Positions 1-64,000 of a stretch of DNA of 64,000 nucleotides are shown in pieces. Source of the DNA: Chthoniobacteraceae bacterium (GTDB taxonomy: Bacteria > Verrucomicrobiota > Verrucomicrobiia > Chthoniobacterales > Chthoniobacteraceae). Location of the stretch: contig JAQGOL010000037.1 in the NCBI GenBank assembly GCA_028293625.1, positions 124,001-188,000 of the forward strand, written 5' to 3'. The notes below the pieces were generated by a model. It ran no database searches, was not told the origin of the DNA, and worked only from the letters and a program-made list of their open reading frames with translations. Position 1 is the stretch's first letter; each line of letters opens with the position of its first letter. The position numbers and the translations under genes were made by a program.

Positions 1-1064
1 TCATAGCTGGCGCTGGCATAGCCGAGGCCGCCGTTGAACTTGCCGGAAGCAACCCCATTTGGCAGATCGATATACGCTTGAGTTACCGGCGAACCGCCGG
101 GCAGATCAATTCCCTTGCCATTGGCAGTCAGTGCCGCGCCCGCGCCGCGGATCGTCGCATTGGCGTTTGCAGCCGATCCGATATCGGGCACCACGGCGCC
201 GTCTCCGGCTCCGCTCAGGCTGTTGAAAGTATAACGATGCACCGGGCCGCGGGTCAAAGTCTTGACCACGGGGGTGAACTGAGTCTTCTCAAGATTGTAG
301 TTTGAGGTCACCTGTGTCGCGCTCAATGCGCCCGAATGGATGCGCACCTTGGAGATCTCGCCGGTCAGCCGGTTGGCGCCGTCAATGGTCCCTTCCGGTG
401 TACGTTGAGTGCCGATATTGATGGAGAAATTGTCCTTTGCGTCGAGAAAAACGCCGCTCTCGGTATTGGTATTAACACCGTCAACGAACACTTTTTGAGT
501 TCCAGCTCCATCATACGTATAAACAAGATGATGCCAGCTTCCGGAGCTCGGCGTCAGGGAACCATTCACTCCGTCGGTCGGCCCAAAACCCATGTCGGTG
601 CCGCCCCAATGACCCATGGCGCCGAAAGCATTGTTATTCCCAAAGTTCTGGGAGACGTTGGTGCCGTCATTGCCGCGGGCGGACCAGGAAACCAAGGTTT
701 CTTCACCATGGAGATGCCCGTTATTGACCCAGGTTTCAATGGTGTAAGGCTTGTTGGCATCATGCAGAAGCGCGTTCGTTGCCGGTCCAACAAAATAGTC
801 ATTGCCGTCCAAAAAGATCGACGCCGCCCCAGTCGAGGTTTCCCTTATCGGTGTGCCATTGGAGCTGAATGAACCGCCCAAGGTTCCCGAATTGAGCCAG
901 TCGCTTGCACCATTGCTAAACGTCGAGGCATCCAGACTGATCAGAAGCTCGCCGGCCACCTGGACCTGGCCAAACAGATGAGAAATCGGCAGGCCGGCCA
1001 GAAGGACGGCAGCCGTGACGCCAATGGCGCGGCGGAAAGAGCGGACGGGGGGAGAGATAATCAT
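1..1064 (-). CDS. Secreted LamG-domain protein, 3' end cut by window edge
   Basis: An open frame runs on the minus strand from the ATG at 1064 to the window edge: 354 codons without a stop, so the C-terminus is missing. The N-terminus is signal-peptide-like (basic SFRRAIG, then the hydrophobic VTAAVLLAGLPI, then a polar region from about residue 33). The body is a LamG/concanavalin-A-like jelly roll: ASIFLDGNDYFVGP, YTIETWVNN, SWHHLVYTYDG, KVFVDGVN and a closing GEISKVRIHSGALSATQV. A second such domain seems to start after HRYTFNSLSGAGDG. Proteins like this bind glycans or act as surface modules; a specific ligand cannot be read. An in-frame ATG at 1085 is an alternative start, and neither has a clear ribosome binding site. 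Fold certain enough, role unknown. Confidence 0.75.
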   Translation of the reverse strand, partial: MIISPPVRSFRRAIGVTAAVLLAGLPISHLFGQVQVAGELLISLDASTFSNGASDWLNSGTLGGSFSSNGTPIRETSTGAASIFLDGNDYFVGPATNALLHDANKPYTIETWVNNGHLHGEETLVSWSARGNDGTNVSQNFGNNNAFGAMGHWGGTDMGFGPTDGVNGSLTPSSGSWHHLVYTYDGAGTQKVFVDGVNTNTESGVFLDAKDNFSINIGTQRTPEGTIDGANRLTGEISKVRIHSGALSATQVTSNYNLEKTQFTPVVKTLTRGPVHRYTFNSLSGAGDGAVVPDIGSAANANATIRGAGAALTANGKGIDLPGGSPVTQAYIDLPNGVASGKFNGGLGYASASY

Positions 1065-1274
1065 AGAGAGCGGGAGAAGCGTCATAATACCGCCATGGAA
1101 TTGTCATCGCAGATTGACGTTTCGGGCGGGTTTGGAAACGAAGCGTCGATAAGATCGCACGCGTCTCGGTTTCTGTAAATCCTTTGGATGCCCTTAAACC
1201 TATTTCAAATCCACACGACTCACGATCGGCTCGACCATCGAAAGTTTAAACAATCCGTTATTAAATAGGGAAAT

Positions 1275-2783
1275 TCAGGTGGCTTTTATCCAGCCAACTT
1301 TTCTAAGAGATTGCAGGCATTCTTTTACACTCATTGCCTGCTGTGCGTTAACGTTGTATATCGCACACCGATCCTTCCACGCCTGCGCTTCGGCGATTGA
1401 TGGGTGATACCGTTTTGCATACGGCACATTTTGCCCCACTAACAACGCGAGATACCCTTCAAGACCAAATGAATTTGTCGGATGCAATATGATCCCCGAC
1501 AACAATGCGCTCGGCCCGTTCTCTTGATAAAAATCAACGACCTGCTGAGCCTCTCCAAGCGCGATGTCGCGCCGGCAGGTCTGCCAAAAGGGCGTGTCGA
1601 GCCGCGTATTAAAGGCGTAATGAACCGCCAGGAAATCGCGAATATCATTCCATTGCGTGGAATGATAACGGTTAAAACAGTCAATCATCGTGGGCGTCGG
1701 TTCCTGCAAGGCGTCCACTAATGCGTCAGCAAGTGTTGAGGTCTGCACGCTTATTACCTGCAATGAGGTCGCCTCCAGCGGCTCGACAAAGCCGCTCGCA
1801 TTGCCAATCCCGACCACGTTGCCAACCCAAATGCGCTTGGAATGAAAAGAGCGGAACTTTACCACTCGCGGTTCGTTTGAAATCTTCGGGTTTTTTGCCA
1901 GCAACTCAACACGTGCCGCATCGTCATCAATAAAACGCGACGAATAAACGTACCCGCGATTAATCCAATGCTCGTGTTCAATTTGCCAGCACCAGCCCGA
2001 CTCCATGGTTTCCGCTACCGTATACGGCCGGATCGGCTCATCGGTGCGTGTCCAACCGCCAATTACCGCCCTGTCGCAAAAAAGCGCGTCTGAAAAATCG
2101 CGAACCGGTTCCCCGAGTGCGCGCCCGAGCAGTTCGGAACGAAATCCTGACGCATCAATAAAAAGATCGGCAGTCACCCGTTCCCCGCTGGCAAGCAAAA
2201 GCGCGGTCACGCCGCGCTCTTCACGACCAGCCACCCTGATGGCGCCAATCTCGGCCTGCGTCATATTTCCATCGGTAATAGAAACACCGACCTTCCGGCA
2301 GACCGTCTCCAGGTATCCAACCAACTTGATGTTCTCGATATGGAACGCGTGGTTGCGATGCAAATTGGGCATCCCGTCGGGATTTTTGGCAAACGCTTTA
2401 TCATGCGCCATCAGCGCCGAAATAGGCCCGACAAAGCGCAGGTTTTCATCATGATAAAAGCCGACGTTGCGACGCAATTCAGGCCAGCGTTGTTCGTATT
2501 CTTTACTGAATGTGTAAAAAAAATCGTCGCGCGGCCCCCATAAAAAGCGAATCCCGAGCTTCCATGTCGGTTGTGCATCAGCATAAAACTCACGTGCATC
2601 AAGATTAAGATACTCGAAAAAATGGCGCGGAAACGAAGCGGTGGTCCCTTCCCCGACGCCGATGACGCCAATGTCGGGACTTCGGATCACGCGGACCTGG
2701 AGTTGGGGGAGTTTGCGTTTGAGTGTCAGCGCGGCCATCAGGCCCGCGCTGCCACCGCCTAAGACGACAACGGAGGAAATCAT
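1275..2783 (-). CDS. Flavin-dependent (tryptophan) halogenase family protein
   Basis: About 502 residues, typical for the PrnA/RebH family of FADH2-dependent halogenases. Counting from the ATG at 2783, the Rossmann motif GGGSAG is at 9-14 and the family motif GVGEGTT at 42-48. The position of the catalytic lysine is filled by K75 (PTWKLGIRF) and the active-site glutamate by E337 (EPLEAT). The WxWxIP signature is W264-C-W266-Q-I268 but ends in Glu, not Pro. The frame opens ten residues earlier at 2813; I chose 2783 because it sits right before the FAD-binding strand. It stands alone, with no flavin reductase or biosynthetic cluster next to it. Predicted to halogenate an electron-rich aromatic or indole substrate; the substrate is unknown. 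A non-halogenating monooxygenase of the same fold is possible. Confidence 0.85.
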   Translation of the reverse strand: MISSVVVLGGGSAGLMAALTLKRKLPQLQVRVIRSPDIGVIGVGEGTTASFPRHFFEYLNLDAREFYADAQPTWKLGIRFLWGPRDDFFYTFSKEYEQRWPELRRNVGFYHDENLRFVGPISALMAHDKAFAKNPDGMPNLHRNHAFHIENIKLVGYLETVCRKVGVSITDGNMTQAEIGAIRVAGREERGVTALLLASGERVTADLFIDASGFRSELLGRALGEPVRDFSDALFCDRAVIGGWTRTDEPIRPYTVAETMESGWCWQIEHEHWINRGYVYSSRFIDDDAARVELLAKNPKISNEPRVVKFRSFHSKRIWVGNVVGIGNASGFVEPLEATSLQVISVQTSTLADALVDALQEPTPTMIDCFNRYHSTQWNDIRDFLAVHYAFNTRLDTPFWQTCRRDIALGEAQQVVDFYQENGPSALLSGIILHPTNSFGLEGYLALLVGQNVPYAKRYHPSIAEAQAWKDRCAIYNVNAQQAMSVKECLQSLRKVGWIKAT

Positions 2784-3042
2784 GGGGGGAACGGGGAACA
2801 GGGGGGGAAGCAAGCTGGGAAGAATCCCGGAGAGCGGGTTACCGGCGAGTTAATGGCATGAATCCCAGTGCAATCGAGCCTTTTTGATGACGTCAATCGG
2901 CGTGCGCGCGGTGTGCCGGAGGAATTTCATAACCGTTATTCGTATCAAGCAATTAGCGGCATTTGCCGAACGGCGAATGCTTGATCTTTACAACTCTTTT
3001 AAGTCACTAATGAGTTACTCCCCTCGCCCATCCATTTTTTTC

Positions 3043-6000
3043 ATGAACAATCCCTCTCCTGGAAGCAAACGTCTCCCACTCGCCCGCTCCATCCAAATCC
3101 TTGCGCTTGCCGGCGTCGTATTTGGCGCATCGCAAGCCTCAGCCGACTATTTTTCTGTTGATACAATCACAGGCAACGCGGACTCGGGCGTCGATAGCGG
3201 TCGCAATTACGTTTCCATCAACAACATCGTCGGTGGAGATGTCATAGTAAACGGAGTCACTTTCGCCGGTGCCGAAACGTCCGGGACAGGCTGGACATTG
3301 AACGGTGCCGGTGCGCGGTTTGACGCGGGCGGCAATCATACGGGCATTACCGACAGCATCGCCTCGCTTTTTGATAACTTCCAATACAACGGGGCTCCTG
3401 CGGTCTTTAGCCTCAGCGGGCTCATCGCAGGCCAGACTTACCAGGCTACTTTCTACAACGAGGCATTCGGACTTGGCGCCGACCGCTCGCAAACCCTCAC
3501 CGCTGATTTGGGCGCTTCGATCCGTTATAACGAGGATGCCGTCAACGCCAGTGTGCTCAAATACACATTCGTGGCGACTGACACCACGACGAATATTTCG
3601 GTTTCCCCGGCCGTTGTTGCCAACACAATGCATTTTTACGGATTCAGCAATGAGATCCTAAATGCCTGGTCGCCAGCCTCCGACAGCTCATGGGATACCG
3701 CGGCAAACTGGTCAACCGGCGTGATTGCCAACGCGGTTGGGTCCACCGCAAATTTCGGCGCGCAGGCAGCCGCCACCGCTGTAACCCTTAATAGTGCGAA
3801 AACGGTTGGCTATCTGAGCTTCGGAGGAACTTCCTCCTATAATATATCCGGCACCGGCTCGATCACATTGCAGGCTACAGCCAACACCGGGTTATCGAGC
3901 GTCGATGTGGCGACCTCCGCCATTCATACGATTGGCACAAGCGTTGTCCTGACCGGCGATACTCAAAAAATCGGGGCTGGCAACCTTCACATCCAGGGAA
4001 ACGTTTCAGGCACGGGCGGATTTATCGTCAATAGCGGCGTCCTTACCTTGAGCGGTACAAACAGCTATGAGGGAACGACCAGAATCAACAACGGTGTCCT
4101 GCGCGTAGGCGCGTCGATCTCAATTGAGAACCCTGGATTTGAACTTCCCAACCAAGGCAACGGTGGCTTTACCTATGCGCCATCCGTGCCGGGCTGGACG
4201 CTTGCCGGCAATACCGGAATCGCGCAAAATAACAGTCCCTGGTATGTTCCGGCCGCGGTCGATGGAGTGCAGGCCGCATTTCTTCAAGGCGACGATGGCA
4301 CGGGGGCTGGCATCTCGCAGACGATTAATGTCGATACCGCAGGTCTTTATAACATCGGCTTTCTGGCCGTCGGTCGCAATGGCAACGGCCCAAATGGCCT
4401 GATCGTCAAGGTTGATGGTATCACAGCCCTCACCCTGGCGGAGTCTCAGTTTGATAATCTGAAATGGCAGGATTTTGCAACATCGGCTATCAACCTCACG
4501 GCTGGTTCGCACACGATTTCATTTGTCGGCAATAATCAGCTTGTTGGAGATAAAACCACGGTGATCGACCGCGTGCAGATCGGCCGCACCGGCCTGAATA
4601 CAAACGCGATTCCCGATAGCTCCATTGTCTCGCTTAATAGTGCTAATTCCACGCTCGATCTGAATGGGAACAACGAAACGGTCGGCTCGCTTATCGGCGT
4701 TTCAGGCAGCAAAGTCTTTCTGGGCAACGGCACTCTGACCACAGGCGGCAATAACTCGGATTCAATTTACGCGGGCGTCATCGCTGGGGCAGGTGGCGTT
4801 GTGACCAAGACCGGCACCGGCACGCTGACATTGACAGGCATCAATAGCTATAGCGGCGGCACGAACATCAACGCCGGCAAATTTAAGAGCGTGCTTGCCA
4901 ATTCCGCGGGATCGGGCCGGGTCTTTGTCGCGGCCGGCGCGACCTGGGAGCTTGGCGGCGAGAACCAGACGGTGGCCGGACTTTCGGGCGCCGGAGCCGT
5001 TACGCGTAACACCGCGCTGACCGGAGCGGTGGTGGGACCTACCGTTTTCACCACCAACGCGGGCTCGGGCATATCGGGCGCGGCGAACTACACTCACCTG
5101 CTTGACTTCGGCGATGGCGCGGGCGCTGTAATAAATGGAGTTGCCTTCACCAGCGCCGGCAATAATGGCGGAAACTGGAGTCTGACCGGAGCTACCAATT
5201 CCGTTCCCGAAGTCGCCGGCGCGCCGACCGCTCCGACGTTTGTCGACGCCCCCAACGGGACCGGATTCAATCAGCTCTATCAGGACTTCTATTACAATGG
5301 CAATCCGGGCGAACTGAAACTCAACAACCTGATAGCAGGCGAAAATTACGAGGCCCGCCTTTACAACCGCGTCTGGGGTGGTCCGCGTGTGCAGACACTG
5401 ACTTTCGATGATGGGAGCGGCACCCCGGCCGGCTTTACGTTTGACCAGGATGCAACTTCAAATCCGAACTATATCAGCTATAAGTTCACAGCCACCGCGC
5501 CAACACTGACGATCACGGCTACCCCGCAGGCGCCCGGATCGAGTTTTCATTGGTATGGGGCGACCGTTGAACAGATTGTCCTGACGCCGTCGACGCTGAC
5601 AGTGGGCGACTCGAACAACTATACCTTCGACGGTGTGCTTAGCGGAATCAACAATCTGGCCAAACAAGGCACCGGCATCCAGACATTGGCCGGCGCCAAT
5701 ACTTATACCGGCACCACGTTGGTAAGCGGCGGCACTTTGCAAGTTACCGGTTCAATCAGCGGTACTACCAGCGTGACTGTTAACAACAACGCCACGCTCC
5801 AGATCGGCGGCACCGGCAATCGAATCGCCGATACTGCCCCAATCACCCTTGGAGGCAACGGCGCGGGCGGCACGCTTAGCATGCAAGGATTAAGCGCGCA
5901 GAGCGAAGTTCTTGGGGTGCTTAAATTAGGCGAGTCGTCCACCATCGACTTCGGCTTGGGCAACAGCGATACGCTCCTTTTCTCCAAGCTGACACTGGCA

Positions 6001-6297
6001 ACTTATTCCCTGGCCGTGTTCAACTGGACCGGCACGCCATACAACCTGTCTGAAACCGCCGATCATGGTGGCACCCAGGACCATCTCACCTTCGCTCTCA
6101 ATGTTGGCGCCACCGACGCCAGCCGTATCTATTTCTATTCCGACAACGGCGCGACCTTTTTGGGCAGCGGGAAAACCATTAACTACGGCGGCGGACAATT
6201 TGAAGTGGTCCCGGTTCCCGAGCCCTCGGTGAGCGCACTTGCCGCCTTGGCTCTGGGTCTTGCGGGCCTCCGCCGGCGGCGGAGGACGGCAAGATAA
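3043..6297 (+). CDS. PEP-CTERM surface protein with autotransporter-associated beta-strand repeats
   Basis: A 1084-residue secreted protein. The ATG at 3043 begins a clear signal peptide that ends around ASQASA; the frame is open further upstream, but that part does not look like protein. Modules in order: an unnamed jelly-roll-like module (about 36-205), an autotransporter-associated beta-strand repeat (about 323-355), a DUF642/CBM-like segment starting IENPGFELP (about 359-516), another repeat (about 582-616), a second copy of the first module (about 667-845) and a third repeat (about 868-902). The C-terminus is a PEP-CTERM sorting signal: VPEPS, a hydrophobic helix, then five arginines. 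Such tails are recognised by an exosortase, which is not encoded in this window. Likely role: extracellular matrix or surface display. The high Gly/Thr/Asn content is normal for the family. Confidence 0.88.
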   Translation: MNNPSPGSKRLPLARSIQILALAGVVFGASQASADYFSVDTITGNADSGVDSGRNYVSINNIVGGDVIVNGVTFAGAETSGTGWTLNGAGARFDAGGNHTGITDSIASLFDNFQYNGAPAVFSLSGLIAGQTYQATFYNEAFGLGADRSQTLTADLGASIRYNEDAVNASVLKYTFVATDTTTNISVSPAVVANTMHFYGFSNEILNAWSPASDSSWDTAANWSTGVIANAVGSTANFGAQAAATAVTLNSAKTVGYLSFGGTSSYNISGTGSITLQATANTGLSSVDVATSAIHTIGTSVVLTGDTQKIGAGNLHIQGNVSGTGGFIVNSGVLTLSGTNSYEGTTRINNGVLRVGASISIENPGFELPNQGNGGFTYAPSVPGWTLAGNTGIAQNNSPWYVPAAVDGVQAAFLQGDDGTGAGISQTINVDTAGLYNIGFLAVGRNGNGPNGLIVKVDGITALTLAESQFDNLKWQDFATSAINLTAGSHTISFVGNNQLVGDKTTVIDRVQIGRTGLNTNAIPDSSIVSLNSANSTLDLNGNNETVGSLIGVSGSKVFLGNGTLTTGGNNSDSIYAGVIAGAGGVVTKTGTGTLTLTGINSYSGGTNINAGKFKSVLANSAGSGRVFVAAGATWELGGENQTVAGLSGAGAVTRNTALTGAVVGPTVFTTNAGSGISGAANYTHLLDFGDGAGAVINGVAFTSAGNNGGNWSLTGATNSVPEVAGAPTAPTFVDAPNGTGFNQLYQDFYYNGNPGELKLNNLIAGENYEARLYNRVWGGPRVQTLTFDDGSGTPAGFTFDQDATSNPNYISYKFTATAPTLTITATPQAPGSSFHWYGATVEQIVLTPSTLTVGDSNNYTFDGVLSGINNLAKQGTGIQTLAGANTYTGTTLVSGGTLQVTGSISGTTSVTVNNNATLQIGGTGNRIADTAPITLGGNGAGGTLSMQGLSAQSEVLGVLKLGESSTIDFGLGNSDTLLFSKLTLATYSLAVFNWTGTPYNLSETADHGGTQDHLTFALNVGATDASRIYFYSDNGATFLGSGKTINYGGGQFEVVPVPEPSVSALAALALGLAGLRRRRRTAR

Positions 6298-6442
6298 CGC
6301 GTAAAGAAACGCGCACACCAGCAAGCGTGAGTCCGAACCGTGCACGGCTTGAAAAGCCTTGCAACGATGTTTGGCATCTTTCCACCCACCCGTTGGGCCA
6401 CCCGCTCACGTTGTCAGCTTGTCACCTTACCACCCTATCTCC

Positions 6443-8092
6443 TTGCCCTCCGCACCCGCTCTCCAATTTGATGTTGTAATCGCCGGCGGCGGTTTTGCCG
6501 CGGTATATTGCGCACGTGCCCTCGCACGGGGACTTGGCGACGAGGCACGTAATCGGGTTGCCCTTGTGGCGGATCAGAACTTCATGGTCTTCCAGCCGAT
6601 GCTGGCTGAAGTGGTCGGCGCGTCGCTTTCCCCTCGGCATGTCGTCAATCCCATTCGGCGCCTCTGCAGCGGAGTGACGGTGCTGCGCGGGAGCATCAGC
6701 TCAATTGATCTTCCGGCAGGTGCCATGCAGGTCAATGCGGGTGATTTTACGGGCAATGTTTCCGTGGAATTTAAACACCTCGTCCTCACTCTCGGCGGAA
6801 TAGTCGACCTCAGCCGTGTGCCTGGGATGACAGAACACGCCTTTTTGCTTAAAAACGTCGGCGACGCCCTTAAGCTACGTTCAACGATTATCGACCGGAT
6901 CGAAGAAGCCAATCTCACTTCCGACGCGGCGGCAATGGAACGGCTGCTTCGTTTTGTGATTGTGGGCGGCGGCTACTCGGGCGTGGAAACCGCGGGGCAG
7001 ATCCGGGATCTTGGCGATGAAATCCTCGGACTTTATCCACGGTTGCCCAAAGAATTGTTCCGCGTCATTTTGATCCATAGCGGTCCGCATCTGCTCCCGG
7101 AAATCAACGAGTCACTTGGACGCTATTGCGAGGAAAACCTGAAGGGCCGAGGTGTGGAAATCATTCTCGGATCGCGTGTTTCGGGGATGACCGCCAGCAA
7201 GGTTTATATCGGGGAGCGCTCTTTTGAAACGCATACGGTAGTCTCCACCGTGGGAAATGCGCCGCACCCGATGCTCGTGAGCCTTTGCAGCGACAACAGC
7301 ATTGAACTCGATCGGGGACGCGTGGTTACCGATGACACCTTGAAGGTAAAAGATCATCCCGGCCTTTGGGCCGCGGGCGATTGCGCGGCCGTGCCAATGC
7401 CGGTGAAAAACGCCCCGGTGAGCGAACCTGTCAAAGCGGCCTCCCCCTTCACGCCACAGCCGTTTTGTCCGCCTACCGCGCAATTTGCCGTGCGCCAGGG
7501 CACCCTTCTTGGCAAAAACCTGGCGAGCGTGCTTGGTGGAAAAGGCGAGGTCGAATCGTTTAAATTTACCGGACTCGGTGAGCTCGCCTCCATCGGCCAT
7601 CGGGCCGCGGTAGCCGAAATCATGGGGATGCAGTTCTCGGGGTTTTTTGCATGGTGGCTATGGCGGAGCATCTACCTGATGAAATTGCCGGGGCTTGAAC
7701 GCAAGCTGCGTGTGCTCATGGATTGGACGCTCGATCTGTTTTTCCCTCGCGATATTTCCCTCTTTCAATCGCGTCCCACCCAGCGGCTCAAGGGGATGCG
7801 CCTGGAAGTGGGCGACATCCTTTTTCATGCGGGTGAGCCGGCCTTTTCTTTTTACATCGTAAAAAGCGGTCGCATCGATCTGCGAAATCCTGATGGAACA
7901 CCTGCAAAGAGCGTCTATCCGGGGGACCATTTCGGAGAACGTGCGCTCCTGCATGATCGCAAATGGCAATTTACTGCCATAGCGGCCGAGTCGACCGAGC
8001 TGGTGGCGATCAGTGCCGGAGTTTTCGACTCGATTATCGACGCGGACAAGTCGATCCGCGATTTTCTCCTGACGACCGCCGCGTCGCATTGA
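6443..8092 (+). CDS. NDH-2-like FAD oxidoreductase fused to a cyclic-nucleotide-binding domain
   Basis: The N-terminal 420 or so residues are a type II NADH dehydrogenase-like pyridine nucleotide-disulfide oxidoreductase: FAD-binding VVIAGGGFAAVY at the start, a second dinucleotide motif FVIVGGGYSGVETAG, and the late FAD motif GLWAAGDCAAVP. The family passes electrons from NADH to quinone at the inner membrane face. The last 98 residues form a CRP/CNMP-type beta-roll (MRLEVGDILFHAGEP, FYIVKSGRIDL, GDHFGERALL). The phosphate-binding cassette lacks the usual PRAAT arginine (it reads WQFTAIA), so nucleotide binding is doubtful. No ATG fits: I place the start at the TTG at 6443, eight codons before the first strand; the frame is open from a TTG at 6359. 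The gene follows the PEP-CTERM gene and precedes the LptD-like gene on the same strand. Confidence 0.82.
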   Translation: MPSAPALQFDVVIAGGGFAAVYCARALARGLGDEARNRVALVADQNFMVFQPMLAEVVGASLSPRHVVNPIRRLCSGVTVLRGSISSIDLPAGAMQVNAGDFTGNVSVEFKHLVLTLGGIVDLSRVPGMTEHAFLLKNVGDALKLRSTIIDRIEEANLTSDAAAMERLLRFVIVGGGYSGVETAGQIRDLGDEILGLYPRLPKELFRVILIHSGPHLLPEINESLGRYCEENLKGRGVEIILGSRVSGMTASKVYIGERSFETHTVVSTVGNAPHPMLVSLCSDNSIELDRGRVVTDDTLKVKDHPGLWAAGDCAAVPMPVKNAPVSEPVKAASPFTPQPFCPPTAQFAVRQGTLLGKNLASVLGGKGEVESFKFTGLGELASIGHRAAVAEIMGMQFSGFFAWWLWRSIYLMKLPGLERKLRVLMDWTLDLFFPRDISLFQSRPTQRLKGMRLEVGDILFHAGEPAFSFYIVKSGRIDLRNPDGTPAKSVYPGDHFGERALLHDRKWQFTAIAAESTELVAISAGVFDSIIDADKSIRDFLLTTAASH

Positions 8093-8221
8093 TCAGCTTT
8101 AGCTGGCTGCAGACGGCTTAAATTGAGCGCGGATTGTGGGTTGGGCTTGGAGTTCCTTTCCTGGAAGCCCCTTTTCACTTGGCATCGTTCCAACCGGCTC
8201 GCTAGCTTGCGGCCCTCTTTC

Positions 8222-10714
8222 ATGAAGCGCCTGATACTTTGTTCCGCCCTTTTGCTGATGTGCAGAGCAGGGGCTCATGCGCAGTTTGGCAATTTTGATG
8301 ACATTCCCATCGAGATTGATTCGGAAGAAAAGAGCTTTGATAAGAGCATCGCGACGGCGGATAAAAATGTCGTCATCCGTTACGGCGAGATCGTGATTTA
8401 TTCTGATCACGCCCAATACAACCCCGAGACAAGGGATATTTTGGTCAGCGGCAATGTTCGCATTTACCGCGAAGGACGTCTTTTTACGGGCGAACGGGCC
8501 ATTTACAATCTTGAGACCAAGCAGCTCAGCGCCTCGGATTTTCGCGGCGAGTTTTTTCCCTTCAAGTTTGCGGGCGACTCGCTCAACACGCTTGGACCGA
8601 AGGGTTACCTGGTAAAAAACGGAATTTTCACGACAAGCGACAGTTCCCGGCCCGACTACTCGATTCGCGCGAGGACGGTGAAGGTCTACCCCAAGGATCA
8701 CATTGTGTTTAGCAATGTTAAGGTCTTCATTGGGCGCACGCAGGTCTTCTGGTTTCCGTATCTTTACCAGTCGCTGGTAAAGGATCAGGGCTTTCTGATT
8801 ACGCCCGGCTACTCGAGCTCACTCGGCGCGTTTTTACTGGGCCAGTATGGATTTCCATTGGGCGAGACGACCGCCAAATTCCGGCTCGATCTTTTTGCAA
8901 ACCGCGGAGTGGGCACGGGATTTGAGACGCGCTGGGACGACAAGTTAACGGAGGCAGCAGAGCCGACAGTTGAAAAATCGGTTACCAAGGGGACCGATAA
9001 AGGAAACTGGGGCCGGTTCCGCAGTTATTACATCAACGACGCAAAGCCCGGCACCAATAAGACGGCACTGGCGCGGGAGGATATCGATCCGAGCCGATAC
9101 CGGGTTTCGCTTCAGACGCGCACCTATCTGACGGAGGATATTTACGCGACCATCGACATTAACAAGCTCAGTGACGCGCGCTTTTTACAGGATTTCGAGC
9201 CGGGCGAATTTCGCACCAACCCGAATCCGGACAACGCGATCTCGATCACCAAATGGGACGAAAATTACACGGCGACGTTGACGGCCCGAAAGAACCTGAA
9301 CGAGGAAGTCTTCGATCAGACCGAGCGGCTTCCTGAAGGGGCGCTTGATATCAAAAGGCGCCCGCTTTTTGGGAGTCGTTTCTTTTACGATGGCGAAACG
9401 AGCGCGGGCTTTTACCGGCGCAACTTTGCCGGCGGTGCACTGGTGAGTGATTACGACACGTTCCGGGCGGATACCTTCCATCAGATCTCGTATCCGAATA
9501 CCTATTTTGGCTGGCTCTCAGTGGTGCCGCGGGCCGGGGTGCGCGGAACTTATTACGCAAACACCGGTTTTTACGAGACGATCACCACGACGTTTCCGAC
9601 CACGACGGTCACCACGATCATCCCTGGCACGACCAGCACCACCGTGACCAACGGAACAACGGTGATCACCACCGAATCGCGTCATACCAGTACCAGTCGA
9701 TCGAGCACGGGCGATGTGCGAACCACGGTTGAGAAAAACAATGCCACTGAAAGCGGCACGACTTCCAACACTTCGAAGTCGTCCAAAACCGAAACCCGGC
9801 TCGTCAGGGAAGGCTCGCTTTTCAGGCCTGTGGTCAACGCAGGGGTGGAGGCGTCGTTCAAGTTGTCGCGCGCTTTTGAGCAGGTCCAATCCCGCGCCCT
9901 GGGCCTTGATGGATTGCGCCACATCGTCCAGCCGTATGCAAATCTCTCGTTTGTCTACAGCGGCGAGGATCCGGTCAATATCCTGCAGTTCGACCGGCTT
10001 AATCGTTCCACCCAACTGCCGCCCATCGATTTTCCGCAGTTCAACACAATCGACTCCATCGATAACTGGAGCATTCTCCGCTTGGGGGTGCGCAATCGGC
10101 TCCAAACCCGGCGCGACAACATCACCCTCAACTGGCTGGAAATGGACACGTTTTTTGACGTGAACATCGATCGCCCGCAATTCGTGGGCGATGTCGCCCC
10201 CGATACCGGCACCTTTTCCAACGTCTTCAACCGGATCCGGTTCTCTCCATTACCCTGGGTGAATCTGACACTCGATTCGCAGATTCCTTTGCTTGACCAG
10301 GGATTTACCGAGGTCAACACAGCGCTCAATTTCCTGGTCAACGAGAACCTTTCGCTGACGGTTGGAAACCGCTATCTGAGCGGCGACCCTGTCATTAAAT
10401 CGAGCAGCCTTTTAACCATGGGCGGTTACCTAAGGCTCAATGATAACTGGGCGATCGGCGCCCGTGGCCAGTATGAATTTGAAACCAGCCTCCTCGAATC
10501 GCAACGGTATGAAATCCATCGTGATCTTTCGAGCTGGGTCGCCTCTTTTGGCTTTGTCGTCATCAATAACCGAAACGAAACGACAGGCCGCACGGTGAGC
10601 GACTACGGCCTCACACTCACCTTTACCTTAAAGGATCTCCCTGCCGTGCGGATCCCCCTCGCACTCGATCCTGATAGTCTCGCGGGCGGCGGCGGCTCCG
10701 GTAAAAACCGTTAG
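8222..10714 (+). CDS. LptD/OstA-like outer-membrane protein
   Basis: An 830-residue protein from the ATG at 8222, with a signal peptide ending near AGAHA-Q. An OstA/LptA-like region follows (about 25-130: NVVIRYGEIVIYSDHAQYN, ILVSGNVRIYREGRLFTGE, ERAIYNLETKQL), then the LptD core (VKVFIGRTQVFWFPYLYQS) and a long beta-barrel with alternating aromatic strands up to the C-terminus. LptD inserts lipopolysaccharide into the outer leaflet, so this gene points to an LPS-type outer membrane. About residues 451-526 are an unusual Thr/Ser-rich low-complexity stretch, probably an extracellular loop. The protein lacks obvious paired cysteines of the E. coli type. It could be a divergent LptD paralogue rather than the essential copy, since verrucomicrobial genomes may carry more than one. 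Confidence 0.75.
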   Translation: MKRLILCSALLLMCRAGAHAQFGNFDDIPIEIDSEEKSFDKSIATADKNVVIRYGEIVIYSDHAQYNPETRDILVSGNVRIYREGRLFTGERAIYNLETKQLSASDFRGEFFPFKFAGDSLNTLGPKGYLVKNGIFTTSDSSRPDYSIRARTVKVYPKDHIVFSNVKVFIGRTQVFWFPYLYQSLVKDQGFLITPGYSSSLGAFLLGQYGFPLGETTAKFRLDLFANRGVGTGFETRWDDKLTEAAEPTVEKSVTKGTDKGNWGRFRSYYINDAKPGTNKTALAREDIDPSRYRVSLQTRTYLTEDIYATIDINKLSDARFLQDFEPGEFRTNPNPDNAISITKWDENYTATLTARKNLNEEVFDQTERLPEGALDIKRRPLFGSRFFYDGETSAGFYRRNFAGGALVSDYDTFRADTFHQISYPNTYFGWLSVVPRAGVRGTYYANTGFYETITTTFPTTTVTTIIPGTTSTTVTNGTTVITTESRHTSTSRSSTGDVRTTVEKNNATESGTTSNTSKSSKTETRLVREGSLFRPVVNAGVEASFKLSRAFEQVQSRALGLDGLRHIVQPYANLSFVYSGEDPVNILQFDRLNRSTQLPPIDFPQFNTIDSIDNWSILRLGVRNRLQTRRDNITLNWLEMDTFFDVNIDRPQFVGDVAPDTGTFSNVFNRIRFSPLPWVNLTLDSQIPLLDQGFTEVNTALNFLVNENLSLTVGNRYLSGDPVIKSSSLLTMGGYLRLNDNWAIGARGQYEFETSLLESQRYEIHRDLSSWVASFGFVVINNRNETTGRTVSDYGLTLTFTLKDLPAVRIPLALDPDSLAGGGGSGKNR

Positions 10715-10840
10715 TCGCGGCGCCAGGCCCTGGGAATGGCGTTTGTCCAGCGGCGCGGAGGACGATGACCGTCGCACGCTTGGTTGAATTATTTTGATCG
10801 GGGTTGTCTCAATGGTTCGCCATTTGCTATTTCAGGGCAA

Positions 10841-12154
10841 ATGCAGCCCCCTTCCCGCCGCCCCCTCGAAGCAGTCATCCGTGACCAAGACGGCCGACAA
10901 ATCGCGCGTTGCCTGATTCAACGAGGCCGGTATGTCATCGGCCAGGATTGGAAAAACGAGATCATCGTCGATCATCCCACGGTTTCTGTTAAGCATGCGC
11001 GCCTTACGGTGGAAACCGAGACGAGCTTTTTTATCGAGGATCTCGAAAGCGCCAACGGAACCACAGTCGACGGCCAGCCAACCGAGGGCGCCGTCGCAAT
11101 TTCACTCGATAACCGAGTGGAACTGGGCGGCACGATCCTTGAATTTCAACGCTGCGGACTGCCTGCGGCGGTTTTTGAATTATTGCCAGAAGCCTTCCTG
11201 CGCAAGAACCGCTACAACATGGGCGAGATTGTCGTCCAGGGAAGCACCAGCACCATCATTGAAGCATACGACACCTCGCTCTGCCGAAGTCTGGCAATCA
11301 AGGTGATGCGTCCCGAAAGTCAGTGCCGGCTGGAAAATGTCCTGCGATTTGTTCGCGAAGCCCAGATCAGCAGCCAGATCCAGCACCCGGGCGTGCTTCC
11401 AATTTACGAACTCAATCTTGACCCGCAGAGTCAGCTTTTTTACACGACCCGTTTTGTGGAAGGCGACTCGTTGGCTACCATCCTGGACGCCGTGGCTGCC
11501 ACGCCGCCTTCCACGGTTCCACCGCATACGTTACGCTCGCTGCTGCTCATTTTCGGAAAGGTCTGCGATACACTCGCTTTTGCCCATTCCCTCGGAGTCA
11601 TTCACTGCTGCCTGCGCCCGGAATGCATCAGCGTAGGCGCGTATGGCGAGGTGTTTGTCAATCAATGGGGACTGGCCAAAGTCACCGACGTCGATGCCAA
11701 CGGCGAGCCGCTGCGCGCGCCGCTGAACGTGGCGCCGACAAACGCATGGCCGGCCGTGAGCCCCTTCACCGCTCCGGAAGTCGCCACCGAAGCGATCGAG
11801 GAAGTCAGCGCCCGCAGCGATATTTATGCGTTGGGCGCGATCCTTTACCGCATCCTGACATTGAGCGATCCGATGACCCCCACCGAGGAGAGAGGAATCC
11901 TTGAAATGGTGTTAAGCAACTCGATCAAACCAATCAGCAGCTTCAAGGAAGCGCTCCCCCATTATCCCGGTGGAAACATTCCCGAAACACTCGCTTCGCT
12001 TGCCACTCGCGCCATGAGTTACAAGCCGGAAGATCGTCCTTTGAGCGTTTCAAGATTCCGCCACGAGATCACCAGTTTTGAAAATGGAACCCCGGCCGGC
12101 GAACCCGGACTATGGAAACACTTCAGCGGTTTGCTTGGGGCTGCCCGGAACTAA
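10841..12154 (+). CDS. FHA domain protein with degenerate Ser/Thr kinase domain (pseudokinase)
   Basis: 437 residues from the ATG at 10841 (the frame is also open from 10784). Residues about 10-105 are a forkhead-associated domain, which binds phosphothreonine: GRYVIGQD, SVKHARL, ANGTTVDG. Residues about 125-430 are a protein-kinase fold. The VAIK-type lysine (K154, LAIKVM) and the helix-C glutamate (E173, REAQI) are kept. The HRD motif reads H-C-C (255-257), the catalytic-loop Asn is C262, and the DFG-type Asp is Q275 in QWGLAK. The glycine loop is also reduced. Catalysis is therefore unlikely, and I infer a phosphopeptide-reading scaffold or regulator. No transmembrane segment is seen. It lies 126 bases after the LptD-like gene. 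Confidence 0.82.
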   Translation: MQPPSRRPLEAVIRDQDGRQIARCLIQRGRYVIGQDWKNEIIVDHPTVSVKHARLTVETETSFFIEDLESANGTTVDGQPTEGAVAISLDNRVELGGTILEFQRCGLPAAVFELLPEAFLRKNRYNMGEIVVQGSTSTIIEAYDTSLCRSLAIKVMRPESQCRLENVLRFVREAQISSQIQHPGVLPIYELNLDPQSQLFYTTRFVEGDSLATILDAVAATPPSTVPPHTLRSLLLIFGKVCDTLAFAHSLGVIHCCLRPECISVGAYGEVFVNQWGLAKVTDVDANGEPLRAPLNVAPTNAWPAVSPFTAPEVATEAIEEVSARSDIYALGAILYRILTLSDPMTPTEERGILEMVLSNSIKPISSFKEALPHYPGGNIPETLASLATRAMSYKPEDRPLSVSRFRHEITSFENGTPAGEPGLWKHFSGLLGAARN

Positions 12155-12175
12155 AAAACTCACGATTCAGGCCGC

Positions 12176-12454
12176 CTATTCGGCCCCCTCCAGTATCGTG
12201 AGACAATCCGCGGCGCGGTCAATCGACGCTGTGCACGAACCGAGCACGGCCGCGCGGCATTCCACCAGGAAATTGGTGAGGTGGTCGCTGTGGACACGGG
12301 CGCGGATACATTCCTCACGATTCAAAACCGACTGAACGTCATGCACGAGCGCGATGATGATTGCGTAAATCCGCCAGTTATCGGGATCCCGCGCCGTTCG
12401 CAGTGAAGCGATCAGGGCCCGCAGATTTTCTGTATATGTTCTGTCGTATCTCAT
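12176..12454 (-). CDS. Small hypothetical protein
   Basis: A 92-residue frame starting at the ATG at 12454 (the open frame reaches 12604, but the upstream part is Arg-rich and not protein-like). The peptide is mostly helical by composition (TENLRALIASLRTARDP, WRIYAIIIALVHDVQSVL, DHLTNFLVECRAAVLG) with a hydrophobic middle but no clear signal peptide. It converges on the FHA gene with 21 bases between the stops. I do not recognise a family. An A-rich stretch sits just upstream of the start. Coding status is uncertain, but the balanced amino-acid mix is better than in the other short frames nearby. Confidence 0.45.
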   Translation of the reverse strand: MRYDRTYTENLRALIASLRTARDPDNWRIYAIIIALVHDVQSVLNREECIRARVHSDHLTNFLVECRAAVLGSCTASIDRAADCLTILEGAE

Positions 12455-12961
12455 TTTTTTTGAGGAAACAGAACGTAAGCAATTCACCTGCCAAAATCCG
12501 TTCAACATGCCACGCCGGGCTGCACTATAACGTGACAAGGCAGCACCCCGACCAAAGTGATTTTTCCTGAATGAATAGTCCAGCGCTCTTCGATTCATTA
12601 TCAACCAAGCGTTAAATCCTCTTTAGCGGAACAAAAAGTGCACATTTATCCGGTTGGGATACAATCTATCCAACAATGTATATAAACTATCCTAAAAATA
12701 TTTATGCAACGGCGTAAATGGACGATCGTTTTATCCGGTCTTGGCGCGCAGCTTGGGTTGTCTTTAAGCGCAGCCTCTGAAACGGCGCGCGATCTGGCGA
12801 CTTGCCAATCCCGGTAGAAGCCACCCTTGCCATCGGTGCCTGCCGCTCGAGTTGCCATTCCCCTCTTTAGTCGTGCAATTCCTCGAAGGGCGCAGCATCT
12901 GCCCAATATGAATGGCAAGCGATTAAAACGCTTTTCCGATCTAACAGCATCAAAAATACAC
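12455..12961. other. Intergenic stretch without a supported gene
   Basis: About 500 bases between two divergent short genes. The middle (about 12640-12720) is AT-rich, with runs such as tatataaac, and may hold promoters, but I could not pair a good -35 with a -10. An open frame of 109 codons on the minus strand has an implausible composition and no recognisable motif. Nothing else seen. Confidence 0.4.
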
Positions 12962-13438
12962 ATGAACAAAGTCACACCATTTCTCTCGTTCGACGGGCAA
13001 GCTGAGGAAGCGGCCCGATTCTACGTCTCGCTACTGCCGGACTCGCGGATCGACCGGGTGACAGAGTCGCCAATGGACACGCCGGGCGGCACCGCTGGCA
13101 CGGTTCTTATCGTCGAGTTCACGCTCGCCGGCACCCCATACATCGCGCTGAACACGCCGGGATTCTCATTCACCGAGGCCGTCTCGTTCCTGATCGCCTG
13201 CGCGAACCAAGCTGAGACGGACCGGCTTTGGGCGGCGCTGACGGCCGACGGCGGCTCAGAAATTGCATGCGGCTGGCTTAAGGACCGCTGGGGCGTCTTC
13301 TGGCAAGTAACGCCGACCCGACTAATGGAACTGATCAAAGACCCCGACCGGGACCGCGCCCGTCGCGCAATGGAGGCAATGACGAAGATGATCAAGATCG
13401 ACATCGCCGAGGTGGAACGAGCCGCCGACGGCGCATAA
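12962..13438 (+). CDS. VOC/glyoxalase-fold protein (PhnB / 3-demethylubiquinone methyltransferase-like)
   Basis: A 158-residue protein of the VOC superfamily, PhnB-like branch: MNKVTPFLSFDGQAEEAARFY, TVLIVEFTLAGTPYIALN, SEIACGWLKDRWGVFWQVTP. This branch is typically annotated as 3-demethylubiquinone-9 3-methyltransferase-like, but most members have no proven enzyme activity; the fold binds a metal or small ligand in a paired beta-alpha-beta-beta-beta unit. The ATG at 12962 begins the conserved first strand; the frame is open from 12827, but those codons are not family-like. It sits isolated in a gene-poor patch. Function beyond the fold cannot be given. Confidence 0.82.
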   Translation: MNKVTPFLSFDGQAEEAARFYVSLLPDSRIDRVTESPMDTPGGTAGTVLIVEFTLAGTPYIALNTPGFSFTEAVSFLIACANQAETDRLWAALTADGGSEIACGWLKDRWGVFWQVTPTRLMELIKDPDRDRARRAMEAMTKMIKIDIAEVERAADGA

Positions 13439-13845
13439 GCAATTCGCCAAACCTGACCCTAGCGCTTCCGCGAACCAGTCAGGCGAACGGGTTTCCAGGG
13501 TTCAGAACGCTTTACTTCGCCCCGCGAGACGGAAAGCTTTAGGCATGAGTCGTCACTACTCGAATCTTGTGAACTCACGTTTTTTTTCGCTCGCGTTGAT
13601 CTTAGTCGCGTTGCTCGCTTCAGCTGGCGAGTCGGCCTAGCCACGCGACGCCGAGACCGTCGCGTTCATGCGGACACGCGGTCGAGGTACGAAGGGCTTT
13701 GGCAGCCGCCCGTGAACTTTTAGGCTACACGAGCTCAAACGCTCCTTCGGTATTGAAGATGCCCGCTTCGGCAACGTCAACTCGATGCCGGAGTCACTGT
13801 TCATCCAACTGCGCTCAATCAGGGTGTCCATTCAACCGGGCAAGC
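13439..13845. other. Intergenic stretch with possible gene remnants
   Basis: About 400 bases with no convincing gene. On the plus strand, 13545-13640 encodes 31 residues that look like an isolated signal peptide (SRFFSLALILVALLASAGESA) directly followed by TAG, and the same frame stays open for another 24 codons after that stop. This resembles a decayed secreted-protein gene. Minus-strand frames here are Arg/Ser-rich and show no family features. Confidence 0.35.
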
Positions 13846-14106
13846 TCAGAGTGTATATCCGGTGAAGTAACCTCCCTGATTGCGATTTCTCATCGCAGTA
13901 CAACTGATTCGATATAGTGGCTTATCGTCCGTGATGATAACATCATCAAGCTTACGGAACTCGCGCCCCAAGTAGCTTGTGATTGTAGAATTGATGCTGC
14001 CATCTGCGGAGACATTGAGCGAGATGCGCACGGTGGGCCGTCGCCGCTGCGCGCTAACTGGCGAAGCGAGCAGAGTTAAGAGCATTACAGGTAACACGTA
14101 TCGCAT
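13846..14106 (-). CDS. Small secreted protein, possibly C-terminally truncated
   Basis: 86 residues beginning with a textbook signal peptide (MRYVLPVMLLTLLASPVSA, cut before QRRRP). The mature part (VRISLNVSADG, SYLGREFRKLDDVIITDDKPLYRISCTA) looks like an alternating beta/alpha domain, and ends abruptly after GYFTGYTL. I do not know the family. The fold appears incomplete, because the sequence stops just after what looks like the start of a new strand, so a 3' truncation or frameshift is possible. Sequence downstream of the stop does not continue the protein in an obvious way. Confidence 0.55.
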   Translation of the reverse strand: MRYVLPVMLLTLLASPVSAQRRRPTVRISLNVSADGSINSTITSYLGREFRKLDDVIITDDKPLYRISCTAMRNRNQGGYFTGYTL

Positions 14107-14628
14107 AATGTTCAGATCGTGTGAGAAGCTGATATTTTATTGAACAGCAGCCGTCTTTTTCTGCCGCCCCTACGTGCGAACAGCCAATTGAGCGACGGCT
14201 GTATTTGGAGAGAAGATGCAGCCGCTTACCCTCTGGCGCTGAGGATTCGTGGTCATTGTTTAGATGATTGAAGCACTGACGACGGGAGAGCCAGCTCGAA
14301 AGAAAGATTTTGGATGGACAATTGCATCAGTGACGGTGGTGGGTGTGAAATTCCACAGTCTGCCGGCCTGCGAGCCACTCGCCTGTTCAGGAGCGAAATC
14401 GGTAAACATTAAAGGCCGTGGAGTGGTTTCCTGGCGACCGATTGCCGCCTTATCCACTCAACCACTCCCCTACCCGCAGCCATTCAAAACCAAAGCGTCA
14501 AGAAGTGCCAATTGCGAGCCAAGAGAGTGCGCATAATTGGCGCTTTTCATCCACGAATGACAAGAAATGAAAAAACGGGAACCGCCCGCAAATCCTCTCT
14601 CAATCAGCTTTCCGCGGAAAACGAAAAG
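14107..14628. other. Intergenic stretch without a supported gene
   Basis: About 520 bases between the small secreted protein and tRNA-Lys. Short overlapping frames exist on both strands (14260-14457 minus, 14264-14536 plus), but neither shows a family motif or a convincing start. I checked by eye for RNase P RNA, SRP RNA and tmRNA signature segments and saw none, and found no copy of the tRNA-Lys 3' end that would mark an attachment site. Confidence 0.4.
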
Positions 14629-14700
14629 TGGGTTGGGCGAGACTCGAACTCGCAACCAACGCCTTAAAAGGGCGCTGCTCTACCATTGAGCTACCAACCC
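14629..14700 (-). tRNA. tRNA-Lys (anticodon UUU)
   Basis: The minus strand folds into a full cloverleaf: acceptor stem GGGTTGG/CCAACCC with discriminator A, a D-arm around AGCTCAATGGTAGAGC, an anticodon stem GCGCC/GGCGT-type with loop CTTTTAA (anticodon TTT), and a T-arm GCGAG-TTCGAGT-CTCGC. No CCA is encoded. It borders a gene-poor patch on its 3' side. Confidence 0.95.
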
Positions 14701-14782
14701 CAATCCGTCGGGGAGCGCTGTAGATAGTTGAGCGCGAAAGGTGACGCAAGCAAATCTTCACGCTAGATTTCATTTCTCACCC

Positions 14783-15895
14783 ATGCGCCGATTTTTTGCC
14801 TTCAATTCCGCTGACAGAAAGCCGTTTTTCATTGCCGGCACGCTGCTGTTTTTAGCCATCGTTGCCGTCGCGTTTTTATCTCTGCGTGGAAAAAAAGCGC
14901 CGCCGAGCCGTGAATTAAGCACCCCGGTGTTTGCGCTCAACGTCCTTGGGTCCCATTCGCTTTATTTTAATGGGCCGGCCCGGCCATGGCTGCTGGCCGG
15001 CAAACCGGATTTGCTCACTGCGGAGGACAAGGACGAAAAATCCGAACGGAGCCGTGCGTTTGCGCAAGCGGTCCAGAGCCCGCCTCTTTTCAGGCAACTC
15101 GATCGGCGATACCGCTTTGATACACTCCTGATTGTCGGCGACCCAAGCCAGAGCCGCCCGTTGCTTGAACATTTGATGGAAACCCGTGATTGGGTCCTTG
15201 TATATCTTGATCACACGAGCCTGATCTTCAAAAGGAGTCCCGCGCCGGCGTGGGATCCGCGTCAATTGCAGGAACTGAGGGCAAAGTTCGCGGCTTCAAA
15301 AAACGAGGAAGCGACGTTCCTGGCACAGGCTGCCATTAAGATGCTGGCGATGCGGCTCTCGCAGCCTGCGAAAGAAATCCTCGATGAAGCCGAGAAGCTC
15401 GATCCCAAGGCGATCGACGTTTGGAGCGCGCTGGCAATCTACCGCACCAATCGCGGCGAGTGGGCGCTCGCCATGGCCAACGCGGACCGTGCCCTGGCCC
15501 TCGACAAGGATTTCCTGCCCGCGCTTGCCGCAAAAACGCAGATCTATTATTCGACGCACCGCTTTGATGAGGCGCTCACGCTTTGCACCCGGCTGCTCGC
15601 CGCGCGCCCCGATGATCCCGGCCTGCTTTTTTACAAAGCCAAGATCGCCCACGAACGGCACGCTTATAAAGACGAAGTCGCGGTGCTGCAAAAGCTGATC
15701 GCATTGGCCGAAGCCGAATCGCGGCCCAGCTCCGGTTACCGGATTTATTTGGGACAAGCGCATGCGGCGCAAAGCGAGGCGGAACCCGCCATTGAACAAT
15801 TCAGCCGTGCTCTGAAAGATCCGGATTTGCCAAAAGAACAGCGGGAGTTTGCCGCGGAGCTTCTCGCGCAAATCAAGAAAAGAAGCGGATTATAG
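14783..15895 (+). CDS. Membrane-anchored TPR protein
   Basis: About 370 residues from the ATG at 14783. One N-terminal transmembrane helix (FFIAGTLLFLAIVAVAFLSL, about 13-32) anchors the protein. A linker domain of unknown type follows (about 45-165), then tetratricopeptide repeats to the end (AKEILDEAEKLDPKAIDVWS, ALAMANADRALALDKDFLPA, EALTLCTRLLAARPDDPGL, EPAIEQFSRALKDPDLPKEQ). TPRs mediate protein-protein contacts, often in envelope assembly. Topology suggests the repeats lie outside the cytoplasm. It lies directly upstream of the nusA leader but is probably a separate transcription unit, since a promoter and terminator intervene. Partner unknown. Confidence 0.75.
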   Translation: MRRFFAFNSADRKPFFIAGTLLFLAIVAVAFLSLRGKKAPPSRELSTPVFALNVLGSHSLYFNGPARPWLLAGKPDLLTAEDKDEKSERSRAFAQAVQSPPLFRQLDRRYRFDTLLIVGDPSQSRPLLEHLMETRDWVLVYLDHTSLIFKRSPAPAWDPRQLQELRAKFAASKNEEATFLAQAAIKMLAMRLSQPAKEILDEAEKLDPKAIDVWSALAIYRTNRGEWALAMANADRALALDKDFLPALAAKTQIYYSTHRFDEALTLCTRLLAARPDDPGLLFYKAKIAHERHAYKDEVAVLQKLIALAEAESRPSSGYRIYLGQAHAAQSEAEPAIEQFSRALKDPDLPKEQREFAAELLAQIKKRSGL

Positions 15896-15981
15896 GCGGC
15901 CGGATAAAGCGGCTGGAGGGCTAACGCAAATCCGGGGACTATGCCTGACACGCGCCAATCGCACCGTGTCGAACTCGCTCC

Positions 15982-16010
15982 TTGACGCTTGTTTTCACGG
16001 CTCCTATATT
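15982..16010 (+). promoter_or_regulatory. Sigma70-type promoter for the nusA cluster
   Basis: The -35 box TTGACG (15982-15987, 5 of 6 to consensus) and the -10 box TATATT (16005-16010, 5 of 6) are 17 bases apart. Transcription should begin near 16017, about 70 bases before nusA. It lies after the stop of the TPR gene and is the best promoter match I found in the window. Confidence 0.8.
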
Positions 16011-16032
16011 GCCAACTGCACTCCGAATCAAA

Positions 16033-16092
16033 ATGAAGTGGGATTCACACCCCCACTTTTTTTTGTCCCTCGAAGCTTGTGCCATTTTATGA
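16033..16092 (+). CDS. Putative 19-codon leader peptide upstream of nusA
   Basis: A short frame, MKWDSHPHFFLSLEACAIL, starts 16 bases after the predicted transcription start, runs right through the intrinsic terminator hairpin, and its TGA stop overlaps the nusA ATG as ATGA. The position and overlap suggest translational coupling and a ribosome-position effect on the hairpin. No Shine-Dalgarno motif precedes it, as is common for genes in this window. Seen directly: frame, overlap and hairpin. Inferred: that it is translated and regulatory. Confidence 0.45.
   Translation: MKWDSHPHFFLSLEACAIL
16036..16064 (+). terminator. Intrinsic terminator hairpin in the nusA leader
   Basis: The stem AAGTGGG (16036-16042) pairs with CCCACTT (16052-16058) around a nine-base loop, followed by an eight-T run (16057-16064). 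It is 26 bases after the predicted -10 box and 25 bases before the nusA ATG, so the cluster transcript must read through it. A weaker competing pairing (GAATC at 16025-16029 with GATTC at 16042-16046) would break the stem. It may act as an attenuator, or may end transcripts from the TPR gene. Confidence 0.75.
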
Positions 16093-17354
16093 ATGCCGAA
16101 TTTATTGCAATGTTGGACTACCTCGAGCGCGAGAAAGGAATCAAGCGCGAGGTATTGATTGAGGCTGTACAGAACGCGCTGGTTTCCGCCGCGAAAAAAA
16201 CAGTCGAGGCGGGCCGAGATTTACGTTGCGAGATTGATCCAAAAACAGGGGAAATTCGCGCGGTGGCCAAGTTGATCGTTGTTGAAAAAGTGGCCAGCAA
16301 ACACGACGAAATCGCTATCACGGCGGCGCGCAAGATCAAGCCTGCGGCACAACTCGGCGAAGAACTCGAGGTGGAGGTTACCCCGAAAAATTTCGGCCGC
16401 ATTGCGGCCCAAACCGCCAAGCAGGCAATGATGCAACGCATCAGGCAGGCGGAAAAAGAGATGATCTACGATGAGTTTAAGGATCGCGCCGGAGAGATTG
16501 TCAGTGGCACCGTGCGCCGGTTTGAACGTTCGGATGTGGTGGTTGACCTGGGGAAATTCGAAGCGACCATGCCTTCCCGTGAACGGGTGCAGACTGAGGA
16601 TTACAATATCGGCGACCGGATCCGCGCCTACGTGGTGGCGGTGGAAAACGGCGCGCGCGGCCCCGAAATCATCATTTCCCGCAGCCACCCCAATTTTGTG
16701 CGCCGCCTTTTTGAAATGGAAGTCAGCGAGATTGCCGATCGCACCGTGGAGATCAAAGGGATTGCCCGCGAAGCCGGCTTCCGCACCAAGGTTTCCGTTT
16801 TCAGCGCAAACGACAAAGTCGATCCCGTCGGCGCTTGCGTTGGGATGCGTGGTTCGCGGGTAAAGAATATTGTGCGCGAACTTAATAACGAGAAAGTTGA
16901 CATCATCCGCTGGAGCGCCGATGTGAAGGAGTACGTTCTTGAGGCGCTTAAACCGGCCAAGATCAAGACCGTTTCCCTGGATGAGAACAGGAAAGCGATC
17001 CATATCCGGGTCGATGAAGATCAGCTCTCGCTTGCGATTGGCAAACGCGGTCAGAATGCCCGTTTAACCTCGCGATTGACGGGCTGGGATATCAATATTG
17101 AAAAAGACGAATCGGCTGAGCAGGTCTTCAAAAACCGGCTCCAGAAAGCGGCTGTCGCTTTGGCCGATACACTTGAGATCGACCTGACAACTGCCAGTTT
17201 GCTCGTCAACGGCGGCATGGCCAATTTGGACACGCTTGCCGATGTGGAAGCCCAAGACATTGCAGACGCCGCAGGGATCGAACTCGAACAAGCTGAACTC
17301 ATTCATTCCGCTATCAAGCGCGCGCAAAACAAGAGCATGGCTCCTACCCAGTAG
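16089..17354 (+). CDS. nusA: Transcription termination/antitermination factor NusA
   Basis: 421 residues with the full NusA layout: N-terminal RNA polymerase-binding domain (about 1-130, MNAEFIAMLDYLEREKGI), S1 domain (about 135-200, GEIVSGTVRRFERSDVVVDLG), KH1 (around VSVFSANDKVDPVGACVGMRG), KH2 (IHIRVDEDQLSLAIGKRGQN) and a C-terminal helix-hairpin-helix region (ASLLVNGGMANLDTLADVE). NusA modulates pausing, termination and antitermination. The frame extends upstream to 15849, but the ATG at 16089 matches the family start. rimP, the usual upstream neighbour, is absent; a TPR gene is there instead. First gene of a cluster with infB, rbfA, a DHH phosphoesterase, truB and ribF. The leader suggests regulation by attenuation, which would fit NusA autocontrol. 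Confidence 0.97.
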   Translation: MNAEFIAMLDYLEREKGIKREVLIEAVQNALVSAAKKTVEAGRDLRCEIDPKTGEIRAVAKLIVVEKVASKHDEIAITAARKIKPAAQLGEELEVEVTPKNFGRIAAQTAKQAMMQRIRQAEKEMIYDEFKDRAGEIVSGTVRRFERSDVVVDLGKFEATMPSRERVQTEDYNIGDRIRAYVVAVENGARGPEIIISRSHPNFVRRLFEMEVSEIADRTVEIKGIAREAGFRTKVSVFSANDKVDPVGACVGMRGSRVKNIVRELNNEKVDIIRWSADVKEYVLEALKPAKIKTVSLDENRKAIHIRVDEDQLSLAIGKRGQNARLTSRLTGWDINIEKDESAEQVFKNRLQKAAVALADTLEIDLTTASLLVNGGMANLDTLADVEAQDIADAAGIELEQAELIHSAIKRAQNKSMAPTQ

Positions 17355-17399
17355 GCGCTATGAAATGCATTTCCAGGCACACCTTCAGGGACATTTTTA

Positions 17400-19550
17400 A
17401 TGGCAACCAAGACGAACACAGTAAAGACAGCCTTCAAAAAGATTACCGCCACTAAGCCGGCGGACAAATCTGATACCAAGCCGCCTGCAAAGGGCAAGGC
17501 AGGTGAGGCGGCGGAACCTAAACCGGAAACCAAACCGGAGCCGCCCAAGGAAGCCATTTCGCTTATCGACGACAAGCCCAAGCGGCCCCGCGATCGCAGC
17601 AAACCGCCCGCCCCCGGCACCAAGCCGTTTGTGGCGTTGCCAAGCATTTCCCGAATCCTTTCGCCTGAGCCTCCCAGGGTTGTCGTTGAACCGGAGCCTG
17701 AACCGGTTCCCGTGGTGGAAGAAGAACCGGTTGCCGTGGTCCCGGAACCGGAACCCAAAAGCGATGATGGGAAGCTGATTCACATCAAGCCTCCGATCAT
17801 GGTCAAGGAGCTCTCCAATCAATTGGGGCTCAGGCCGTTTGTCGTGATCCGCGATTTGATGGACATGAACATCTTTGCGTCCATTAACCAGGCGATTGAG
17901 CCTGAAATGGCCGCCCGGGTTTGCGCCAAGCACGGGTTTACCTTCGAGCGTGAGAAACGCAAAGAAGGCGGTGGAGTCCATAAGCCGGCTGAAAAGACCT
18001 ACGCGCCGCCAAAAGAGCCCGCCAAGCCGGCAAAAGAAGAGCTCAAGTTCCGCGCGCCCATTGTCACCTTCATGGGACATGTCGATCACGGCAAGACGAC
18101 CCTCATGGATGCCATTCGCAAGACCCGCGTGGCAGCGGGTGAAGCGGGCGGCATCACCCAGCATATCGGCGCTTACTCGGTCACCTATAACGACCAGAAA
18201 ATCACTTTTCTTGATACCCCGGGCCACGCGGCATTTACCGCGATGCGTGCCCGTGGCGCCACGGTGACCGACATCGTAGTGCTGGTAATCGCCGCCGATG
18301 ACGGGCTCATGCCGCAAACCATCGAGGCGCTCAACCATGCCAAGGCAGCCAAGGTGCATATCGTTGTCGCGATTACTAAAATTGACGTCCCTGGCGCCAA
18401 TATCGACAAGGTCAAAGGCCAGTTGCAGGAAAAAGGGCTCGTGCCTGAAGATTGGGGTGGCGAGACGATCGTCTGCCCGGTTTCAGCTGTTAAGAAAATC
18501 GGCATTGAGCAGCTTCTTGAAAGCATCCTGCTCGTGGCCGAGGTCGCTGAGCTGCGTGCAAGCGCCCAGGCCAACGCCCGAGGCACTGTTATCGAGTCCC
18601 AGATCGAACAGGGCCGCGGTCCAACCGCCACGCTCATTGTGAAGATGGGCACGCTTAAAGTGGGCGACGCGTTTATCTGCGGCACGTACAGCGGCAAAGT
18701 GAAGCTGCTCATGGATGATCTTGGCAAGCCGATCAAGAGCGCTTTGCCATCGACCCCTTGCAAGGTCCTCGGTTTCTCAGGTCTTCCCAACGCCGGCGAT
18801 GAACTCGTCGTCATGGAGAGTGAGAAAGCCGCCACCGCACTGAGCGAGGAACGTCTGGCTTCCCAGCGTCTCAAAAAACTGGTCACCCCGCATCGCGCCA
18901 GCCTCGAAAACCTTTTCGACAGCCTTGCCGCGGACAAAAAACCGGTCCTCAACCTGATCCTCAAGTGCGACGCCCAAGGCTCGAGCGAAGCGGTCGCCAC
19001 TTCATTGCGCCAGATCGAAAGCCGCAAGATCAGCTTGAATATGCTGCACCTTGCCGTTGGCCCGATTACCGAATCCGACGTGCTGCTCGCCGCGGCCTCC
19101 AATGCCGTGGTCATAGGGTTCAACGTAAAAACTGAATCGAGTGCCGCCAATACGGCACGAAGTGAAGGTGTGCAGTTGAAGCTTTATTCGATCATCTACG
19201 AGCTTATTGATCAGGTGAAAGAGGCGATGGCCGGAATGCTTGAGCCTGAGAATCGCGAAACTGTCATTGGCCATGCGGAGGTCAAGAAAGTGTTTGAACT
19301 CTCCAAGGGCCTCGTGGCCGGAAGTCTTGTCACAGATGGACGCATTGCCCGTGTAGGCCGCGCCCGCGTCCTTCGCGGCCGCCAGCCTATTTACGACGGC
19401 GCCCTCGCGACGCTTCGCCGTTTCACCGAGGATGTCAAAGAGGTCCGCAGCGGACTTGAATGCGGCATCAAACTTGGCGATTTCACCGAGTACGAGCCAG
19501 GCGACATCATCGAGTGTTACACGCTCGAGAAGGTTGCGCAGAAGCTCTAG
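17400..19550 (+). CDS. infB: Translation initiation factor IF-2
   Basis: 716 residues. An N-terminal Lys/Pro/Ala/Glu-rich linker (1-125, with a proline-glutamate stretch near 87-120) precedes an IF2-N domain (about 127-175, IMVKELSNQLGLRPFVVIRDL). Then comes the GTPase domain with G1 GHVDHGKT (226-233), switch region GITQHIGAYSV, G3 DTPGHAAF and G4 TKID, followed by EF-Tu-like domain 2, the IF-2 domain 3 and the C-terminal fMet-tRNA-binding domain (KVFELSKGLVAGSLVTDG, GLECGIKLGDFTEYEPGD). IF-2 loads initiator tRNA on the 30S subunit and promotes subunit joining. It is shorter at the N-terminus than the E. coli protein. 45 bases separate it from nusA. Confidence 0.97.
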   Translation: MATKTNTVKTAFKKITATKPADKSDTKPPAKGKAGEAAEPKPETKPEPPKEAISLIDDKPKRPRDRSKPPAPGTKPFVALPSISRILSPEPPRVVVEPEPEPVPVVEEEPVAVVPEPEPKSDDGKLIHIKPPIMVKELSNQLGLRPFVVIRDLMDMNIFASINQAIEPEMAARVCAKHGFTFEREKRKEGGGVHKPAEKTYAPPKEPAKPAKEELKFRAPIVTFMGHVDHGKTTLMDAIRKTRVAAGEAGGITQHIGAYSVTYNDQKITFLDTPGHAAFTAMRARGATVTDIVVLVIAADDGLMPQTIEALNHAKAAKVHIVVAITKIDVPGANIDKVKGQLQEKGLVPEDWGGETIVCPVSAVKKIGIEQLLESILLVAEVAELRASAQANARGTVIESQIEQGRGPTATLIVKMGTLKVGDAFICGTYSGKVKLLMDDLGKPIKSALPSTPCKVLGFSGLPNAGDELVVMESEKAATALSEERLASQRLKKLVTPHRASLENLFDSLAADKKPVLNLILKCDAQGSSEAVATSLRQIESRKISLNMLHLAVGPITESDVLLAAASNAVVIGFNVKTESSAANTARSEGVQLKLYSIIYELIDQVKEAMAGMLEPENRETVIGHAEVKKVFELSKGLVAGSLVTDGRIARVGRARVLRGRQPIYDGALATLRRFTEDVKEVRSGLECGIKLGDFTEYEPGDIIECYTLEKVAQKL

Positions 19551-19580
19551 CCTACCTCTGTCGGCGGATCCAAAGGCAGC

Positions 19581-19608
19581 GGGACGAAAGCACTGAAGCT
19601 TTCGTCCC
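19581..19608 (+). promoter_or_regulatory. Perfect 11-bp hairpin between infB and rbfA
   Basis: GGGACGAAAGC (19581-19591) and GCTTTCGTCCC (19598-19608) form an uninterrupted 11-base-pair stem with a six-base loop in the 87-base gap. No T-run follows, so it is not a standard intrinsic terminator. It could be an RNA processing or stability element in the polycistronic message. Confidence 0.5.
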
Positions 19609-19637
19609 TGAAGCCATCGACCCCCGGCGTCATCCGT

Positions 19638-20024
19638 ATGAAACATCGCCTCGCACGCGTCAACGAACTCATCCGTCGGGAACTGGGCGAAATCGTCAAT
19701 CGCGAACTCCGTTTCGACTCCAAGCTGGTCACCATTCAGCAGGTCGATATTACGCCCGATCTTCGGCATGCCCATATTTACGTCAGTTTTATCGGCACTG
19801 AAACCGAACAACATAGCGATATGGCGTCGCTGCATGCCAAGCGCTCTTCGCTTCAGCAATCACTTTCCAAGCGGGTCGTTCTCAAGTTTACGCCGCATCT
19901 TCATTTTAAGGTCGACGAAGCAATGGAACGTGGCAGCCGCGTCCTGAATATCATGGGCGAAATGGAGCCGCTGCCGCCCGAGAGCTACGAAGATTACCAA
20001 AACAAAGAGCCTTACACCCCGTAA
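19638..20024 (+). CDS. rbfA: 30S ribosome-binding factor RbfA
   Basis: 128 residues with the RbfA KH-like fold: KHRLARVNELIRRELGEIVN at the start, VTIQQVDITPDLRHAHIYVS in the middle and LKFTPHLHFKVDEAMERGSR near the end. RbfA binds the 30S subunit and helps mature 16S rRNA. It follows infB, as in most bacteria. The C-terminal tail (EDYQNKEPYTP) is slightly longer and acidic. The ATG at 19638 is the only sensible start. Confidence 0.95.
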   Translation: MKHRLARVNELIRRELGEIVNRELRFDSKLVTIQQVDITPDLRHAHIYVSFIGTETEQHSDMASLHAKRSSLQQSLSKRVVLKFTPHLHFKVDEAMERGSRVLNIMGEMEPLPPESYEDYQNKEPYTP

Positions 20025-20122
20025 GCGTTTCTTCTGTGCCTGAAGCGAAGCCTTGCCTATTTCGCAAAGGCTTCCTCCTTTCGACCCCGGACCACCCGCC
20101 TTTCGTGCCCCCCTTGCCATTC

Positions 20123-21106
20123 ATGAAGCCCAACGTACGCCTTGAAGAAATCGCCGAGGTCCTTCGCACCCGCCAACGATTCGTCATCATGAGCCACCTG
20201 CGTCCCGATGGGGACGCGCTCGGATGCGAACTCGCGATGGCGCTTTGCCTCAGGGAACTCGGCAAGGATGTTACCGTTTGGAACGAGGATGGAATGCTCG
20301 AAAAACTCCGGTTCCTTCCGCATTCCGAGCTCGTTGAAAAGCCACCGGTCGAGAATCCGGAAGAATTTGAAGTGGCAATCGCGCTCGATACCGCCGTGCA
20401 AAACCGAGTGGGGACATGTTTCAAAGCGCTCAAGCACGCGGATCTATGGATCAATATTGATCACCACGTCACCAACGATCACTACGGCGATCTGGCTTAT
20501 ATTGACCCAACCGCCCCGGCAACCGGACAGATTCTCTTTGAGCTTTTCAGCCAAAACGGCCTGCCGCTTACTCCCGCCATGGCCGACAATCTTTTTGTCG
20601 CAATTTCCACCGACACAGGCTCTTTCCAATATCCCAACACGACGGCACGCACGTACGAAATCGCGGCCGAGTTGATCCGGGCCGGCGTGAAAGTGGGCGC
20701 GCTTTCGCAAAAACTTTACGAGAGCTATCCGCGCCGTCGTCTGGAGCTTCTGCGCGCGCTACTCAACGTGATGCGGATGACGGCAAACGATCGCGTCGCA
20801 AGTTTTGCATTATCCATCGCGACCGCGGAATCGCTCGGCGCGCAACCGGAGGATAACGAAGGTCTCATCGACACCATTCGTGCCATTGAAGGCGTTGTGG
20901 TCGCGGCGTTCATTGAAGAACTTCCGGATAATAAGGTGCGCATCAGTCTTCGCTCCAAAGATCCAAGGATCGATGTTTCAAAAATTTGCGCCTCCTTTGG
21001 CGGCGGCGGCCACACCCTGGCAGCCGGCGCGCGCATCGACGGGCCTCTTGCCGAAGTCGAAGCCAAAGTCCTTTCAGCTATCGCTCATGAATTCGAACAG
21101 TATTGA
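20123..21106 (+). CDS. DHH-family phosphoesterase (NrnA-like oligoribonuclease/pAp phosphatase)
   Basis: 327 residues from the ATG at 20123. The DHH domain carries the metal-binding motifs SHLRPDGDALG (near residue 24), ALDTA, and INIDHHVTND; the DHHA1 domain ends with FGGGGHTLAAGARI. NrnA-type enzymes degrade short oligonucleotides (nanoRNA) and pAp in the cytoplasm. Position between rbfA and truB is the classic place for this gene across bacteria, linking RNA turnover to translation genes. It overlaps truB by 20 bases, so translational coupling is likely. The frame is open from 20036, but the extra codons are not conserved-looking. Confidence 0.9.
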   Translation: MKPNVRLEEIAEVLRTRQRFVIMSHLRPDGDALGCELAMALCLRELGKDVTVWNEDGMLEKLRFLPHSELVEKPPVENPEEFEVAIALDTAVQNRVGTCFKALKHADLWINIDHHVTNDHYGDLAYIDPTAPATGQILFELFSQNGLPLTPAMADNLFVAISTDTGSFQYPNTTARTYEIAAELIRAGVKVGALSQKLYESYPRRRLELLRALLNVMRMTANDRVASFALSIATAESLGAQPEDNEGLIDTIRAIEGVVVAAFIEELPDNKVRISLRSKDPRIDVSKICASFGGGGHTLAAGARIDGPLAEVEAKVLSAIAHEFEQY

Positions 21107-21806
21107 CGGTGTCCTTCTCGTAGACAAAGCCAGCGGCATGACTTCCCACGACGTCGTCGCCATTGCACGGCGCAGCCTTGGCACGAAAAAAGTGGGCCAT
21201 TGCGGCACGCTCGATCCACTCGCTACCGGAATGCTGATCGTCGTGGTAGGCCGCGGCACCAAAATCCAGGACCTCCTGATGAGCGAGGACAAAGAATATG
21301 TCGGCACAATGCGCCTTGGCATCGTCACCGACAGCCAGGATGCCGATGGGCAGATCCTTGAAACGCGCCCGATTCCCGAGCTGACCCGTGATCAGATCAA
21401 TGCCGCGTTCGCCAAATTCGACGGCGATTTTTATCAAATGCCTCCCATGGTTTCGGCCATCAAAAAAGATGGGGTGCCGCTTTACAAACTTGCGCGCCAA
21501 GGCAAGACCGTCGAGCGCGAGCCACGGTTTGTGCATATCTATGCCCATGAAATCCTGGAGGTTCGCCCCGATGAAATCGATTTCCGGGTGGTCTGCTCCA
21601 AAGGCTTTTACGTGCGCACCTATGCCTTCGACATCGGCAATGAACTCGGCTGCGGCGCCCATTTAAAATCGCTTCGCCGGACCAAAAGCGGCAAGTTCAA
21701 CCTCGATCCGTCCGTCACCGTGGCGGAGCTTAAGACAGAGCCGCGCGAGGTCTTGCTTGAAAAAATGCTGACCTTGCCCGCCGTTTCACGGATGCGGGGC
21801 GCGTAA
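21087..21806 (+). CDS. truB: tRNA pseudouridine(55) synthase TruB
   Basis: 239 residues from the ATG at 21087, inside the end of the preceding gene. The catalytic aspartate is D43 in the motif GTLDPLATGML; upstream LLVDKASGMTSHDVV and downstream YQMPPMVSAIKKDGVPLYKLAR are family hallmarks, and CSKGFYVRTYAFDIG is the RNA-binding segment. TruB makes pseudouridine 55 in the T-loop of tRNAs and also acts as an RNA chaperone. The protein is short at the C-terminus and seems to lack a PUA domain, which occurs in shorter bacterial TruB types. A longer frame begins at 20805 but is only a shadow. Confidence 0.95.
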   Translation: MNSNSIDGVLLVDKASGMTSHDVVAIARRSLGTKKVGHCGTLDPLATGMLIVVVGRGTKIQDLLMSEDKEYVGTMRLGIVTDSQDADGQILETRPIPELTRDQINAAFAKFDGDFYQMPPMVSAIKKDGVPLYKLARQGKTVEREPRFVHIYAHEILEVRPDEIDFRVVCSKGFYVRTYAFDIGNELGCGAHLKSLRRTKSGKFNLDPSVTVAELKTEPREVLLEKMLTLPAVSRMRGA

Positions 21807-21842
21807 AACCGTCGTCTTTCCCGAGTCAGCTGTCGGTTTCCT

Positions 21843-22760
21843 ATGAGCGTGCTCCATTCCCTCCCGGAACTCTCCGCGATTCCCGGGCCTGTGGTGCTCG
21901 CAATCGGCGTCTTCGATGGAGTGCATCTTGGCCACCGCGCGGTGATCGAACGCGCGCTTGCCGATGCCCGGCAAGTTAACGGCACTGCGGTTGTCGTGAC
22001 TTTTGACCCGCACCCGATCCGGATTCTGCGCCCTGAACACGCCCCGCGCCTTCTCACCTCAACCGGGCATAAGATCCGCCTGATCCGGGATCTAGGGGTT
22101 GAGCATCTCCTGATCCTCCCCTTCACTCCCGAGCTTGCCTGCACGCCGCCTGAAGATTTCATCCGCAGCCTGGCCCATGCCTGCCGGCCGCTCATAGAAA
22201 TTTGCGTTGGCCATCAATGGTCTTTTGGAAAAGGCCGCGCCGGAAATCTAGACCTGCTTAACCGCCTGGGCGATGAACTCGGATTTGATGAAGTGGGCGT
22301 CCACGCCGTCCAGGTCGGCGACCAGATTGTCAGCAGCACATTGGTGCGCCGCGCCGTCGAGTCAGGTGATCTGGCGACTGCGGCGCTCTTTCTTGGCCGG
22401 CCGTATCCGATCCTTGGCACAGTGACTGAAGGCGACCGGCTCGGGAGGACGATCGGTTTTCCGACGGCAAATCTTGGCGCCCATAACGAACAGTTTCCTC
22501 CCAACGGTGTTTACGCCGTGGATGTCGATTGGTGCGGCAAGCCGTTCCGAGGCGTCGCCAACATCGGCGTGCGCCCCACGATCGCCAATGCCAGCGGCCA
22601 GCGCATTATTGAAGTTCATCTCTTTGATTTTAACGCCGAGATCTACGGGGAAAATCTCGAAGTAACCTTTCGCCGCTTTCTGCGTCCGGAAATGAAGTTT
22701 GCTTCCCTCGAAGCGCTCCGCGCCCAGATCGTCGAAGACGTTACCCAGGCCCGCGCTTAA
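21843..22760 (+). CDS. ribF: Bifunctional riboflavin kinase/FAD synthetase
   Basis: 305 residues. The N-terminal FAD synthetase (nucleotidyltransferase) domain has GVFDGVHLGHRAVI, VVTFDPHPIRILRPEHAPR and VGHQWSFGKGRAGN; the C-terminal riboflavin kinase domain has GRTIGFPTANL, GVYAVDVDW, RGVANIGVRPT and VHLFDFNAEIYGE. The enzyme turns riboflavin into FMN and FAD in the cytoplasm. It ends the nusA-infB-rbfA-DHH-truB-ribF cluster, 36 bases after truB, and converges with aroE (6 bases between stops). No FMN riboswitch was seen upstream. Confidence 0.96.
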   Translation: MSVLHSLPELSAIPGPVVLAIGVFDGVHLGHRAVIERALADARQVNGTAVVVTFDPHPIRILRPEHAPRLLTSTGHKIRLIRDLGVEHLLILPFTPELACTPPEDFIRSLAHACRPLIEICVGHQWSFGKGRAGNLDLLNRLGDELGFDEVGVHAVQVGDQIVSSTLVRRAVESGDLATAALFLGRPYPILGTVTEGDRLGRTIGFPTANLGAHNEQFPPNGVYAVDVDWCGKPFRGVANIGVRPTIANASGQRIIEVHLFDFNAEIYGENLEVTFRRFLRPEMKFASLEALRAQIVEDVTQARA

Positions 22761-22766
22761 ATCCTC

Positions 22767-23702
22767 TCAGCGCGCCGCTGCGTTCTGTTCGAGAGCCGCC
22801 TTCATGACATCGAGCGGAGCTTCCCGGTCAAACCAGATCTCAAAGGCGAGCGCACCCTGATGGAGCAGCATGGAGAGCCCGTTCGCGCTGCGAGCTCCGG
22901 CTTCATCCGCGGCGAGCATCAGCTTCGTCCGGCTCGCCGTATAGATCGTGTCGTAAATCATCAAATGCGGCTGAAGAATGGAGCTTGGCAAAGGAGAGAC
23001 GTCGGCGCGTTTCATCCCCACGGAGGTGCAATTGATGATCAGGTCAGCGTGCTCAAACTGCGCCCGCAAGGCGCCATCTTCCCATGGCGCAACTTCGAGC
23101 CTGTCGCCCGGACCGTATACACGCGGCGCCCGGAACATCGGGGCGAGTTCCGCCGCCAATTCACGCGCCTTATCCAAAGTCCGATTTACGAGCACCAACC
23201 GCTCGCATTGTTCAATCCCGCATTGCATTGCAATCGCGCGTCCGGCACCGCCTCCGGCGCCGAGCACCACGACACGCAGATCGCGCAAATCGACGCCAAA
23301 CTCCGAGCGCACCGCCCTGACGAGTCCCGGCCCATCCGTATTAAATCCAACGAGTTGATCCCCTTCCACAACGACCGTATTGACGACTCCGATCCGGCGC
23401 GCGTGATCATCGACCCGATCCATCAGTCCGAGCGCCAAGGCCTTGTGTGGGATCGTGCAGTTCACGCCGAGAAATCCGAGCTTTGGCAGCGACCGCAGTG
23501 CTTCGCCGAGTTCTTCCGCCTTGATATGAAGCCGCGTGTAGCGGGCAGCGATTCCGCATTTCTCCAACGCGGCATTGTGCATTGGCGGTGAAGCGGAGTG
23601 CGCTACGGGGTCGCCGATCACGGCCAGGCGCAACGGCGGTTCAATGCCGGCCGTCACCTCGGACCAGGTGCGCAAATCTTCCAGCGTGTAGACTTCTTTC
23701 AT
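22767..23702 (-). CDS. aroE: Shikimate dehydrogenase
   Basis: 311 residues from the ATG at 23702 (the frame opens at 23807). The substrate-binding motif is VIGDPVAHSASPPMHNAAL, the catalytic Lys/Asp pair lies in NCTIPHKALA and GFNTDGPG, and the NADP site is VVLGAGGGAGRAI followed by LVNRTLDKA. The enzyme reduces 3-dehydroshikimate to shikimate in aromatic amino-acid synthesis. About 25 extra N-terminal residues (VYTLEDLRTWSEVTAG) precede the core. Its start is 13 bases after the gltX stop, so the two probably form one transcript. Confidence 0.94.
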   Translation of the reverse strand: MKEVYTLEDLRTWSEVTAGIEPPLRLAVIGDPVAHSASPPMHNAALEKCGIAARYTRLHIKAEELGEALRSLPKLGFLGVNCTIPHKALALGLMDRVDDHARRIGVVNTVVVEGDQLVGFNTDGPGLVRAVRSEFGVDLRDLRVVVLGAGGGAGRAIAMQCGIEQCERLVLVNRTLDKARELAAELAPMFRAPRVYGPGDRLEVAPWEDGALRAQFEHADLIINCTSVGMKRADVSPLPSSILQPHLMIYDTIYTASRTKLMLAADEAGARSANGLSMLLHQGALAFEIWFDREAPLDVMKAALEQNAAAR

Positions 23703-23715
23703 CAAAAACGCCGAG

Positions 23716-25062
23716 TTAAGCGCGGAACCGCTCGATCGTCCCCTGAAACCGTGCCAGAACACGCGTTTTCCCCAGGACTTCAAGCATGTGATAAAGGCTT
23801 GGACCAATCCCCCGCCCGCTCACCGCCACGCGCGCAGGATGGATAAATTCGGCCGGTTTGCAGCCCAGCGAGACGGCGGTCTCCTTTAACTTTGATTCAA
23901 GCGCCGCCGCATCCCAGCTTTCCACCATGGAATAAGCATCCGCGATCTGCTTCAAACGGTCGAGCGCGCCCGGTTTGCGCAATGTTTTTTCCACCGTCTC
24001 GAGCTCGTACGGATATTCGTCGGTAAAGAAATAGCCGATCCAGCCGGGCACCTCGGGCAGTTGCTTGATCTTCTCTTTGATCAGCGCGAGCACCGGCAAC
24101 AGCGCATCGCGCGATCCAAACCGAATCCCGGCTTTTTCAATCCACGGAATCGCGGCATCGGCGAACTTTTCGATCTCCATGGCGGCGATGTATTGCGCGT
24201 TGAGCCAGTTGCACTTCTCAATATCGAACTGGGCCGCTTTGCGGTTGATTTTTTCAGGATCAAACAGGCGGATCACCTCCTCGATATCAAGCTTTTCGCG
24301 ATCGTCCTTGGGCGACCATCCCAGCAAACAAAGATAATTGCGCACCGCCTCAGGCACGTAACCCTGCTCAATGTAATTCCCGATTCCCGCGCCCTGATCG
24401 CGCTTGCTCATTTTGGAGCCGTCCCGATTAAGGATCAGCGGAATGTGGGCAAAGCGCGGCGGCTCAACTCCGAATGCGCGATAAAGTTCAATGTGTTTGG
24501 GCGTGTTGGAGAGATGATCTTCGCCTCGAATCACGTGGGTAATCTCCATCTCGATATCGTCCACGACGTTCACAAAATGGAAGATCCATGAGCCGTCCGG
24601 CCGGCGGATCGTCATGTCGGCTTCCGGTTCGCCTGTCGGCGTGGTCGTCTTGCTGCGATCCACGTAGTTGCGACCGCAGACCATATCGACAAATTCGACC
24701 GGCTGGCGCGGCAGCCTGAAACGGGTGGCGCCTGCTTCATCCTGATACACGTGGCCCGCTTCACGCAGTTTGCCAAGGTAACGCTCATAAATTTCACCCC
24801 GCTGGCTCTGAAAATAGGGGCCATGATTGCCGCCCGCCTCCGGACCTTCATCCCACCCCACTCCCAGCCAGCGCATCCCGTCCAGGATCACCTGCACCGC
24901 CTCCTCGACATGGCGGGCGCGGTCGGTGTCTTCAATGCGCAAAACGAACACGCCGCCGGTATGCCGCGCGTAAAGCCAATTAAAAAGCGCTGTGCGTGCC
25001 CCACCCACATGCAGCATCCCGGTTGGTGAAGGAGCAAAACGAACACGAACTTGAGAACTCAT
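23716..25062 (-). CDS. gltX: Glutamyl-tRNA synthetase
   Basis: 448 residues from the ATG at 25062. The class I signature HIGH appears as PSPTGMLHVGGARTALFNWL and the KMSKS loop as SKMSKRDQG. Other family segments are FVLRIEDTDRARH, VIRGEDHLSNTPKHIELYRA and a C-terminal anticodon-binding helical domain. It charges tRNA-Glu. Whether it is discriminating or also charges tRNA-Gln cannot be told by eye. The extra 50 codons up to 25212 are not family-like. Upstream is a 14-base perfect palindrome at 25125-25138. Confidence 0.96.
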   Translation of the reverse strand: MSSQVRVRFAPSPTGMLHVGGARTALFNWLYARHTGGVFVLRIEDTDRARHVEEAVQVILDGMRWLGVGWDEGPEAGGNHGPYFQSQRGEIYERYLGKLREAGHVYQDEAGATRFRLPRQPVEFVDMVCGRNYVDRSKTTTPTGEPEADMTIRRPDGSWIFHFVNVVDDIEMEITHVIRGEDHLSNTPKHIELYRAFGVEPPRFAHIPLILNRDGSKMSKRDQGAGIGNYIEQGYVPEAVRNYLCLLGWSPKDDREKLDIEEVIRLFDPEKINRKAAQFDIEKCNWLNAQYIAAMEIEKFADAAIPWIEKAGIRFGSRDALLPVLALIKEKIKQLPEVPGWIGYFFTDEYPYELETVEKTLRKPGALDRLKQIADAYSMVESWDAAALESKLKETAVSLGCKPAEFIHPARVAVSGRGIGPSLYHMLEVLGKTRVLARFQGTIERFRA

Positions 25063-25124
25063 AGAGTCGGGGAACCTGCGCAAAGCCCCGCCGCTTTGAA
25101 AGAGGGAAATCCGTTTCCGAATTC

Positions 25125-25138
25125 CCAATTCGAATTGG
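25125..25138. promoter_or_regulatory. 14-base perfect palindrome upstream of gltX
   Basis: CCAATTCGAATTGG is self-complementary over its full length and lies 63 bases upstream of the gltX start and 45 bases upstream of the divergent DUF1294 gene. It could be a dimeric repressor site for one or both, but a chance palindrome in an AT-rich spot cannot be excluded. Confidence 0.3.
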
Positions 25139-25182
25139 AACGGCGGGCGTCTCTGGCCGTCAACTGAGCTGCGCCGAGCAAA

Positions 25183-25671
25183 GTGTCGACTTGCCACTCG
25201 AAGAGCGCTCAATCTGATTCAATCAAAATAAAAAGCCAAACCGACCGATTACAATCAGGAGCAAGCGGCGGCCCGACAGGCACCGTTGCACTGCTTTGCG
25301 TGCTCCTTGTGGTTCCAATTTGCGCCCTGCACCAACTTCCGACGGACTGGCGCCTTCTTGCCGGCATCTCGATTGCCGTTTCCCTCGCTACTTTTTTTCT
25401 CTATCGAACCGATAAACGGCGGGCTCAGGCCGGGGAACGGCGCATCCCGGAATCGACTTTGCATAGCTTGGAGCTCATTGGCGGATGGCCAGGCGCATTG
25501 CTTGCACAACGAAAATTCCGCCATAAAACCGCGAAGCGATCCTACCAGATCACCTTTTGGATTATCGTGCTCGGACACCAATTAATCGCACTCGATTTTC
25601 TGCTTCACTGGAAACTCGCCACGCATTTGTTCCTCTTCACTACAAACCAATACCTTCGGCTATTGGGATAA
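25183..25671 (+). CDS. DUF1294 family membrane protein
   Basis: 162 residues. After a polar N-terminus come about three or four hydrophobic helices (TVALLCVLLVVPICAL, LLAGISIAVSLATFFLY, ITFWIIVLGHQLIALDFLL) and the DUF1294 core: YRTDKRRAQAGERRIPESTL, LHSLELIGGWPGALLAQRKF, RHKTAKRSYQITFW. The family is widespread and of unknown function; some relatives are fused to a cold-shock domain, which is absent here. Divergent from gltX. The start at 25183 is uncertain since the first 30 residues are not conserved-looking. Confidence 0.82.
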   Translation: MSTCHSKSAQSDSIKIKSQTDRLQSGASGGPTGTVALLCVLLVVPICALHQLPTDWRLLAGISIAVSLATFFLYRTDKRRAQAGERRIPESTLHSLELIGGWPGALLAQRKFRHKTAKRSYQITFWIIVLGHQLIALDFLLHWKLATHLFLFTTNQYLRLLG

Positions 25672-25740
25672 ACTTGGTCAGTCTGATTCTTTGAAGGCAA
25701 CTCTTCCACTCCCGCGCGCGGAGTGCGCAACCGCTAAACC

Positions 25741-27066
25741 ATGGCTTCCCTTTCAAATCGAAATATCCCGCTCTTCATCGCTTTTCGGGTGTTTTTCAAC
25801 GCGCGCTGGTATTATCCGGTCCTCGCGGTGCTCTTTCTCAAGCTGGGCCTCACGCTGGAACAATATGCCCTGCTCAATGTCGCCTGGGCCATCAGCATCG
25901 TCTGCCTTGAAATTCCTTCCGGCGCACTGGCCGATCAAATCGGCCGGCGCCGGATCATCGTGCTCGCGGCGGCCCTGATGATAATTGAGATCGGTTTGTT
26001 TGCCTTTGCACCACGTGGCTCCTCGCTTCTTTTCCCTTTGTTATTGCTCAACCGCTTGCTGAGCGGCGCCGCGGAAGCGTGCGCGAGCGGCGCGGACGAA
26101 TCGCTTGCTTATGATTCACTGCGAGAGGATGGGCGTGAGGCAGAATGGCCGGCGGTCCTTGTCCGATTGATGCGGTGGCAATCAGTGGCCTTTTTTATCA
26201 CCATGCTGCTGGGAGCTGCGGTCTATGATCCTGCTTTGGTGCGGCAGGCATTTGAATTTGCCGGGGTGCATTTGCCCATCACCAGCGAGATGACCATGCG
26301 CTGGCCACTTTATCTCACGTTAGGCAATGCTCTCATTGTCTGCTTCGTTGTTGCCCAGATGCGTGAGCCGGGCATCCGTCATTTGCAGGTCACCGCTTCG
26401 GCCGGAGATGCCTGGCGCCAAACCGTTGCATCCGGACGCTGGATCTTACGGACGCCGCTTCTGCTTTCGGTTATCGTAGCAGGCCTCTGCATCGATAGCG
26501 TGGTGCGGCTTTTTCTTACGTTGTGCAGCAACTACTACAAACTGATTGGGCTTCCTGAAGCCTCATTTGGCGCGATTGCGGCGGGGTTTGCCGTATTCGG
26601 TTTTTTCACGCCAAAACTCGCACAATGGCTGGCAGGCCGTTGCACGATGGCGGTTAACTTCCTGATGGTCGCATCCCTGGCATTCGTCGGATTGATGACT
26701 GCCGCGCGGTTCTGGCAGGTCTGGGGACTCTTGGCCGTTATCCCGCTGAGCATGGCGATGGCGATGTTGCAATTCTTCCTTTCCCATTACCTCAACAGGT
26801 CAGTCACAGACTCCTCGCAACGCGCCACGATCCTCAGCTTTAAAGGACTTGCCTTTAACCTGGCGTATGGAGCCGCCGGCCTGCTCTTTGCAGGATTTAC
26901 GCGAGCCAAAGCAGGCGCCGGCACGCAGGATCAGATCTTTGTTTTGGCGTTCCAGCTGCTTCCTTGGTTCTTCGCGGCGATGATGTTGATCCCTCTCTTG
27001 ATTCACGCCCGGATCCTTTTGGCCAACTCGCATTTACCCGCGCGTCCGGTTCTCAACGAGCCGTAA
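25741..27066 (+). CDS. MFS transporter
   Basis: 441 residues with about 12 hydrophobic segments in two halves. The loop after helix 2 reads GALADQIGRRRIIVLAAALM, the typical major-facilitator motif A. Conserved patches such as LNRLLSGAAEACASGADESLAYDSL resemble the YxlH/multidrug or unknown-substrate branch with a long intracellular loop. Likely a proton-coupled exporter or importer in the inner membrane; the substrate is not readable. It lies 69 bases after the DUF1294 gene. Confidence 0.85.
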   Translation: MASLSNRNIPLFIAFRVFFNARWYYPVLAVLFLKLGLTLEQYALLNVAWAISIVCLEIPSGALADQIGRRRIIVLAAALMIIEIGLFAFAPRGSSLLFPLLLLNRLLSGAAEACASGADESLAYDSLREDGREAEWPAVLVRLMRWQSVAFFITMLLGAAVYDPALVRQAFEFAGVHLPITSEMTMRWPLYLTLGNALIVCFVVAQMREPGIRHLQVTASAGDAWRQTVASGRWILRTPLLLSVIVAGLCIDSVVRLFLTLCSNYYKLIGLPEASFGAIAAGFAVFGFFTPKLAQWLAGRCTMAVNFLMVASLAFVGLMTAARFWQVWGLLAVIPLSMAMAMLQFFLSHYLNRSVTDSSQRATILSFKGLAFNLAYGAAGLLFAGFTRAKAGAGTQDQIFVLAFQLLPWFFAAMMLIPLLIHARILLANSHLPARPVLNEP

Positions 27067-27164
27067 ATCGCCCTCGCGCGTTGACAAACCTTTTCAGGCT
27101 GGTAGCGGGTTGATGAAAATTAGCGCAGCCACCATCCTCCGGCCTGCGATCAGGGGGAGCGAGC

Positions 27165-29624
27165 ATGAGCTTAAATATCGAGCCTTACCCGACGAGACGG
27201 ATCAAAATCATTCAGATCGCCCTCCTTGGCTTCCTGTATTATGGCGCCGCTTGGATCGGCCTGAGGTTTTCGTTTGAAAAAAGCAACGTTTCGCCGGTCT
27301 GGCCTGCGGCAGGATTCGCATTGGCAGGGATGCTGTCACTCGGATGGCGTGCCTGGCCAGCGATCTTTCTCGGTGCGTTCGCGGCGAACGCGACAAATTT
27401 ATTGAGCGGTCCCGCCCTCCCATTTTGGACAGTTTCCTGGGTCTCGGCCGTAATCGCCTTTGGTAATACGGTGGAGGCGCTCTTTGGCTGGTTTTTATAC
27501 CGTCGATACTCACAAAAAATCCGGGAAGAAGCAGCGCCGGACCTTTTCGTCGAGGGAATCAACGTCTTCGAATTTGCCGCCCTGGCGTTGTTAATGTGCC
27601 TCTCCGGCGCATTCATCGGGGTAACAACGGTCTGCGCAGCGGGACTCGCTCCCTGGATTCAATACCGGCTGCTCTGGCGACTCTGGTGGTTTGGCGATGC
27701 CTCCGGAGTTCTGCTTGTGACCCCTTTCGTGCTGGCCTGGGCGCAAGCGCCTCGAATCGAGGGGGCAAAGTGCGTTTGGAGGGAGCCGGCCCTGACTTTC
27801 CTTTTGCTTGCACTAAGCTGCTGGTGGGGCTTTGGACGAAGCCGGGAAATGCAATCGTTCCCATACCTGACCATCATCGTTCCAATGGTCTGGATCAGCA
27901 CGCACCTCGGCCTGCGCGCAGTAACCGGCGGCCTCATATTTGTCTGGGTGTACGCAGTCTGGCAAACCGTTCGTCACGCCGGTCTTTTTGTCGGCATTCC
28001 GGAGCATGCATTGTTGCTCCGTTTATTGCTGTTTCTTTGGGTGGCATCCCTCACGAGTCTGGCTCTGGCAGGCACAGTCGAGGCTTTGAAGAAAAGCGAG
28101 GCGAACCTTCAAAAGCTCAATAAACAGTTGGAAAATCGCGCCACAAAGCACACCGCAGAATTGCAAAGCTCCCATGAAGCGCTCCAAGCCGAAAGCTTTG
28201 ACCGGGCGGAGGCAGAGAAAACCCGGGCACACCTGGCGGCCATTGTCGAATTTAGTCTGGATGCCATTTTCAGCAAAACCGTGGACGCGGTTGTTACAAG
28301 CTGGAACCGTGGCGCTGAGCAGCTCTACGGTTATACGGCCGCTGAAATGGTCGGCAAATCCGTCTCCTTATTGATCCCGCCCGACTATAAGGATGAACTT
28401 GCAAGGATGATGGCGAGTATCCGGCAGGGCGAGCCAATCAAGCATTACGATACAAAACGAGTCCGCAAGGATGGCCATCGCATCGATGTCTCGCTAAGCA
28501 TTTCGCCGATCTATGATCAGAGCGGGCAACTTATTGGATCCTCAACGATTGCCCGTGATATCGCCGAGCGGATTCGGGTCGAAGAAGCACTGAAGGAGAG
28601 TCAGGAGCGGCTTAAACTGGCATTGGACGCGGCGCAACTTGGTACCTGGGACCTCGATCTGGTGACTCACAATGTCATCCATTCGCTTCGGCACGATCAA
28701 ATCTTCGGTTACGCCGAGGCGCTCCCGGAATGGAGCTATGAACGATTTCTAACCTGCGTCCATCCGGAGGATCGCACCCGGGTTGACTCTGAGTTTCAGG
28801 AGAGTGTGGCCGCTGGTCGCGATTGGGCTTTTGAATGCCGCATCTTCCGGGCCGATCATTCGCCCGGTTGGATCTGGGCTTGCGGCATTCTTTTGAAAAA
28901 CAAAATGGGAAAACCCGCGCGAATGGTCGGAATAGTCGCCGACATTACTGAGCGCAAGGAAGGGGAACAGAAACTGAAAGAGGCTCTTAAAAAAGAAGTG
29001 ATTCTGCGTCGAGAGATCCACCATCGGGTCAAAAACAATCTCCAGGTGATCACCAGCCTGCTCTATCTCCAATCCGTTCACCTCAGCGATCCCAGAATCG
29101 TGCAATTGTTACGCGAAAGCCAGTCGCGCATCCGCTCCATCGCACTCATCCACGAGTTACTCTGCCGCTCCAAAGATCTGGCGAAAATTCCAGTCGCCGA
29201 ATATGTCCGAAATTTGACCATGGATCTTTCAGTCGCCTATCGCGTCAATCCGGACGTGATCTCCTTTAAGATCCATGCGGAAGGCATTTTCCTCAGCCTT
29301 GACCCGGCTATCCCGTGCGGATTGATCGTTAACGAGCTGGTCTCCAACTCCCTCAAACACGCTTTCGTCGATGGACGCGCAGGCTGGGTCGCCATTGATC
29401 TGCAACCCGTCGATTCCGGCCTTCTAAGATTAAGCGTGCGCGACAACGGACTTGGATTGGCACCCGGATTTGACCTCGAAAACGTGCGCACCATGGGATT
29501 GAGATTGGTGCGCGACCTGGTGCGGCAGCTGAATGGGACGCTCGCACTCAGCTACGTGCATGGGACACAGATAACAATCACTTTTGCCAATTCGGACACG
29601 CTCGACTTTACGCCTCGTCGCTGA
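27165..29624 (+). CDS. MASE1-PAS-PAS sensor histidine kinase (HisKA_2 type)
   Basis: 819 residues. A good ribosome binding site, GGGGGAG (27153-27159), precedes the ATG. Residues about 10-310 are a MASE1 multi-helix membrane sensor (FEKSNVSPVWPAAGFALAGM, WPAIFLGAFAANATN). A coiled-coil follows, then two PAS domains (about 353-470 and 480-605), then a HisKA_2 dimerisation domain with the phospho-acceptor in REIHHRVKNNLQ (H619/H620) and a HATPase_c domain (LIVNELVSNSLKHAF, DNGLGL). It should autophosphorylate on a membrane or cytosolic cue and pass phosphate to a receiver protein. Its C-terminal kinase half is strikingly similar to that of the hybrid at 32524-33948. Possible partner: that hybrid protein. 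Confidence 0.9.
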   Translation: MSLNIEPYPTRRIKIIQIALLGFLYYGAAWIGLRFSFEKSNVSPVWPAAGFALAGMLSLGWRAWPAIFLGAFAANATNLLSGPALPFWTVSWVSAVIAFGNTVEALFGWFLYRRYSQKIREEAAPDLFVEGINVFEFAALALLMCLSGAFIGVTTVCAAGLAPWIQYRLLWRLWWFGDASGVLLVTPFVLAWAQAPRIEGAKCVWREPALTFLLLALSCWWGFGRSREMQSFPYLTIIVPMVWISTHLGLRAVTGGLIFVWVYAVWQTVRHAGLFVGIPEHALLLRLLLFLWVASLTSLALAGTVEALKKSEANLQKLNKQLENRATKHTAELQSSHEALQAESFDRAEAEKTRAHLAAIVEFSLDAIFSKTVDAVVTSWNRGAEQLYGYTAAEMVGKSVSLLIPPDYKDELARMMASIRQGEPIKHYDTKRVRKDGHRIDVSLSISPIYDQSGQLIGSSTIARDIAERIRVEEALKESQERLKLALDAAQLGTWDLDLVTHNVIHSLRHDQIFGYAEALPEWSYERFLTCVHPEDRTRVDSEFQESVAAGRDWAFECRIFRADHSPGWIWACGILLKNKMGKPARMVGIVADITERKEGEQKLKEALKKEVILRREIHHRVKNNLQVITSLLYLQSVHLSDPRIVQLLRESQSRIRSIALIHELLCRSKDLAKIPVAEYVRNLTMDLSVAYRVNPDVISFKIHAEGIFLSLDPAIPCGLIVNELVSNSLKHAFVDGRAGWVAIDLQPVDSGLLRLSVRDNGLGLAPGFDLENVRTMGLRLVRDLVRQLNGTLALSYVHGTQITITFANSDTLDFTPRR

Positions 29625-29831
29625 ACCGGCGGCCATTGCTCGCACGCAGAGCATTGAACCGATGCATTCCAATCGGAAGTTATTTAAGCGGCACCAGCTT
29701 GTTTCAAACTCTGCAAGCATCCGATTCCGCGTTTGAAGGGCGATCCGGCAAAAGGCCCGCCCGTCTTCGATGAAATAATGGAAGGCCATTGTGAACTTCC
29801 ATCGAAGGAGACACTACAAAACCGCCATTGT

Positions 29832-30218
29832 ATGAGCATAAATGATGACTCAGATACCCGGAGTTTAACAACGGTACCAGCCGGCGAGACGAACACCTCC
29901 CCGCCTGCACCCAACATCGGTTTTGTGGCGCTCAGTAAGTTCGTCATCGCCAACGGAATGGCGCCCCAGGTGAAGGACGCCTTTCGGAACCGTCCGCATC
30001 TGGTTGATGGAGTCCCGGGCTACGTGCGCATGGAGGTCCTCAGCCCTGTGGAACGGACTGAAGAGATCTGGCTCCTGACCTATTGGACAGATGCCGGGAG
30101 TTTTAAGGCCTGGCATCACAGCCATCTCTATCACGACTCCCACAAGGGTATTCCCAAAGGATTAAAGCTGGTGCCGGGGGAAACAAAAATTACGGAATTT
30201 GAGCACGTCTGCAGTTAA
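29832..30218 (+). CDS. Antibiotic biosynthesis monooxygenase / haem-degrading (HmoA-like) protein
   Basis: 128 residues from the ATG at 29832. After a disordered Thr/Pro-rich start, residues about 28-125 form a dimeric ferredoxin-like ABM fold: ALSKFVIANGMAPQVKDAF, VPGYVRMEVLSPVE, EEIWLLTYWTDAGSFKAWHH, SHLYHDSHKGIPKGLKL. The W-T-D-x-x-S-F-x-x-W pattern and following histidines match HmoA/IsdG-type haem monooxygenases, though many ABM proteins have other roles. It lies 10 bases before the cobalamin sensor and probably starts that operon. No bacteriophytochrome is nearby to use a biliverdin product, so its job here is open. Confidence 0.75.
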   Translation: MSINDDSDTRSLTTVPAGETNTSPPAPNIGFVALSKFVIANGMAPQVKDAFRNRPHLVDGVPGYVRMEVLSPVERTEEIWLLTYWTDAGSFKAWHHSHLYHDSHKGIPKGLKLVPGETKITEFEHVCS

Positions 30219-30228
30219 GTTTGAAGCC

Positions 30229-31302
30229 ATGAGTCTGATTTCTCTCGAGGTCAGCGAAGCCATTCTGTGTCAGCGGGCGGCAATCGCCGAGAAGCTCGCG
30301 GCAAGGGAATTCGCCCGGCGGCCTGAACTTGAGAAGCGGTATGGCCGGGTTGGCCGCGACAAATGCGTGCAGGATGCGGGCTATCACCTCTCCTATCTCG
30401 CCGAGGCGGTCGCGACGGATAATCCCAACCTGTTCGCAGACTACATTGGCTGGACAAAAGTCATGCTCGCCCGCCGGGGAGTGCCGACTAGTGATCTCAC
30501 TTTGCATTTGGAATCGATGGGAGAAGTATTGAATGAGATCCTTCCCGCTGCGCTCAGCCTGCCCGCCCGGCAAATCGTCGAGCAAAGTCTGCTGCGGCTT
30601 CCGGATTATCCTGATGACCTGCCAAGTTTCATGGGGCCAGGCCACCCGCACTCGCTTCTCGCGCACCAATACCTTCAGTCACTGCTGCGCGGCGAACGCC
30701 ATATTGCGAGTCAGCTGATTCTTGATGCCGTAAAGCGCGGGGTCACAATCAAGGAAATCTACCTCGACGTCTTTCAACGCACCCAATACGAGATCGGACG
30801 CCTCTGGCAGACCAATCAGATCTGCGTGGCGCGGGAGCATTACTGCACGGCCGCCACGCAGCTGATTATGTCACAACTTTATCCCTACATCTTCACAGGA
30901 GAGAAGCACGGGGGCACCTTCATCGGCACCTGCGTCGCGGGAGATCTTCACGAGATCGGTGTGCGCATGATCACTGACTACTTTGAGATGGCCGGCTGGG
31001 ACACCTATTACCTCGGCGCCAACACCCCCCATGAGAGCGTGGTCCGGACAGTCACGGAGCGCAAAGCCAACGTGCTCGGCATCTCCGCCACGATCACCTA
31101 CCACGTGCACGACGTGGAGCAGCTTATTCGAAAAGTGCGCGCGGAGCCGACATGTGGCGGAGTGAAAATTATTGTGGGCGGATATCCTTTTAACATTGCA
31201 CCAGGTCTTTGGCGCGCGGTTGACGCGGACGGTTCGTCACGCGATGCCGCCGGTGTGGTTACGCTTGTTGAAGAGCTCACCGGAAGGAAGGCCACCTCAT
31301 GA
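30229..31302 (+). CDS. Stand-alone cobalamin-binding sensor with CarH-like W-x9-EH photoreceptor motif
   Basis: 357 residues from the ATG at 30229. The first 130 or so residues are an unrecognised helical domain (RYGRVGRDKCVQDAGYHLSY). A B12-binding-2 four-helix module (about 140-225) follows, then a Rossmann B12-binding domain (about 230-345). The cobalamin lower-ligand motif DxHxxG is D239-L-H241-E-I-G244; later cobalamin contacts are ISATITYHV and VGGYPF. W193 and E203-H204 form W-x9-EH, the signature that caps adenosylcobalamin in the CarH photoreceptors. Unlike CarH there is no MerR DNA-binding domain, and the residue after the Trp is Gln, where T. thermophilus CarH has the light-state His132. 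It overlaps the following kinase by ATGA, so I infer that it signals to that kinase. A methyltransferase-related B12 carrier is the alternative. Confidence 0.85.
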   Translation: MSLISLEVSEAILCQRAAIAEKLAAREFARRPELEKRYGRVGRDKCVQDAGYHLSYLAEAVATDNPNLFADYIGWTKVMLARRGVPTSDLTLHLESMGEVLNEILPAALSLPARQIVEQSLLRLPDYPDDLPSFMGPGHPHSLLAHQYLQSLLRGERHIASQLILDAVKRGVTIKEIYLDVFQRTQYEIGRLWQTNQICVAREHYCTAATQLIMSQLYPYIFTGEKHGGTFIGTCVAGDLHEIGVRMITDYFEMAGWDTYYLGANTPHESVVRTVTERKANVLGISATITYHVHDVEQLIRKVRAEPTCGGVKIIVGGYPFNIAPGLWRAVDADGSSRDAAGVVTLVEELTGRKATS

Positions 31303-32537
31303 TTGGATCAAATACTGGAAAGGGAATCGCCGTGCTCTGCGACGCGGAGGGAATCGTGCAATCCATTGTGCGCGATGAGCTCGATCTCGCCTCGCGAGTG
31401 CCGCCCGGGGCAAGCGTTTTGCGGCTGGCAGACCCGGTTGATGAGGAAAAGGCGCGCCAGTTCCTGCTCGCACTGCAAAGCCGCAAGGCCACGTTTGACT
31501 GGGAAATCACGGTGCGCTGGCAGGGCGAACTCACTCCATTGCATTTCGCCGGAGGCCAGGTGGAAAGCGGTTTCCTTGTGGTAACCGCGCTCTCCCGAGA
31601 CAGTCTTGCGCTCGTTAATGAAGAATTAATGCGCATCAACAACGAGCAAACAAATGCGCTCCGCTCGACGGCTAAAGAACTGGCCGCGCTGGGCCGCTCC
31701 CGTCCCGAACGCGACGGCCTCTTCGACAAATTAACCCGAGTCAACAACGACCTGGCCAACCTGCAGCGTGAGCTGGCCAAAAAGAACTTTGAACTTGCTA
31801 AACTCAACGAGCAAAAAAATCTGTTTTTAGGTATTGCCGCACACGATCTGCGCAGTCCTTTGGGTGTCATACTGACCTACAGCGAGTTTCTGGAAGCGGA
31901 AATCGGACCGACGCTCACCGTGGAATCGCGAGCGTTTGTTTCGATCATCAAGGATACGAGCGAGTTTCTGCTCCGGCTCATTGACGATCTTCTGGATGTG
32001 TCGCAGATCGAATCAGGCAAGTTAAACCTCAATCTCCAGCCAACCAGCCTCACTGAACTGGTGAGCCGCAGCGTGGCCCTTAACCGGTTACTGGCCGAGA
32101 AGAAACAGATTCGCATGGTATTTGCCGCCGACGCAACACTGCCCACCCTTTTGATTGACCCCGGCAAGCTCGATCAGGTGCTTTATAATCTGCTGACCAA
32201 CGCGGTGAAGTTTTCCTATCCCCATACCGAAATCAGCGTTCGTTTAACCCGGGAAAGCGAGCATGCCGTGATTACCGTGACCGATCACGGGCAGGGTATC
32301 CCCGCCGACGAACTTGAAAAACTCTTCAAGCCCTTCAGCCGCACCCGGGTGCGCAGCACTGGCGGGGAAGCCAGCACCGGTCTTGGGCTCTCAATCGTGC
32401 ACCGGATCGTAGAAGGCCACCATGGCACCGTCAGTGTCAAATCGATGGTGGGCAAGGGCTCTTCGTTTCAAGTCCGATTGCCTTTGATTGAAGCGGCCAA
32501 AGGCGCAAATTCGTCTTCCTGTTATGGACCTGGTTAA
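31299..32537 (+). CDS. Soluble histidine kinase coupled to the cobalamin sensor
   Basis: 412 residues, without a transmembrane segment. Residues about 8-100 look like a small PAS-type domain (GIAVLCDAEGIVQSIVRDEL, GQVESGFLVVTALSRD). A long coiled coil (about 102-175) leads into HisKA with phospho-acceptor H182 (GIAAHDLRSPLGVI) and HATPase_c (LYNLLTNAVKFSYPHT, VTDHGQGIPADELEKLFKPF, TGLGLSIVHRIVEGHHG). Its ATG overlaps the stop of the cobalamin sensor gene (ATGA), and it overlaps the next gene by 14 bases, so the three are translationally coupled. Inference: the B12 sensor changes this kinase's activity by direct contact, and phosphate passes to the receiver domain of the next protein. Confidence 0.9.
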   Translation: MIGSNTGKGIAVLCDAEGIVQSIVRDELDLASRVPPGASVLRLADPVDEEKARQFLLALQSRKATFDWEITVRWQGELTPLHFAGGQVESGFLVVTALSRDSLALVNEELMRINNEQTNALRSTAKELAALGRSRPERDGLFDKLTRVNNDLANLQRELAKKNFELAKLNEQKNLFLGIAAHDLRSPLGVILTYSEFLEAEIGPTLTVESRAFVSIIKDTSEFLLRLIDDLLDVSQIESGKLNLNLQPTSLTELVSRSVALNRLLAEKKQIRMVFAADATLPTLLIDPGKLDQVLYNLLTNAVKFSYPHTEISVRLTRESEHAVITVTDHGQGIPADELEKLFKPFSRTRVRSTGGEASTGLGLSIVHRIVEGHHGTVSVKSMVGKGSSFQVRLPLIEAAKGANSSSCYGPG

Positions 32538-33948
32538 GCAAACGCGGATGCGAATTCTGGTCGTCGATGATGATCCCGTGGCGCTTGCTGCCATGCGAAG
32601 GCTGCTCTCTGAAGCCGGACATGAGGTGATGATTACCAACACCGGCGAAGAAGGGTTGCGCCTGGTGCGCGAACTGTTGCCTGATCTGGTTTTGATGGAT
32701 GTTAATCTGCCCGGTATCAGCGGCATGGAGGCCGTCAAGAGGCTCAAGGCGGACCCTGCCCTGAGCTCGATTTTTGCCGTGAACGTGTCGTCGAGTTTAA
32801 CCACTTCGGAAAACCAAGCATCCGGTCTCAACGCGGGAGCTGACGGCTATATTGTCCGGCCCATTCCCAACCGGGAATTACTCGCGCGTGTGAATGCATT
32901 TCTTCGTCAAAAAAAAATGGCGGATGCCCTGCGCGCCAGCGAGGAACGGTTCTCAAATTCATTTGAATTCGCGCCCATCGGCATCGCTCTGGTGGCAATG
33001 GACGGGAAATGTTTGAAGGCTAACCGCGCACTCTGCGAAGCGCTCGGTTACTCTGAAGCCGAATTGCTCACCCGCTCATTCCAGGAGATCACGGATCCCG
33101 ACGATCTGGAAATCGATCGGGAGAACCGGCAAAAACTGGTCTCCGGAGAAATCCGCTCCTATCAGATAGAGAAACGCTATCTGCATATCAGCGGCCATAG
33201 CTTGGTTGTATTATTGAATATTTCAATAGTCCGCGATATCCATCGCGAACCGCTCTATTTCATCCTTCACATTCAGGACATTACCGAGCGCAAACGGACT
33301 GAGAAGAAGCTTCAGGAAGCCTTAAAAAAAGAAGCGCTTTTGCGCAAAGAAACCCATCATCGGATCAAAAACAACCTGCAGGTAATCGCCAGCCTTCTTT
33401 ACCTTCAATCCCAGCATGCCACCGACTTGGCCACGATGGAAGTCTTGCGCGAAAGCCAGCATCGTACCCGCTCTATCGCGCTCATTCACGAAAAGCTCTA
33501 TCAAAGCAGCGACCTATCAAAAATCGAACTTTCCGGCTACTTGCAGGAGTTGGCGGCGAGCTTGTTTGAATCGTATCGGACTCCCTCCGGGAGCGTCGGT
33601 TTCAAAATCAGCGCTGAAGGCATTTTTCTCGAACTCAACGCGGCGATCCCGTGCGGTTTGATTCTCAACGAACTGATTTCCAATGCGCTAAAGCATGCCT
33701 TTCCGGAGGAAAGACGCGGGGAGATCGTCATCAATTTCAAAGAAATCACGAACAATACGCTCAAGCTCAGCGTTTGCGACAATGGCGTCGGCTTGCCGGA
33801 GGGGTTTGATCCTGCAAAAGTGACGACGCTTGGAATCAAGCTGGTATGCGATCTTACCAAACAGTTGGATGGAACAGTGGAATTTAGGAATGCGCGAGGA
33901 ACAACGGTGGAGATCACTTTTCCGAAGCCACAACCGGATGCGAGTTGA
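32524..33948 (+). CDS. Receiver-PAS-HisKA_2 histidine kinase (hybrid output kinase)
   Basis: 474 residues from the ATG at 32524. An N-terminal receiver domain (about 9-125) has the acidic triad D15-D17 and phospho-acceptor D59 (LVLMDVNLPG); the conserved switch Lys is replaced by Arg (R112 in VRPIPN). A PAS domain follows (about 138-255), then HisKA_2 with ETHHRIKNNLQ (H278/H279) and HATPase_c (ILNELISNALKHAF, CDNGVGLPEGF). It therefore can receive a phosphate and also autophosphorylate. The final acceptor is not in this operon. The kinase half closely resembles that of the MASE1 kinase 3 kb upstream, suggesting duplication. An upstream TTG (32488) is an alternative start. Confidence 0.88.
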   Translation: MDLVKQTRMRILVVDDDPVALAAMRRLLSEAGHEVMITNTGEEGLRLVRELLPDLVLMDVNLPGISGMEAVKRLKADPALSSIFAVNVSSSLTTSENQASGLNAGADGYIVRPIPNRELLARVNAFLRQKKMADALRASEERFSNSFEFAPIGIALVAMDGKCLKANRALCEALGYSEAELLTRSFQEITDPDDLEIDRENRQKLVSGEIRSYQIEKRYLHISGHSLVVLLNISIVRDIHREPLYFILHIQDITERKRTEKKLQEALKKEALLRKETHHRIKNNLQVIASLLYLQSQHATDLATMEVLRESQHRTRSIALIHEKLYQSSDLSKIELSGYLQELAASLFESYRTPSGSVGFKISAEGIFLELNAAIPCGLILNELISNALKHAFPEERRGEIVINFKEITNNTLKLSVCDNGVGLPEGFDPAKVTTLGIKLVCDLTKQLDGTVEFRNARGTTVEITFPKPQPDAS

Positions 33949-33997
33949 TTTTTAAATGGATCCGCGCGCTCTTCATATCACCTTCCTTCACAAACGC

Positions 33998-35500
33998 TCA
34001 AGCGGCAGGATCTCTGGTCAAAGCCTGCGCGATTTTTTCTCCACGTGCTTCAAGAATGAGCCTGGTGCGCAGACCAAAAAGCTCGGGCGACAGGCCGACC
34101 GGATATTCATGGGGATGGAGGAACCGTTTGTGCCCCTCATGCAACGAGTTGAGCTGCTTTAAGGTGCGATCCCGGGACGCGCAAATAGACGGCTTTTCAT
34201 ACACGAGGGTTCCCGCCCGGAAAATTGGAACAAGCAACTCCTCAGAATGGGCTCCGGCTGGAATCCGCTTTCGGCGTGTAAGATCGGTTTGATCAATAAG
34301 CACTCGGTCGTGCTCCATTGGTCCGTCCAGATTATAGATCATGTCCCCAATAAAATGGCCATCCTGATAAAAGCGCCGCACTTGTTGAATGCCCGGGTTC
34401 GAGGTCTTGGAAGATTGCTCGGAAAGCTTCACTTTATGTTCCCAGGCGCCGGCGCCGGATCGTACGGCGGCCAGTTTATAGACTCCACCCAAGGCAGGTT
34501 GATCGTAGCCGGTCACCAGTTTTGTTCCAACGCCCCAGATATCGATTTGAGCCCCCTGTTGTTTAAGACTTGCGATGGTGTACTCGTCGAGATCGTTGCT
34601 GGCTACTATGACCGCGTCGGGAAACCCGGCGGCATCAAGCATGCGGCGCGCCTGGATACTGAAGTAAGCCAGATCGCCTGAATCAAGCCGGATACCTGCC
34701 AACTTGCCTCCTCTTTGCCGCAAAGCATCTCCTTGCTCAATGGCGTTCTGCACGCCGGCCAGAGTATCGTAGGTATCAACCAGGAATAGCGCATTATTAG
34801 GCATGGCTTTGGAATATGCCTCGAACGCTTCTTTTTCCGTATCAAACGACATTACCCAGCTATGCGCATGGGTGCCCTTTACCGGGATGCCAAACAGCTG
34901 TCCCGCCAACAGGTTGGAGGTCGCGGCACATCCGCCAATATAGGACGCGCGGCTCGCGGATATCGCTCCATCGCTTCCTTGGGCGCGGCGAAGGCCGAAT
35001 TCCATGACGTCGTCCCCTTTTGCAGCAAGACAGACTCTGGCGGCCTTGGTCGCGATGAGCGTCTGGAAATTGATCTGGTTTAGAAGTGCGGTTTCCACCA
35101 GCTGACATTGAATAAGCGGTCCTTGAATTCGCAGCAACGGCTCGTGAGGAAACACAACCGTTCCTTCCGGCACTCCATCCACATCGCACCGCCACTCCAT
35201 TTCGTGGAGATACTCAAGAAATGCCGGCTCAAACAAAGGGTTGCCATCATTGCCCGATAAAGTAGCCAGATACGCAAGTTCCACCGGCTTAAAGGCGAGT
35301 TCACTCAAGTAGTCAATCGCGTCACTTAATCCGCAGGCAATGCTAAATCCGCCTTTGAACGGCTGGCTGCGAAAGAAGAGATGAAAAACGGATTCCGTGG
35401 AATGGACGCCGCTCTTCCAGTAAGCGTACATCATTGTAATCTGATAGAGATCAGTCAGGAGCGCCGGGATGCATCGGTTTGAAGGCATGAAATCGGACAT
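33998..35500 (-). CDS. pncB: Nicotinate phosphoribosyltransferase
   Basis: 500 residues. Family segments: PALLTDLYQITMMYAYWKSG at the start, VFHLFFRSQPFKGGFSIACG, EFGLRRAQGSDGAISASRAS, VKGTHAHSWVMSFDTE (with the catalytic-site histidine region), GIRLDSGDLAYFS and GVGTKLVTGYDQPAL. It makes nicotinate mononucleotide from nicotinate and PRPP, the salvage entry to NAD. Two starts are possible, ATG at 35500 and ATG at 35488 (MPSNRC). The promoter at 35507-35535 would place transcription start at about 35500, so the message is leaderless or has a leader of only 12 bases. A palindrome over the -10 box suggests repression by a dimeric regulator. Confidence 0.95.
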   Translation of the reverse strand: MSDFMPSNRCIPALLTDLYQITMMYAYWKSGVHSTESVFHLFFRSQPFKGGFSIACGLSDAIDYLSELAFKPVELAYLATLSGNDGNPLFEPAFLEYLHEMEWRCDVDGVPEGTVVFPHEPLLRIQGPLIQCQLVETALLNQINFQTLIATKAARVCLAAKGDDVMEFGLRRAQGSDGAISASRASYIGGCAATSNLLAGQLFGIPVKGTHAHSWVMSFDTEKEAFEAYSKAMPNNALFLVDTYDTLAGVQNAIEQGDALRQRGGKLAGIRLDSGDLAYFSIQARRMLDAAGFPDAVIVASNDLDEYTIASLKQQGAQIDIWGVGTKLVTGYDQPALGGVYKLAAVRSGAGAWEHKVKLSEQSSKTSNPGIQQVRRFYQDGHFIGDMIYNLDGPMEHDRVLIDQTDLTRRKRIPAGAHSEELLVPIFRAGTLVYEKPSICASRDRTLKQLNSLHEGHKRFLHPHEYPVGLSPELFGLRTRLILEARGEKIAQALTRDPAA

Positions 35501-35504
35501 CTTA

Positions 35505-35535
35505 GTGTAATAGTTACACCAAATTACCCTGTCAA
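35505..35535 (-). promoter_or_regulatory. pncB promoter with a palindromic operator over the -10 box
   Basis: On the minus strand a perfect TTGACA (35530-35535) is 17 bases from TATTAC (35507-35512). The -10 lies inside the inverted repeat GTGTAA-TAG-TTACAC (35505-35519). A protein bound there would block polymerase. Regulators of pncB in other bacteria include NiaR, NadR and NrtR; none is encoded here and I cannot say which family fits. Confidence 0.65.
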
Positions 35536-35547
35536 TCCTCCCAACTC

Positions 35548-36090
35548 GTGGCGCAGCGTAAGAGCCTCGATCGCATCGGAGTTCGTCACAGTGTTGGCGT
35601 GGCCGGTTTAAAAGATCATGCGAAAGAAATTGAAGTCGTTCGTGCAGAACTTAAACCCCGCAGCTCTCTCCGGATTAATGCTTACAAACGTCTCCCTGAC
35701 TATTACTTCGAAGCCGATCCGGCGCGGTTTCGCGCGATTGACCCGCACTTCCATGTCCACCCTGACAACCATCCTTGGGCCCCATCCCGATTTCTCTTTC
35801 AGATGTCCCCTCCAAATCCAGACTCCGTTTGCAGAGAGATTGCCGGCGAGCTGCGCGATGTCTCCAATTGGCTCTCCCGCGGCAGACTTTCCTCCGAGCA
35901 GTTCCGAGCAGCGATTACGACGCTCGAATCGCGAAAGCTGGCCCGCTTCGGTTTTTACCTTGCCAGTGAAGTTTCCGAGAATGGTGAGGTCCATTTTAGT
36001 CTTCGTCATGTGAATACTGGCGAACTCTGTTCAAGTATCGATGTTCAACCAAGCACGGGGAAGCTGGAGATACAACACGCCTGCATTTAA
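35548..36090 (+). CDS. Hypothetical protein
   Basis: A 180-residue frame from a GTG at 35548, divergent from pncB and sharing its promoter region. The peptide is mixed alpha/beta with a plausible composition (NAYKRLPDYYFEADPARF, FHVHPDNHPWAPSRFLFQM, SEVSENGEVHFSLRHVNTG). No signal peptide or membrane helix. I do not recognise a family. No ATG exists before residue 96, so the start rests on GTG. It converges with dinB. Confidence 0.5.
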   Translation: MAQRKSLDRIGVRHSVGVAGLKDHAKEIEVVRAELKPRSSLRINAYKRLPDYYFEADPARFRAIDPHFHVHPDNHPWAPSRFLFQMSPPNPDSVCREIAGELRDVSNWLSRGRLSSEQFRAAITTLESRKLARFGFYLASEVSENGEVHFSLRHVNTGELCSSIDVQPSTGKLEIQHACI

Positions 36091-36148
36091 TCCGATTGGC
36101 AGGGAAATCGGTTTGCTGTTGATGGCAACGGCGTGCCTCTGCCGACCC

Positions 36149-37228
36149 CTAAATCGGCAACAGGAATTGCCGGCTCGTCGGCTCGACTAATGTGGAAACG
36201 CCGATCCCGATGAGTCTAAGCGGGCTTTTTACAAGCTCATGACGGGCAAGTAAAAAACAGGCCAGCCTGTAGATCTCCTTTTCACCGGTCAACGGATCGT
36301 CCACGCGGATCTGGCGAGTTAACGTGGAGAAATCGCTGTAACGCACTTTTACCTGGACGGTCAGTGCGCCGAAATGGTGCGACTCAAGGCTGCGGGCGAC
36401 ATCAGCCGCCAGCTCTCTTAATGTCCGCCGTAGCGTTGGCCGGTCGTCGGTATCGACAAGGAAAGTATTCTCCGCACTGATGCTTTTACGGTCTTCACTC
36501 AGGTCCAAAGGCCGTGTGTCGTTTCCGAAAGCGCGCTCTTTTAATTTATCAGCAAATGTTCCGAGGATGGTTCTTAAGTCCAGCTTCGTGGTTTGAAGAT
36601 TTTCGATTGTAAAGATCCCTTTGGCCTCAAGCATTGCCGCGGTGACAGGGCCCACTCCATGAATAGCTCGAATTGAGAGTGGACGGATCACCGTTAATTT
36701 CTCGCTTTCAAGAATGAGCGTCAGTCCATCAGGTTTCTGAAGGTCGCTGGCCAACTTCGAGAGAAACTTGTTTGATCCAATCCCGATACTGGCAGTGAGC
36801 TGGCGTTCCTCCGTGATTCGCCTTTTGATTTCCCTGGCCACGGGCATTGCTTCCAAGAGCGCGGCATCATGGCTTGCCGCCTTTTCGAATCCGGCGCTGA
36901 GATCAAGATAAGCTTCGTCCACGGAAACCTGTTCGACACTGGCGCTGAAGCTTCTGAGAATCGCCATGATCACAGCTGACTCGGCCCGATACGCATCCAT
37001 CCTTGGCCGCACAAAAATTCCCGCGGGACAAAGCTTCGCTGCCGTGCGCGAGGGCATTGCGGAGCGCACCTTGAACTTGCGAGCTTCGTAACTGGCTGCG
37101 CACACCACACCTCGCTGATCAGGCGGCGAGCCTACAATGAGCGGCTTGCCGCGATAGGCCGGATTATCACGCTGTTCAACAGAAGCGTAAAACGCATCCA
37201 TATCGACGTGAAAAATAATCCGTGGCAT
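36149..37228 (-). CDS. dinB: DNA polymerase IV (Y-family)
   Basis: 359 residues from the ATG at 37228 (the frame is open to 37420 with non-family codons). Catalytic palm motifs: IIFHVDMDAFYASVEQRD at the start and VEQVSVDEAYLDLS further on. Then come LTASIGIGSNKFLSKLASDL, the helix-hairpin-helix IRAIHGVGPVTAAMLEAKGI, and a little-finger domain (ALTVQVKVRYSDFSTLTRQI). Pol IV copies across damaged bases with low fidelity. The C-terminus is short, ending in SRQFLLPI, which resembles the beta-clamp-binding pentapeptide (QxxLxL type). No LexA box was identified upstream by eye. Confidence 0.95.
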   Translation of the reverse strand: MPRIIFHVDMDAFYASVEQRDNPAYRGKPLIVGSPPDQRGVVCAASYEARKFKVRSAMPSRTAAKLCPAGIFVRPRMDAYRAESAVIMAILRSFSASVEQVSVDEAYLDLSAGFEKAASHDAALLEAMPVAREIKRRITEERQLTASIGIGSNKFLSKLASDLQKPDGLTLILESEKLTVIRPLSIRAIHGVGPVTAAMLEAKGIFTIENLQTTKLDLRTILGTFADKLKERAFGNDTRPLDLSEDRKSISAENTFLVDTDDRPTLRRTLRELAADVARSLESHHFGALTVQVKVRYSDFSTLTRQIRVDDPLTGEKEIYRLACFLLARHELVKSPLRLIGIGVSTLVEPTSRQFLLPI

Positions 37229-37330
37229 ACGGCTGATTATGCGCGGGATCACATTTGCGATCAGCTCAAAAAAAGAGTGCTGAAGCGGTTCTGCGGCCAC
37301 GCATCGGCGGCACCCCGATTTGGAGAGGTT

Positions 37331-37876
37331 ATGAACGCTTACCTCTTTAGATCCATTTTCGTGGCCGCGTCGCTGAGTTTCAGCCTTGTAGTAAGAGCGA
37401 CCGCGGCCGATGACTCCCAAAACGCGGGAATTTCTTCAGGCAAGCTGGCCATTGCGGATGAGGCATTTGTCCTGAAAGCGGCGCAGGACGGGCTCACGGA
37501 AGTGCAATTAGGCGATTTGGCGGGGAAAAAGGGCAACCGGGATGATGTCAAAAAGTTTGCCTCCGCAATGACTACCGATCATGGGAAAATAAACGATGCC
37601 CTCAAAGCGTTTGCATTGCAGAAAGGAGTTACCCTGCCGGTCCAGCTCGACGCAGTGCATGCGGGAGTCATTGATCGCCTTTCCAAGCTGGAAAAGGAGC
37701 AGTTTGACAAGGCTTACATCGAGAGAATGATCGCGGATCATAAGGCCGATGTCGGCGAGTTTAGCGCAATGCTCACAAAAACAGCCGACGCGGATCTGAA
37801 GCTGTTTTTGAAAAGCACGTTGCCGATTCTCAAAGCGCACCTTTCCCATATTGAGCGGATTGAGACAGGGAGATAA
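37331..37876 (+). CDS. DUF4142 domain secreted protein
   Basis: 181 residues. The ATG at 37331 has a good ribosome binding site (GGAGAGG, five to six bases upstream) and begins a signal peptide (FRSIFVAASLSFSLVVRATA). The mature part is a four-helix ferritin-like DUF4142 domain: IADEAFVLKAAQDGLTEVQLG, VKKFASAMTTDHGKINDALK, IERMIADHKADVGEFSAML. The family is periplasmic or outer-membrane associated; its function is not settled. It is divergent from dinB. The upstream ORF extension to 37208 overlaps dinB and is not real. Confidence 0.88.
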   Translation: MNAYLFRSIFVAASLSFSLVVRATAADDSQNAGISSGKLAIADEAFVLKAAQDGLTEVQLGDLAGKKGNRDDVKKFASAMTTDHGKINDALKAFALQKGVTLPVQLDAVHAGVIDRLSKLEKEQFDKAYIERMIADHKADVGEFSAMLTKTADADLKLFLKSTLPILKAHLSHIERIETGR

Positions 37877-37878
37877 TT

Positions 37879-39339
37879 TCAGGAAAGAATACCGGCCACG
37901 ACTTTGCCGTGCACGTCAGTCAGGCGAAACTGCCGGCCTTGGAAGCGATAGGTAAGCCTTTCGTGATCGACACCCAGCAGGTGCATGATGGTCGCCTGGA
38001 GATCATGCACGTGGACGGGATCTTTTACCACGTTGAAGCCGAACTCGTCGGTCTCCCCATGGGTGATTCCAGGTTTCACGCCGCCACCGGCCATCCACAT
38101 GGTGAATGCATACGGATGATGATCCCGGCCCCAGCGTTTGGTGTCGTTGATATCCCCTTGAAGGAACGGGGTCCGGCCGAATTCGCCGCCCCAGATTACC
38201 AGCGTGTCGTCGAGCAGTCCTCGTTGTTTGAGATCCCTGACCAAGGCGGCGCTGGGCTGATCCGTATCGCGGCACTGGATCTGGAACTGGGTGGAGATGT
38301 TGTTGTGATGGTCCCAGCCCGCGTGGAAGCATTGCACAAACCGCACGCCTCGTTCAGCCAGCCGGCGCGCCATCAGGCAGTTGTATGCAAAGGACCCCTG
38401 CCGCTTCACGTCGGGTCCATACATGTCGAGCGTTTCCTGGGATTCCTGAGAAAAATCGGTAAGTTCCGGCACGCTCGCCTGCATCTTGTAAGCCATCTCG
38501 TATTGAGCAATGCGCGTCGCGATCTCGGGATCGGCAAACTCGCTGGAATGCTCCTCATTAAGTTTCGCAAGGTTATCGAGCAAGCCTCGCCGCACCTCGC
38601 GGGACATTCCATCCGGATTGGATAGATAGAGGACCGGATCGCCGCTGCCGCGGAACCGCACGCCTTGGTATTTGGAAGGAAGAAAGCCTGAACTCCAGTA
38701 GAAGTCGTAGAAGATCTGGCCACACGACGCTTCTTTATCGCGCGAGGTCATGACTACAAAGCCCGGCAACTCCTGCGAGTCGGTGCCAAGTCCGTAAGTA
38801 GCCCACGCGCCCATACTCGGGCGGCCGGGTTGTTCTCCGCCCGTGAGAAAAAAGCTGATCGCCGGGGCATGGTTCACCGCCTCGGTATGCATTGATTTTA
38901 CAAAACAGAGGTCATCGACGATCCCGGCCATATGCGGCAGATATTCGCCAACCCATGCCCCGCTCGCGCCGTATTGCTTGAAACCTGCCACGGCCGGGAG
39001 CACGAGCTTCTTCTGGGTTTGTGTCATCGTGGAGAAGCGCTTGCTTCCAACCACCGATCCGGGGATCTCCTGGCCGCGCATTTTTTCCATCCCGGGTTTC
39101 CAATCGAAAGTATCCAGATGGGGCGGCGCGCCGTTTTGGAGCAGATAGATGACGCGCTTGGCTTTTGGCGCAAAATGAGGGAGTCCTTCCAATCCACCGA
39201 TCCGAGGGAGCGTGTTTGTCGCGCCGAGTAGTTCGCGATCGAGCAAGGAAGCGAGCGCAACGCCACCGATGCCAACCGCGCTTTTGGAAAAAAACTGGCG
39301 CCGGGTGAGATGTGCGGCGCGTTCCTGTTGGGGGGTCAT
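37879..39339 (-). CDS. DUF1501 domain protein with twin-arginine signal
   Basis: 486 residues from the ATG at 39339. A Tat-type signal (HLTRRQFFSKSAVGIGGVAL) precedes a sulfatase-like DUF1501 fold: RVIYLLQNGAPPHLDTFDWK, FLTGGEQPGRPSMGAWATYG, LVIWGGEFGRTPF, HPYAFTMWMAGGGVKPGITH. The family is abundant in Planctomycetes and Verrucomicrobia, nearly always paired with a DUF1549/DUF1553 cytochrome-like gene, as here (four bases upstream). Exported in folded form to the periplasm. Molecular function is unproven. Confidence 0.92.
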   Translation of the reverse strand: MTPQQERAAHLTRRQFFSKSAVGIGGVALASLLDRELLGATNTLPRIGGLEGLPHFAPKAKRVIYLLQNGAPPHLDTFDWKPGMEKMRGQEIPGSVVGSKRFSTMTQTQKKLVLPAVAGFKQYGASGAWVGEYLPHMAGIVDDLCFVKSMHTEAVNHAPAISFFLTGGEQPGRPSMGAWATYGLGTDSQELPGFVVMTSRDKEASCGQIFYDFYWSSGFLPSKYQGVRFRGSGDPVLYLSNPDGMSREVRRGLLDNLAKLNEEHSSEFADPEIATRIAQYEMAYKMQASVPELTDFSQESQETLDMYGPDVKRQGSFAYNCLMARRLAERGVRFVQCFHAGWDHHNNISTQFQIQCRDTDQPSAALVRDLKQRGLLDDTLVIWGGEFGRTPFLQGDINDTKRWGRDHHPYAFTMWMAGGGVKPGITHGETDEFGFNVVKDPVHVHDLQATIMHLLGVDHERLTYRFQGRQFRLTDVHGKVVAGILS

Positions 39340-39343
39340 CGTA

Positions 39344-42300
39344 TTATTCCTTGGTAAGCGTTTCGTCGAGATTGAGTAACAGGAGTGCCAGACTGGTGTG
39401 GGCGGCAAGTTCGGCCGGCGGCAATCCTGGATCGGGTTTTGATTCTCCCGCGCCGATCAGCTTAACCGCGGCCTCGGGGTCAGCATTGTATTGATTCCTG
39501 AACAGGGCGAGTGAACCGGCGAGCAACCCGGATTCATTGGGCGTTGGTGGACGAGCGGTGCAAAGCCGAAACGCAAATGCAATTCGTGCGGCATCGTCGA
39601 CGCCTCTTTCCTTTAGCATCCGTTCAGCCAGCGCACGCGACGCCTCGACATACGTCACGTCATTAAGAGTCACCAACGCGTGGAGCGGCGTGTTGGTGCG
39701 CCCCGTTTTTACCGCGCAGTTCTGCCGGCTCGAGACGTCGAAAAAAAGCGTCGGTCCAACGATCCGCCGCCAGAAAATGTACAGGCTCCGCCGATAAAGC
39801 GCTTCGCCGTGATCCTGCGTAAACTTGATCTGGCCGAATGTGGCATCCTCCCACACGTTGGCGGGTTGATAGACTTTGACCGGAGGACCGCCGGACTTGT
39901 CGACCAGAAGCCCCGAAACAGCAAGTGCCTGATCCCGCAGCATCCAGCTTGGAAGCCGAAAACGCGGCCCCCGCGCCAGCCACTGATTTTCCGGGTCACG
40001 CTCAGCCATGCCGGGCGGTATTTTTGACTGCTGCCGGTAGGTGGCGCTGGTGACAATCAGCCTGTGTAGATGCTTTACGTCCCACCCGCTTTCAATGAAC
40101 TCGCGTGCCAGCCAGTCGAGCAGCTCCGGGTGAAGCGGTTTATCGCCTTGAAGCCCAAAATCGTCGACCGATTTCACCAGTCCGCGGCCAAAGAAAAGCT
40201 GCCAATAACGGTTCACCGTCACGCGCGCCGTCAGCGGATGCTCGGGCGAAACAAGCCAGCGCGCAAGCGCAAGGCGGTTTGGCGGAGCATCGGCCGGAAG
40301 GGGCGGAAGAACAGCCGGCGTTCCGGGTTCCACCTTCTCGGCGAACTTATCGTATGCGCCTTTTACCAGGATAAATGTATCGCGCGGTTTTGCCCGATCG
40401 CGCATGACCATGGTGCGCGGCGTATCGCGTTCGAGCGCTTCCCGGGCCGCTTTGGTTTCATCGGCCTGCTTTTTTGCGGCGATCAGGGCGGGATCGCTGG
40501 CCAGATAATATTCCGTCAGCGCCTTTTTCTGCTCTTCATTTCGCTGATCGGGCGCCGTGGCGAGCGTCGCTTTTACCTTGTCCGGAATGGGACGAAGCAG
40601 AGCTGCCGGCGAGCTGGTGAGCGAGATCCGCAACCGCCCGATTACATGCTGGGCAAACGCGGACTGAAATTGCAGGCGAAGCGAGATTACCTTGTCCGGG
40701 CGGTAACCGAAACTGTCCTGGAGTTCAAAGATCGCTTCGTGCGCGAGACCAACGTGCGGCCAGGCGCCCCAGCCCGTTTCTTTCTTCCCATCGAGCGCGT
40801 CTTTTAATGGCCAGCCTGGCTGCTCGAAATCGGCGCGCACCCCGGTAAGGCCCACCGGTTTTCCGTCACCGAGCATTTTAAACTCGCTCAATACCCAGCT
40901 CCCGTTCGACGCGCGGCCGGGCCCTTTGCTTGCCAGCGAATCATCAGGCAGCACTTCAAGCTTGATGGCGGTCACGTGCGCGCGCCGGGTAATCGCCGTG
41001 ATGATGAGGTCATCCGTATCCGGGTTTTTGCCGCTCACGAGGATGGAGCGATCGGCCAGCTTCGTCACCGTTGCGCCGTTTTCACTGATCGCTTCATCAA
41101 TGGACATCGGCTCCCACTCGACCGCGCCTACAGCGGCGGCATCGCCGGCAAGGGCGCTCTCCCAGGCAGGCTGCCCGGCGCGCAATGTCTTTTCGAGCTC
41201 GTCGCGTTCGGTTTTTGCGCGCGCTTCGGCAGCCTTGGCCTCATCGATCTTCTGTTGCTGCTCGGGTGCGACGAGACTGAGGACCGGATTGGCAAATCCC
41301 CCGGCGTCATTGGCTCCGGATTCGTCGATGGAATTAAAGTAAGCACTCAGCTGGTAGTATTCTCGCTGTTTAATCGGATCAAACTTATGATCGTGACAGC
41401 GGCAGCACGTCATCGTCAGCCCGAGCCAGACCGTTCCGGTTGTTTCAACCCGATCCTGGACATAATCGACCCGCGATTCCTCCGCAATCCGGCCCCCTTC
41501 GCCATTGATCATATGATTGCGATGAAACCCGGTGGCCACGAGTTGATCCTGGGTTGGATTTGGAAGCAGATCACCGGCAATTTGTTGCACCGTAAACTGG
41601 TCGAAAGGCATGTTTTCGTTCAGCGCCTTGATCGCCCAATCGCGCCAATGCCACATCCCGCGGGTTGGATCGCCTTGGTAACCATTCGTATCGGCATATC
41701 GGGCCGCATCGAGCCATTCCCAGACCATCCGCTCGCCGTAACGCGGCGAGGCAAGCAGCCGATCGACCAGTTTTTCATACGCATCCGGGGCGGAATCGGC
41801 CAGGAACGCATCGACTTCCCCGGGCGTGGGAGGAAAGCCGCTGAGATCCAAAGTGACCCGGCGAATCAGCTTTTCCCTTGATGCTTCCGGTGAAGGAGTG
41901 AGCTGTTCCTTTTGCAGTCGTGCACGCACAAACGCATCGATTGGATTGCGGAGCGCAGAATTCAACCCGCCGATCTCCGGTGGAACCGATCGTTTCGGCG
42001 CCACGAATGCCCAATGCTCGCCCCACGGCGCGCCGGCCTCGACCCAGGTTTTGATCAATTGCCTCTGGGACTCCGTGAGTTTGCGATTTGATTTCGGGGT
42101 CGGCATCACCTCATCCGGATCGGTGCTGAAAATGCGCGTGATCAGCTCACTCGCCTCGGGTTTTCCCGGTTCAACAATCGCAATGCCATCCTCGTTTTTC
42201 CCAATGGCGCCTTCCTTGCGATCGAGGCGCAGCTTGGCTTTTCGCGCCGCGGAATCCGGGCCGTGACACTGGTAACAATTCTCCGAAAGGATCGGTTGAA

Positions 42301-42400
42301 TATCGCGGCTGAAATCAATCGGCGCAGCATGGGCGCAAACCGAGACCAGCAGAAGTAGAACAAATTGACCACGGGGGAACGGGGGAAACTGCCAAAACAT
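39344..42400 (-). CDS. Planctomycete cytochrome C / DUF1549 / DUF1553 (PSD1) protein
   Basis: 1018 residues from the ATG at 42400. A signal peptide (FVLLLLVSVCAHA) is followed by a PSCyt1 domain with a single c-type haem motif C42-Y-Q-C45-H46 (ENCYQCHGPD), DUF1549/PSCyt2 (LIRRVTLDLSGFPPTPGEVD, RYGERMVWEWLDAARYADTN), a middle region with a coiled coil and a carbohydrate-binding-like stretch, and DUF1553/PSD1 at the end (NRLALARWLVSPEHPLTARV, NRYWQLFFGRGLV, RTNTPLHALVTLNDVTYVEA). Forms a two-gene operon with the DUF1501 gene. The pair is a PVC hallmark and probably acts in the periplasm in redox-linked breakdown of complex polymers; this role is inference. Confidence 0.93.
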   Translation of the reverse strand: MFWQFPPFPRGQFVLLLLVSVCAHAAPIDFSRDIQPILSENCYQCHGPDSAARKAKLRLDRKEGAIGKNEDGIAIVEPGKPEASELITRIFSTDPDEVMPTPKSNRKLTESQRQLIKTWVEAGAPWGEHWAFVAPKRSVPPEIGGLNSALRNPIDAFVRARLQKEQLTPSPEASREKLIRRVTLDLSGFPPTPGEVDAFLADSAPDAYEKLVDRLLASPRYGERMVWEWLDAARYADTNGYQGDPTRGMWHWRDWAIKALNENMPFDQFTVQQIAGDLLPNPTQDQLVATGFHRNHMINGEGGRIAEESRVDYVQDRVETTGTVWLGLTMTCCRCHDHKFDPIKQREYYQLSAYFNSIDESGANDAGGFANPVLSLVAPEQQQKIDEAKAAEARAKTERDELEKTLRAGQPAWESALAGDAAAVGAVEWEPMSIDEAISENGATVTKLADRSILVSGKNPDTDDLIITAITRRAHVTAIKLEVLPDDSLASKGPGRASNGSWVLSEFKMLGDGKPVGLTGVRADFEQPGWPLKDALDGKKETGWGAWPHVGLAHEAIFELQDSFGYRPDKVISLRLQFQSAFAQHVIGRLRISLTSSPAALLRPIPDKVKATLATAPDQRNEEQKKALTEYYLASDPALIAAKKQADETKAAREALERDTPRTMVMRDRAKPRDTFILVKGAYDKFAEKVEPGTPAVLPPLPADAPPNRLALARWLVSPEHPLTARVTVNRYWQLFFGRGLVKSVDDFGLQGDKPLHPELLDWLAREFIESGWDVKHLHRLIVTSATYRQQSKIPPGMAERDPENQWLARGPRFRLPSWMLRDQALAVSGLLVDKSGGPPVKVYQPANVWEDATFGQIKFTQDHGEALYRRSLYIFWRRIVGPTLFFDVSSRQNCAVKTGRTNTPLHALVTLNDVTYVEASRALAERMLKERGVDDAARIAFAFRLCTARPPTPNESGLLAGSLALFRNQYNADPEAAVKLIGAGESKPDPGLPPAELAAHTSLALLLLNLDETLTKE

Positions 42401-42786
42401 GGACGCAGTATGCCCGGTTTTTGCCGAGCGGCAACTTACGGGATCGCGTGAAGCCACCGTTTATTTTCAATGAACCCGGGCGTCCGCGACGATTCGTGCG
42501 CGAACTGGATGCAACGGCGCTTCCTGCATCTCTCATAAACGCCCAGGATCAACCTGCATGATCAAAGCCATCACCTTTGCTACTGCGAATTGGCGACCAA
42601 CCGGTTTGCCCAACAACAGGCGTTCCGAGGTTGCCAATTCGTTTTCCAACGCAAGCCGCCATATTTCAAGCCCGTTTCAATAAGGTTATCTGGCAGCTGG
42701 CTCTTCTTGCCAATGCTTGGTTTTCGTAGAAACTCCGCCGAAATAGGAAATCGGCGTACCGATTTCTCAATCAGCCACTAACAAGG
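42401..42786. other. Divergent intergenic region with a hairpin near the GNAT gene
   Basis: 386 bases between two divergent genes. No convincing gene: the 63-codon frame at 42590-42781 has no family features. Close to the right end lies a perfect hairpin, GAAATCGG (42747-42754) with CCGATTTC (42759-42766) and a four-base loop, 20 bases before the next start; it may sit in the 5' untranslated region. No clear promoter pair was found. Confidence 0.4.
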
Positions 42787-44037
42787 ATGCACGAGGACGA
42801 CACAAAAACATGCATGACCCTGGAAACGGGTAGCTGCCGGGCTGCTGCAAGCCTGTCGAATAAACCTGAGGCAGCCCGTCCACAACGGCGCATTGCGTGT
42901 TTTTCCACGTCATTAGGTCCGGCGCGTACCGTCTCTTCACTCCAGGAAATACCGGCCAAACGTCTCGCCGAGGCTTTTGCCGGGCACTGCAAGGATTTGC
43001 GTTACCACGAGATTCTAAACCAAACGCTCGCCGGCCAATTCGATCATTATTACCTGATCCTGGAAAACAGCCGGACCGGGCAGGTCGCGATTCAACCGCT
43101 CTTTTTTGCGAACCAGGACATCACTGATGGCCTGCCGCCGATGCCAAGATCGCTGCTTACGTGGCCGCGCATTCTATTTCCTCAATGGCTCTGCGTGCGG
43201 ATGCTCGTGGTCGGTTGTTCGGCCGGGGAAGGCGCTCTCGATTATCGCGAACCGTGGATTGTGGAGGCATTGAATGAAGCTCTCACCATTTACGCCAAGC
43301 AATGCGGAGTGGGGCTTGTACTTCTAAAAGATTTCCCGTCAAGCTATCGCACCATTCTTGAGCCGCTTACTAACAAGGGGTACAGGCGGGTTGCAAGTAT
43401 GCCCGCATGCATACTTGACTTTGATTTTGCCAGTTTTGACGAATACCTCAAAAACAAGCTCGGCAGGACATTCAGGGAGAGTCTGCGGCGAAAACTAAGA
43501 AAGCAACGGACAGAACCCGAACTCAAACTTGAGGTGGTCAGCGATGCAGGCGAAGTAATCGACGCCATCTACCCGCTTTACCTCCAGACTTACGAGCGCT
43601 CAAAAATGCGCTTTGAGTTACTTACTAAAAATTACTTCTCGCAGCTGGGGCGGGAACTTCCCGAACGGATACGCTTTTTCCTATGGAGCGCTGATGGGAA
43701 GATAATCGCGTTTGCGCTCTGCATGATTCACGACGGGACAATCCACCACCTCAACATCGGATTTGACTACTCGGTCTCTCTAAAGCGGCACCTTTATTAC
43801 GTGACCTTTCGCGATATGATTGAGTGGGCGCTTGAGAACGGGCTGAAGCACTATCTAACAGGGCAGCTCAACTACGATCCAAAGTTCCACTTGCGAATGA
43901 AGCTGGCGCCTCTGGACCTTTACGCCCGCCATATTTCACCGTTGATCAACCCCGCTTTCAAACTCGCGCTTGGCTTTCTTCAACCTGCGCGGCACGACCC
44001 GATCCTGCGGCAGTTTGAAAACGCCCGCGAGTTGTAA
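42787..44037 (+). CDS. GNAT/FemAB-like acyltransferase (BioF2-like)
   Basis: 416 residues. The C-terminal half matches the Acetyltransf_6/BioF2-like GNAT fold: YLKNKLGRTFRESLRRKLRK, YPLYLQTYERSKMRFELLTK, IRFFLWSADGKIIAFALCMI, HHLNIGFDYSVSLKRHLYYV, followed by DMIEWALENGLKHYLTGQLN. The N-terminal half seems to be a second, degenerate GNAT repeat. Relatives transfer amino-acyl or acyl groups in peptidoglycan, lipid or exopolysaccharide synthesis; substrate unknown. The start at 42787 is uncertain: the first 50 residues are not conserved-looking, but no other ATG is better supported. It stands alone. Confidence 0.72.
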   Translation: MHEDDTKTCMTLETGSCRAAASLSNKPEAARPQRRIACFSTSLGPARTVSSLQEIPAKRLAEAFAGHCKDLRYHEILNQTLAGQFDHYYLILENSRTGQVAIQPLFFANQDITDGLPPMPRSLLTWPRILFPQWLCVRMLVVGCSAGEGALDYREPWIVEALNEALTIYAKQCGVGLVLLKDFPSSYRTILEPLTNKGYRRVASMPACILDFDFASFDEYLKNKLGRTFRESLRRKLRKQRTEPELKLEVVSDAGEVIDAIYPLYLQTYERSKMRFELLTKNYFSQLGRELPERIRFFLWSADGKIIAFALCMIHDGTIHHLNIGFDYSVSLKRHLYYVTFRDMIEWALENGLKHYLTGQLNYDPKFHLRMKLAPLDLYARHISPLINPAFKLALGFLQPARHDPILRQFENAREL

Positions 44038-44047
44038 TCCGCCCCGT

Positions 44048-44395
44048 CTACAACAGCATCCGCCGCAAAGCGGTACCTAACAAGGCCGGCATGGCGCTGG
44101 GCGGCAGGCTGCGTTTAAGCTCCTCGTAAGAAGGAAGCACTTCCCCATCATCAACTTTCAACCCGCGACTTTCGCAGTAATTTAAAAAGGCGATTTCACC
44201 CACGGATTTTTGCGAATTCATCGATGTGCGCACTCCAGCCTCGGCGACGTCTTTATTCATAAACCAGGACAAATTTTTCGGTGCGCCGGAATTACCCGGC
44301 ATTGCCACAAGTCGAAGTTCTTCGGGTTCTTCGGGAGGCAACGCCTCACAGTAGGAGCCATCACTCACGCCACAAATCGGGCAAACACCTCGCAC
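44048..44395 (-). CDS. Hypothetical protein with N-terminal Cys motif
   Basis: A 115-residue frame, convergent with the GNAT gene and 56 bases downstream of the hybrid kinase on the same strand. The N-terminus has C-P-I-C-G and a further Cys (GSYC), which could form half a zinc site. The C-terminal part (SVGEIAFLNYCESRGLKVDD, PSYEELKRSLPPSAMPALLG) looks helical. I do not recognise it. Possible small partner of the kinase operon, or not a gene. Confidence 0.4.
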   Translation of the reverse strand: MRGVCPICGVSDGSYCEALPPEEPEELRLVAMPGNSGAPKNLSWFMNKDVAEAGVRTSMNSQKSVGEIAFLNYCESRGLKVDDGEVLPSYEELKRSLPPSAMPALLGTALRRMLL

Positions 44396-44451
44396 AAACT
44401 CCGCCGGGTCTCAGCACCTTTTTCAGAACCGGCCTGACATCATATGGCCTC

Positions 44452-47400
44452 CTATCCGTTTGCGTCCGCGCTTCCTGAAAGCTCCTGCGCCGGAAGCACG
44501 CCACCTTTGCTCGTGATTTTGGCCATCCGGGCGCGCTTTATGGCGGCCCGCAAATCGTCGAGGTGAACCGGTTTACTCACGTAATCGTTCATGCCGGCAG
44601 CCAGACATTCCTCGCGATCCCCACTCATTGCATTGGCTGTCATGGCAACAATCCAGGTGGGCTGGCCCGGCGCCTCATTCGCGCGGATGAGCCGCGTGGC
44701 CTCGAATCCATCCATCCGCGGCATCTGGCAATCCATGAAAACCAGATCATACGGTATTTTCCCAAGGGCCTCCATTGCTTGCATACCATCGGTAACCGCA
44801 TCGCAAACATATCCGAGCTTGGCGAATTGAGCGAGCGCAAGCATCCGATTGACCGCGTTGTCGTCGGCGACCAGGATCCGCTCCGGAGATGGAGTCACCG
44901 AGGCAACCGAGAGAGTCGGACTGGGGCTGGGCGTCCCCTCGTTCATGGAGGTGGCCAGACAATCGTAAAGGGTCGATTGACGCACCGGCTTCACCTTGCA
45001 CTGGTCGATTCCCGCCTCCTGAAGGTCTGAAGCGGACGGCTGGCTTCCATGGGTGGTTAGAAGGATTAATCGAGTCGGGGCCAGCGACGGCGAGGACTTG
45101 ATGGCGCGAGCCAGGGTGAGTCCGTCCATTTCCGACATGCCAAGGGCGATGATTGCAAAAGAAAAGGGCCGGCCCTGGATGGCGGCGCGCTGCAAATGAT
45201 CCAAGGCTTCCGGCCCTGAACGCACATGCGTGCTGCTCATCTTCAGGGAGTCGAGTTGACGGCACAAAAAAGTGGCGCTGATGGTATGTTCCTCGGCAAC
45301 CAACACCCGGACCCCAGCAAACGCATGATCGGAGCGCGAGGGCCGGTGGTCGGAAGGCTGTTTCTTAAGCGGCAACGAAAACCAGAAGGTGGCGCCATGC
45401 CCGGGCTCACTTTGGACACCGATTTCCCCGCCCATGCTCTCGACAAGTTGCTTACAGATCGCCAGGCCGAGTCCGGTCCCGCCAAAGCAGCGGGTGGTGG
45501 AAGCGTCCGCCTGACTGAAGGCCTGGAAGAGCGAGCGCTGCGCTTCGGCGCTGATTCCAAGCCCGCTGTCGCACACACGAAAGATGAGCGTGGCGGCATC
45601 GTCGGTTTCGCTGGCCAATTCCACCCGCACGGAGACTGCGCCGCGGGCGGTAAACTTAATGCCGTTGCCAACAAGGTTGATAAGAATCTGCCGCAGCCGG
45701 ACAGAGTCCCCTCGCAATCGGTTCGGGACGGCAGGCTCGCTCATCCCGGCCAGTTCAATCTCTTTGGCGTGCGCGGTCGCGGCAAGCAACTCGAGGGTAT
45801 CTTCAAGCAGATCGTGGAGATTGAAGTCGTGTTGTTCGATGACGAGCTTGCCGGCTTCGATTTTGGAAAAATCGAGGATGTCGTTGATGACGTGCAGCAG
45901 GTTCTCACCACAGCTGCGGATGGTCTGGGTGTACTCGCGTTGGTTTTGCTGAAGTGGCGTGTCGAGCAGCAGATCAGTCATTCCGATCACTCCGTTCATC
46001 GGGGTACGGATCTCGTGGCTCATGTTCGCCAAAAATCGGCTTTTAAACCGGTTTGCCGTCTCGGCGGCTTCTTTGGCGGCCTGCAGTTCACCCTCGATGC
46101 GCTTGCGTTCGGAAACGTCGCGCGCCACGCAAAACATTGTCTTTTCGGACGCCGACCAGTTGGCAGTCCAGACGATGGGGATCCGCGAACCATCCTTGCG
46201 CACATAAGAATTCTCGAAATCGGGGAACGCTGTGCCGGCCATGATTGCCACAGCCGCGCGGCTGGTTTCAGCGTGGTCGTCCGAATGAACAAAGTCCATG
46301 TAAAGGCGCCCCACGAGTTCTTCGGCGCGGTAACCCCAAAGTCCCTCGCACGCGTGACTTACCCGGATAAAATGACCGCTTTCATCAATCGTGCAGATCA
46401 CGTCCAGGGAATTCTCCATGATGAGCTGGTTGGAGTGCTCGGCCCGTTCGCGCTCGCGGACTTGCTCATGGAGCCGTTCCACTGTCCGGGAGAGTTCCGC
46501 TGTCCGGTCCTCGACCCGGCGGGCAAGCTCTTCCTCGGCGCGTTTGCGGTCGTCGATATCCGTGCACGTGCCAACCCAATGCGTGATTTCTCCCGCCAGA
46601 TTACGCTGCGGAGTTGCGCGTCCAAGATGCCAGCGATACGCGCCATCGGAGGCGCGTTTAAAGCGGTATTCGACCTCGTAATCCGTGCCCGTGGTGAAGG
46701 AATTCGTCCAGCGTTGAACGCACTGCGGAAGATCTTCAGGATGAACCACAGGCTCCCAGCCCCAGTCGCGCGTCTGCTCGAAAGTCATCCCGGTATACTC
46801 GTACCAAGCCTTGTTATAGTAATCGAGACCGCCGTCGGGACGCGCAGTCCAGACGATCTCCGGCATCGCATCGGCAAGAAAAGTGTAGCGCTGATGGCTT
46901 TCCTGGAGGGCATTCTCGGCCCGGCGCTTCTCATTTTCGCCCAATACCAACGAGCGCACGCTCCAAGCCACCATTCCGGTGAAACTGACAATGTTGGCGA
47001 TGCTCAGGATGGAGATGCCAACCTGAGTGCTGAAAAGATGATGATCTTCCCCCCAGAGCCGGAGCCAGCCAATTAGCGCCGGAACAAGAATGGCCGCCGG
47101 CAGAAGCCGCCGCATCACCGTGCCGACCGCGCCGCGATCGTTAAAGAAGCGGACAATTCCACCGTTGCCCGTGGCGTAGACGATCCCAATGCAGAGCATG
47201 GCGAATCCCGCGCTGGCGTGGAGGGAGACTGCCACCGATCGGCCTCCCACGCTAAGGGATGCGACGCCGTAGGAGGTGCCGACCACCACAATCAAAGTCG
47301 CGAAGGCGCTGCAGCCGGCAAGGATCTGAATGAGCAGAGGCGGACCCCGGCGCGCCAACCCAATTAACGCGCCGCCCACGCAAAGAAAATTGAACGCGCT

Positions 47401-47808
47401 GATAGGCGACATCCGCCCCGGGTAATACAAATGCCCACCGTGGACGACATCGCGAAAGAACAATTCGTCGATATACAGGTCCCAGCCAAAAAGGTATTCG
47501 GCGCCCGTGGCACCGCTGATAAGCACCACCAACAGAGAAGCCAACAAGGCGGCACGCCGGTAAAACGCCGATTCAGCCTCCGCAGGCGAGGCTGCGACCG
47601 CCAGAAGCGCCAGCCCTGCCAAAACAAAGCCGATTGCCGTGTTCGCTTTCATGGCGACCGAGCCCGACACGATGCTCATGAGCATCCGGTTGTCCAACAG
47701 CCAGCCGAGCAGGACACTCAGGCCGAGCACAACCACGGCGATCCCGGCCGCTCGCGGAACGCGCTGAGAACTGTTTATAGAATTAGAAAGAGGGTGGAAT
47801 TGAGACAT
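44452..47808 (-). CDS. Hybrid histidine kinase (7-8 TM, PAS-PAS-HisKA-HATPase-REC-REC)
   Basis: 1118 residues from the ATG at 47808 (frame open from 47892). An N-terminal membrane region with about eight helices ([37 protein letters not shown]) leads to two PAS/PAC domains ([40 protein letters not shown]), HisKA with H598 ([20 protein letters not shown]), HATPase_c ([32 protein letters not shown]) and two receivers. The first receiver has an alanine (A888) where the phospho-Asp should be and is likely a pseudo-receiver; the second has D1026 ([10 protein letters not shown]) with the full active site. It is a BarA-like sensor without an Hpt domain. Signal unknown. Downstream of tRNA-Phe on the same strand. 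Confidence 0.92.
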
Positions 47809-48213
47809 CGCAGCGCAGGTCCGCCAAGGGCGCCGTGCAGAAACCGTGCCACTCCGCAAACGACGGCGTCTGTATACGAACATGAAGGGCAACTCCTACG
47901 TGGAGGCAACGGACGCAAGGGAGTTTATGAAACCTCGGCCAGCTGGTTTAAGATAAAGCGTATCGTCCGATTAAAGACCGTCTTTTGTTTTTTACAAAAA
48001 AATTGAACAATAATCATCATTTCTCAACGCTCCGACTCATTTTACACACCCCGCGTGGTGTATTTCGAGCACCTAAAGCCACTCTAAATGAACTTTAGAA
48101 AATCGATGAAGCGATTTCGTTATCAGACATGAACAACGATCATAGGCGGAACCGGCGGGATTCCGGTTCGATCTGGTCCGGACCGAACGCGATCCCTTGG
48201 AAATCAAGGGAAG
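47809..48213. other. Region between tRNA-Phe and the hybrid kinase, with clustered inverted repeats
   Basis: About 400 bases with no gene seen. Next to the tRNA 3' end lie three inverted repeats in a row: CCCTTG/CAAGGG (48194-48210), the palindrome GGTCCGGACC (48175-48184) and GAACCGG/CCGGTTC (48149-48169). None has a clean T-run on the minus strand. They may form the end of the tRNA transcript or a processing site. The stretch 47960-48110 is AT-rich and could contain the kinase promoter. Confidence 0.4.
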
Positions 48214-48286
<73 letters not shown>

Positions 48287-48480
48287 GTGAAAGGGCGGCT
48301 AATTTGTCTGCTGGAGAAAAAATGACAAGCAGTTTCGTGAAAAAAGATTCTGTTCGGCCAAACTCGCCATGGAACGTGGAAAATCCGGGCGCTTGAAGGG
48401 CGGGCCGTCGTGATCTCATCGAGCAGGATTGCACAGTGACGCGGTGCCGCATACAAAACTCTGACTCTCCTTCCACATCT

Positions 48481-49122
48481 ATGAAATCCACTTTCAAACC
48501 CCTCATTCTCTGCGGTCTTCTCGCGGTTGCGGCTGTGCAAGCAGCCCATGCCGGCAAAGAGGTCATCGACACCAAAACCGAAGCGGTTCTGTTTTCACCG
48601 TTCGACCGTGGCATGCGCGAATTCCAGATTTCGGCCGGCGCATTGTTTTCCCTTAACAACCGCGGCGAAAAACGTCCGACAATTGATGATGTCGACCTCA
48701 GCTTGCGCCTTGGCTGGATGCTTAACACGCCATCAGGAGAGAGCTGCCTGCGCGGCAACTTCGAGTTTTTAGCAGAGGCGTTTGGTGGTGCCGTAGTTGA
48801 CGGGCCGGGCGACGGATTGGGCGGCATCACCCTGCTGCTTCGCTATAATTTTGTTCAGCCTGCCACGCGTTGGGTCCCTTACTTCCAGGTCGGCGCCGGC
48901 GGCGTTTACAGCAACATTTACGAGGACCACGTGCAACGCCTCATCGGCAGGAGCGTGGAATTCAACCTCCAGGCCGGCTTGGGCCTGCGTTACATTTGCT
49001 CGGAGCGCTGCTCGGTATTCGTGGAAGCCGATTACCGGCACATTTCCAATGCCGACACGGCCGACCGCAATCTCGGGCTCAACTCGATTGGCGGCCTGAT
49101 CGGAGCCGGTTTTTCCTTCTAA
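48481..49122 (+). CDS. PagL-like acyloxyacyl hydrolase (lipid A 3-O-deacylase family)
   Basis: 213 residues with a signal peptide (KPLILCGLLAVAAVQAAHA) and an eight-strand-type outer-membrane barrel: FQISAGALFSLNN, ITLLLRYNFV, WVPYFQVGAGGVYSN, LQAGLGLRYICS, ending GGLIGAGFSF. The PagL active-site motif is present as YRHISNAD (His and Ser two residues apart). The third catalytic residue, Glu 14 residues after the His in P. aeruginosa PagL, aligns with Asn here (GLNS), so deacylase activity is in doubt. It converges with an MFS gene over a shared terminator. Confidence 0.82.
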   Translation: MKSTFKPLILCGLLAVAAVQAAHAGKEVIDTKTEAVLFSPFDRGMREFQISAGALFSLNNRGEKRPTIDDVDLSLRLGWMLNTPSGESCLRGNFEFLAEAFGGAVVDGPGDGLGGITLLLRYNFVQPATRWVPYFQVGAGGVYSNIYEDHVQRLIGRSVEFNLQAGLGLRYICSERCSVFVEADYRHISNADTADRNLGLNSIGGLIGAGFSF

Positions 49123-49136
49123 AATACGGCGGACGT

Positions 49137-49173
49137 AAAAGTGGCAGAAGCCGTTCGTGCTTCTGCCACTTTT
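49137..49173. terminator. Bidirectional intrinsic terminator
   Basis: A perfect 15-base-pair stem (49137-49151 with 49159-49173) flanked by AAAA on the left and TTTT on the right closes a seven-base loop. It sits between the convergent PagL-like and MFS genes and can end transcripts from both. Confidence 0.9.
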
Positions 49174-49177
49174 AAAA

Positions 49178-50545
49178 TTACTCTTCGGGCAGCGGCTGAC
49201 CCTTTGTCTCCGGGGCAAAAAACAGGGCGACAAAAATGCCGATCAGAAAGATCGAGCACATCGTGATTGCTGAGTAACGGTAAGGGAGCGGCGAGGCGTA
49301 ACCGCCAAAAACGTTCACCGTCAGGTAGGAGGAATAAAAGCTGCCGGCCGCCGCGGCGAACCGCCCCAGGTTGTAGCAAAACGAAATGCCCGTGCTGCGC
49401 AATCGGCTTGGAAAAAGCTCCGGCAAATAAATGGCGAACCCGGCGAATGGCCCAAGCTGGACGGCGCCCATAAGCGGCATCATCCAATAAGCATCCTGGG
49501 GCGAATTGAGTTTCCAGTAGACAAATGCCGTTACGAGAAGCGCCGCGCTAAAGCCGCCGATAAACGCCGGGCGGCGGCCAAACGCATTGGCTACACGGGT
49601 AAAAAGCCACATGCCTGCCGCGGCCCCGAGCATATTGAGTAAATAGGCATAGCTAATGGCATCCGCGGTTTTCGCTTTTGCTTGAGCCATCGTAAAACCG
49701 GCTTTTTCATAATGGACCTGAAAAACGGTTTTCTGAAGATCCGGGGCAAATTCCGCGATAGCCCAAAGCCCAACCACACCGGTTGAAGCGATCAACGCGC
49801 CGATGATCAGGTTCCGGCGCCAACGCGTGTCGGAAATCAAGCTTGTATACGACGAAAAAAGGCTGCCGCTGGGAAGATTTCCCTCGGCCTTCAGCTTAAG
49901 CCACGGTTCCGGTTCCTTCAGGCGTTTGCGGGTAAAAAGAATCATGAGCGCGGGGAGTGCGCCGATCAGGAACATCCAGCGCCAGCCGCGATCAGGAGCG
50001 ATAACAGTCGCGGTTTGAAGGCTATCAATTCCAATTTTGGCGAATCCTGCGGCCACATTGCCAATGGTGGAGAGCACCTGAAGCAGCCCAAGCGATTGCA
50101 CCCGCGCGCCACTCGGAACGGTCTCGGCGATCAATGCCACGGCCAGCCCGAAAACACCGCCCACCCCGAGCCCGGTCAGGAAACGGAAGAGGGTGAAATC
50201 CAATTTGCCGACGCTAAAAAAAGTCAGCCCGGTAAAACCCGAATAAATGAGAATGGTGAGCGTAAGCATCCGCGCCCGGCCATACCGGTCGCCGAGCGCG
50301 CCGAAGATCATGCCGCCGATGCCCCATCCAATGAGGAACCACGCCGTGACAATCTTGCCAAACGCCTGAACCGCCGGCGCCGATGCCGGTTCGTTCATTA
50401 ACGCCGAAAGCGCCGGGATTCGGGCGAGCGAAAAGAGCCGCTGATCGAGGCAATCGAAAAACCACGCCGCGGACGCGACGATAAAGACAAACCAGTGGTA
50501 ACTGCTGAGTTGGCGCCACCACGGCGCTTCTGAGGGGGCGTGCAT
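49178..50545 (-). CDS. MFS transporter (sugar/organic acid porter type)
   Basis: About 455 residues from the ATG at 50545 (frame open to 50584). Twelve hydrophobic segments; motif A after helix 2 is GALGDRYGRARMLTLTILIY, and helix 5 reads GLAVALIAETVPSGARVQSL. LPELFPSRLRSTGISFCYNL after helix 10 and a C-terminal PETKGQPLPEE motif are typical of the sugar porter, sialic acid and aromatic acid symporter families. It lies 5 bases from a bidirectional terminator and 95 bases from the stop of the large cytochrome/HEAT gene on the same strand, so it may be the last gene of that operon. Substrate not readable. Confidence 0.85.
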   Translation of the reverse strand: MHAPSEAPWWRQLSSYHWFVFIVASAAWFFDCLDQRLFSLARIPALSALMNEPASAPAVQAFGKIVTAWFLIGWGIGGMIFGALGDRYGRARMLTLTILIYSGFTGLTFFSVGKLDFTLFRFLTGLGVGGVFGLAVALIAETVPSGARVQSLGLLQVLSTIGNVAAGFAKIGIDSLQTATVIAPDRGWRWMFLIGALPALMILFTRKRLKEPEPWLKLKAEGNLPSGSLFSSYTSLISDTRWRRNLIIGALIASTGVVGLWAIAEFAPDLQKTVFQVHYEKAGFTMAQAKAKTADAISYAYLLNMLGAAAGMWLFTRVANAFGRRPAFIGGFSAALLVTAFVYWKLNSPQDAYWMMPLMGAVQLGPFAGFAIYLPELFPSRLRSTGISFCYNLGRFAAAAGSFYSSYLTVNVFGGYASPLPYRYSAITMCSIFLIGIFVALFFAPETKGQPLPEE

Positions 50546-50640
50546 AGGTCGGGTCAGAATGCGAACGTGCCGGGAACCGGACAATCTAAAATGGACGCGG
50601 CTTGAAAATACCGGGCCGGTTCACGGCGGATGCGATTTAT

Positions 50641-53600
50641 TTATTTGCCGCGAAGAGTTTCAAGATAAGCAAGCAGATCGGCAAACTCCTGTGGCTTAAG
50701 CGCATTGGTGAGTCCAGGCGGCATGAGCGAAGTTGGGATGTGTGTCTGGGTTTTTAAGTCGGCTTTCCTGATCACATGCGGGACGGCATCGGCCCCGACC
50801 AATGTCACCGCTTCAGCAGTGTCGCCGCGGAGAGCGCCCGCGAACGTCTCCCCGCCCTTGGTTTCGATCATCGCCTGCTCAAAACCGAGTGCGATCGTTT
50901 TTGAAGGCTCATGAATTGAGGTGATCAAATCCGGCCGCTTATAGTTGACCGCCACCGCGCTCAGGTCGGGGCCAATCTGTCCGCCTTTGCCGGCCACGGC
51001 GTGGCACGTTGCGCAGATTGCCCCAAGCGGCCCGGCCGGATCACCGAACACCTTCGCCCCTTTCGCGGCATCCCCCGGATTAACCCAGGAGCCGTCCGCT
51101 TTACTCGCGAGGGCGAACAACCGTTGTTTCTCCTCGGGTGCGGCTGATTTAACAAATGAATTGCCGTCCAGGCCAGGGATGCGGGCCGCGAACTCCCAGG
51201 CGCCGCCAAGATTTCCGATCTTTAGCAGCAACCGGTTTTTGCCGGCATTAAGATGGACAGGCGCTTCCTGCTTATCGGCTTCATATCCGTGCGAGCCGGG
51301 CACGTTGATAATCTTCGTGCCGTTTAGCCAGATGGCAATCTGATCATCCGCGCCGCAGAAAATCTTCGCGTCCGCCGCTTCAGGGCATTCAATTTCCGCG
51401 TACGCGTAGGCGCAGACCATCCCGTTGGAATGGTAAATCTTCTCCAGATTCACGTGGCCTTCCTGCGGATCCCCATTCACGTCGCTCCAGCCGACTTCCT
51501 TCCCTTCGGCGTTCAGATATTTTTTTGAAATAAAACTGGTGTCGCCCGCAAGCGCCTCTGTTTCAGGCGGATGCGTCGCTTCCCAGACGTTTTCAAATGG
51601 TCCGATCATCTTCCATTTGGTGATGGCCCCGCCGTGGAAGAAACTCTCAATCTCCGCTTCGTATTCTTTTGGAATTTTTCCGTTTGCAAGGCGCTCTTCG
51701 ATCAGGGGAAGCGCCTGATCAGCCAGCGTTTTGAGCGCCTTCAAAATGCCGCGACGCGTGCTGGTGCTCTTTTCATTCAACGCGGCAACCAGCACGGGAA
51801 TGGCCGCCGGGTCGGGCATGTTCGACAACGCACCCAGCGTCTCTTTGCGAAACTTGTTTTTCTCAGCCAGCGCAATGATGGCCGGCAATGCTTCTTTTGC
51901 CCGCAACGCCCCGAGCGCCTCGATCGCTCCCTGCTGCACTTTGGTGTCAGCGTCGGAGAGCGCTTCAATCAGCGCGGCCGTGGCATTGGCTTTTGAACCG
52001 AGCTGGGAGAGCGATTTAACGGCAGATTGCCGGTTGCCGGCATCGCCATCTTTCAAATAGGCAATTAACGCCGGGGCGGCATCGAGCACTTTGAGTTCAC
52101 CGGCCGCTTCAATGATCCGGCGCGTTGCCGCTGGCGAAAGCTTCGCATCAGCCAGGCTTGCGATCGTCTTTTTTGCCTGCTCTCCACCGATGTTGACCAG
52201 AGCATTGATGGCAGTGTTGCGGAATTCCGGGTCAGCCTTTTCATCCAAAGCGATCGAGGTAAATACGCCCATCGCTTCGGGATCCCGTTGGGCGCCGAGC
52301 GTGGCGATCAATTGCTGGCGTACCTGGGCGTTGGTTTCGATGGCGAGCCGTGCGCGCAGAGCAGGCAACGGTTCCGGACCGGCCCCCAGCGAGAGCGATT
52401 GGGCTGCCGCGATCCGCACGGAACTTTCAGAGTCCGACAACGCGCCAGTGAGCGTTTCGATGGCAAGCGGTGTGCCGGCCCACACCAGCTTGTTCGGTGG
52501 CGGCGGATTTTTAACCGGCTGCGTTCCCCACCATCCGCCGGCATAGGGCGTGGGCTGATAAGCAACGTTGCCGAGCGCCGCCACGGCACGAACGCGAGTC
52601 AATACGTCGGCTGCCTTCGCATGGCTTGAGAGAATTTCCACGAGGTTTTTATTAAATACACCCGTCGCAGCGAGCCATGTTTGTTCCCGAAGACGGGCCT
52701 CCTGGCTGGCCAGACCCGGCGCCAGGTCAGTCCAGCCAAGGCCGCCATTTGCCACACGCTGAACCGCCGTGCGAGCCGTGAATCGGACCCACGCATCCGG
52801 GTCATTAAAAAGTCCAAGCAATGGGGTCGCCGTCTGAAGCTGCCCTTTTGCCTGCTGGCTCTTTTCCTCCCTGTTCGGGATGGCGGAGACGCCATATGCG
52901 GCGGCCGCGGAACGCCGCACACGCGCATCCTCGTGCTTGAGGAGTTGAGTCAATTCACTCGATGCAACGGTTAAGTGGCGGGTTGCAATCACTCTCAATG
53001 CCTGAGCCACGAGGCCAAAATCGTGATCGCGCAAAACAGCCTCCACGAGGCCGGCAAGCTTCGTCCCGCTCCCCTTCCCTCCGTATACCCCGTCCGCGGC
53101 CCACAATGCATGCATTCGCTGAAGCCCCGAAGCGCCCGGATCTTTCACCACCAATGACAACTTCTCGAAAATCTCAACGCCTTTTGCGGCAAGCGCATAC
53201 TCCGCCCGGAGCCGCTGATCGCGATCCGCATGGCCCAGCGCCGCGATGAGTTCCCCGATGCCCGCCTTCGATTCATCCTTGAGCCGCGGCGTCGGATGCG
53301 CCTCGGGCCAACTCACGCGCCAGACCGTGCCGACCGTTTTCGGACCTTTCCAGCCACCCCATTGCCAATCTGCAATCAGGAGCGAACCGTCGGCGGCCAC
53401 TGAGAGCTGCATCGGCCGAAAGTCCCCTCCCTTGCCGTCTTGGACGAGCGCCTCGTTTTTGACAAACTTGAATGTGGCCCCATCGCGAGCTACCTCGATC
53501 GCTGAAACGCGGCGCTGCCCCCACTCGCTAAAAAGCAATTTACCGCGGTATTGCTCCGGCAATCCGTCGCTCATATAGCAGAGCCCGCCCGTCGGCGAGC

Positions 53601-54486
53601 CACCGCCAAAATCGGTCATCGCCGGAAGGAACCGTTCATCGCGGGTAACGGCACCGGGGAAAGATTGTGGTTTTTGAGGGCCGGGCTGCACGAGGCCGTT
53701 GGACAGGTCGAGTTTGTAAAGAAAAGGATACCCATAATAACCGCCTTCCACATGGTGGGTAAGCCGTGTCCACCAGCCATTGCCATCATCGGTATTATCG
53801 AGCGTGAACGCGTTGTCCTCGGCATCAAGGTCGACTTCGAGATGATTGCGTGTGCCGCTTGAGAAAACCTCAAGCTGTGTCCCATCCGGCCTGCACCGAA
53901 CAATGCCGCCGCCTTGCAACGAAATGGTCGAGCCGTCCTTGCCTTTGGCCTGATAAATTCCGCGGTCGCCGACGCTGATATAGAAAAAGCCGTCCATCCC
54001 GAGGGTAAACCCGCTAACAACATGATCGTTGAGCCCTTCATTAGGAGGAAGCCCGAGACTTGTAACGAGATCCTCGCGAATGTCGGCCACTCCATCGCCA
54101 TCGGAATCTTTAAACCGGCTTAAAAGCGGATCATGGATGACATAAAGCCACCCGTCATGCCATACCGAGCCTGCGGGAGAATAGAGTTTGTCGGCAAAAA
54201 TCGTCCGTTTGCGATCCTTGCCGGTACCGGAAAAACGTACGATGGAGCACTCAGGCGTTGCGGTATTGAGCCGGCCATCGCGCGGATCATTTCCCACATA
54301 GATCGAGCCATCGGGCCCTCCAACCACCGTTGTGCACGCCTCAACCTCCGGATAGGTCGCCACCGCTTCGATGCGCAGAGCCGTGTCACTGAGAGTTGGC
54401 GGGATAAGCGGCGCTTGCGCAAAGGAACGGAGCGCGGGAGCGCATAGAATAAAAAGCGAAGCAGCGCGATAGAATCGGGAATTCAT
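50641..54486 (-). CDS. Secreted beta-propeller / HEAT-repeat / c-type cytochrome protein (PVC type)
   Basis: 1281 residues. A signal peptide (RAASLFILCAPALRSFAQA) is followed by a glucose/sorbosone-dehydrogenase-like beta-propeller (about 30-400: GPDGSIYVGNDPRDG, VSGFTLGMDGFFYISVGDRG, LLFSEWGQRRVSAIEVARDG, LLIADWQWGGWKGPKTVGTV). HEAT/PBS-lyase repeats (about 420-945) come next, then a PA14/carbohydrate-binding-like domain (about 955-1120, KWKMIGPFENVWEATHPPET), and finally a PVC-type haem domain with C1158-A-T-C1161-H1162 (GAICATCHAV). The family is found in Planctomycetes and Verrucomicrobia and probably oxidises sugars in the periplasm; substrate and partner are unknown. It is next to a sugar-type MFS gene and a DUF6807 gene. 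Confidence 0.88.
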   Translation of the reverse strand: MNSRFYRAASLFILCAPALRSFAQAPLIPPTLSDTALRIEAVATYPEVEACTTVVGGPDGSIYVGNDPRDGRLNTATPECSIVRFSGTGKDRKRTIFADKLYSPAGSVWHDGWLYVIHDPLLSRFKDSDGDGVADIREDLVTSLGLPPNEGLNDHVVSGFTLGMDGFFYISVGDRGIYQAKGKDGSTISLQGGGIVRCRPDGTQLEVFSSGTRNHLEVDLDAEDNAFTLDNTDDGNGWWTRLTHHVEGGYYGYPFLYKLDLSNGLVQPGPQKPQSFPGAVTRDERFLPAMTDFGGGSPTGGLCYMSDGLPEQYRGKLLFSEWGQRRVSAIEVARDGATFKFVKNEALVQDGKGGDFRPMQLSVAADGSLLIADWQWGGWKGPKTVGTVWRVSWPEAHPTPRLKDESKAGIGELIAALGHADRDQRLRAEYALAAKGVEIFEKLSLVVKDPGASGLQRMHALWAADGVYGGKGSGTKLAGLVEAVLRDHDFGLVAQALRVIATRHLTVASSELTQLLKHEDARVRRSAAAAYGVSAIPNREEKSQQAKGQLQTATPLLGLFNDPDAWVRFTARTAVQRVANGGLGWTDLAPGLASQEARLREQTWLAATGVFNKNLVEILSSHAKAADVLTRVRAVAALGNVAYQPTPYAGGWWGTQPVKNPPPPNKLVWAGTPLAIETLTGALSDSESSVRIAAAQSLSLGAGPEPLPALRARLAIETNAQVRQQLIATLGAQRDPEAMGVFTSIALDEKADPEFRNTAINALVNIGGEQAKKTIASLADAKLSPAATRRIIEAAGELKVLDAAPALIAYLKDGDAGNRQSAVKSLSQLGSKANATAALIEALSDADTKVQQGAIEALGALRAKEALPAIIALAEKNKFRKETLGALSNMPDPAAIPVLVAALNEKSTSTRRGILKALKTLADQALPLIEERLANGKIPKEYEAEIESFFHGGAITKWKMIGPFENVWEATHPPETEALAGDTSFISKKYLNAEGKEVGWSDVNGDPQEGHVNLEKIYHSNGMVCAYAYAEIECPEAADAKIFCGADDQIAIWLNGTKIINVPGSHGYEADKQEAPVHLNAGKNRLLLKIGNLGGAWEFAARIPGLDGNSFVKSAAPEEKQRLFALASKADGSWVNPGDAAKGAKVFGDPAGPLGAICATCHAVAGKGGQIGPDLSAVAVNYKRPDLITSIHEPSKTIALGFEQAMIETKGGETFAGALRGDTAEAVTLVGADAVPHVIRKADLKTQTHIPTSLMPPGLTNALKPQEFADLLAYLETLRGK

Positions 54487-54745
54487 GAGAAAGAGGAAAA
54501 GCGGCGTGGGGGGGACGGTGGATGATCAATTCAACACGCCGTCCACTTCTTAGCCCGGCTCGCTCAGTTTGCTTTTTCTGCGCGCCGATCAACATTCTGG
54601 CACCGCCTCCGGCCTTGCGAGGCCGCGGGCCGGCCAAGACTGCACGATCCGGGCCGGAGTTTAATCGCCACAAATAAACTTCCCCCGCGCCGGTTATCAC
54701 GGGGCTTTATTGACCCGTCAAGATCCGCCCCCTAAATCCCATCCC

Positions 54746-55750
54746 GTGTTTTCCCCCAAACTCGTCTTTGCCGTCGTATCCGCCGCCAGCTTCGCATCCA
54801 CTCTATTTGCCGGAGTGGAGCTAAAAGAGGAGGCCGGCAAAGTGCGCGTGGAAATCGACGGCAAACTTTTCACCGAATACTGTTTTACTGGGGCGCCGCA
54901 CGTCTATTTCTACCCGATCATCGGGCCAGACGGCGCGAAAATGACGCGAGCCTGGCCGATGGAGAATGCACCAGGCGAAGAGCATGATCATCCGCATCAT
55001 CGCTCGCTCTGGTTTGCGCACGGAGCGGTCAATGGGATCGACTTTTGGAGCGAAGCTGCCAGCCACAAAACGCCGCCGGCAACTGCTCCGGGACAGATTG
55101 TGCACGATAAATTCCTTGAAATTAAAAGCGGCGAAAAAGAAGGCGTGCTCAGCGATCTGCTTAAGTGGGTGGCCCCTGATGGCAGCATTCCAATTACAAG
55201 CGTCCAGACCGTTCGTTTCCACGGCGGCCCCGAGGCGGAACGCATCCTCGATTTCCAGATGGTCCTCACGGCAGGCGAAAAGGACGTGCTCTTTGGCGAT
55301 ACAAAAGAAGGAACGATGGCTATCCGGATTGCGGAATCGATGCGTCTGGCCCAGCCAAAAAACCAATCCGGCCAGGGTCATATCGTCAATGGCACGGGCG
55401 AAACCGACGATAAAGTCTGGGGCAAACGCGCCGCATGGGTCGACATGTCCGGCCCGGTCGATGGTAAGACGGTCGGGATCGCCATGTTCGAAAACCCGAA
55501 AAATTTCCGCACGCAAACCCGATGGCATGCGCGCGATTATGGCCTTTTTGCCGCCAATCCCTTCTGCGAAGTGGAGATGGACAAGACTCAGCCCAAAGGT
55601 GCCGGCGACTTTAAACTGGCTGCCGGCAAAAGCGTGACGCTCAGTTACCGTATCTACATTCATCAAGGCGACGCCGTCCAAGCCAAGATCGCCGAGCATT
55701 ATAACAAATATTCGGCCGCGGACAACGGTTCAGCCCGCGAGGTAAAATAG
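54746..55750 (+). CDS. DUF6807 (PmoA-like) secreted protein
   Basis: 334 residues from a GTG at 54746, which begins a signal peptide (FSPKLVFAVVSAASFASTLFA); a TTG at 54710 is an alternative. The core has the family hallmark GEEHDHPHHRSLWFAHGAVN with a cluster of histidines, then NGIDFWSE, VDMSGPVDGKTVGIAMFENP and WHARDYGLFAANPF. DUF6807 proteins are often annotated as PmoA family but are not methane monooxygenase; they are common in polysaccharide-degrading Verrucomicrobia and Bacteroidetes and resemble sugar-modifying enzymes. Divergent from the cytochrome/HEAT gene. Confidence 0.85.
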   Translation: MFSPKLVFAVVSAASFASTLFAGVELKEEAGKVRVEIDGKLFTEYCFTGAPHVYFYPIIGPDGAKMTRAWPMENAPGEEHDHPHHRSLWFAHGAVNGIDFWSEAASHKTPPATAPGQIVHDKFLEIKSGEKEGVLSDLLKWVAPDGSIPITSVQTVRFHGGPEAERILDFQMVLTAGEKDVLFGDTKEGTMAIRIAESMRLAQPKNQSGQGHIVNGTGETDDKVWGKRAAWVDMSGPVDGKTVGIAMFENPKNFRTQTRWHARDYGLFAANPFCEVEMDKTQPKGAGDFKLAAGKSVTLSYRIYIHQGDAVQAKIAEHYNKYSAADNGSAREVK

Positions 55751-56277
55751 CCGAATTGCGCCCAGCCGCTTTGGGCGTGCTACAAGCGACCGCATCAACA
55801 CGATCCGGGCCTTGTTCAATAAGATGAGGTAAAACATCGCTGCCGCACGAGGATCTCGCGCGGCAGCCTAGCTGACGTACTGCCCAGGTCTTTATTGATT
55901 CAGGCTTAACTTCGAGATCCGCTTCCGCCACCGTGGATATAACAAATCCGGCTGCACTGCCACATTCATAAAACCTCTCGTCTTAACGGGCGCAAGCGGT
56001 TCGGATTTCTCTCAAACAAATTGCTCATTAAGTTAAGAAGTGAAAACGCCAGCGGCTTCAAGGTTACTCCATAGTCTATCCTGCTACGTTTAGGAAAGAG
56101 CAGAATCAATAACTGCCGAGCTTGTGAAGTGATGCGTCATTCAACACTCCTTTGATCAAGCTCTCGGTGATCAAGCACGTCCGGCGAAGGCGGTGACCGG
56201 TTAATAAATTGCGAGTCTCAGGCTGCCTATCGCGCTGTATAGCATTGGAGCTATATTCCATCCAAAACCGGTTACCT

Positions 56278-56286
56278 TGCTATAAT
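56278..56286 (+). promoter_or_regulatory. Extended -10 promoter candidate
   Basis: TGC directly followed by a perfect TATAAT (56281-56286) fits the extended -10 class, which does not need a -35 box; none is present at the right distance. It points into the long gap upstream of the pectate-lyase-like gene and could start a long leader, a small RNA or a small-protein message. Confidence 0.4.
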
Positions 56287-56559
56287 AGACGACGCAGGCA
56301 GCATGAGGCAAGTTTCCGAGCGGATGGCATTCGACGCGGATTTAGCGCGGATCTGCTTCCATGGAATCCGCGGCAGACAAGCATCAGGCATCGGCGCGTT
56401 TATAAGGATACTTTAGGGTATCTGCAAACCTGATGGCTTTGTTAATCCAAATAGACCGGTTTGATAGAAGCAGTTTTTAGGAAAATATAGCGTCTAAAAA
56501 AAGCGCTGATAATTCCAAGAAAGCGGTTGCGCAAACGAAGAAAGTGCCGAGCTTTCGCC

Positions 56560-56576
56560 GCGTTTCCGGGAAACGC
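56560..56576. promoter_or_regulatory. 17-base palindrome, possible operator
   Basis: Arms GCGTTTCC and GGAAACGC are exact around a single central G. The size and symmetry suit a LacI/GntR-type dimer, and sugar-polymer genes such as the following one are often under such control. No regulator gene is adjacent, so this is a weak call. Confidence 0.25.
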
Positions 56577-56865
56577 CGCCAGGCTGCCCCTGGAAGTGTT
56601 CACCCTCATAGAATGTTATCTTGAACCGCTAGCAAACAGTTCCCCATCTATCAGGATCTAGATCCAGAATGCGGTCGGTGACAAACGGCAGTCTGGTAGG
56701 TAGGATGCTATTCGCATCCCCCCTGCCTCGCGCTTTTGCAACAGACAACATCTGGTTCTTGTAACGCCGCCCCCGCAGCCTATCCAGCCTGTCACGCGGA
56801 TAGACTTCACTCCTTTGAGCAACACCTGGCGATTCCCCGGAATAAATTCCTAAACGAACCACCTC

Positions 56866-59859
56866 ATGACACGAAAATTAATACTTCGCACTTTAACCAT
56901 TCAAGCCGCGGCGCTCACCGCCGGCTTCTGCTCGGCGCAAGGCGCGACCCCCGCTTTTCTGGGTGCGGAAGGGTACGGCGCGGCAACACCAGGCGGACGG
57001 GGCGGCCGAGTCATCGCCGTTACCAACCTCAATGACAGCGGCCCGGGCAGCTTTCGCGAAGCTTGTGTGGCATCCGGCGCCCGGACGGTGGTGTTTCGCG
57101 TCAGCGGCACTATCACGCTCAATTCGCACATCTACATCGGCAATCCGTATCTAAGCATCGCCGGCCAGACTGCGCCCGGCGGGGGGATCCTGTTGCGCGG
57201 CTCAAAGACCGCAAGTGCCAACTCCCTCTCCGCGCTCCTTTATGTCGAGACGCACGATGTGGTTCTTCAATACTTGCGGATGCGTCTGGGCGTTAATCCC
57301 AACTTCCACGAGCTTGAAGGCAAAGACGTTGTCCTTGCCGACAACTGTCGCGACATCATTGTTGATCACTGCTCGTTTAGCTGGGCCCAGGACAAGGATT
57401 TCCTCGTCTGGCCGTATACGACTGCCGGCGCAGCTCGCAACATTACGATGCAGTGGAACATCTTTTCCGAACCAATCTACGTCAACGGCGTCGATGGCAC
57501 CGGACTGCTCATCGGCGGCAATAGCACCGATATCGCCACGGCCACGACCAACATCGATGTTCATCATAATCTCTTCGTTTCCGACCGGCATCGCACTCCG
57601 CTGTTCAAGGCCAAGAATGTCCAGATAGTTAGCAATCTTGTCTATAATTGGGACGCGTTCTCCACCGGTTGGGAGGCAGGCGCCACAATCGACATCGTAT
57701 CGAACAAATACAAACCGGGCCCTGTATGGAGCAAAGCCCCGGAAATCGCATACCGGCCTGACGGTGATCGCGCGGTACTCGGCAATCCCTCGGTATACAT
57801 CGCCGGGAATGTCGGGCCTTCCAATGCCGATCCGGCCGGAGACAACTGGAAAATGATCGAGGTAAGGCCTGCCTGGAGTAATACAGGACAAACCCCTTCC
57901 CTTTCATTCCGCCGTACTTCACGGCAGGCTGCGCCGACATTCCCGATCACGGTCAATGCATCAACATCGCTTGAAACGGTGCTGCTTCCGGAGGCGGGTG
58001 CCAGCAAACGCCTGGATGCCAGTGGCGCGTGGGTTAGCAATCGGGACAGCGTCGACACGCGAGTTGTCCAGAACTACTGGAGCGGCAGCGGCACCTTGAT
58101 CTCCAATGAAAGCCAGGTTGGCGGCTACCCTGTCATCGCGTCCGGCACACCTTATGCCGACTCTGATGGAGACGGAATGCCCGATGCATGGGAAAGCAGC
58201 CACGGATTGAATCCTAACAGCGCGGCAGACGGCGCGGCTGTGGCAAGCGATGGCAGTGGCTTTACCAATCTGGTGAAGTTCCTCAATGGCCCTACTTCAG
58301 GCGGCGTTGTTACTCCTCCGGTTGTCAATCCCGACACCGATGGCGACGGGATTCCCGATGCCAAAGAAGGCGGCACTACGCCGTATGTGGTCGGAGTCGA
58401 TGATCGCACAATCGATACCGATAAAGACGGAGTCTCAAATGCCGCCGAATACGCCGCCGGGACCGATCCGCGAGTGGCTCCGACTATTCCTCCTGTGACG
58501 CCACCGCCGACCCCCGGCCTGTTGCCTGCATTCCCAGGTGCACAAGGTTTCGGGGCGGAAACCGTTGGCGGACGCGGAGGCCGTGTGATTGAAGTAACCA
58601 ATCTCAATGACAGCGGCGCTGGAAGCTTCCGCGAGGCATGCCTTGCAACCGGTGCTCGAATCATTGTATTCCGGGTTGGCGGCACTATCACACTCAACAG
58701 CCGGCTCAGCATGACGTCGACCAACTCGTTTGTGACCATTGCCGGCCAGACAGCCCCGGGCGGCGGTGTGCAGATCAAAGGTGCGGACGTGATTCTAAAC
58801 GGCACCCACGACGTCGTAATCCGTCACATGAGGTTCCGCCCAAGTGACAGCAGTTCCACGGATGCGAACAATCGAAATGCGCTGACGCTCTACGGCGATT
58901 CGTCCACAAACAAGTGCTACAATGTCTTGGTTGATCATTGCTCGATCAACTGGGGAGCTGGCGACAACGCCGCGATGTGGGACTATGTGGAAAACGTCAC
59001 CTGGGAGCGTTGTATCTTCGAAGGCGTTTCGCACAACTACTCGACCGCCACGCAAATACCAAGTTACGCGCTACTGGCCGGAACAGCAGTGGGAAATGGT
59101 TCGCATCTCAAGAATGTGACCGTCCATCATTCCTATCTGGTAAATAGCGCGCAGAGAAATCCGTTGCTGGCATCGGATGGTCCTCACCATCTTATCAACA
59201 ACGTCATCTATAACTGGCAGAGTTTCGGGACAAACATCCAAAACAACGGAGCCGGCACCGCGGTCAACCTGATCGGCAACTTCTACAAACGCGGACCTGC
59301 GAGCGACGCCAACCGTTACGCGATCGGAATGGATCACGTGTTGAACCCCAATGGGTTCGTCTATGTCAGCGACAATATCGGACCATTCCGGCCGACTTCC
59401 GCTTACAATGACTGGGCCATCGTCGGTTCCGGTTACGATACGACCAAATACTGGACAACACCCGCCGCCGCGACCCTGCGCAGGACAACACCGTGGCCTG
59501 CTTCGCCGATTCCCGTCACGGTTGTGTCGTCGAGTCAGGTGGTGACCCAGGTGCTTAACGACGTAGGCGCCACGCTTCCCAGCCGGGATAGTATCGACCT
59601 GCAGTTGGTCAATAACTATTCGGCCGGGACCGGAGCCATCAAGCTGGCAACCGCCGAGACCGCGGCATGGTGGCCTGCCCTTGCCGCCGGCACGGCGCCG
59701 GTCGATACAGACCACGATGGGATGCCCGACAGTTGGGAGACTCAAAACGGACTGAATCCAAAGGATGCCACTGATGGCGCCCGTGATGCCGATGGCGACG
59801 GATACAGCAACGTGGAAGAGTTCCTCAATAAGACCAATCCAAAATCGGCTGGCAACTAA
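56866..59859 (+). CDS. Secreted protein with two pectate-lyase-like parallel beta-helix domains
   Basis: 997 residues with a signal peptide (RTLTIQAAALTAGFCSAQGA). Two homologous PL1-like right-handed beta-helix units each begin with the same pattern: FLGAEGYGAATPGGRGGRVI (about 31-430) and FPGAQGFGAETVGGRGGRVI (about 554-930), followed by VTNLNDSG-GSFREAC and ITLNS-type turns, IAGQTAPGGG and the VDHCSF/VDHCSI strand. The linker (about 431-540) and the C-terminus (about 946-990) carry thrombospondin type 3-like calcium loops (DSDGDGMPDAWES, DTDGDGIPDAKEG, DTDKDGVSNAAEY, DADGDGYSNVEEF). Likely breaks or binds pectin-type polysaccharide outside the cell. Two domains in one chain may come from a gene duplication. 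Start at the ATG at 56866. Confidence 0.88.
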   Translation: MTRKLILRTLTIQAAALTAGFCSAQGATPAFLGAEGYGAATPGGRGGRVIAVTNLNDSGPGSFREACVASGARTVVFRVSGTITLNSHIYIGNPYLSIAGQTAPGGGILLRGSKTASANSLSALLYVETHDVVLQYLRMRLGVNPNFHELEGKDVVLADNCRDIIVDHCSFSWAQDKDFLVWPYTTAGAARNITMQWNIFSEPIYVNGVDGTGLLIGGNSTDIATATTNIDVHHNLFVSDRHRTPLFKAKNVQIVSNLVYNWDAFSTGWEAGATIDIVSNKYKPGPVWSKAPEIAYRPDGDRAVLGNPSVYIAGNVGPSNADPAGDNWKMIEVRPAWSNTGQTPSLSFRRTSRQAAPTFPITVNASTSLETVLLPEAGASKRLDASGAWVSNRDSVDTRVVQNYWSGSGTLISNESQVGGYPVIASGTPYADSDGDGMPDAWESSHGLNPNSAADGAAVASDGSGFTNLVKFLNGPTSGGVVTPPVVNPDTDGDGIPDAKEGGTTPYVVGVDDRTIDTDKDGVSNAAEYAAGTDPRVAPTIPPVTPPPTPGLLPAFPGAQGFGAETVGGRGGRVIEVTNLNDSGAGSFREACLATGARIIVFRVGGTITLNSRLSMTSTNSFVTIAGQTAPGGGVQIKGADVILNGTHDVVIRHMRFRPSDSSSTDANNRNALTLYGDSSTNKCYNVLVDHCSINWGAGDNAAMWDYVENVTWERCIFEGVSHNYSTATQIPSYALLAGTAVGNGSHLKNVTVHHSYLVNSAQRNPLLASDGPHHLINNVIYNWQSFGTNIQNNGAGTAVNLIGNFYKRGPASDANRYAIGMDHVLNPNGFVYVSDNIGPFRPTSAYNDWAIVGSGYDTTKYWTTPAAATLRRTTPWPASPIPVTVVSSSQVVTQVLNDVGATLPSRDSIDLQLVNNYSAGTGAIKLATAETAAWWPALAAGTAPVDTDHDGMPDSWETQNGLNPKDATDGARDADGDGYSNVEEFLNKTNPKSAGN

Positions 59860-59898
59860 GTCGATGAACACCGGGAACTTCTAAGTTCCTGCCGCATG

Positions 59899-59935
59899 GC
59901 CGTGCGCTGTTTACAGCGCACGGCTTTGTTGTTTT
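59899..59935 (+). terminator. Intrinsic terminator after the pectate-lyase-like gene
   Basis: A perfect 12-base-pair stem (59899-59910 with 59913-59924) with a two-base apparent loop is followed by TTTGTTGTTTT. It lies 40 bases after the stop. On the other strand there is no T-run, so it serves only the plus-strand gene. Confidence 0.88.
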
Positions 59936-59990
59936 AAGAGAGTGCTTTCAACTCTTCGGATTCCCTGTCGCGCCTCTTTGCAAAGGAGAG

Positions 59991-60677
59991 TTAAGCTGGG
60001 CGAACGCGGTCCGGGAAATCAGTGAATATTCCGTCCACCCCCAATGCGCGCATCCTGGCGATTTCTGCCGGAGAATTGACGGTATACGGCAGCACTTTAA
60101 GCCCGCGGCGATGGGCATCTTCGACAAAGCGCGGAGTGGTTGAGGTCGCTGAAGGATGAATGGAGAACGCGTGCAGACGGCGGGCGGAAAGATAATAAAG
60201 CGGACTGGGCCTGACACACAGGATGCCGATTCGAATGCCAGGGAAGATGATTTGCTTGAGTTCACGCCGATGAAACGACGAAACGATAAACTGATCGTAG
60301 GTCCACCCTCGTTCACGCACAAACTCTTCGATGAGCTCGCAGACAGCGTGAGCGGTCCCGCGTCCTTTCAATTCGACATTGATCAATCCGCGCCGGTCCA
60401 CGGTTTCAAAAACCTCGCGCAAAGTAGGGATCTGCTCGCCTTTGCCCGCGTCCAAGGCCCTTAACTCAGCGAAGGAATGACGAGTCAGCGATCCGCGGCC
60501 ATTGGTGGTTCGCTGGAGGGTTGCATCGTGGATGACGACAAGTTGATTGGCGGCACGCCAGACGTCGATTTCGACTCCGTGCGCGCCCAGCTCGAAGGCG
60601 CGCCTGATGGAACGCAGAGTATTCTCGGGTTCATGGCCGCGGGCACCTCGATGACCGATGCAAAGAAAGGAAGTCAC
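59991..60677 (-). CDS. Glycerophosphodiester phosphodiesterase
   Basis: 228 residues, the normal size of a cytosolic GDPD. Catalytic and metal motifs: CIGHRGARGHEPENTLRSIR (first histidine and the PENT glutamate), GVEIDVW (metal Glu and Asp), VIHDATLQRTTNGRG (second catalytic His), NVELKGRG and the C-terminal VLPYTVNSPAEIARMRALGV plus GIFTDFPDR. It hydrolyses glycerophosphodiesters to glycerol-3-phosphate and an alcohol. No signal peptide. Convergent with the pectate-lyase-like gene and divergent from the GH13 gene. Confidence 0.94.
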   Translation of the reverse strand: MTSFLCIGHRGARGHEPENTLRSIRRAFELGAHGVEIDVWRAANQLVVIHDATLQRTTNGRGSLTRHSFAELRALDAGKGEQIPTLREVFETVDRRGLINVELKGRGTAHAVCELIEEFVRERGWTYDQFIVSSFHRRELKQIIFPGIRIGILCVRPSPLYYLSARRLHAFSIHPSATSTTPRFVEDAHRRGLKVLPYTVNSPAEIARMRALGVDGIFTDFPDRVRPA

Positions 60678-60838
60678 AGCGGAAACCTACAGCATTCGGA
60701 TCAAAATATCCGCACGCATCAGATTGATCTTATTACTTCACATAATTGAGCTGGAAACCGTTCGCACGCTTTCCGATACATGGTACGCGTGACATCCGCC
60801 ATTTCCTGTGTCGATTGCCTCACTTAGCCCCCCTTAAG

Positions 60839-63178
60839 ATGCTTGAGATTGAATATATTTCCCGGGACGTCTGCCTGCCTGGTTATGCGGTTTATGTCGC
60901 GCTGGCTACCGATCCGCTTACCGGCTGCGCCATTGTTCCTTTCGGGCAAGGAGCGGAAGGATCAACCGTTTTTCTCCCATTCCGTGCCAACCGAATTTAT
61001 TACGTCGTTCAGACAGCGGATGGCGCCATTCGGAAAATGCGGATTTGGCGGCAGACTCAATGGAGCCTCTCTTATGACGTCACCGGTGAGTTTGACGTCA
61101 TTTATTCAGACAAAGGGATCCGGATTCGGATTGCAGATACGGAACTCGATGGAGCGTCGTGCGTCGATGCTCTCATCTACGCAAAAAGCCTGCGGGAAAA
61201 CGATGGCTGGGGCCGGATACTGGCCAATATGGAACGTGGAATTTCGGGCGGCTATGGAGATCAGTATCTTTCGGAATTCAAGCGAATTGACATCGAGAAA
61301 GGCCGAACGAATCCCTGTTCGCGGCTCGGCGCCGAGCGCGTGAAGATTTACCAGCTTTTGCCCCGACTCTTCAGCAATGTGAACAAACGGCGCAAACTCA
61401 ACGGGACACTTGAGGAAAATGGAGCCGGCAAGTTCGATGAAATCAACTCCACGGCATTGTCTGAAATTCAGGCAATGGGATTCACGCATCTCTGGCTCAC
61501 CGGGATCCTGCGTCAGGCGACAGCCACTGATTACAGCGAAATCGGCTTGCCCGCGGATGATCCTGATCTCCTGAAAGGGCTTGCAGGCAGCCCTTACGCC
61601 ATCAAGGATTACTTTGATCTCTCTCCTGATTACGCGCGGAATCCGGAAGCGCGCATGGAAGAATTCGCGCTCTTATTAGGGCGAATCCGTTCAGCGGGAT
61701 TGCGTGTGATTATCGACTTTGTGCCGAATCACGTGGCGCGAAGCTACTCGTCAACCGTGCTGCCTGAGCTGAGTTTCGGCGCGGACGACAAGTCCGATCA
61801 GTTCTTCGACCCGCAAAACAATTTCTATTACCTATCGGGAAAAACACTCGAGTTGCCGACATGGAAGCACGGTGTCTCAATCAGCCCCACATGCAAGCTG
61901 CTCGGCACTTGCGACGGCCGTTTTAATGGCGAGCTCGATTATGCCCGCGTCACAGGCAACAATGTCACCTCCGAGTGCCCATCCTTGAATGATTGGTATG
62001 AGACAGTTAAACTGAACTACGGCTTTGACTATACTTCACAGCGGCGCGCCTACTCACACGGAGCGACTCCACCGCAACCTATTCCCGATACCTGGCTTAA
62101 GATGGATCGTGTCCTGGCTTACTGGCAGGCACTCGGAATAGACGGATTCCGCGCGGACATGGCACACATGGTGCCGCCTGAGTTTTGGGCATGGGCAATT
62201 GGACGCGCCAGAAGCCGGAATCCAGCGGTCTTATTCCTGGCTGAAGCATATAACAACGACCCAATGAAAGTTCCAAACGGCGATCCGCTTTTTGCGGCGC
62301 TCGATGACCGCAAGGGAAATGTCATGTTCGATCTGTTAAGCGCGGGGTTCGATGCGGTCTACGATGACCCTACCTATAAAAAACTCAAAGCGCTCTATGA
62401 TGGCTGCGGATGGGCCAACGACATTGACGACGCACTCGGGCATCCATTCATCTTTCAAAACTCACTGCGCTACTCGGAAAACCATGACGAAGTGCGCCTG
62501 GCAAGTCAGGACAACTGGGGCGGGGTCGGAATGAATGTCGGACGACCCGTGTCCGCCATCCTCTACGGACTCTCGCGAGGACCTGTTTTATTTTACCACG
62601 GCCAGGAAGTCGGTGAACCCGCCTCCGGGCCGGCCGGATTCGGCGGCGACAACGCGCGCACCACGATTTTTGATTACTGGTCGATGCCTGAGCTGGCAAA
62701 GTGGGTCAATGACCATCGCTACGACGGAGGCGGGCTTTCCGAGTCACAAAATGAACTTCGAAAATTTTACAGCCGTTTGCTAAGCATCATCGGCGAAAGC
62801 GCGTTTCGGGACGGTGGATTTTTCCCTCTTAATCCGTGCAACATTCCCAATTCGCGGTATGGCCGGCTTCCGGGGGAATCCGCCAGCGGCCACTGGCTCT
62901 ATGCATTTATGCGGTATGAGAACGCGGGCGGGCAGCGCTTTTTGGTGATCGCGAATTTGCATCCGAGTGAGAGCCTTAGCGATGTGCATGTCTGGTTGCC
63001 CATGGAAGCGCTTGAGTTTCTAAACCTGCCGGCCGGTCAGGGCGCGAGTCTTACTGAATGCCTATCGAGTGAGCCGCGGCGCGTGATCCATATCCAGGCA
63101 CTGGGCGATGGCGTGGTGGTTGGCGGGATACCACCCCTGACACCCCTTTATTTTGAGCTTCAGTTAAAGCCGCGTTAA
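60839..63178 (+). CDS. Alpha-amylase family (GH13) glycoside hydrolase
   Basis: 779 residues from the ATG at 60839 (frame opens at 60746). The first 160 or so residues are an uncommon N-terminal domain, probably a beta-sandwich. The (beta/alpha)8 barrel follows with all four conserved regions: I, IIDFVPNHVA (291-300); II, GIDGFRADMAHM with nucleophile D440; III, LFLAEAYNND with acid/base E469; IV, YSENHDEVR with D550. A beta-rich C domain ends the protein. No signal peptide is visible, so it likely acts in the cytoplasm on glycogen or maltodextrins. The exact activity (hydrolase, branching or transferase) cannot be told. Confidence 0.9.
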   Translation: MLEIEYISRDVCLPGYAVYVALATDPLTGCAIVPFGQGAEGSTVFLPFRANRIYYVVQTADGAIRKMRIWRQTQWSLSYDVTGEFDVIYSDKGIRIRIADTELDGASCVDALIYAKSLRENDGWGRILANMERGISGGYGDQYLSEFKRIDIEKGRTNPCSRLGAERVKIYQLLPRLFSNVNKRRKLNGTLEENGAGKFDEINSTALSEIQAMGFTHLWLTGILRQATATDYSEIGLPADDPDLLKGLAGSPYAIKDYFDLSPDYARNPEARMEEFALLLGRIRSAGLRVIIDFVPNHVARSYSSTVLPELSFGADDKSDQFFDPQNNFYYLSGKTLELPTWKHGVSISPTCKLLGTCDGRFNGELDYARVTGNNVTSECPSLNDWYETVKLNYGFDYTSQRRAYSHGATPPQPIPDTWLKMDRVLAYWQALGIDGFRADMAHMVPPEFWAWAIGRARSRNPAVLFLAEAYNNDPMKVPNGDPLFAALDDRKGNVMFDLLSAGFDAVYDDPTYKKLKALYDGCGWANDIDDALGHPFIFQNSLRYSENHDEVRLASQDNWGGVGMNVGRPVSAILYGLSRGPVLFYHGQEVGEPASGPAGFGGDNARTTIFDYWSMPELAKWVNDHRYDGGGLSESQNELRKFYSRLLSIIGESAFRDGGFFPLNPCNIPNSRYGRLPGESASGHWLYAFMRYENAGGQRFLVIANLHPSESLSDVHVWLPMEALEFLNLPAGQGASLTECLSSEPRRVIHIQALGDGVVVGGIPPLTPLYFELQLKPR

Positions 63179-63195
63179 GGCTAAATCGCTTCAAG

Positions 63196-63387
63196 ATGAA
63201 ACGGCTCCTTCTTGCTCTTTTTGTGTGTCACCTCGCCGGTTGCGACGTTAAATTGGAACCGGTGCCCGAGCCCGAGGCGACACCGGCACCCAGTTCTAAA
63301 ACGGCAGCAACGCCCAAGCCCGGGGAATGGCTAATGAAGGACTACAAAAATCCGCTCGATTCCAAAGGAAAAAAGCAAAACAAGTAA
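63196..63387 (+). CDS. Small lipoprotein
   Basis: 63 residues. A short signal with a lipobox (LLLALFVCHLAGC, Cys at residue 16) should be lipidated and exported. The mature part is Pro/Ala/Glu-rich (PVPEPEATPAPSS) and then basic (DYKNPLDSKGKKQNK). No known family. It starts 17 bases after the GH13 stop, so it is probably co-transcribed. Confidence 0.65.
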   Translation: MKRLLLALFVCHLAGCDVKLEPVPEPEATPAPSSKTAATPKPGEWLMKDYKNPLDSKGKKQNK

Positions 63388-63402
63388 GAGACCGTTCCGC
63401 GC

Positions 63403-64000
63403 CTACGAGTTTTTAAGGACGATGTGAAAGACGACATTGCCGACGTCGCGACAACGATCAATCCCCTTTTCGAGCAGCTCGTAAATGTCTTTCCAGAACA
63501 CCACCATACGCGCGTCCGACTCACCGCGGTAAATGTCGCGTAACAGGTCGTTCATGACCCGGTCCGCTTCTCCTTCAAGTCCCTGAAGCCGCTCATAATC
63601 GTCTTTGACCTGTTCACCCTGCCTGTTTTTGCGAAGCGCTTCCACCATCTTCGTTACGATCGAGGTCGACTGCTCAAGCAACGAAATTTGTTTCCCTATA
63701 CTCTCCATGTTCACTCCCGGAGGTGAAATAGTCAGTCGCTCGCCGATTTTCTCAACATTCTTGGAGATCTTATAAAGCGCCGAGGAGAGCGTTTCGATAT
63801 CTTCGCGTTCCAGCGGGGTCGCGAATTTATTGCACAGCTCCTCGGTGGTTTCCTGGCTGATGCGTTTGTGTTTGCGCCGGCTTTGAGCCAGATCACCCAT
63901 CGCCTCGTCAATTGACCCGTGCCCGATCTGCGCCACCACCCGGGCAAGATGGGAAGCGCCATTCTTAGCTTCAGCCGCGCTTTGCTCAAGAAGTTGGAAG
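63403..64000 (-). CDS. DUF47/PhoU-like phosphate transport regulator, 5' end cut by window edge
   Basis: An open frame from the stop at 63403 to the right edge, 199 codons, with no start inside that is clearly right (a GTG at 63939 is internal to the fold). It is the DUF47 helical bundle: QLLEQSAAEAKNGASHLARV, IDEAMGDLAQSRRKHKRISQ, FATPLEREDIETLSSALYKI, LEGEADRVMNDLLRDIYRGE, WKDIYELLEKGIDRCRDVGN. The family resembles PhoU and is usually encoded with, or fused to, a PiT phosphate transporter. That partner is not visible here and may lie beyond 64000. The fold appears complete except for some N-terminal residues. Confidence 0.85.
   Translation of the reverse strand, partial: FQLLEQSAAEAKNGASHLARVVAQIGHGSIDEAMGDLAQSRRKHKRISQETTEELCNKFATPLEREDIETLSSALYKISKNVEKIGERLTISPPGVNMESIGKQISLLEQSTSIVTKMVEALRKNRQGEQVKDDYERLQGLEGEADRVMNDLLRDIYRGESDARMVVFWKDIYELLEKGIDRCRDVGNVVFHIVLKNS

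Follow-up and report, generated by a model that had tools for sequence, protein, structure and literature searches.

The locus comprises four tightly packed open reading frames, all on the + strand, at positions 29832-33948 of the window, the 64,000-nucleotide stretch of contig JAQGOL010000037.1 (Chthoniobacteraceae bacterium) that was analyzed. The first gene (29832..30218, +) encodes an ABM-fold protein, the second (30229..31302, +) a B12 protein with a globin half, the third (31299..32537, +) a soluble histidine kinase, and the fourth (32524..33948, +) a receiver-PAS-HisKA_2-HATPase hybrid. An initial annotation of this DNA had proposed an overlapping four-gene operon. All four frames were confirmed, and the ATGA overlap between genes 2 and 3 (31299-31302) and the 14-base overlap between genes 3 and 4 (32524-32537) are exact. 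ATG 30229 is the more likely start of gene 2, ahead of TTG 30199 where the frame first opens, because P0006 begins there in the alignment; genes 1 and 2 are then 10 bases apart. Promoter and terminator scans gave no signal above chance, and positions 20000-45000 of the window returned no Rfam match to a B12 riboswitch at gathering scores.

Judged by its sequence, gene 2 is a standalone photocobilin with the globin placed first, belonging to the class of B12/biliverdin photoreceptors described in 2024. Its B12 module (30661..31242, +), a four-helix cap followed by a Rossmann part, matches Pfam B12-binding_2 (50.1 bits) and B12-binding (80 bits). CarH-type photosensor residues are kept, with W203-x9-E213-H214 in the cap and DLHEIG plus the lower-ligand H251 in the Rossmann part. 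Sequence searches of the PDB retrieved the photocobilin entries 8j2w and 8j2x, the second matching stretch to SasPcob being the globin, and a structure model of residues 149-363 matched 8j2y (Z 24.5). The N-terminal half (30229..30609, +) is a bilin-type globin (photoglobin): the Pfam Phycobilisome match to residues 15-115 is sub-threshold (E 0.0073, 16.7 versus a cut-off of 22.2 bits), and the model of residues 4-137 matches a phycobilisome chain with Z 15.2. In a gapless alignment, D59 and W85 correspond to the biliverdin-contacting Asp270 and Trp296 of SasPcob. With these residues present, we infer that gene 2 binds adenosylcobalamin and biliverdin and responds to light. The initial annotation had named a B12 sensor but missed its globin half, and with it the photocobilin class; because the sensor joins B12 to a bilin globin, red as well as green light would be expected to act on it.

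Two other identities for gene 2 were rejected. A CarH-like repressor was discarded since no MerR-type DNA-binding domain, as in CarH and LitR, was found with Pfam and NCBIfam models; the NCBIfam CarH model covers the B12 part only and scores 41.7 bits, far under its cut-off of 400. A corrinoid methyltransferase shuttle was discarded since gene 2 carries the photosensor W-x9-EH, while its MtgC/MtbC-type matches score far under their cut-offs.

Gene 3 is a two-component histidine kinase (Pfam HisKA 53.6 and HATPase_c 105.5 bits, both over cut-offs) that begins with an adapter (31299..31808, +) made up of a PAS-like domain and a coiled coil, NNDLANLQREL, conserved in a 15-row alignment. The PAS-like domain had been noted before; gene 3 itself has no Pfam match there, but related adapters give weak PAS_4 matches and a low-confidence model agrees. 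Foldseek with the adapter model (pLDDT 59.8, 2 sequences) returned nothing at E <= 0.001, an outcome that should not be read as pointing to a new fold. Gene 4 exceeds the Pfam cut-offs for Response_reg (79.4 bits), HisKA_2 (96.7 bits) and HATPase_c (46.5 bits) and also matches PAS; it is a receiver hybrid and the probable recipient of the phosphoryl group. The earlier proposal of a relay instead of CarH-like DNA binding fits, because gene 2 has no DNA-binding domain that we could find and gene 4 opens with a receiver.

Gene 1 matches a single Pfam family, ABM (41.8 bits versus a cut-off of 23.1), and its PDB matches, MhuD, HmoB, IsdI and IsdG, place it in the ABM fold of the IsdG family. It reaches 36.8 bits against the HmuQ model (NCBIfam NF053649), far under the curated cut-off of 130, and the Pfam search gave no match to HO-1 type heme oxygenase (PF01126). 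In the part of the literature account used here (PMC5557675), an Asn-Trp-His triad defines working IsdG enzymes. Across 56 sequences of the ABM subfamily, S35, W94 and H104 are invariant: Trp and His are kept, and Ser stands at the Asn position in 56/56. The ABM gene lies directly upstream of the photocobilin gene in the window, at L051, L052 and L058 and at 8 loci in the family of Pontibacter, and 208 bases upstream at L053; in a single instance, L047, it is joined to the partner kinase in one fusion gene. Gene 1 probably belongs to the light system, and as a candidate it is probably an alternative, bilin-forming heme oxygenase, a chemistry that we infer.

The bacteriophytochromes of the family of Pontibacter bear on this assignment. 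There, ABM genes lie within 6 kb of a bacteriophytochrome at 28 of 50 ABM places (26 viewed with flanks of about 6 kb or on a fetched contig stretch, and L121 and L126 with 1.5 kb), and near neither photoreceptor at 14. Over 80 genomes, ABM stood beside a phytochrome in 24/45 cases, against 0.2 expected. Co-occurrence is uninformative, with phytochrome present in 74 of the 80 genomes, so adjacency and heme-oxygenase presence were used instead. An ordinary heme oxygenase was found at 20/20 phytochrome loci sampled from ABM-negative genomes (the first 20 in list order, fetched from 32 phytochrome-bearing genomes) and at 0/20 from ABM-positive ones (20 loci in 19 genomes, picked because ABM does not adjoin them). 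The ABM/heme-oxygenase label switches only about 2 times on the phytochrome tree, so these counts reflect few independent events. A whole-genome search for PF01126 covered 25 photocobilin-type genomes. Either ABM or heme oxygenase occurs in 9 of them, and PF01126 is absent altogether from 6 of the 7 with a strong ABM match; the other 16 of the 25 have neither PF01126 nor a strong ABM match, which is the weak point of the bilin-enzyme reading, and 9 of these 16 carry a full-length photocobilin with an adapter partner. The window's genome, one of the 9 with either gene, has a heme oxygenase before its phytochrome and ABM before its photocobilin.

The photocobilin-kinase assignment could be right and the ABM protein still be no heme oxygenase, acting instead as a protein that binds heme or bilin, or as a chaperone or sensor, to load the chromophore or report on it. 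The replaced catalytic Asn would fit this, the L047 fusion is more in keeping with a signalling component than with a stand-alone enzyme, and the 16 genomes manage without either gene. We nevertheless regard this reading as unlikely, though the best placed of the alternatives: ABM occupies the place of heme oxygenase at phytochromes, the two being mutually exclusive in the sample, the six ABM-positive genomes without PF01126 would need another bilin source, and two residues of the triad, Trp and His, never vary.

Somewhat less probable again is that the photocobilin is bilin-free in practice, a plain green-light or cobalamin B12 sensor with a structural globin. The 16 genomes in which no recognized bilin source was found are compatible with this, as are the globin-less B12 proteins that also adjoin adapter proteins (L048-L050, L062) and, according to the portion of PMC10979010 drawn on here, the light response of AbDPcob despite weak biliverdin binding. 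However, the bilin-site Asp is kept in 21 and the Trp in all 25 full-length copies, with both present in all 15 that have the full adapter-kinase, and 9 of 25 genomes do hold a candidate or ordinary bilin enzyme.

We compared 36 loci and counted the 25 full-length photocobilins, which include two A. brasilense strains and two Skermanella; left out were the globin-less B12 proteins (L048-L050, L062, L065-L069), L063, a split copy that does carry the adapter-kinase, and L064, with no globin match and no partner found. The next gene is a histidine kinase in 18 of the 25, from several phyla and including the window, and 22 have some signalling-type partner; L003, L008 and L009 have no partner gene. 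Thus the B12 protein is, as first proposed, the natural input of the kinase: the refuting pattern, in which homologues would generally stand without a kinase, was not observed, and the recurrence of the pair in distant genomes argues against a chance arrangement. Searched in reverse, the adapter profile matched 12/296 Bacteroidota genomes and adjoined a photocobilin in 12/12, the profiles being partly built from the loci they recovered (11/12 and 4/5 matches). Elsewhere adapters precede GGDEF (L043 and L011) or STAS (L048-L050) outputs, so the adapter looks like a general reader of the photoreceptor, not a kinase-specific one. The first interpretation of the locus is partly supported: its B12 input holds up and its relay fits, but it lacked the photocobilin nature of the sensor, the probable role of gene 1 in the light system and the breadth of the adapter. 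It is very improbable that the genes move as a group yet do not function as one, as a by-product of shared transfer: a full-length copy in only 1/97 related genomes (own included) and 1/387 genomes of the phylum indicates that the cassette was probably transferred, and correlated distances (r 0.63, 0/2000 permutations) are also expected under co-transfer, but the adapter occurs only beside the photoreceptor in the 296 genomes and is retained while the output swaps.

We therefore favor, with a probability of about 0.6, a self-contained light-sensing operon running from the candidate ABM enzyme through the photocobilin and adapter-kinase to gene 4. Gene 1 would open heme to a bilin held by the globin of gene 2, whose B12 module would hold adenosylcobalamin. 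Light would cleave the Co-adenosyl bond, green directly and red via the bilin, and so alter the quaternary state of the photocobilin; light-driven Co-adenosyl cleavage and a quaternary-state change have been shown by others for SasPcob. The altered photocobilin may then act on the PAS-like/coiled-coil adapter and switch the histidine kinase, which would phosphorylate the gene 4 receiver, and the HisKA_2 kinase of gene 4 could hand the signal to a further regulator. The chemistry of gene 1, contact between the proteins, the direction in which light acts and the phosphotransfer steps are predictions of this model. Its observed foundations are the identities of the genes, their conserved pairing, the restriction of the adapter to photoreceptor neighbours among the Bacteroidota sampled, and the mutual exclusion of ABM and heme oxygenase at the phytochrome loci examined.

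More broadly, and with slightly less confidence, the balance tips toward an unrecognized class of heme oxygenase with the ABM fold and Ser-Trp-His, which forms bilins, replaces heme oxygenase at bacteriophytochromes in Pontibacter relatives and supplies photocobilin-kinase operons across phyla, together with a portable PAS/coiled-coil adapter linking B12 photoreceptors to kinase, cyclase or STAS outputs. If true, standalone photocobilins, whose function the discoverers of the class called 'less clear', would acquire a definite partner as well as an enzymatic read-out, and three or four genes could suffice to reconstruct a two-component system under green- and red-light control. With the ABM subfamily, bilin making in bacteria that have bilin photoreceptors without a recognizable heme oxygenase would be explained, and the exchange of outputs behind a single adapter would offer optogenetics a design rule ready for use.

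Among known systems, the photocobilins SasPcob and AbDPcob (PMC10979010; PDB 8j2w, 8j2x, 8j2y) share with gene 2 the W-x9-EH, the lower His, the biliverdin Asp and Trp, and the fold of the B12 module (Z 24.5 and 24.3). Gene 2 differs in its N-terminal globin, in a Ser at SasPcob His137, and in having genes for a kinase, a receiver-kinase and an ABM protein alongside it; the sections of that report cited here treat the N-terminal-globin order as its own photocobilin group. CarH and LitR have the same B12 photosensor module (fold Z ~18), whereas gene 2 adds a globin and would signal through a kinase. BBAG-2/photoglobin clusters, in the parts of their description used here (PMC10151467), likewise bring together a bilin globin, B12 proteins and a heme-oxygenase function, but the enzyme is a canonical HO, the globin may form a protein of its own, and neither kinase nor ABM is among the members described there.

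Operons of bacteriophytochrome and heme oxygenase (bphO-bphP) also place the gene for a bilin enzyme next to those for a bilin photoreceptor and kinase, including in the window's own genome; here the photoreceptor is a photocobilin and the candidate enzyme has the ABM fold instead of PF01126. With heme-degrading ABM proteins of the IsdG/MhuD/HmuQ type, gene 1 shares the fold and two triad residues, Trp and His, and it differs in its Ser for Asn and its photoreceptor gene context. A tblastn search of gene 1 against plasmids gave weak relatives only, at about 30% identity, 30 of the 31 records coming from Thermus.

The four genes at positions 29832-33948 of the window form an array of open reading frames on the plus strand, with the overlaps that the initial annotation had described. 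They encode an ABM-fold protein of 128 residues (gene 1), a B12 protein of 357 residues when ATG 30229, where an aligned homologue (P0006) begins, is taken as the start (gene 2), and, by Pfam, a HisKA/HATPase kinase (gene 3) and a receiver-PAS-HisKA_2-HATPase hybrid (gene 4). A membrane kinase that Pfam resolves as MASE1-PAS-PAS-HisKA_2 (27165-29624) ends 207 bases upstream and was left out of the operon. It shares 43% identity with the PAS-kinase half of gene 4 and may be a duplicate acting on the same target.

Gene 2 is a photocobilin. Its top sequence matches in the PDB are 8j2w and 8j2x, structures of the known photocobilin SasPcob, in two stretches: the first is the B12 module and the second pairs gene 2 residues 47-113 with the globin, which is C-terminal in SasPcob; the two domains thus come in the opposite order. 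The available part of the SasPcob study (PMC10979010) describes some photocobilin groups in which the B12 domain is N-terminal and others in which it is C-terminal, and names Trp61, Glu71-His72, His108, Asp270 and Trp296 as key residues. With paper and chain numbering taken to differ by 6, as set from Trp61, these correspond to W203, E213-H214, H251, D59 and W85 of gene 2, all identical, whereas His137 has no identical counterpart, gene 2 having S280. In an AlphaFold2 model of gene 2 (3 sequences, pLDDT 78.7), residues 149-363 match photocobilin 8j2y with a Z score of 24.5, CarH chains scoring lower at about 18, and residues 4-137 match a phycobilisome chain (Z 15.2, rmsd 2.7, 134 aligned).

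The pairing of sensor and kinase, which the initial annotation proposed to look for in other genomes, is real and conserved. Among 25 full-length photocobilin copies with flanks, window included, the next gene encodes a histidine kinase in 18, and in 15 of these the kinase carries a full adapter, the N-terminal PAS-like domain and coiled coil seen in gene 3. The 18 also include an Azospirillum locus (L007) where adapter and kinase are split over two overlapping frames, a histidine kinase with ABM and PAS-like domains fused at its N terminus directly after the photocobilin (L047, 7139-8716), and a HisKA_2 kinase with the coil (L044). Elsewhere the partner is a GGDEF protein (L043, L011) or a short coil-containing protein that has a Cys-rich tail (L045, L046), and the examined flanks of three full-length copies (L003, L008, L009) hold no partner gene. 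Conversely, a profile of the first 170 kinase residues found matches in 12 of 296 Bacteroidota genomes (E <= 1e-10); all 12 directly adjoin the photocobilin place found earlier in those genomes, 11 of them having gone into building the profile.

Photocobilins are already known. The globin was reportedly named photoglobin in Schneider 2022, whose abstract is said to describe gene-neighbourhood links to signalling domains, and a kinase association in general may therefore already be in print. The word 'kinase' is absent from the accessible portion of SignatureFinder (PMC11796333).

The B12 module is probably what the adapter reads, since adapters also lie next to B12 proteins that lack the globin. 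Directly upstream of three such proteins lies an adapter-STAS fusion (L048, 2413-3264; L049, 5290-6144; L050, 4942-5868), which recalls the STAS link predicted for SasPcob in the part of PMC10979010 consulted, and another (L062) is adjoined by a kinase with the coil. In the window's phylum, a kinase lies alongside four of five globin-less matches (L065, L067, L068, L069); a pattern search for the coil found none in these kinases. Adapters free of any output domain also occur next to B12 photoreceptors (L163, 7390-7992; L048, 1208-1696; L049, 4179-4652).

Anatomy and context together make the reading of the operon as a light switch well supported. The kinase and receiver domains of genes 3 and 4 exceed Pfam cut-offs, and the receiver stands at the start of gene 4; phosphotransfer between them is putative. 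A kinase followed by a receiver or receiver-PAS hybrid also occurs at L004, L054, L062 and L063. None of the four genes encodes a DNA-binding output. The receiver of gene 4 (32524-33948) has Arg-Pro in place of the usual Lys-Pro, as does a 1126-residue receiver hybrid in Chloroflexota (L004). The direction of light control is not predictable, because the behaviour of SasPcob with only AdoCbl was the reverse of that with both pigments (PMC10979010, in the part available).

The newer and most testable claim is the candidate role of gene 1 as a pigment enzyme. Eight residues (S35, N41, R54, P55, W85, W94, H104 and P108, gene 1 numbering) are invariant in 56 subfamily sequences. Aligned through MhuD, by the Asn that we take to be catalytic there, gene 1 differs from IsdG in having Ser at the Asn position of the triad. 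That triad is given as Asn-Trp-His in the available text of PMC5557675. The subfamily occurs in 5 of 296 Bacteroidota genomes (E <= 1e-12), in four of them just upstream of a photocobilin, these four sequences being members of the search profile. BBAG-2 globins have been described in association with B12 proteins and a canonical heme oxygenase (PMC10151467, partial text). In the window's genome, a heme oxygenase directly precedes a phytochrome and the ABM gene precedes the photocobilin. Across 25 genomes with photocobilin-type matches, seven have a strong ABM match, three a match to PF01126, the canonical heme oxygenase family, and one of them (G000) both; 16 have neither. In nine of these 16, a full-length photocobilin is accompanied by an adapter partner (G097, G806, G943, G997, G1029, G1044, G1076, G1089, G1100); these genomes must either draw bilin from a different source or manage with B12 alone. 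In G1100 a shortened ABM frame precedes the photocobilin; at L055 (about 5976-6149) the shortened frame before a photocobilin measures 58 residues and is probably a remnant.

In the fifth Bacteroidota genome, Pontibacter diazotrophicus (G098), the ABM gene precedes a bacteriophytochrome by 113 bases, the whole genome has no PF01126 match, and the solitary photocobilin has Gly in place of the bilin Asp. We found no report of an ABM role at bacteriophytochromes, including in the part of PMC12670364 available, most subscription papers being outside the search. In the Pontibacter family, ABM occurs in 49 of 90 genomes at 50 places, of which 8 directly precede a photocobilin gene, 28 have a phytochrome within 6 kb and 14 are near neither. 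Adjacency of ABM and phytochrome was seen in 24 of 45 cases versus 0.2 expected (80 genomes of the family searched for PHY). Heme oxygenase, sought around the phytochrome, stands beside it in 20/20 fetched loci of ABM-negative genomes versus 0/20 of ABM-positive genomes (Fisher p 1.5e-11, phylogeny not corrected for), and none was seen within the stretch covered at the 28 ABM-phytochrome places. On a phylogeny of 67 phytochromes, the ABM or heme oxygenase label requires a minimum of two changes, and the events are therefore few. Bacteriophytochromes of the family are accompanied by ABM or by canonical heme oxygenase, not both, in the sampled loci (L087, 4359-6324; L128-L167; L168-L187; L188-L207). 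One site, adjacent to TPR and EtfB-like genes that were both named by eye, holds the solitary photocobilin in Pontibacter diazotrophicus (L003, 8001-9931) and an ABM gene in its relatives (L104, L108, L112 and similar loci).

Follow-up and report, generated by a model that had tools for sequence, protein, structure and literature searches.

Photocobilins join a CarH-like B12-binding domain to a bilin-binding globin, and Zhang et al. (PMC10979010) described groups of these proteins that differ in whether the B12 domain is N-terminal or C-terminal. SasPcob from Saccharothrix syringae (PDB 8J2W, dark; 8J2X, light) stands alone without an output domain; its Asp270 contacts the A–C rings of biliverdin, and on illumination it ends as aquo/hydroxo-Co(III)balamin and not as a bis-His form (PMC10979010). 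AbDPcob from an Acidimicrobiaceae bacterium (PDB 8J2Y) carries the same two sensory domains fused to a GGDEF diguanylate cyclase. In AbPcob the globin fold is kept yet biliverdin is bound poorly, at ~20% occupancy, and an isolated cyclase can be switched on in vitro by stand-alone photocobilin domains that have been lit and act in trans (PMC10979010). Fusions of globin and B12 domains also occur in the photoglobin family (Schneider et al. 2022, as described in PMC10151467), for which CXQD is a published motif, and BBAG-2 globins are found in clusters with a separate B12-binding protein (PMC10151467). The B12 module is common to CarH of Thermus thermophilus and CtMerR (8JBS/8JBT), and SignatureFinder gives GxxW, EH, GxxH and GxxxP as the light-response motifs of such cobalamin-binding domains (PMC11796333).

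Here we analyse a 64,000 nt window of a Chthoniobacteraceae bacterium genome (GCA_028293625.1, contig JAQGOL010000037.1, positions 124,001–188,000, forward), in which one gene encodes a photocobilin of globin–B12 order, a member of the photocobilin/photoglobin family. An initial annotation had proposed that the protein may represent a different class of B12 sensor; that class is already defined by SasPcob and AbPcob (PDB 8J2W/8J2X/8J2Y; PMC10979010), and since photocobilins with a C-terminal B12 domain have been reported, the globin-first order is known rather than new.

Results

The N-terminal domain is a photoglobin

The photocobilin gene (30229–31302, on the + strand, as are its parts and the neighbouring genes at 29832–30218, 31299–32537 and 32524–33948) encodes a protein of 357 aa from ATG to TGA. 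The top PDB matches of this protein were the photocobilin entries 8j2w and 8j2x (5e-26), which aligned as two blocks in swapped order, with query residues 148–336 on chain positions 10–192 and residues 37–103 on positions 252–318, so that the domain order is the reverse of that in SasPcob. Residues 1–137 alone retrieved 8j2w at 7e-7, followed by weak allophycocyanin and phycocyanin matches, and a profile built from seven homologous domains reached 3.5e-8 against photocobilin, with phycobiliproteins following from 2.9e-7. The Pfam Phycobilisome family was matched by five of these seven domains (best E 6.5e-10) and, below threshold, by residues 5–105 of the window protein (E 0.0095).

An AlphaFold2 model was built from a three-sequence alignment of the window, Pontibacter and Chloroflexi proteins, single-sequence prediction having been dropped as useless (pLDDT 42). 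Up to residue 130 the block pLDDT was 73–94, and the predicted N-terminal domain resembled allophycocyanin B (Z 16.1, rmsd 2.2–2.4 Å, 127 residues) and smURFP (Z 15.9). The B12 half was modelled with low confidence (pLDDT mostly 55–80, and <50 past residue 318), and a Foldseek search with the whole model ranked CarH-type, photocobilin and corrinoid B12 domains so close together that it did not discriminate among B12 proteins.

Taken together, the sequence, profile and predicted-fold matches to photocobilin and phycobiliproteins identify residues ~1–130 (30229–30618) as a phycobiliprotein-like, putatively bilin-binding globin, i.e. a photoglobin. What had been described as an unrecognised 130-residue helical domain is thus recognisable, both from its sequence match to the biliverdin domain of SasPcob and from its predicted allophycocyanin fold (Z 16); this bilin domain and the kinase operon described below had both been missed. 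The reported absence of a MerR domain was borne out, as Pfam found none and residues 1–127 adopt the globin fold instead in the predicted structure.

The B12 module groups with photoreceptors

The C-terminal part consists of a B12-binding_2 four-helix bundle (residues 145–217; 30661–30879; Pfam E 3e-13) and a B12-binding Rossmann domain (residues 230–338; 30916–31242; Pfam E 2e-22). All four motifs of the light-responsive signature are present: GxxW (G190–W193) and EH (E203–H204) within the adenosyl cap, G190xxW193-Q194-x8-E203H204 (30796–30840); GxxH (G238–H241) within G238-D-L-H241-E-I-G244 (30940–30960), where H241 aligns as the lower axial cobalt ligand; and G263xxxP267 (31015–31029). In the 357-aa reading frame W193, Q194, E203–H204 (exactly W-x9-EH), D239, H241 and G244 all lie at the positions first assigned to them. 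Since G190, W193, E203, H204, H241 and P267 are identical in all nine aligned N-globin proteins (the window protein included) and in an Ilyobacter protein, the W-x9-EH motif is more than a chance occurrence.

A tree was computed from 37 B12 modules, 22 of photoreceptor type (N- and C-globin photocobilins, CarH-like proteins and B12–kinase pairs) and 15 of corrinoid/MetH type. The CarH-model matches from the same phylum all fell below the NCBIfam cut-off and were therefore used only as CarH-like rows. Every W-x9-EH row was separated from the corrinoid/MetH rows with a support of 100/100, the motif being present in 22/22 of the former type and 0/15 of the latter. A common clade with corrinoid methyltransfer proteins, which the initial annotation had named as one of the results that would refute it, was not found, and the evidence supports its reading of the protein as a MerR-less, CarH-like light-sensing B12 module. 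N-globin and C-globin photocobilins were not joined in this tree, in which the deep forks among photoreceptor groups are weak.

Residues of both chromophore sites are retained

In the 8j2w alignment the deposited chain index equals the numbering of PMC10979010 minus six, an offset that W61, E71 and H72 fit. By this alignment SasPcob Asp270 and Trp296 correspond to D49 and W75, Trp61 to W193 and Glu71/His72 to E203/H204, and H241 occupies the lower-ligand position. W75 (30451–30453) is thus the counterpart of a residue in contact with the biliverdin D ring and the corrin, and D49 closes the CXQD motif, C46-V-Q-D49 (30364–30375). Across ten aligned proteins the pocket Trp is kept in all and the Asp in eight; the Pontibacter homologue has Gly in its place, and AbDPcob has His. 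The window protein accordingly shares with SasPcob the W-Q adenosyl cap, EH, the E/DxH motif and the pocket Asp and Trp, besides standing alone without an output domain, and, with its globin–B12 fusion and CXQD motif, it looks like a photoglobin family member.

C46 aligns with the bilin-attachment Cys (CXRD) of the phycocyanin alpha subunit CpcA. The equivalent residue is Cys in the Azospirillum and Skermanella homologues and Ser in those of Chloroflexi and Pontibacter, whereas SasPcob has no Cys there.

The residue after the cap Trp is Gln in seven of nine aligned N-globin proteins and in SasPcob, as opposed to Tyr in AbDPcob and His132 in CarH. It had been argued that with Gln in place of the CarH His the photochemistry must end differently. 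The end point does change, and a bis-His light state is not expected; the case is nonetheless a solved one, since SasPcob, which has the same Gln, ends as aquo/hydroxo-Co(III).

Homologues are scattered

Full-length homologues that share the globin–B12 order occur in a Chloroflexi MAG (48%), Pontibacter (42%), Azospirillum plasmids (46–48%) and Skermanella plasmids (37%). By contrast, none of 56 other close genomes held a full-length copy, and a sample of 388 genomes from the phylum contained only the window's own. This scattered distribution suggests horizontal spread. The same phylum also yielded six unfused B12 proteins carrying GxxW-x9-EH, five of them adjoined by a histidine kinase, and at one of these five loci a separate globin-like gene lies in between. 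In one same-phylum genome (locus L059, 2261–4574) the system is split as in the BBAG-2 clusters and includes a kinase: genes for a W-x9-EH B12 protein, a globin-like protein (~154 aa, weak photoglobin-profile match, E 2e-4) and a histidine kinase lie in tandem on one strand; in the window the globin and B12 domains are fused.

On an Ilyobacter polytropus plasmid (3533–5576) a W-x9-EH B12 protein with a divergent ~150-residue N-terminal region is followed by a GGDEF gene; this organism is an anaerobe, in which biliverdin from heme oxygenase is not expected. In Pontibacter diazotrophicus (5679–9077) the photocobilin gene is divergent from a short-chain dehydrogenase gene and a photolyase/cryptochrome-like gene (identified by eye).

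The photocobilin gene overlaps a histidine kinase gene

The photocobilin stop codon overlaps the start (ATGA, 31299) of a histidine kinase gene (31299–32537) encoding a novel N-terminal sensory region, HisKA and HATPase_c, and this gene is in turn overlapped by one for a receiver-PAS-HisKA_2-HATPase protein (32524–33948). These are the proposed partner and the proposed phosphoacceptor, respectively. Scans for promoters and terminators gave results at chance level. The surroundings of a Streptomyces relative are of STAS/PP2C type and so differ from this kinase operon.

The partner kinase recurs. Immediately downstream of the Chloroflexi homologue lies a gene for a kinase with 45% identity over 391 residues, sensory region included, itself followed by a receiver-domain gene (translation read by eye). 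The N-terminal region of the 31299 kinase has no Pfam family match; its profile weakly matched (~1e-6) the gene that follows the homologue in A. brasilense and in A. argentinense, and in a plasmid-wide search only such Azospirillum loci were matched. No partner kinase was found next door to the Pontibacter and Skermanella homologues and, as the former also lacks the biliverdin Asp, neither bilin binding nor kinase output is universal in these proteins. The photocobilin–kinase pairing may already be recorded in Schneider et al. 2022, and we claim no priority for it.

HisKA_2 kinases flank the photocobilin gene on both sides (27165–29624 and 32524–33948), and their PAS-HisKA_2-ATPase halves are 43% identical over 340 aa, a similarity that suggests duplication.

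Both chromophores can probably be made by the host

In the same genome a heme oxygenase gene immediately precedes one for a bacteriophytochrome, and an ATP:cob(I)alamin adenosyltransferase is also encoded; from these gene families, biliverdin and adenosylcobalamin can probably both be made by the host. The heme oxygenase, bacteriophytochrome, a response regulator and a hybrid kinase lie in a row (3811–8760 of their locus), a second bilin-based light-sensing system.

An ABM-fold (IsdG/HmuQ-like) monooxygenase gene of uncertain role (29832–30218) ends 10 nt upstream of the photocobilin gene. Its product keeps the catalytic Trp and His but has Ser where IsdG/MhuD have their catalytic Asn (alignment read by eye), and no ABM-type gene was seen beside the annotated photocobilin homologues. 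On these grounds, and given the canonical heme oxygenase elsewhere in the genome, it was not adopted as a dedicated biliverdin source.

Discussion

The best overall explanation, to which we assign a probability of roughly 85%, is that the window protein is an N-globin photocobilin that binds adenosylcobalamin and a bilin, is switched by light and acts on the 31299 kinase in trans. Adenosylcobalamin would be held base-off/His-on through H241, W193 and E203–H204 would cap its adenosyl group, and a bilin, most likely biliverdin, would lie close to D49 and W75 in the N-terminal globin. The Co–C bond would be broken by green light, or by red light taken up by the bilin, and, given Gln and not His after the Trp, the product should be aquo/hydroxo-cob(III)alamin, the form reached by SasPcob. 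The helical bundle may then rearrange and alter the dimer; through protein–protein contact the altered dimer would change the activity of the translationally coupled kinase, which would in turn phosphorylate the receiver encoded by the next gene (32524). We infer chromophore occupancy, and likewise photolysis, bilin sensitisation, quaternary change and in-trans control from the biochemistry of SasPcob/AbDPcob and CarH. Where AbDPcob has a fused GGDEF domain, the window protein would signal through a separate kinase, and relative to CarH and CtMerR a globin is present and the MerR domain is absent.

Other readings of the protein were weighed against this one. It could be a light sensor using B12 only, with CarH-like adenosylcobalamin photochemistry and a bilin-free globin that serves as a structural or partner-binding module. 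The poor biliverdin occupancy of AbPcob, the Asp lost in Pontibacter and the unfused W-x9-EH proteins that adjoin kinases without a globin in several same-phylum genomes all fit such a sensor; retention of D49 and W75, the intact CXQD motif and a genome that can probably make biliverdin speak against it, and we regard it as unlikely. We give still less credence to a sensor of B12, redox state or ligand that informs the kinase of cobalamin or bilin availability, not of light. While no sequence feature proves the use of light in vivo, the W/EH adenosyl cap, the bilin site and the kinship to measured photoreceptors all favour light, and there is another bilin photoreceptor in the genome. Least probable by far is a corrinoid carrier for methyl transfer: the sub-threshold NCBIfam matches to MtgC (67 bits, cut-off 370) and MtbC (48 bits, cut-off 350) point that way, against which stand the separate grouping of the corrinoid/MetH rows, none with W-x9-EH, the fusion to a photoglobin and the failure to find a methyltransferase gene nearby.

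The light-switched photocobilin also admits a stronger form, in which the bilin would be bound covalently through Cys46, a dedicated kinase would be switched in trans, photocobilin, kinase and receiver protein would form a complete B12–bilin two-component operon, and the pair would recur in at least three phyla. This we hold only tentatively, as a proposal that probably claims too much.

The characterisation of photocobilins dates from 2024, and the kinase with the recurring N-terminus is a concrete candidate for the natural target of a stand-alone member. As C46 is absent from the crystallised photocobilins, the locus is also suited to asking whether bilin attachment is covalent in some members of the group. 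Its added value thus lies in the kinase operon and in the Cys at the bilin site.
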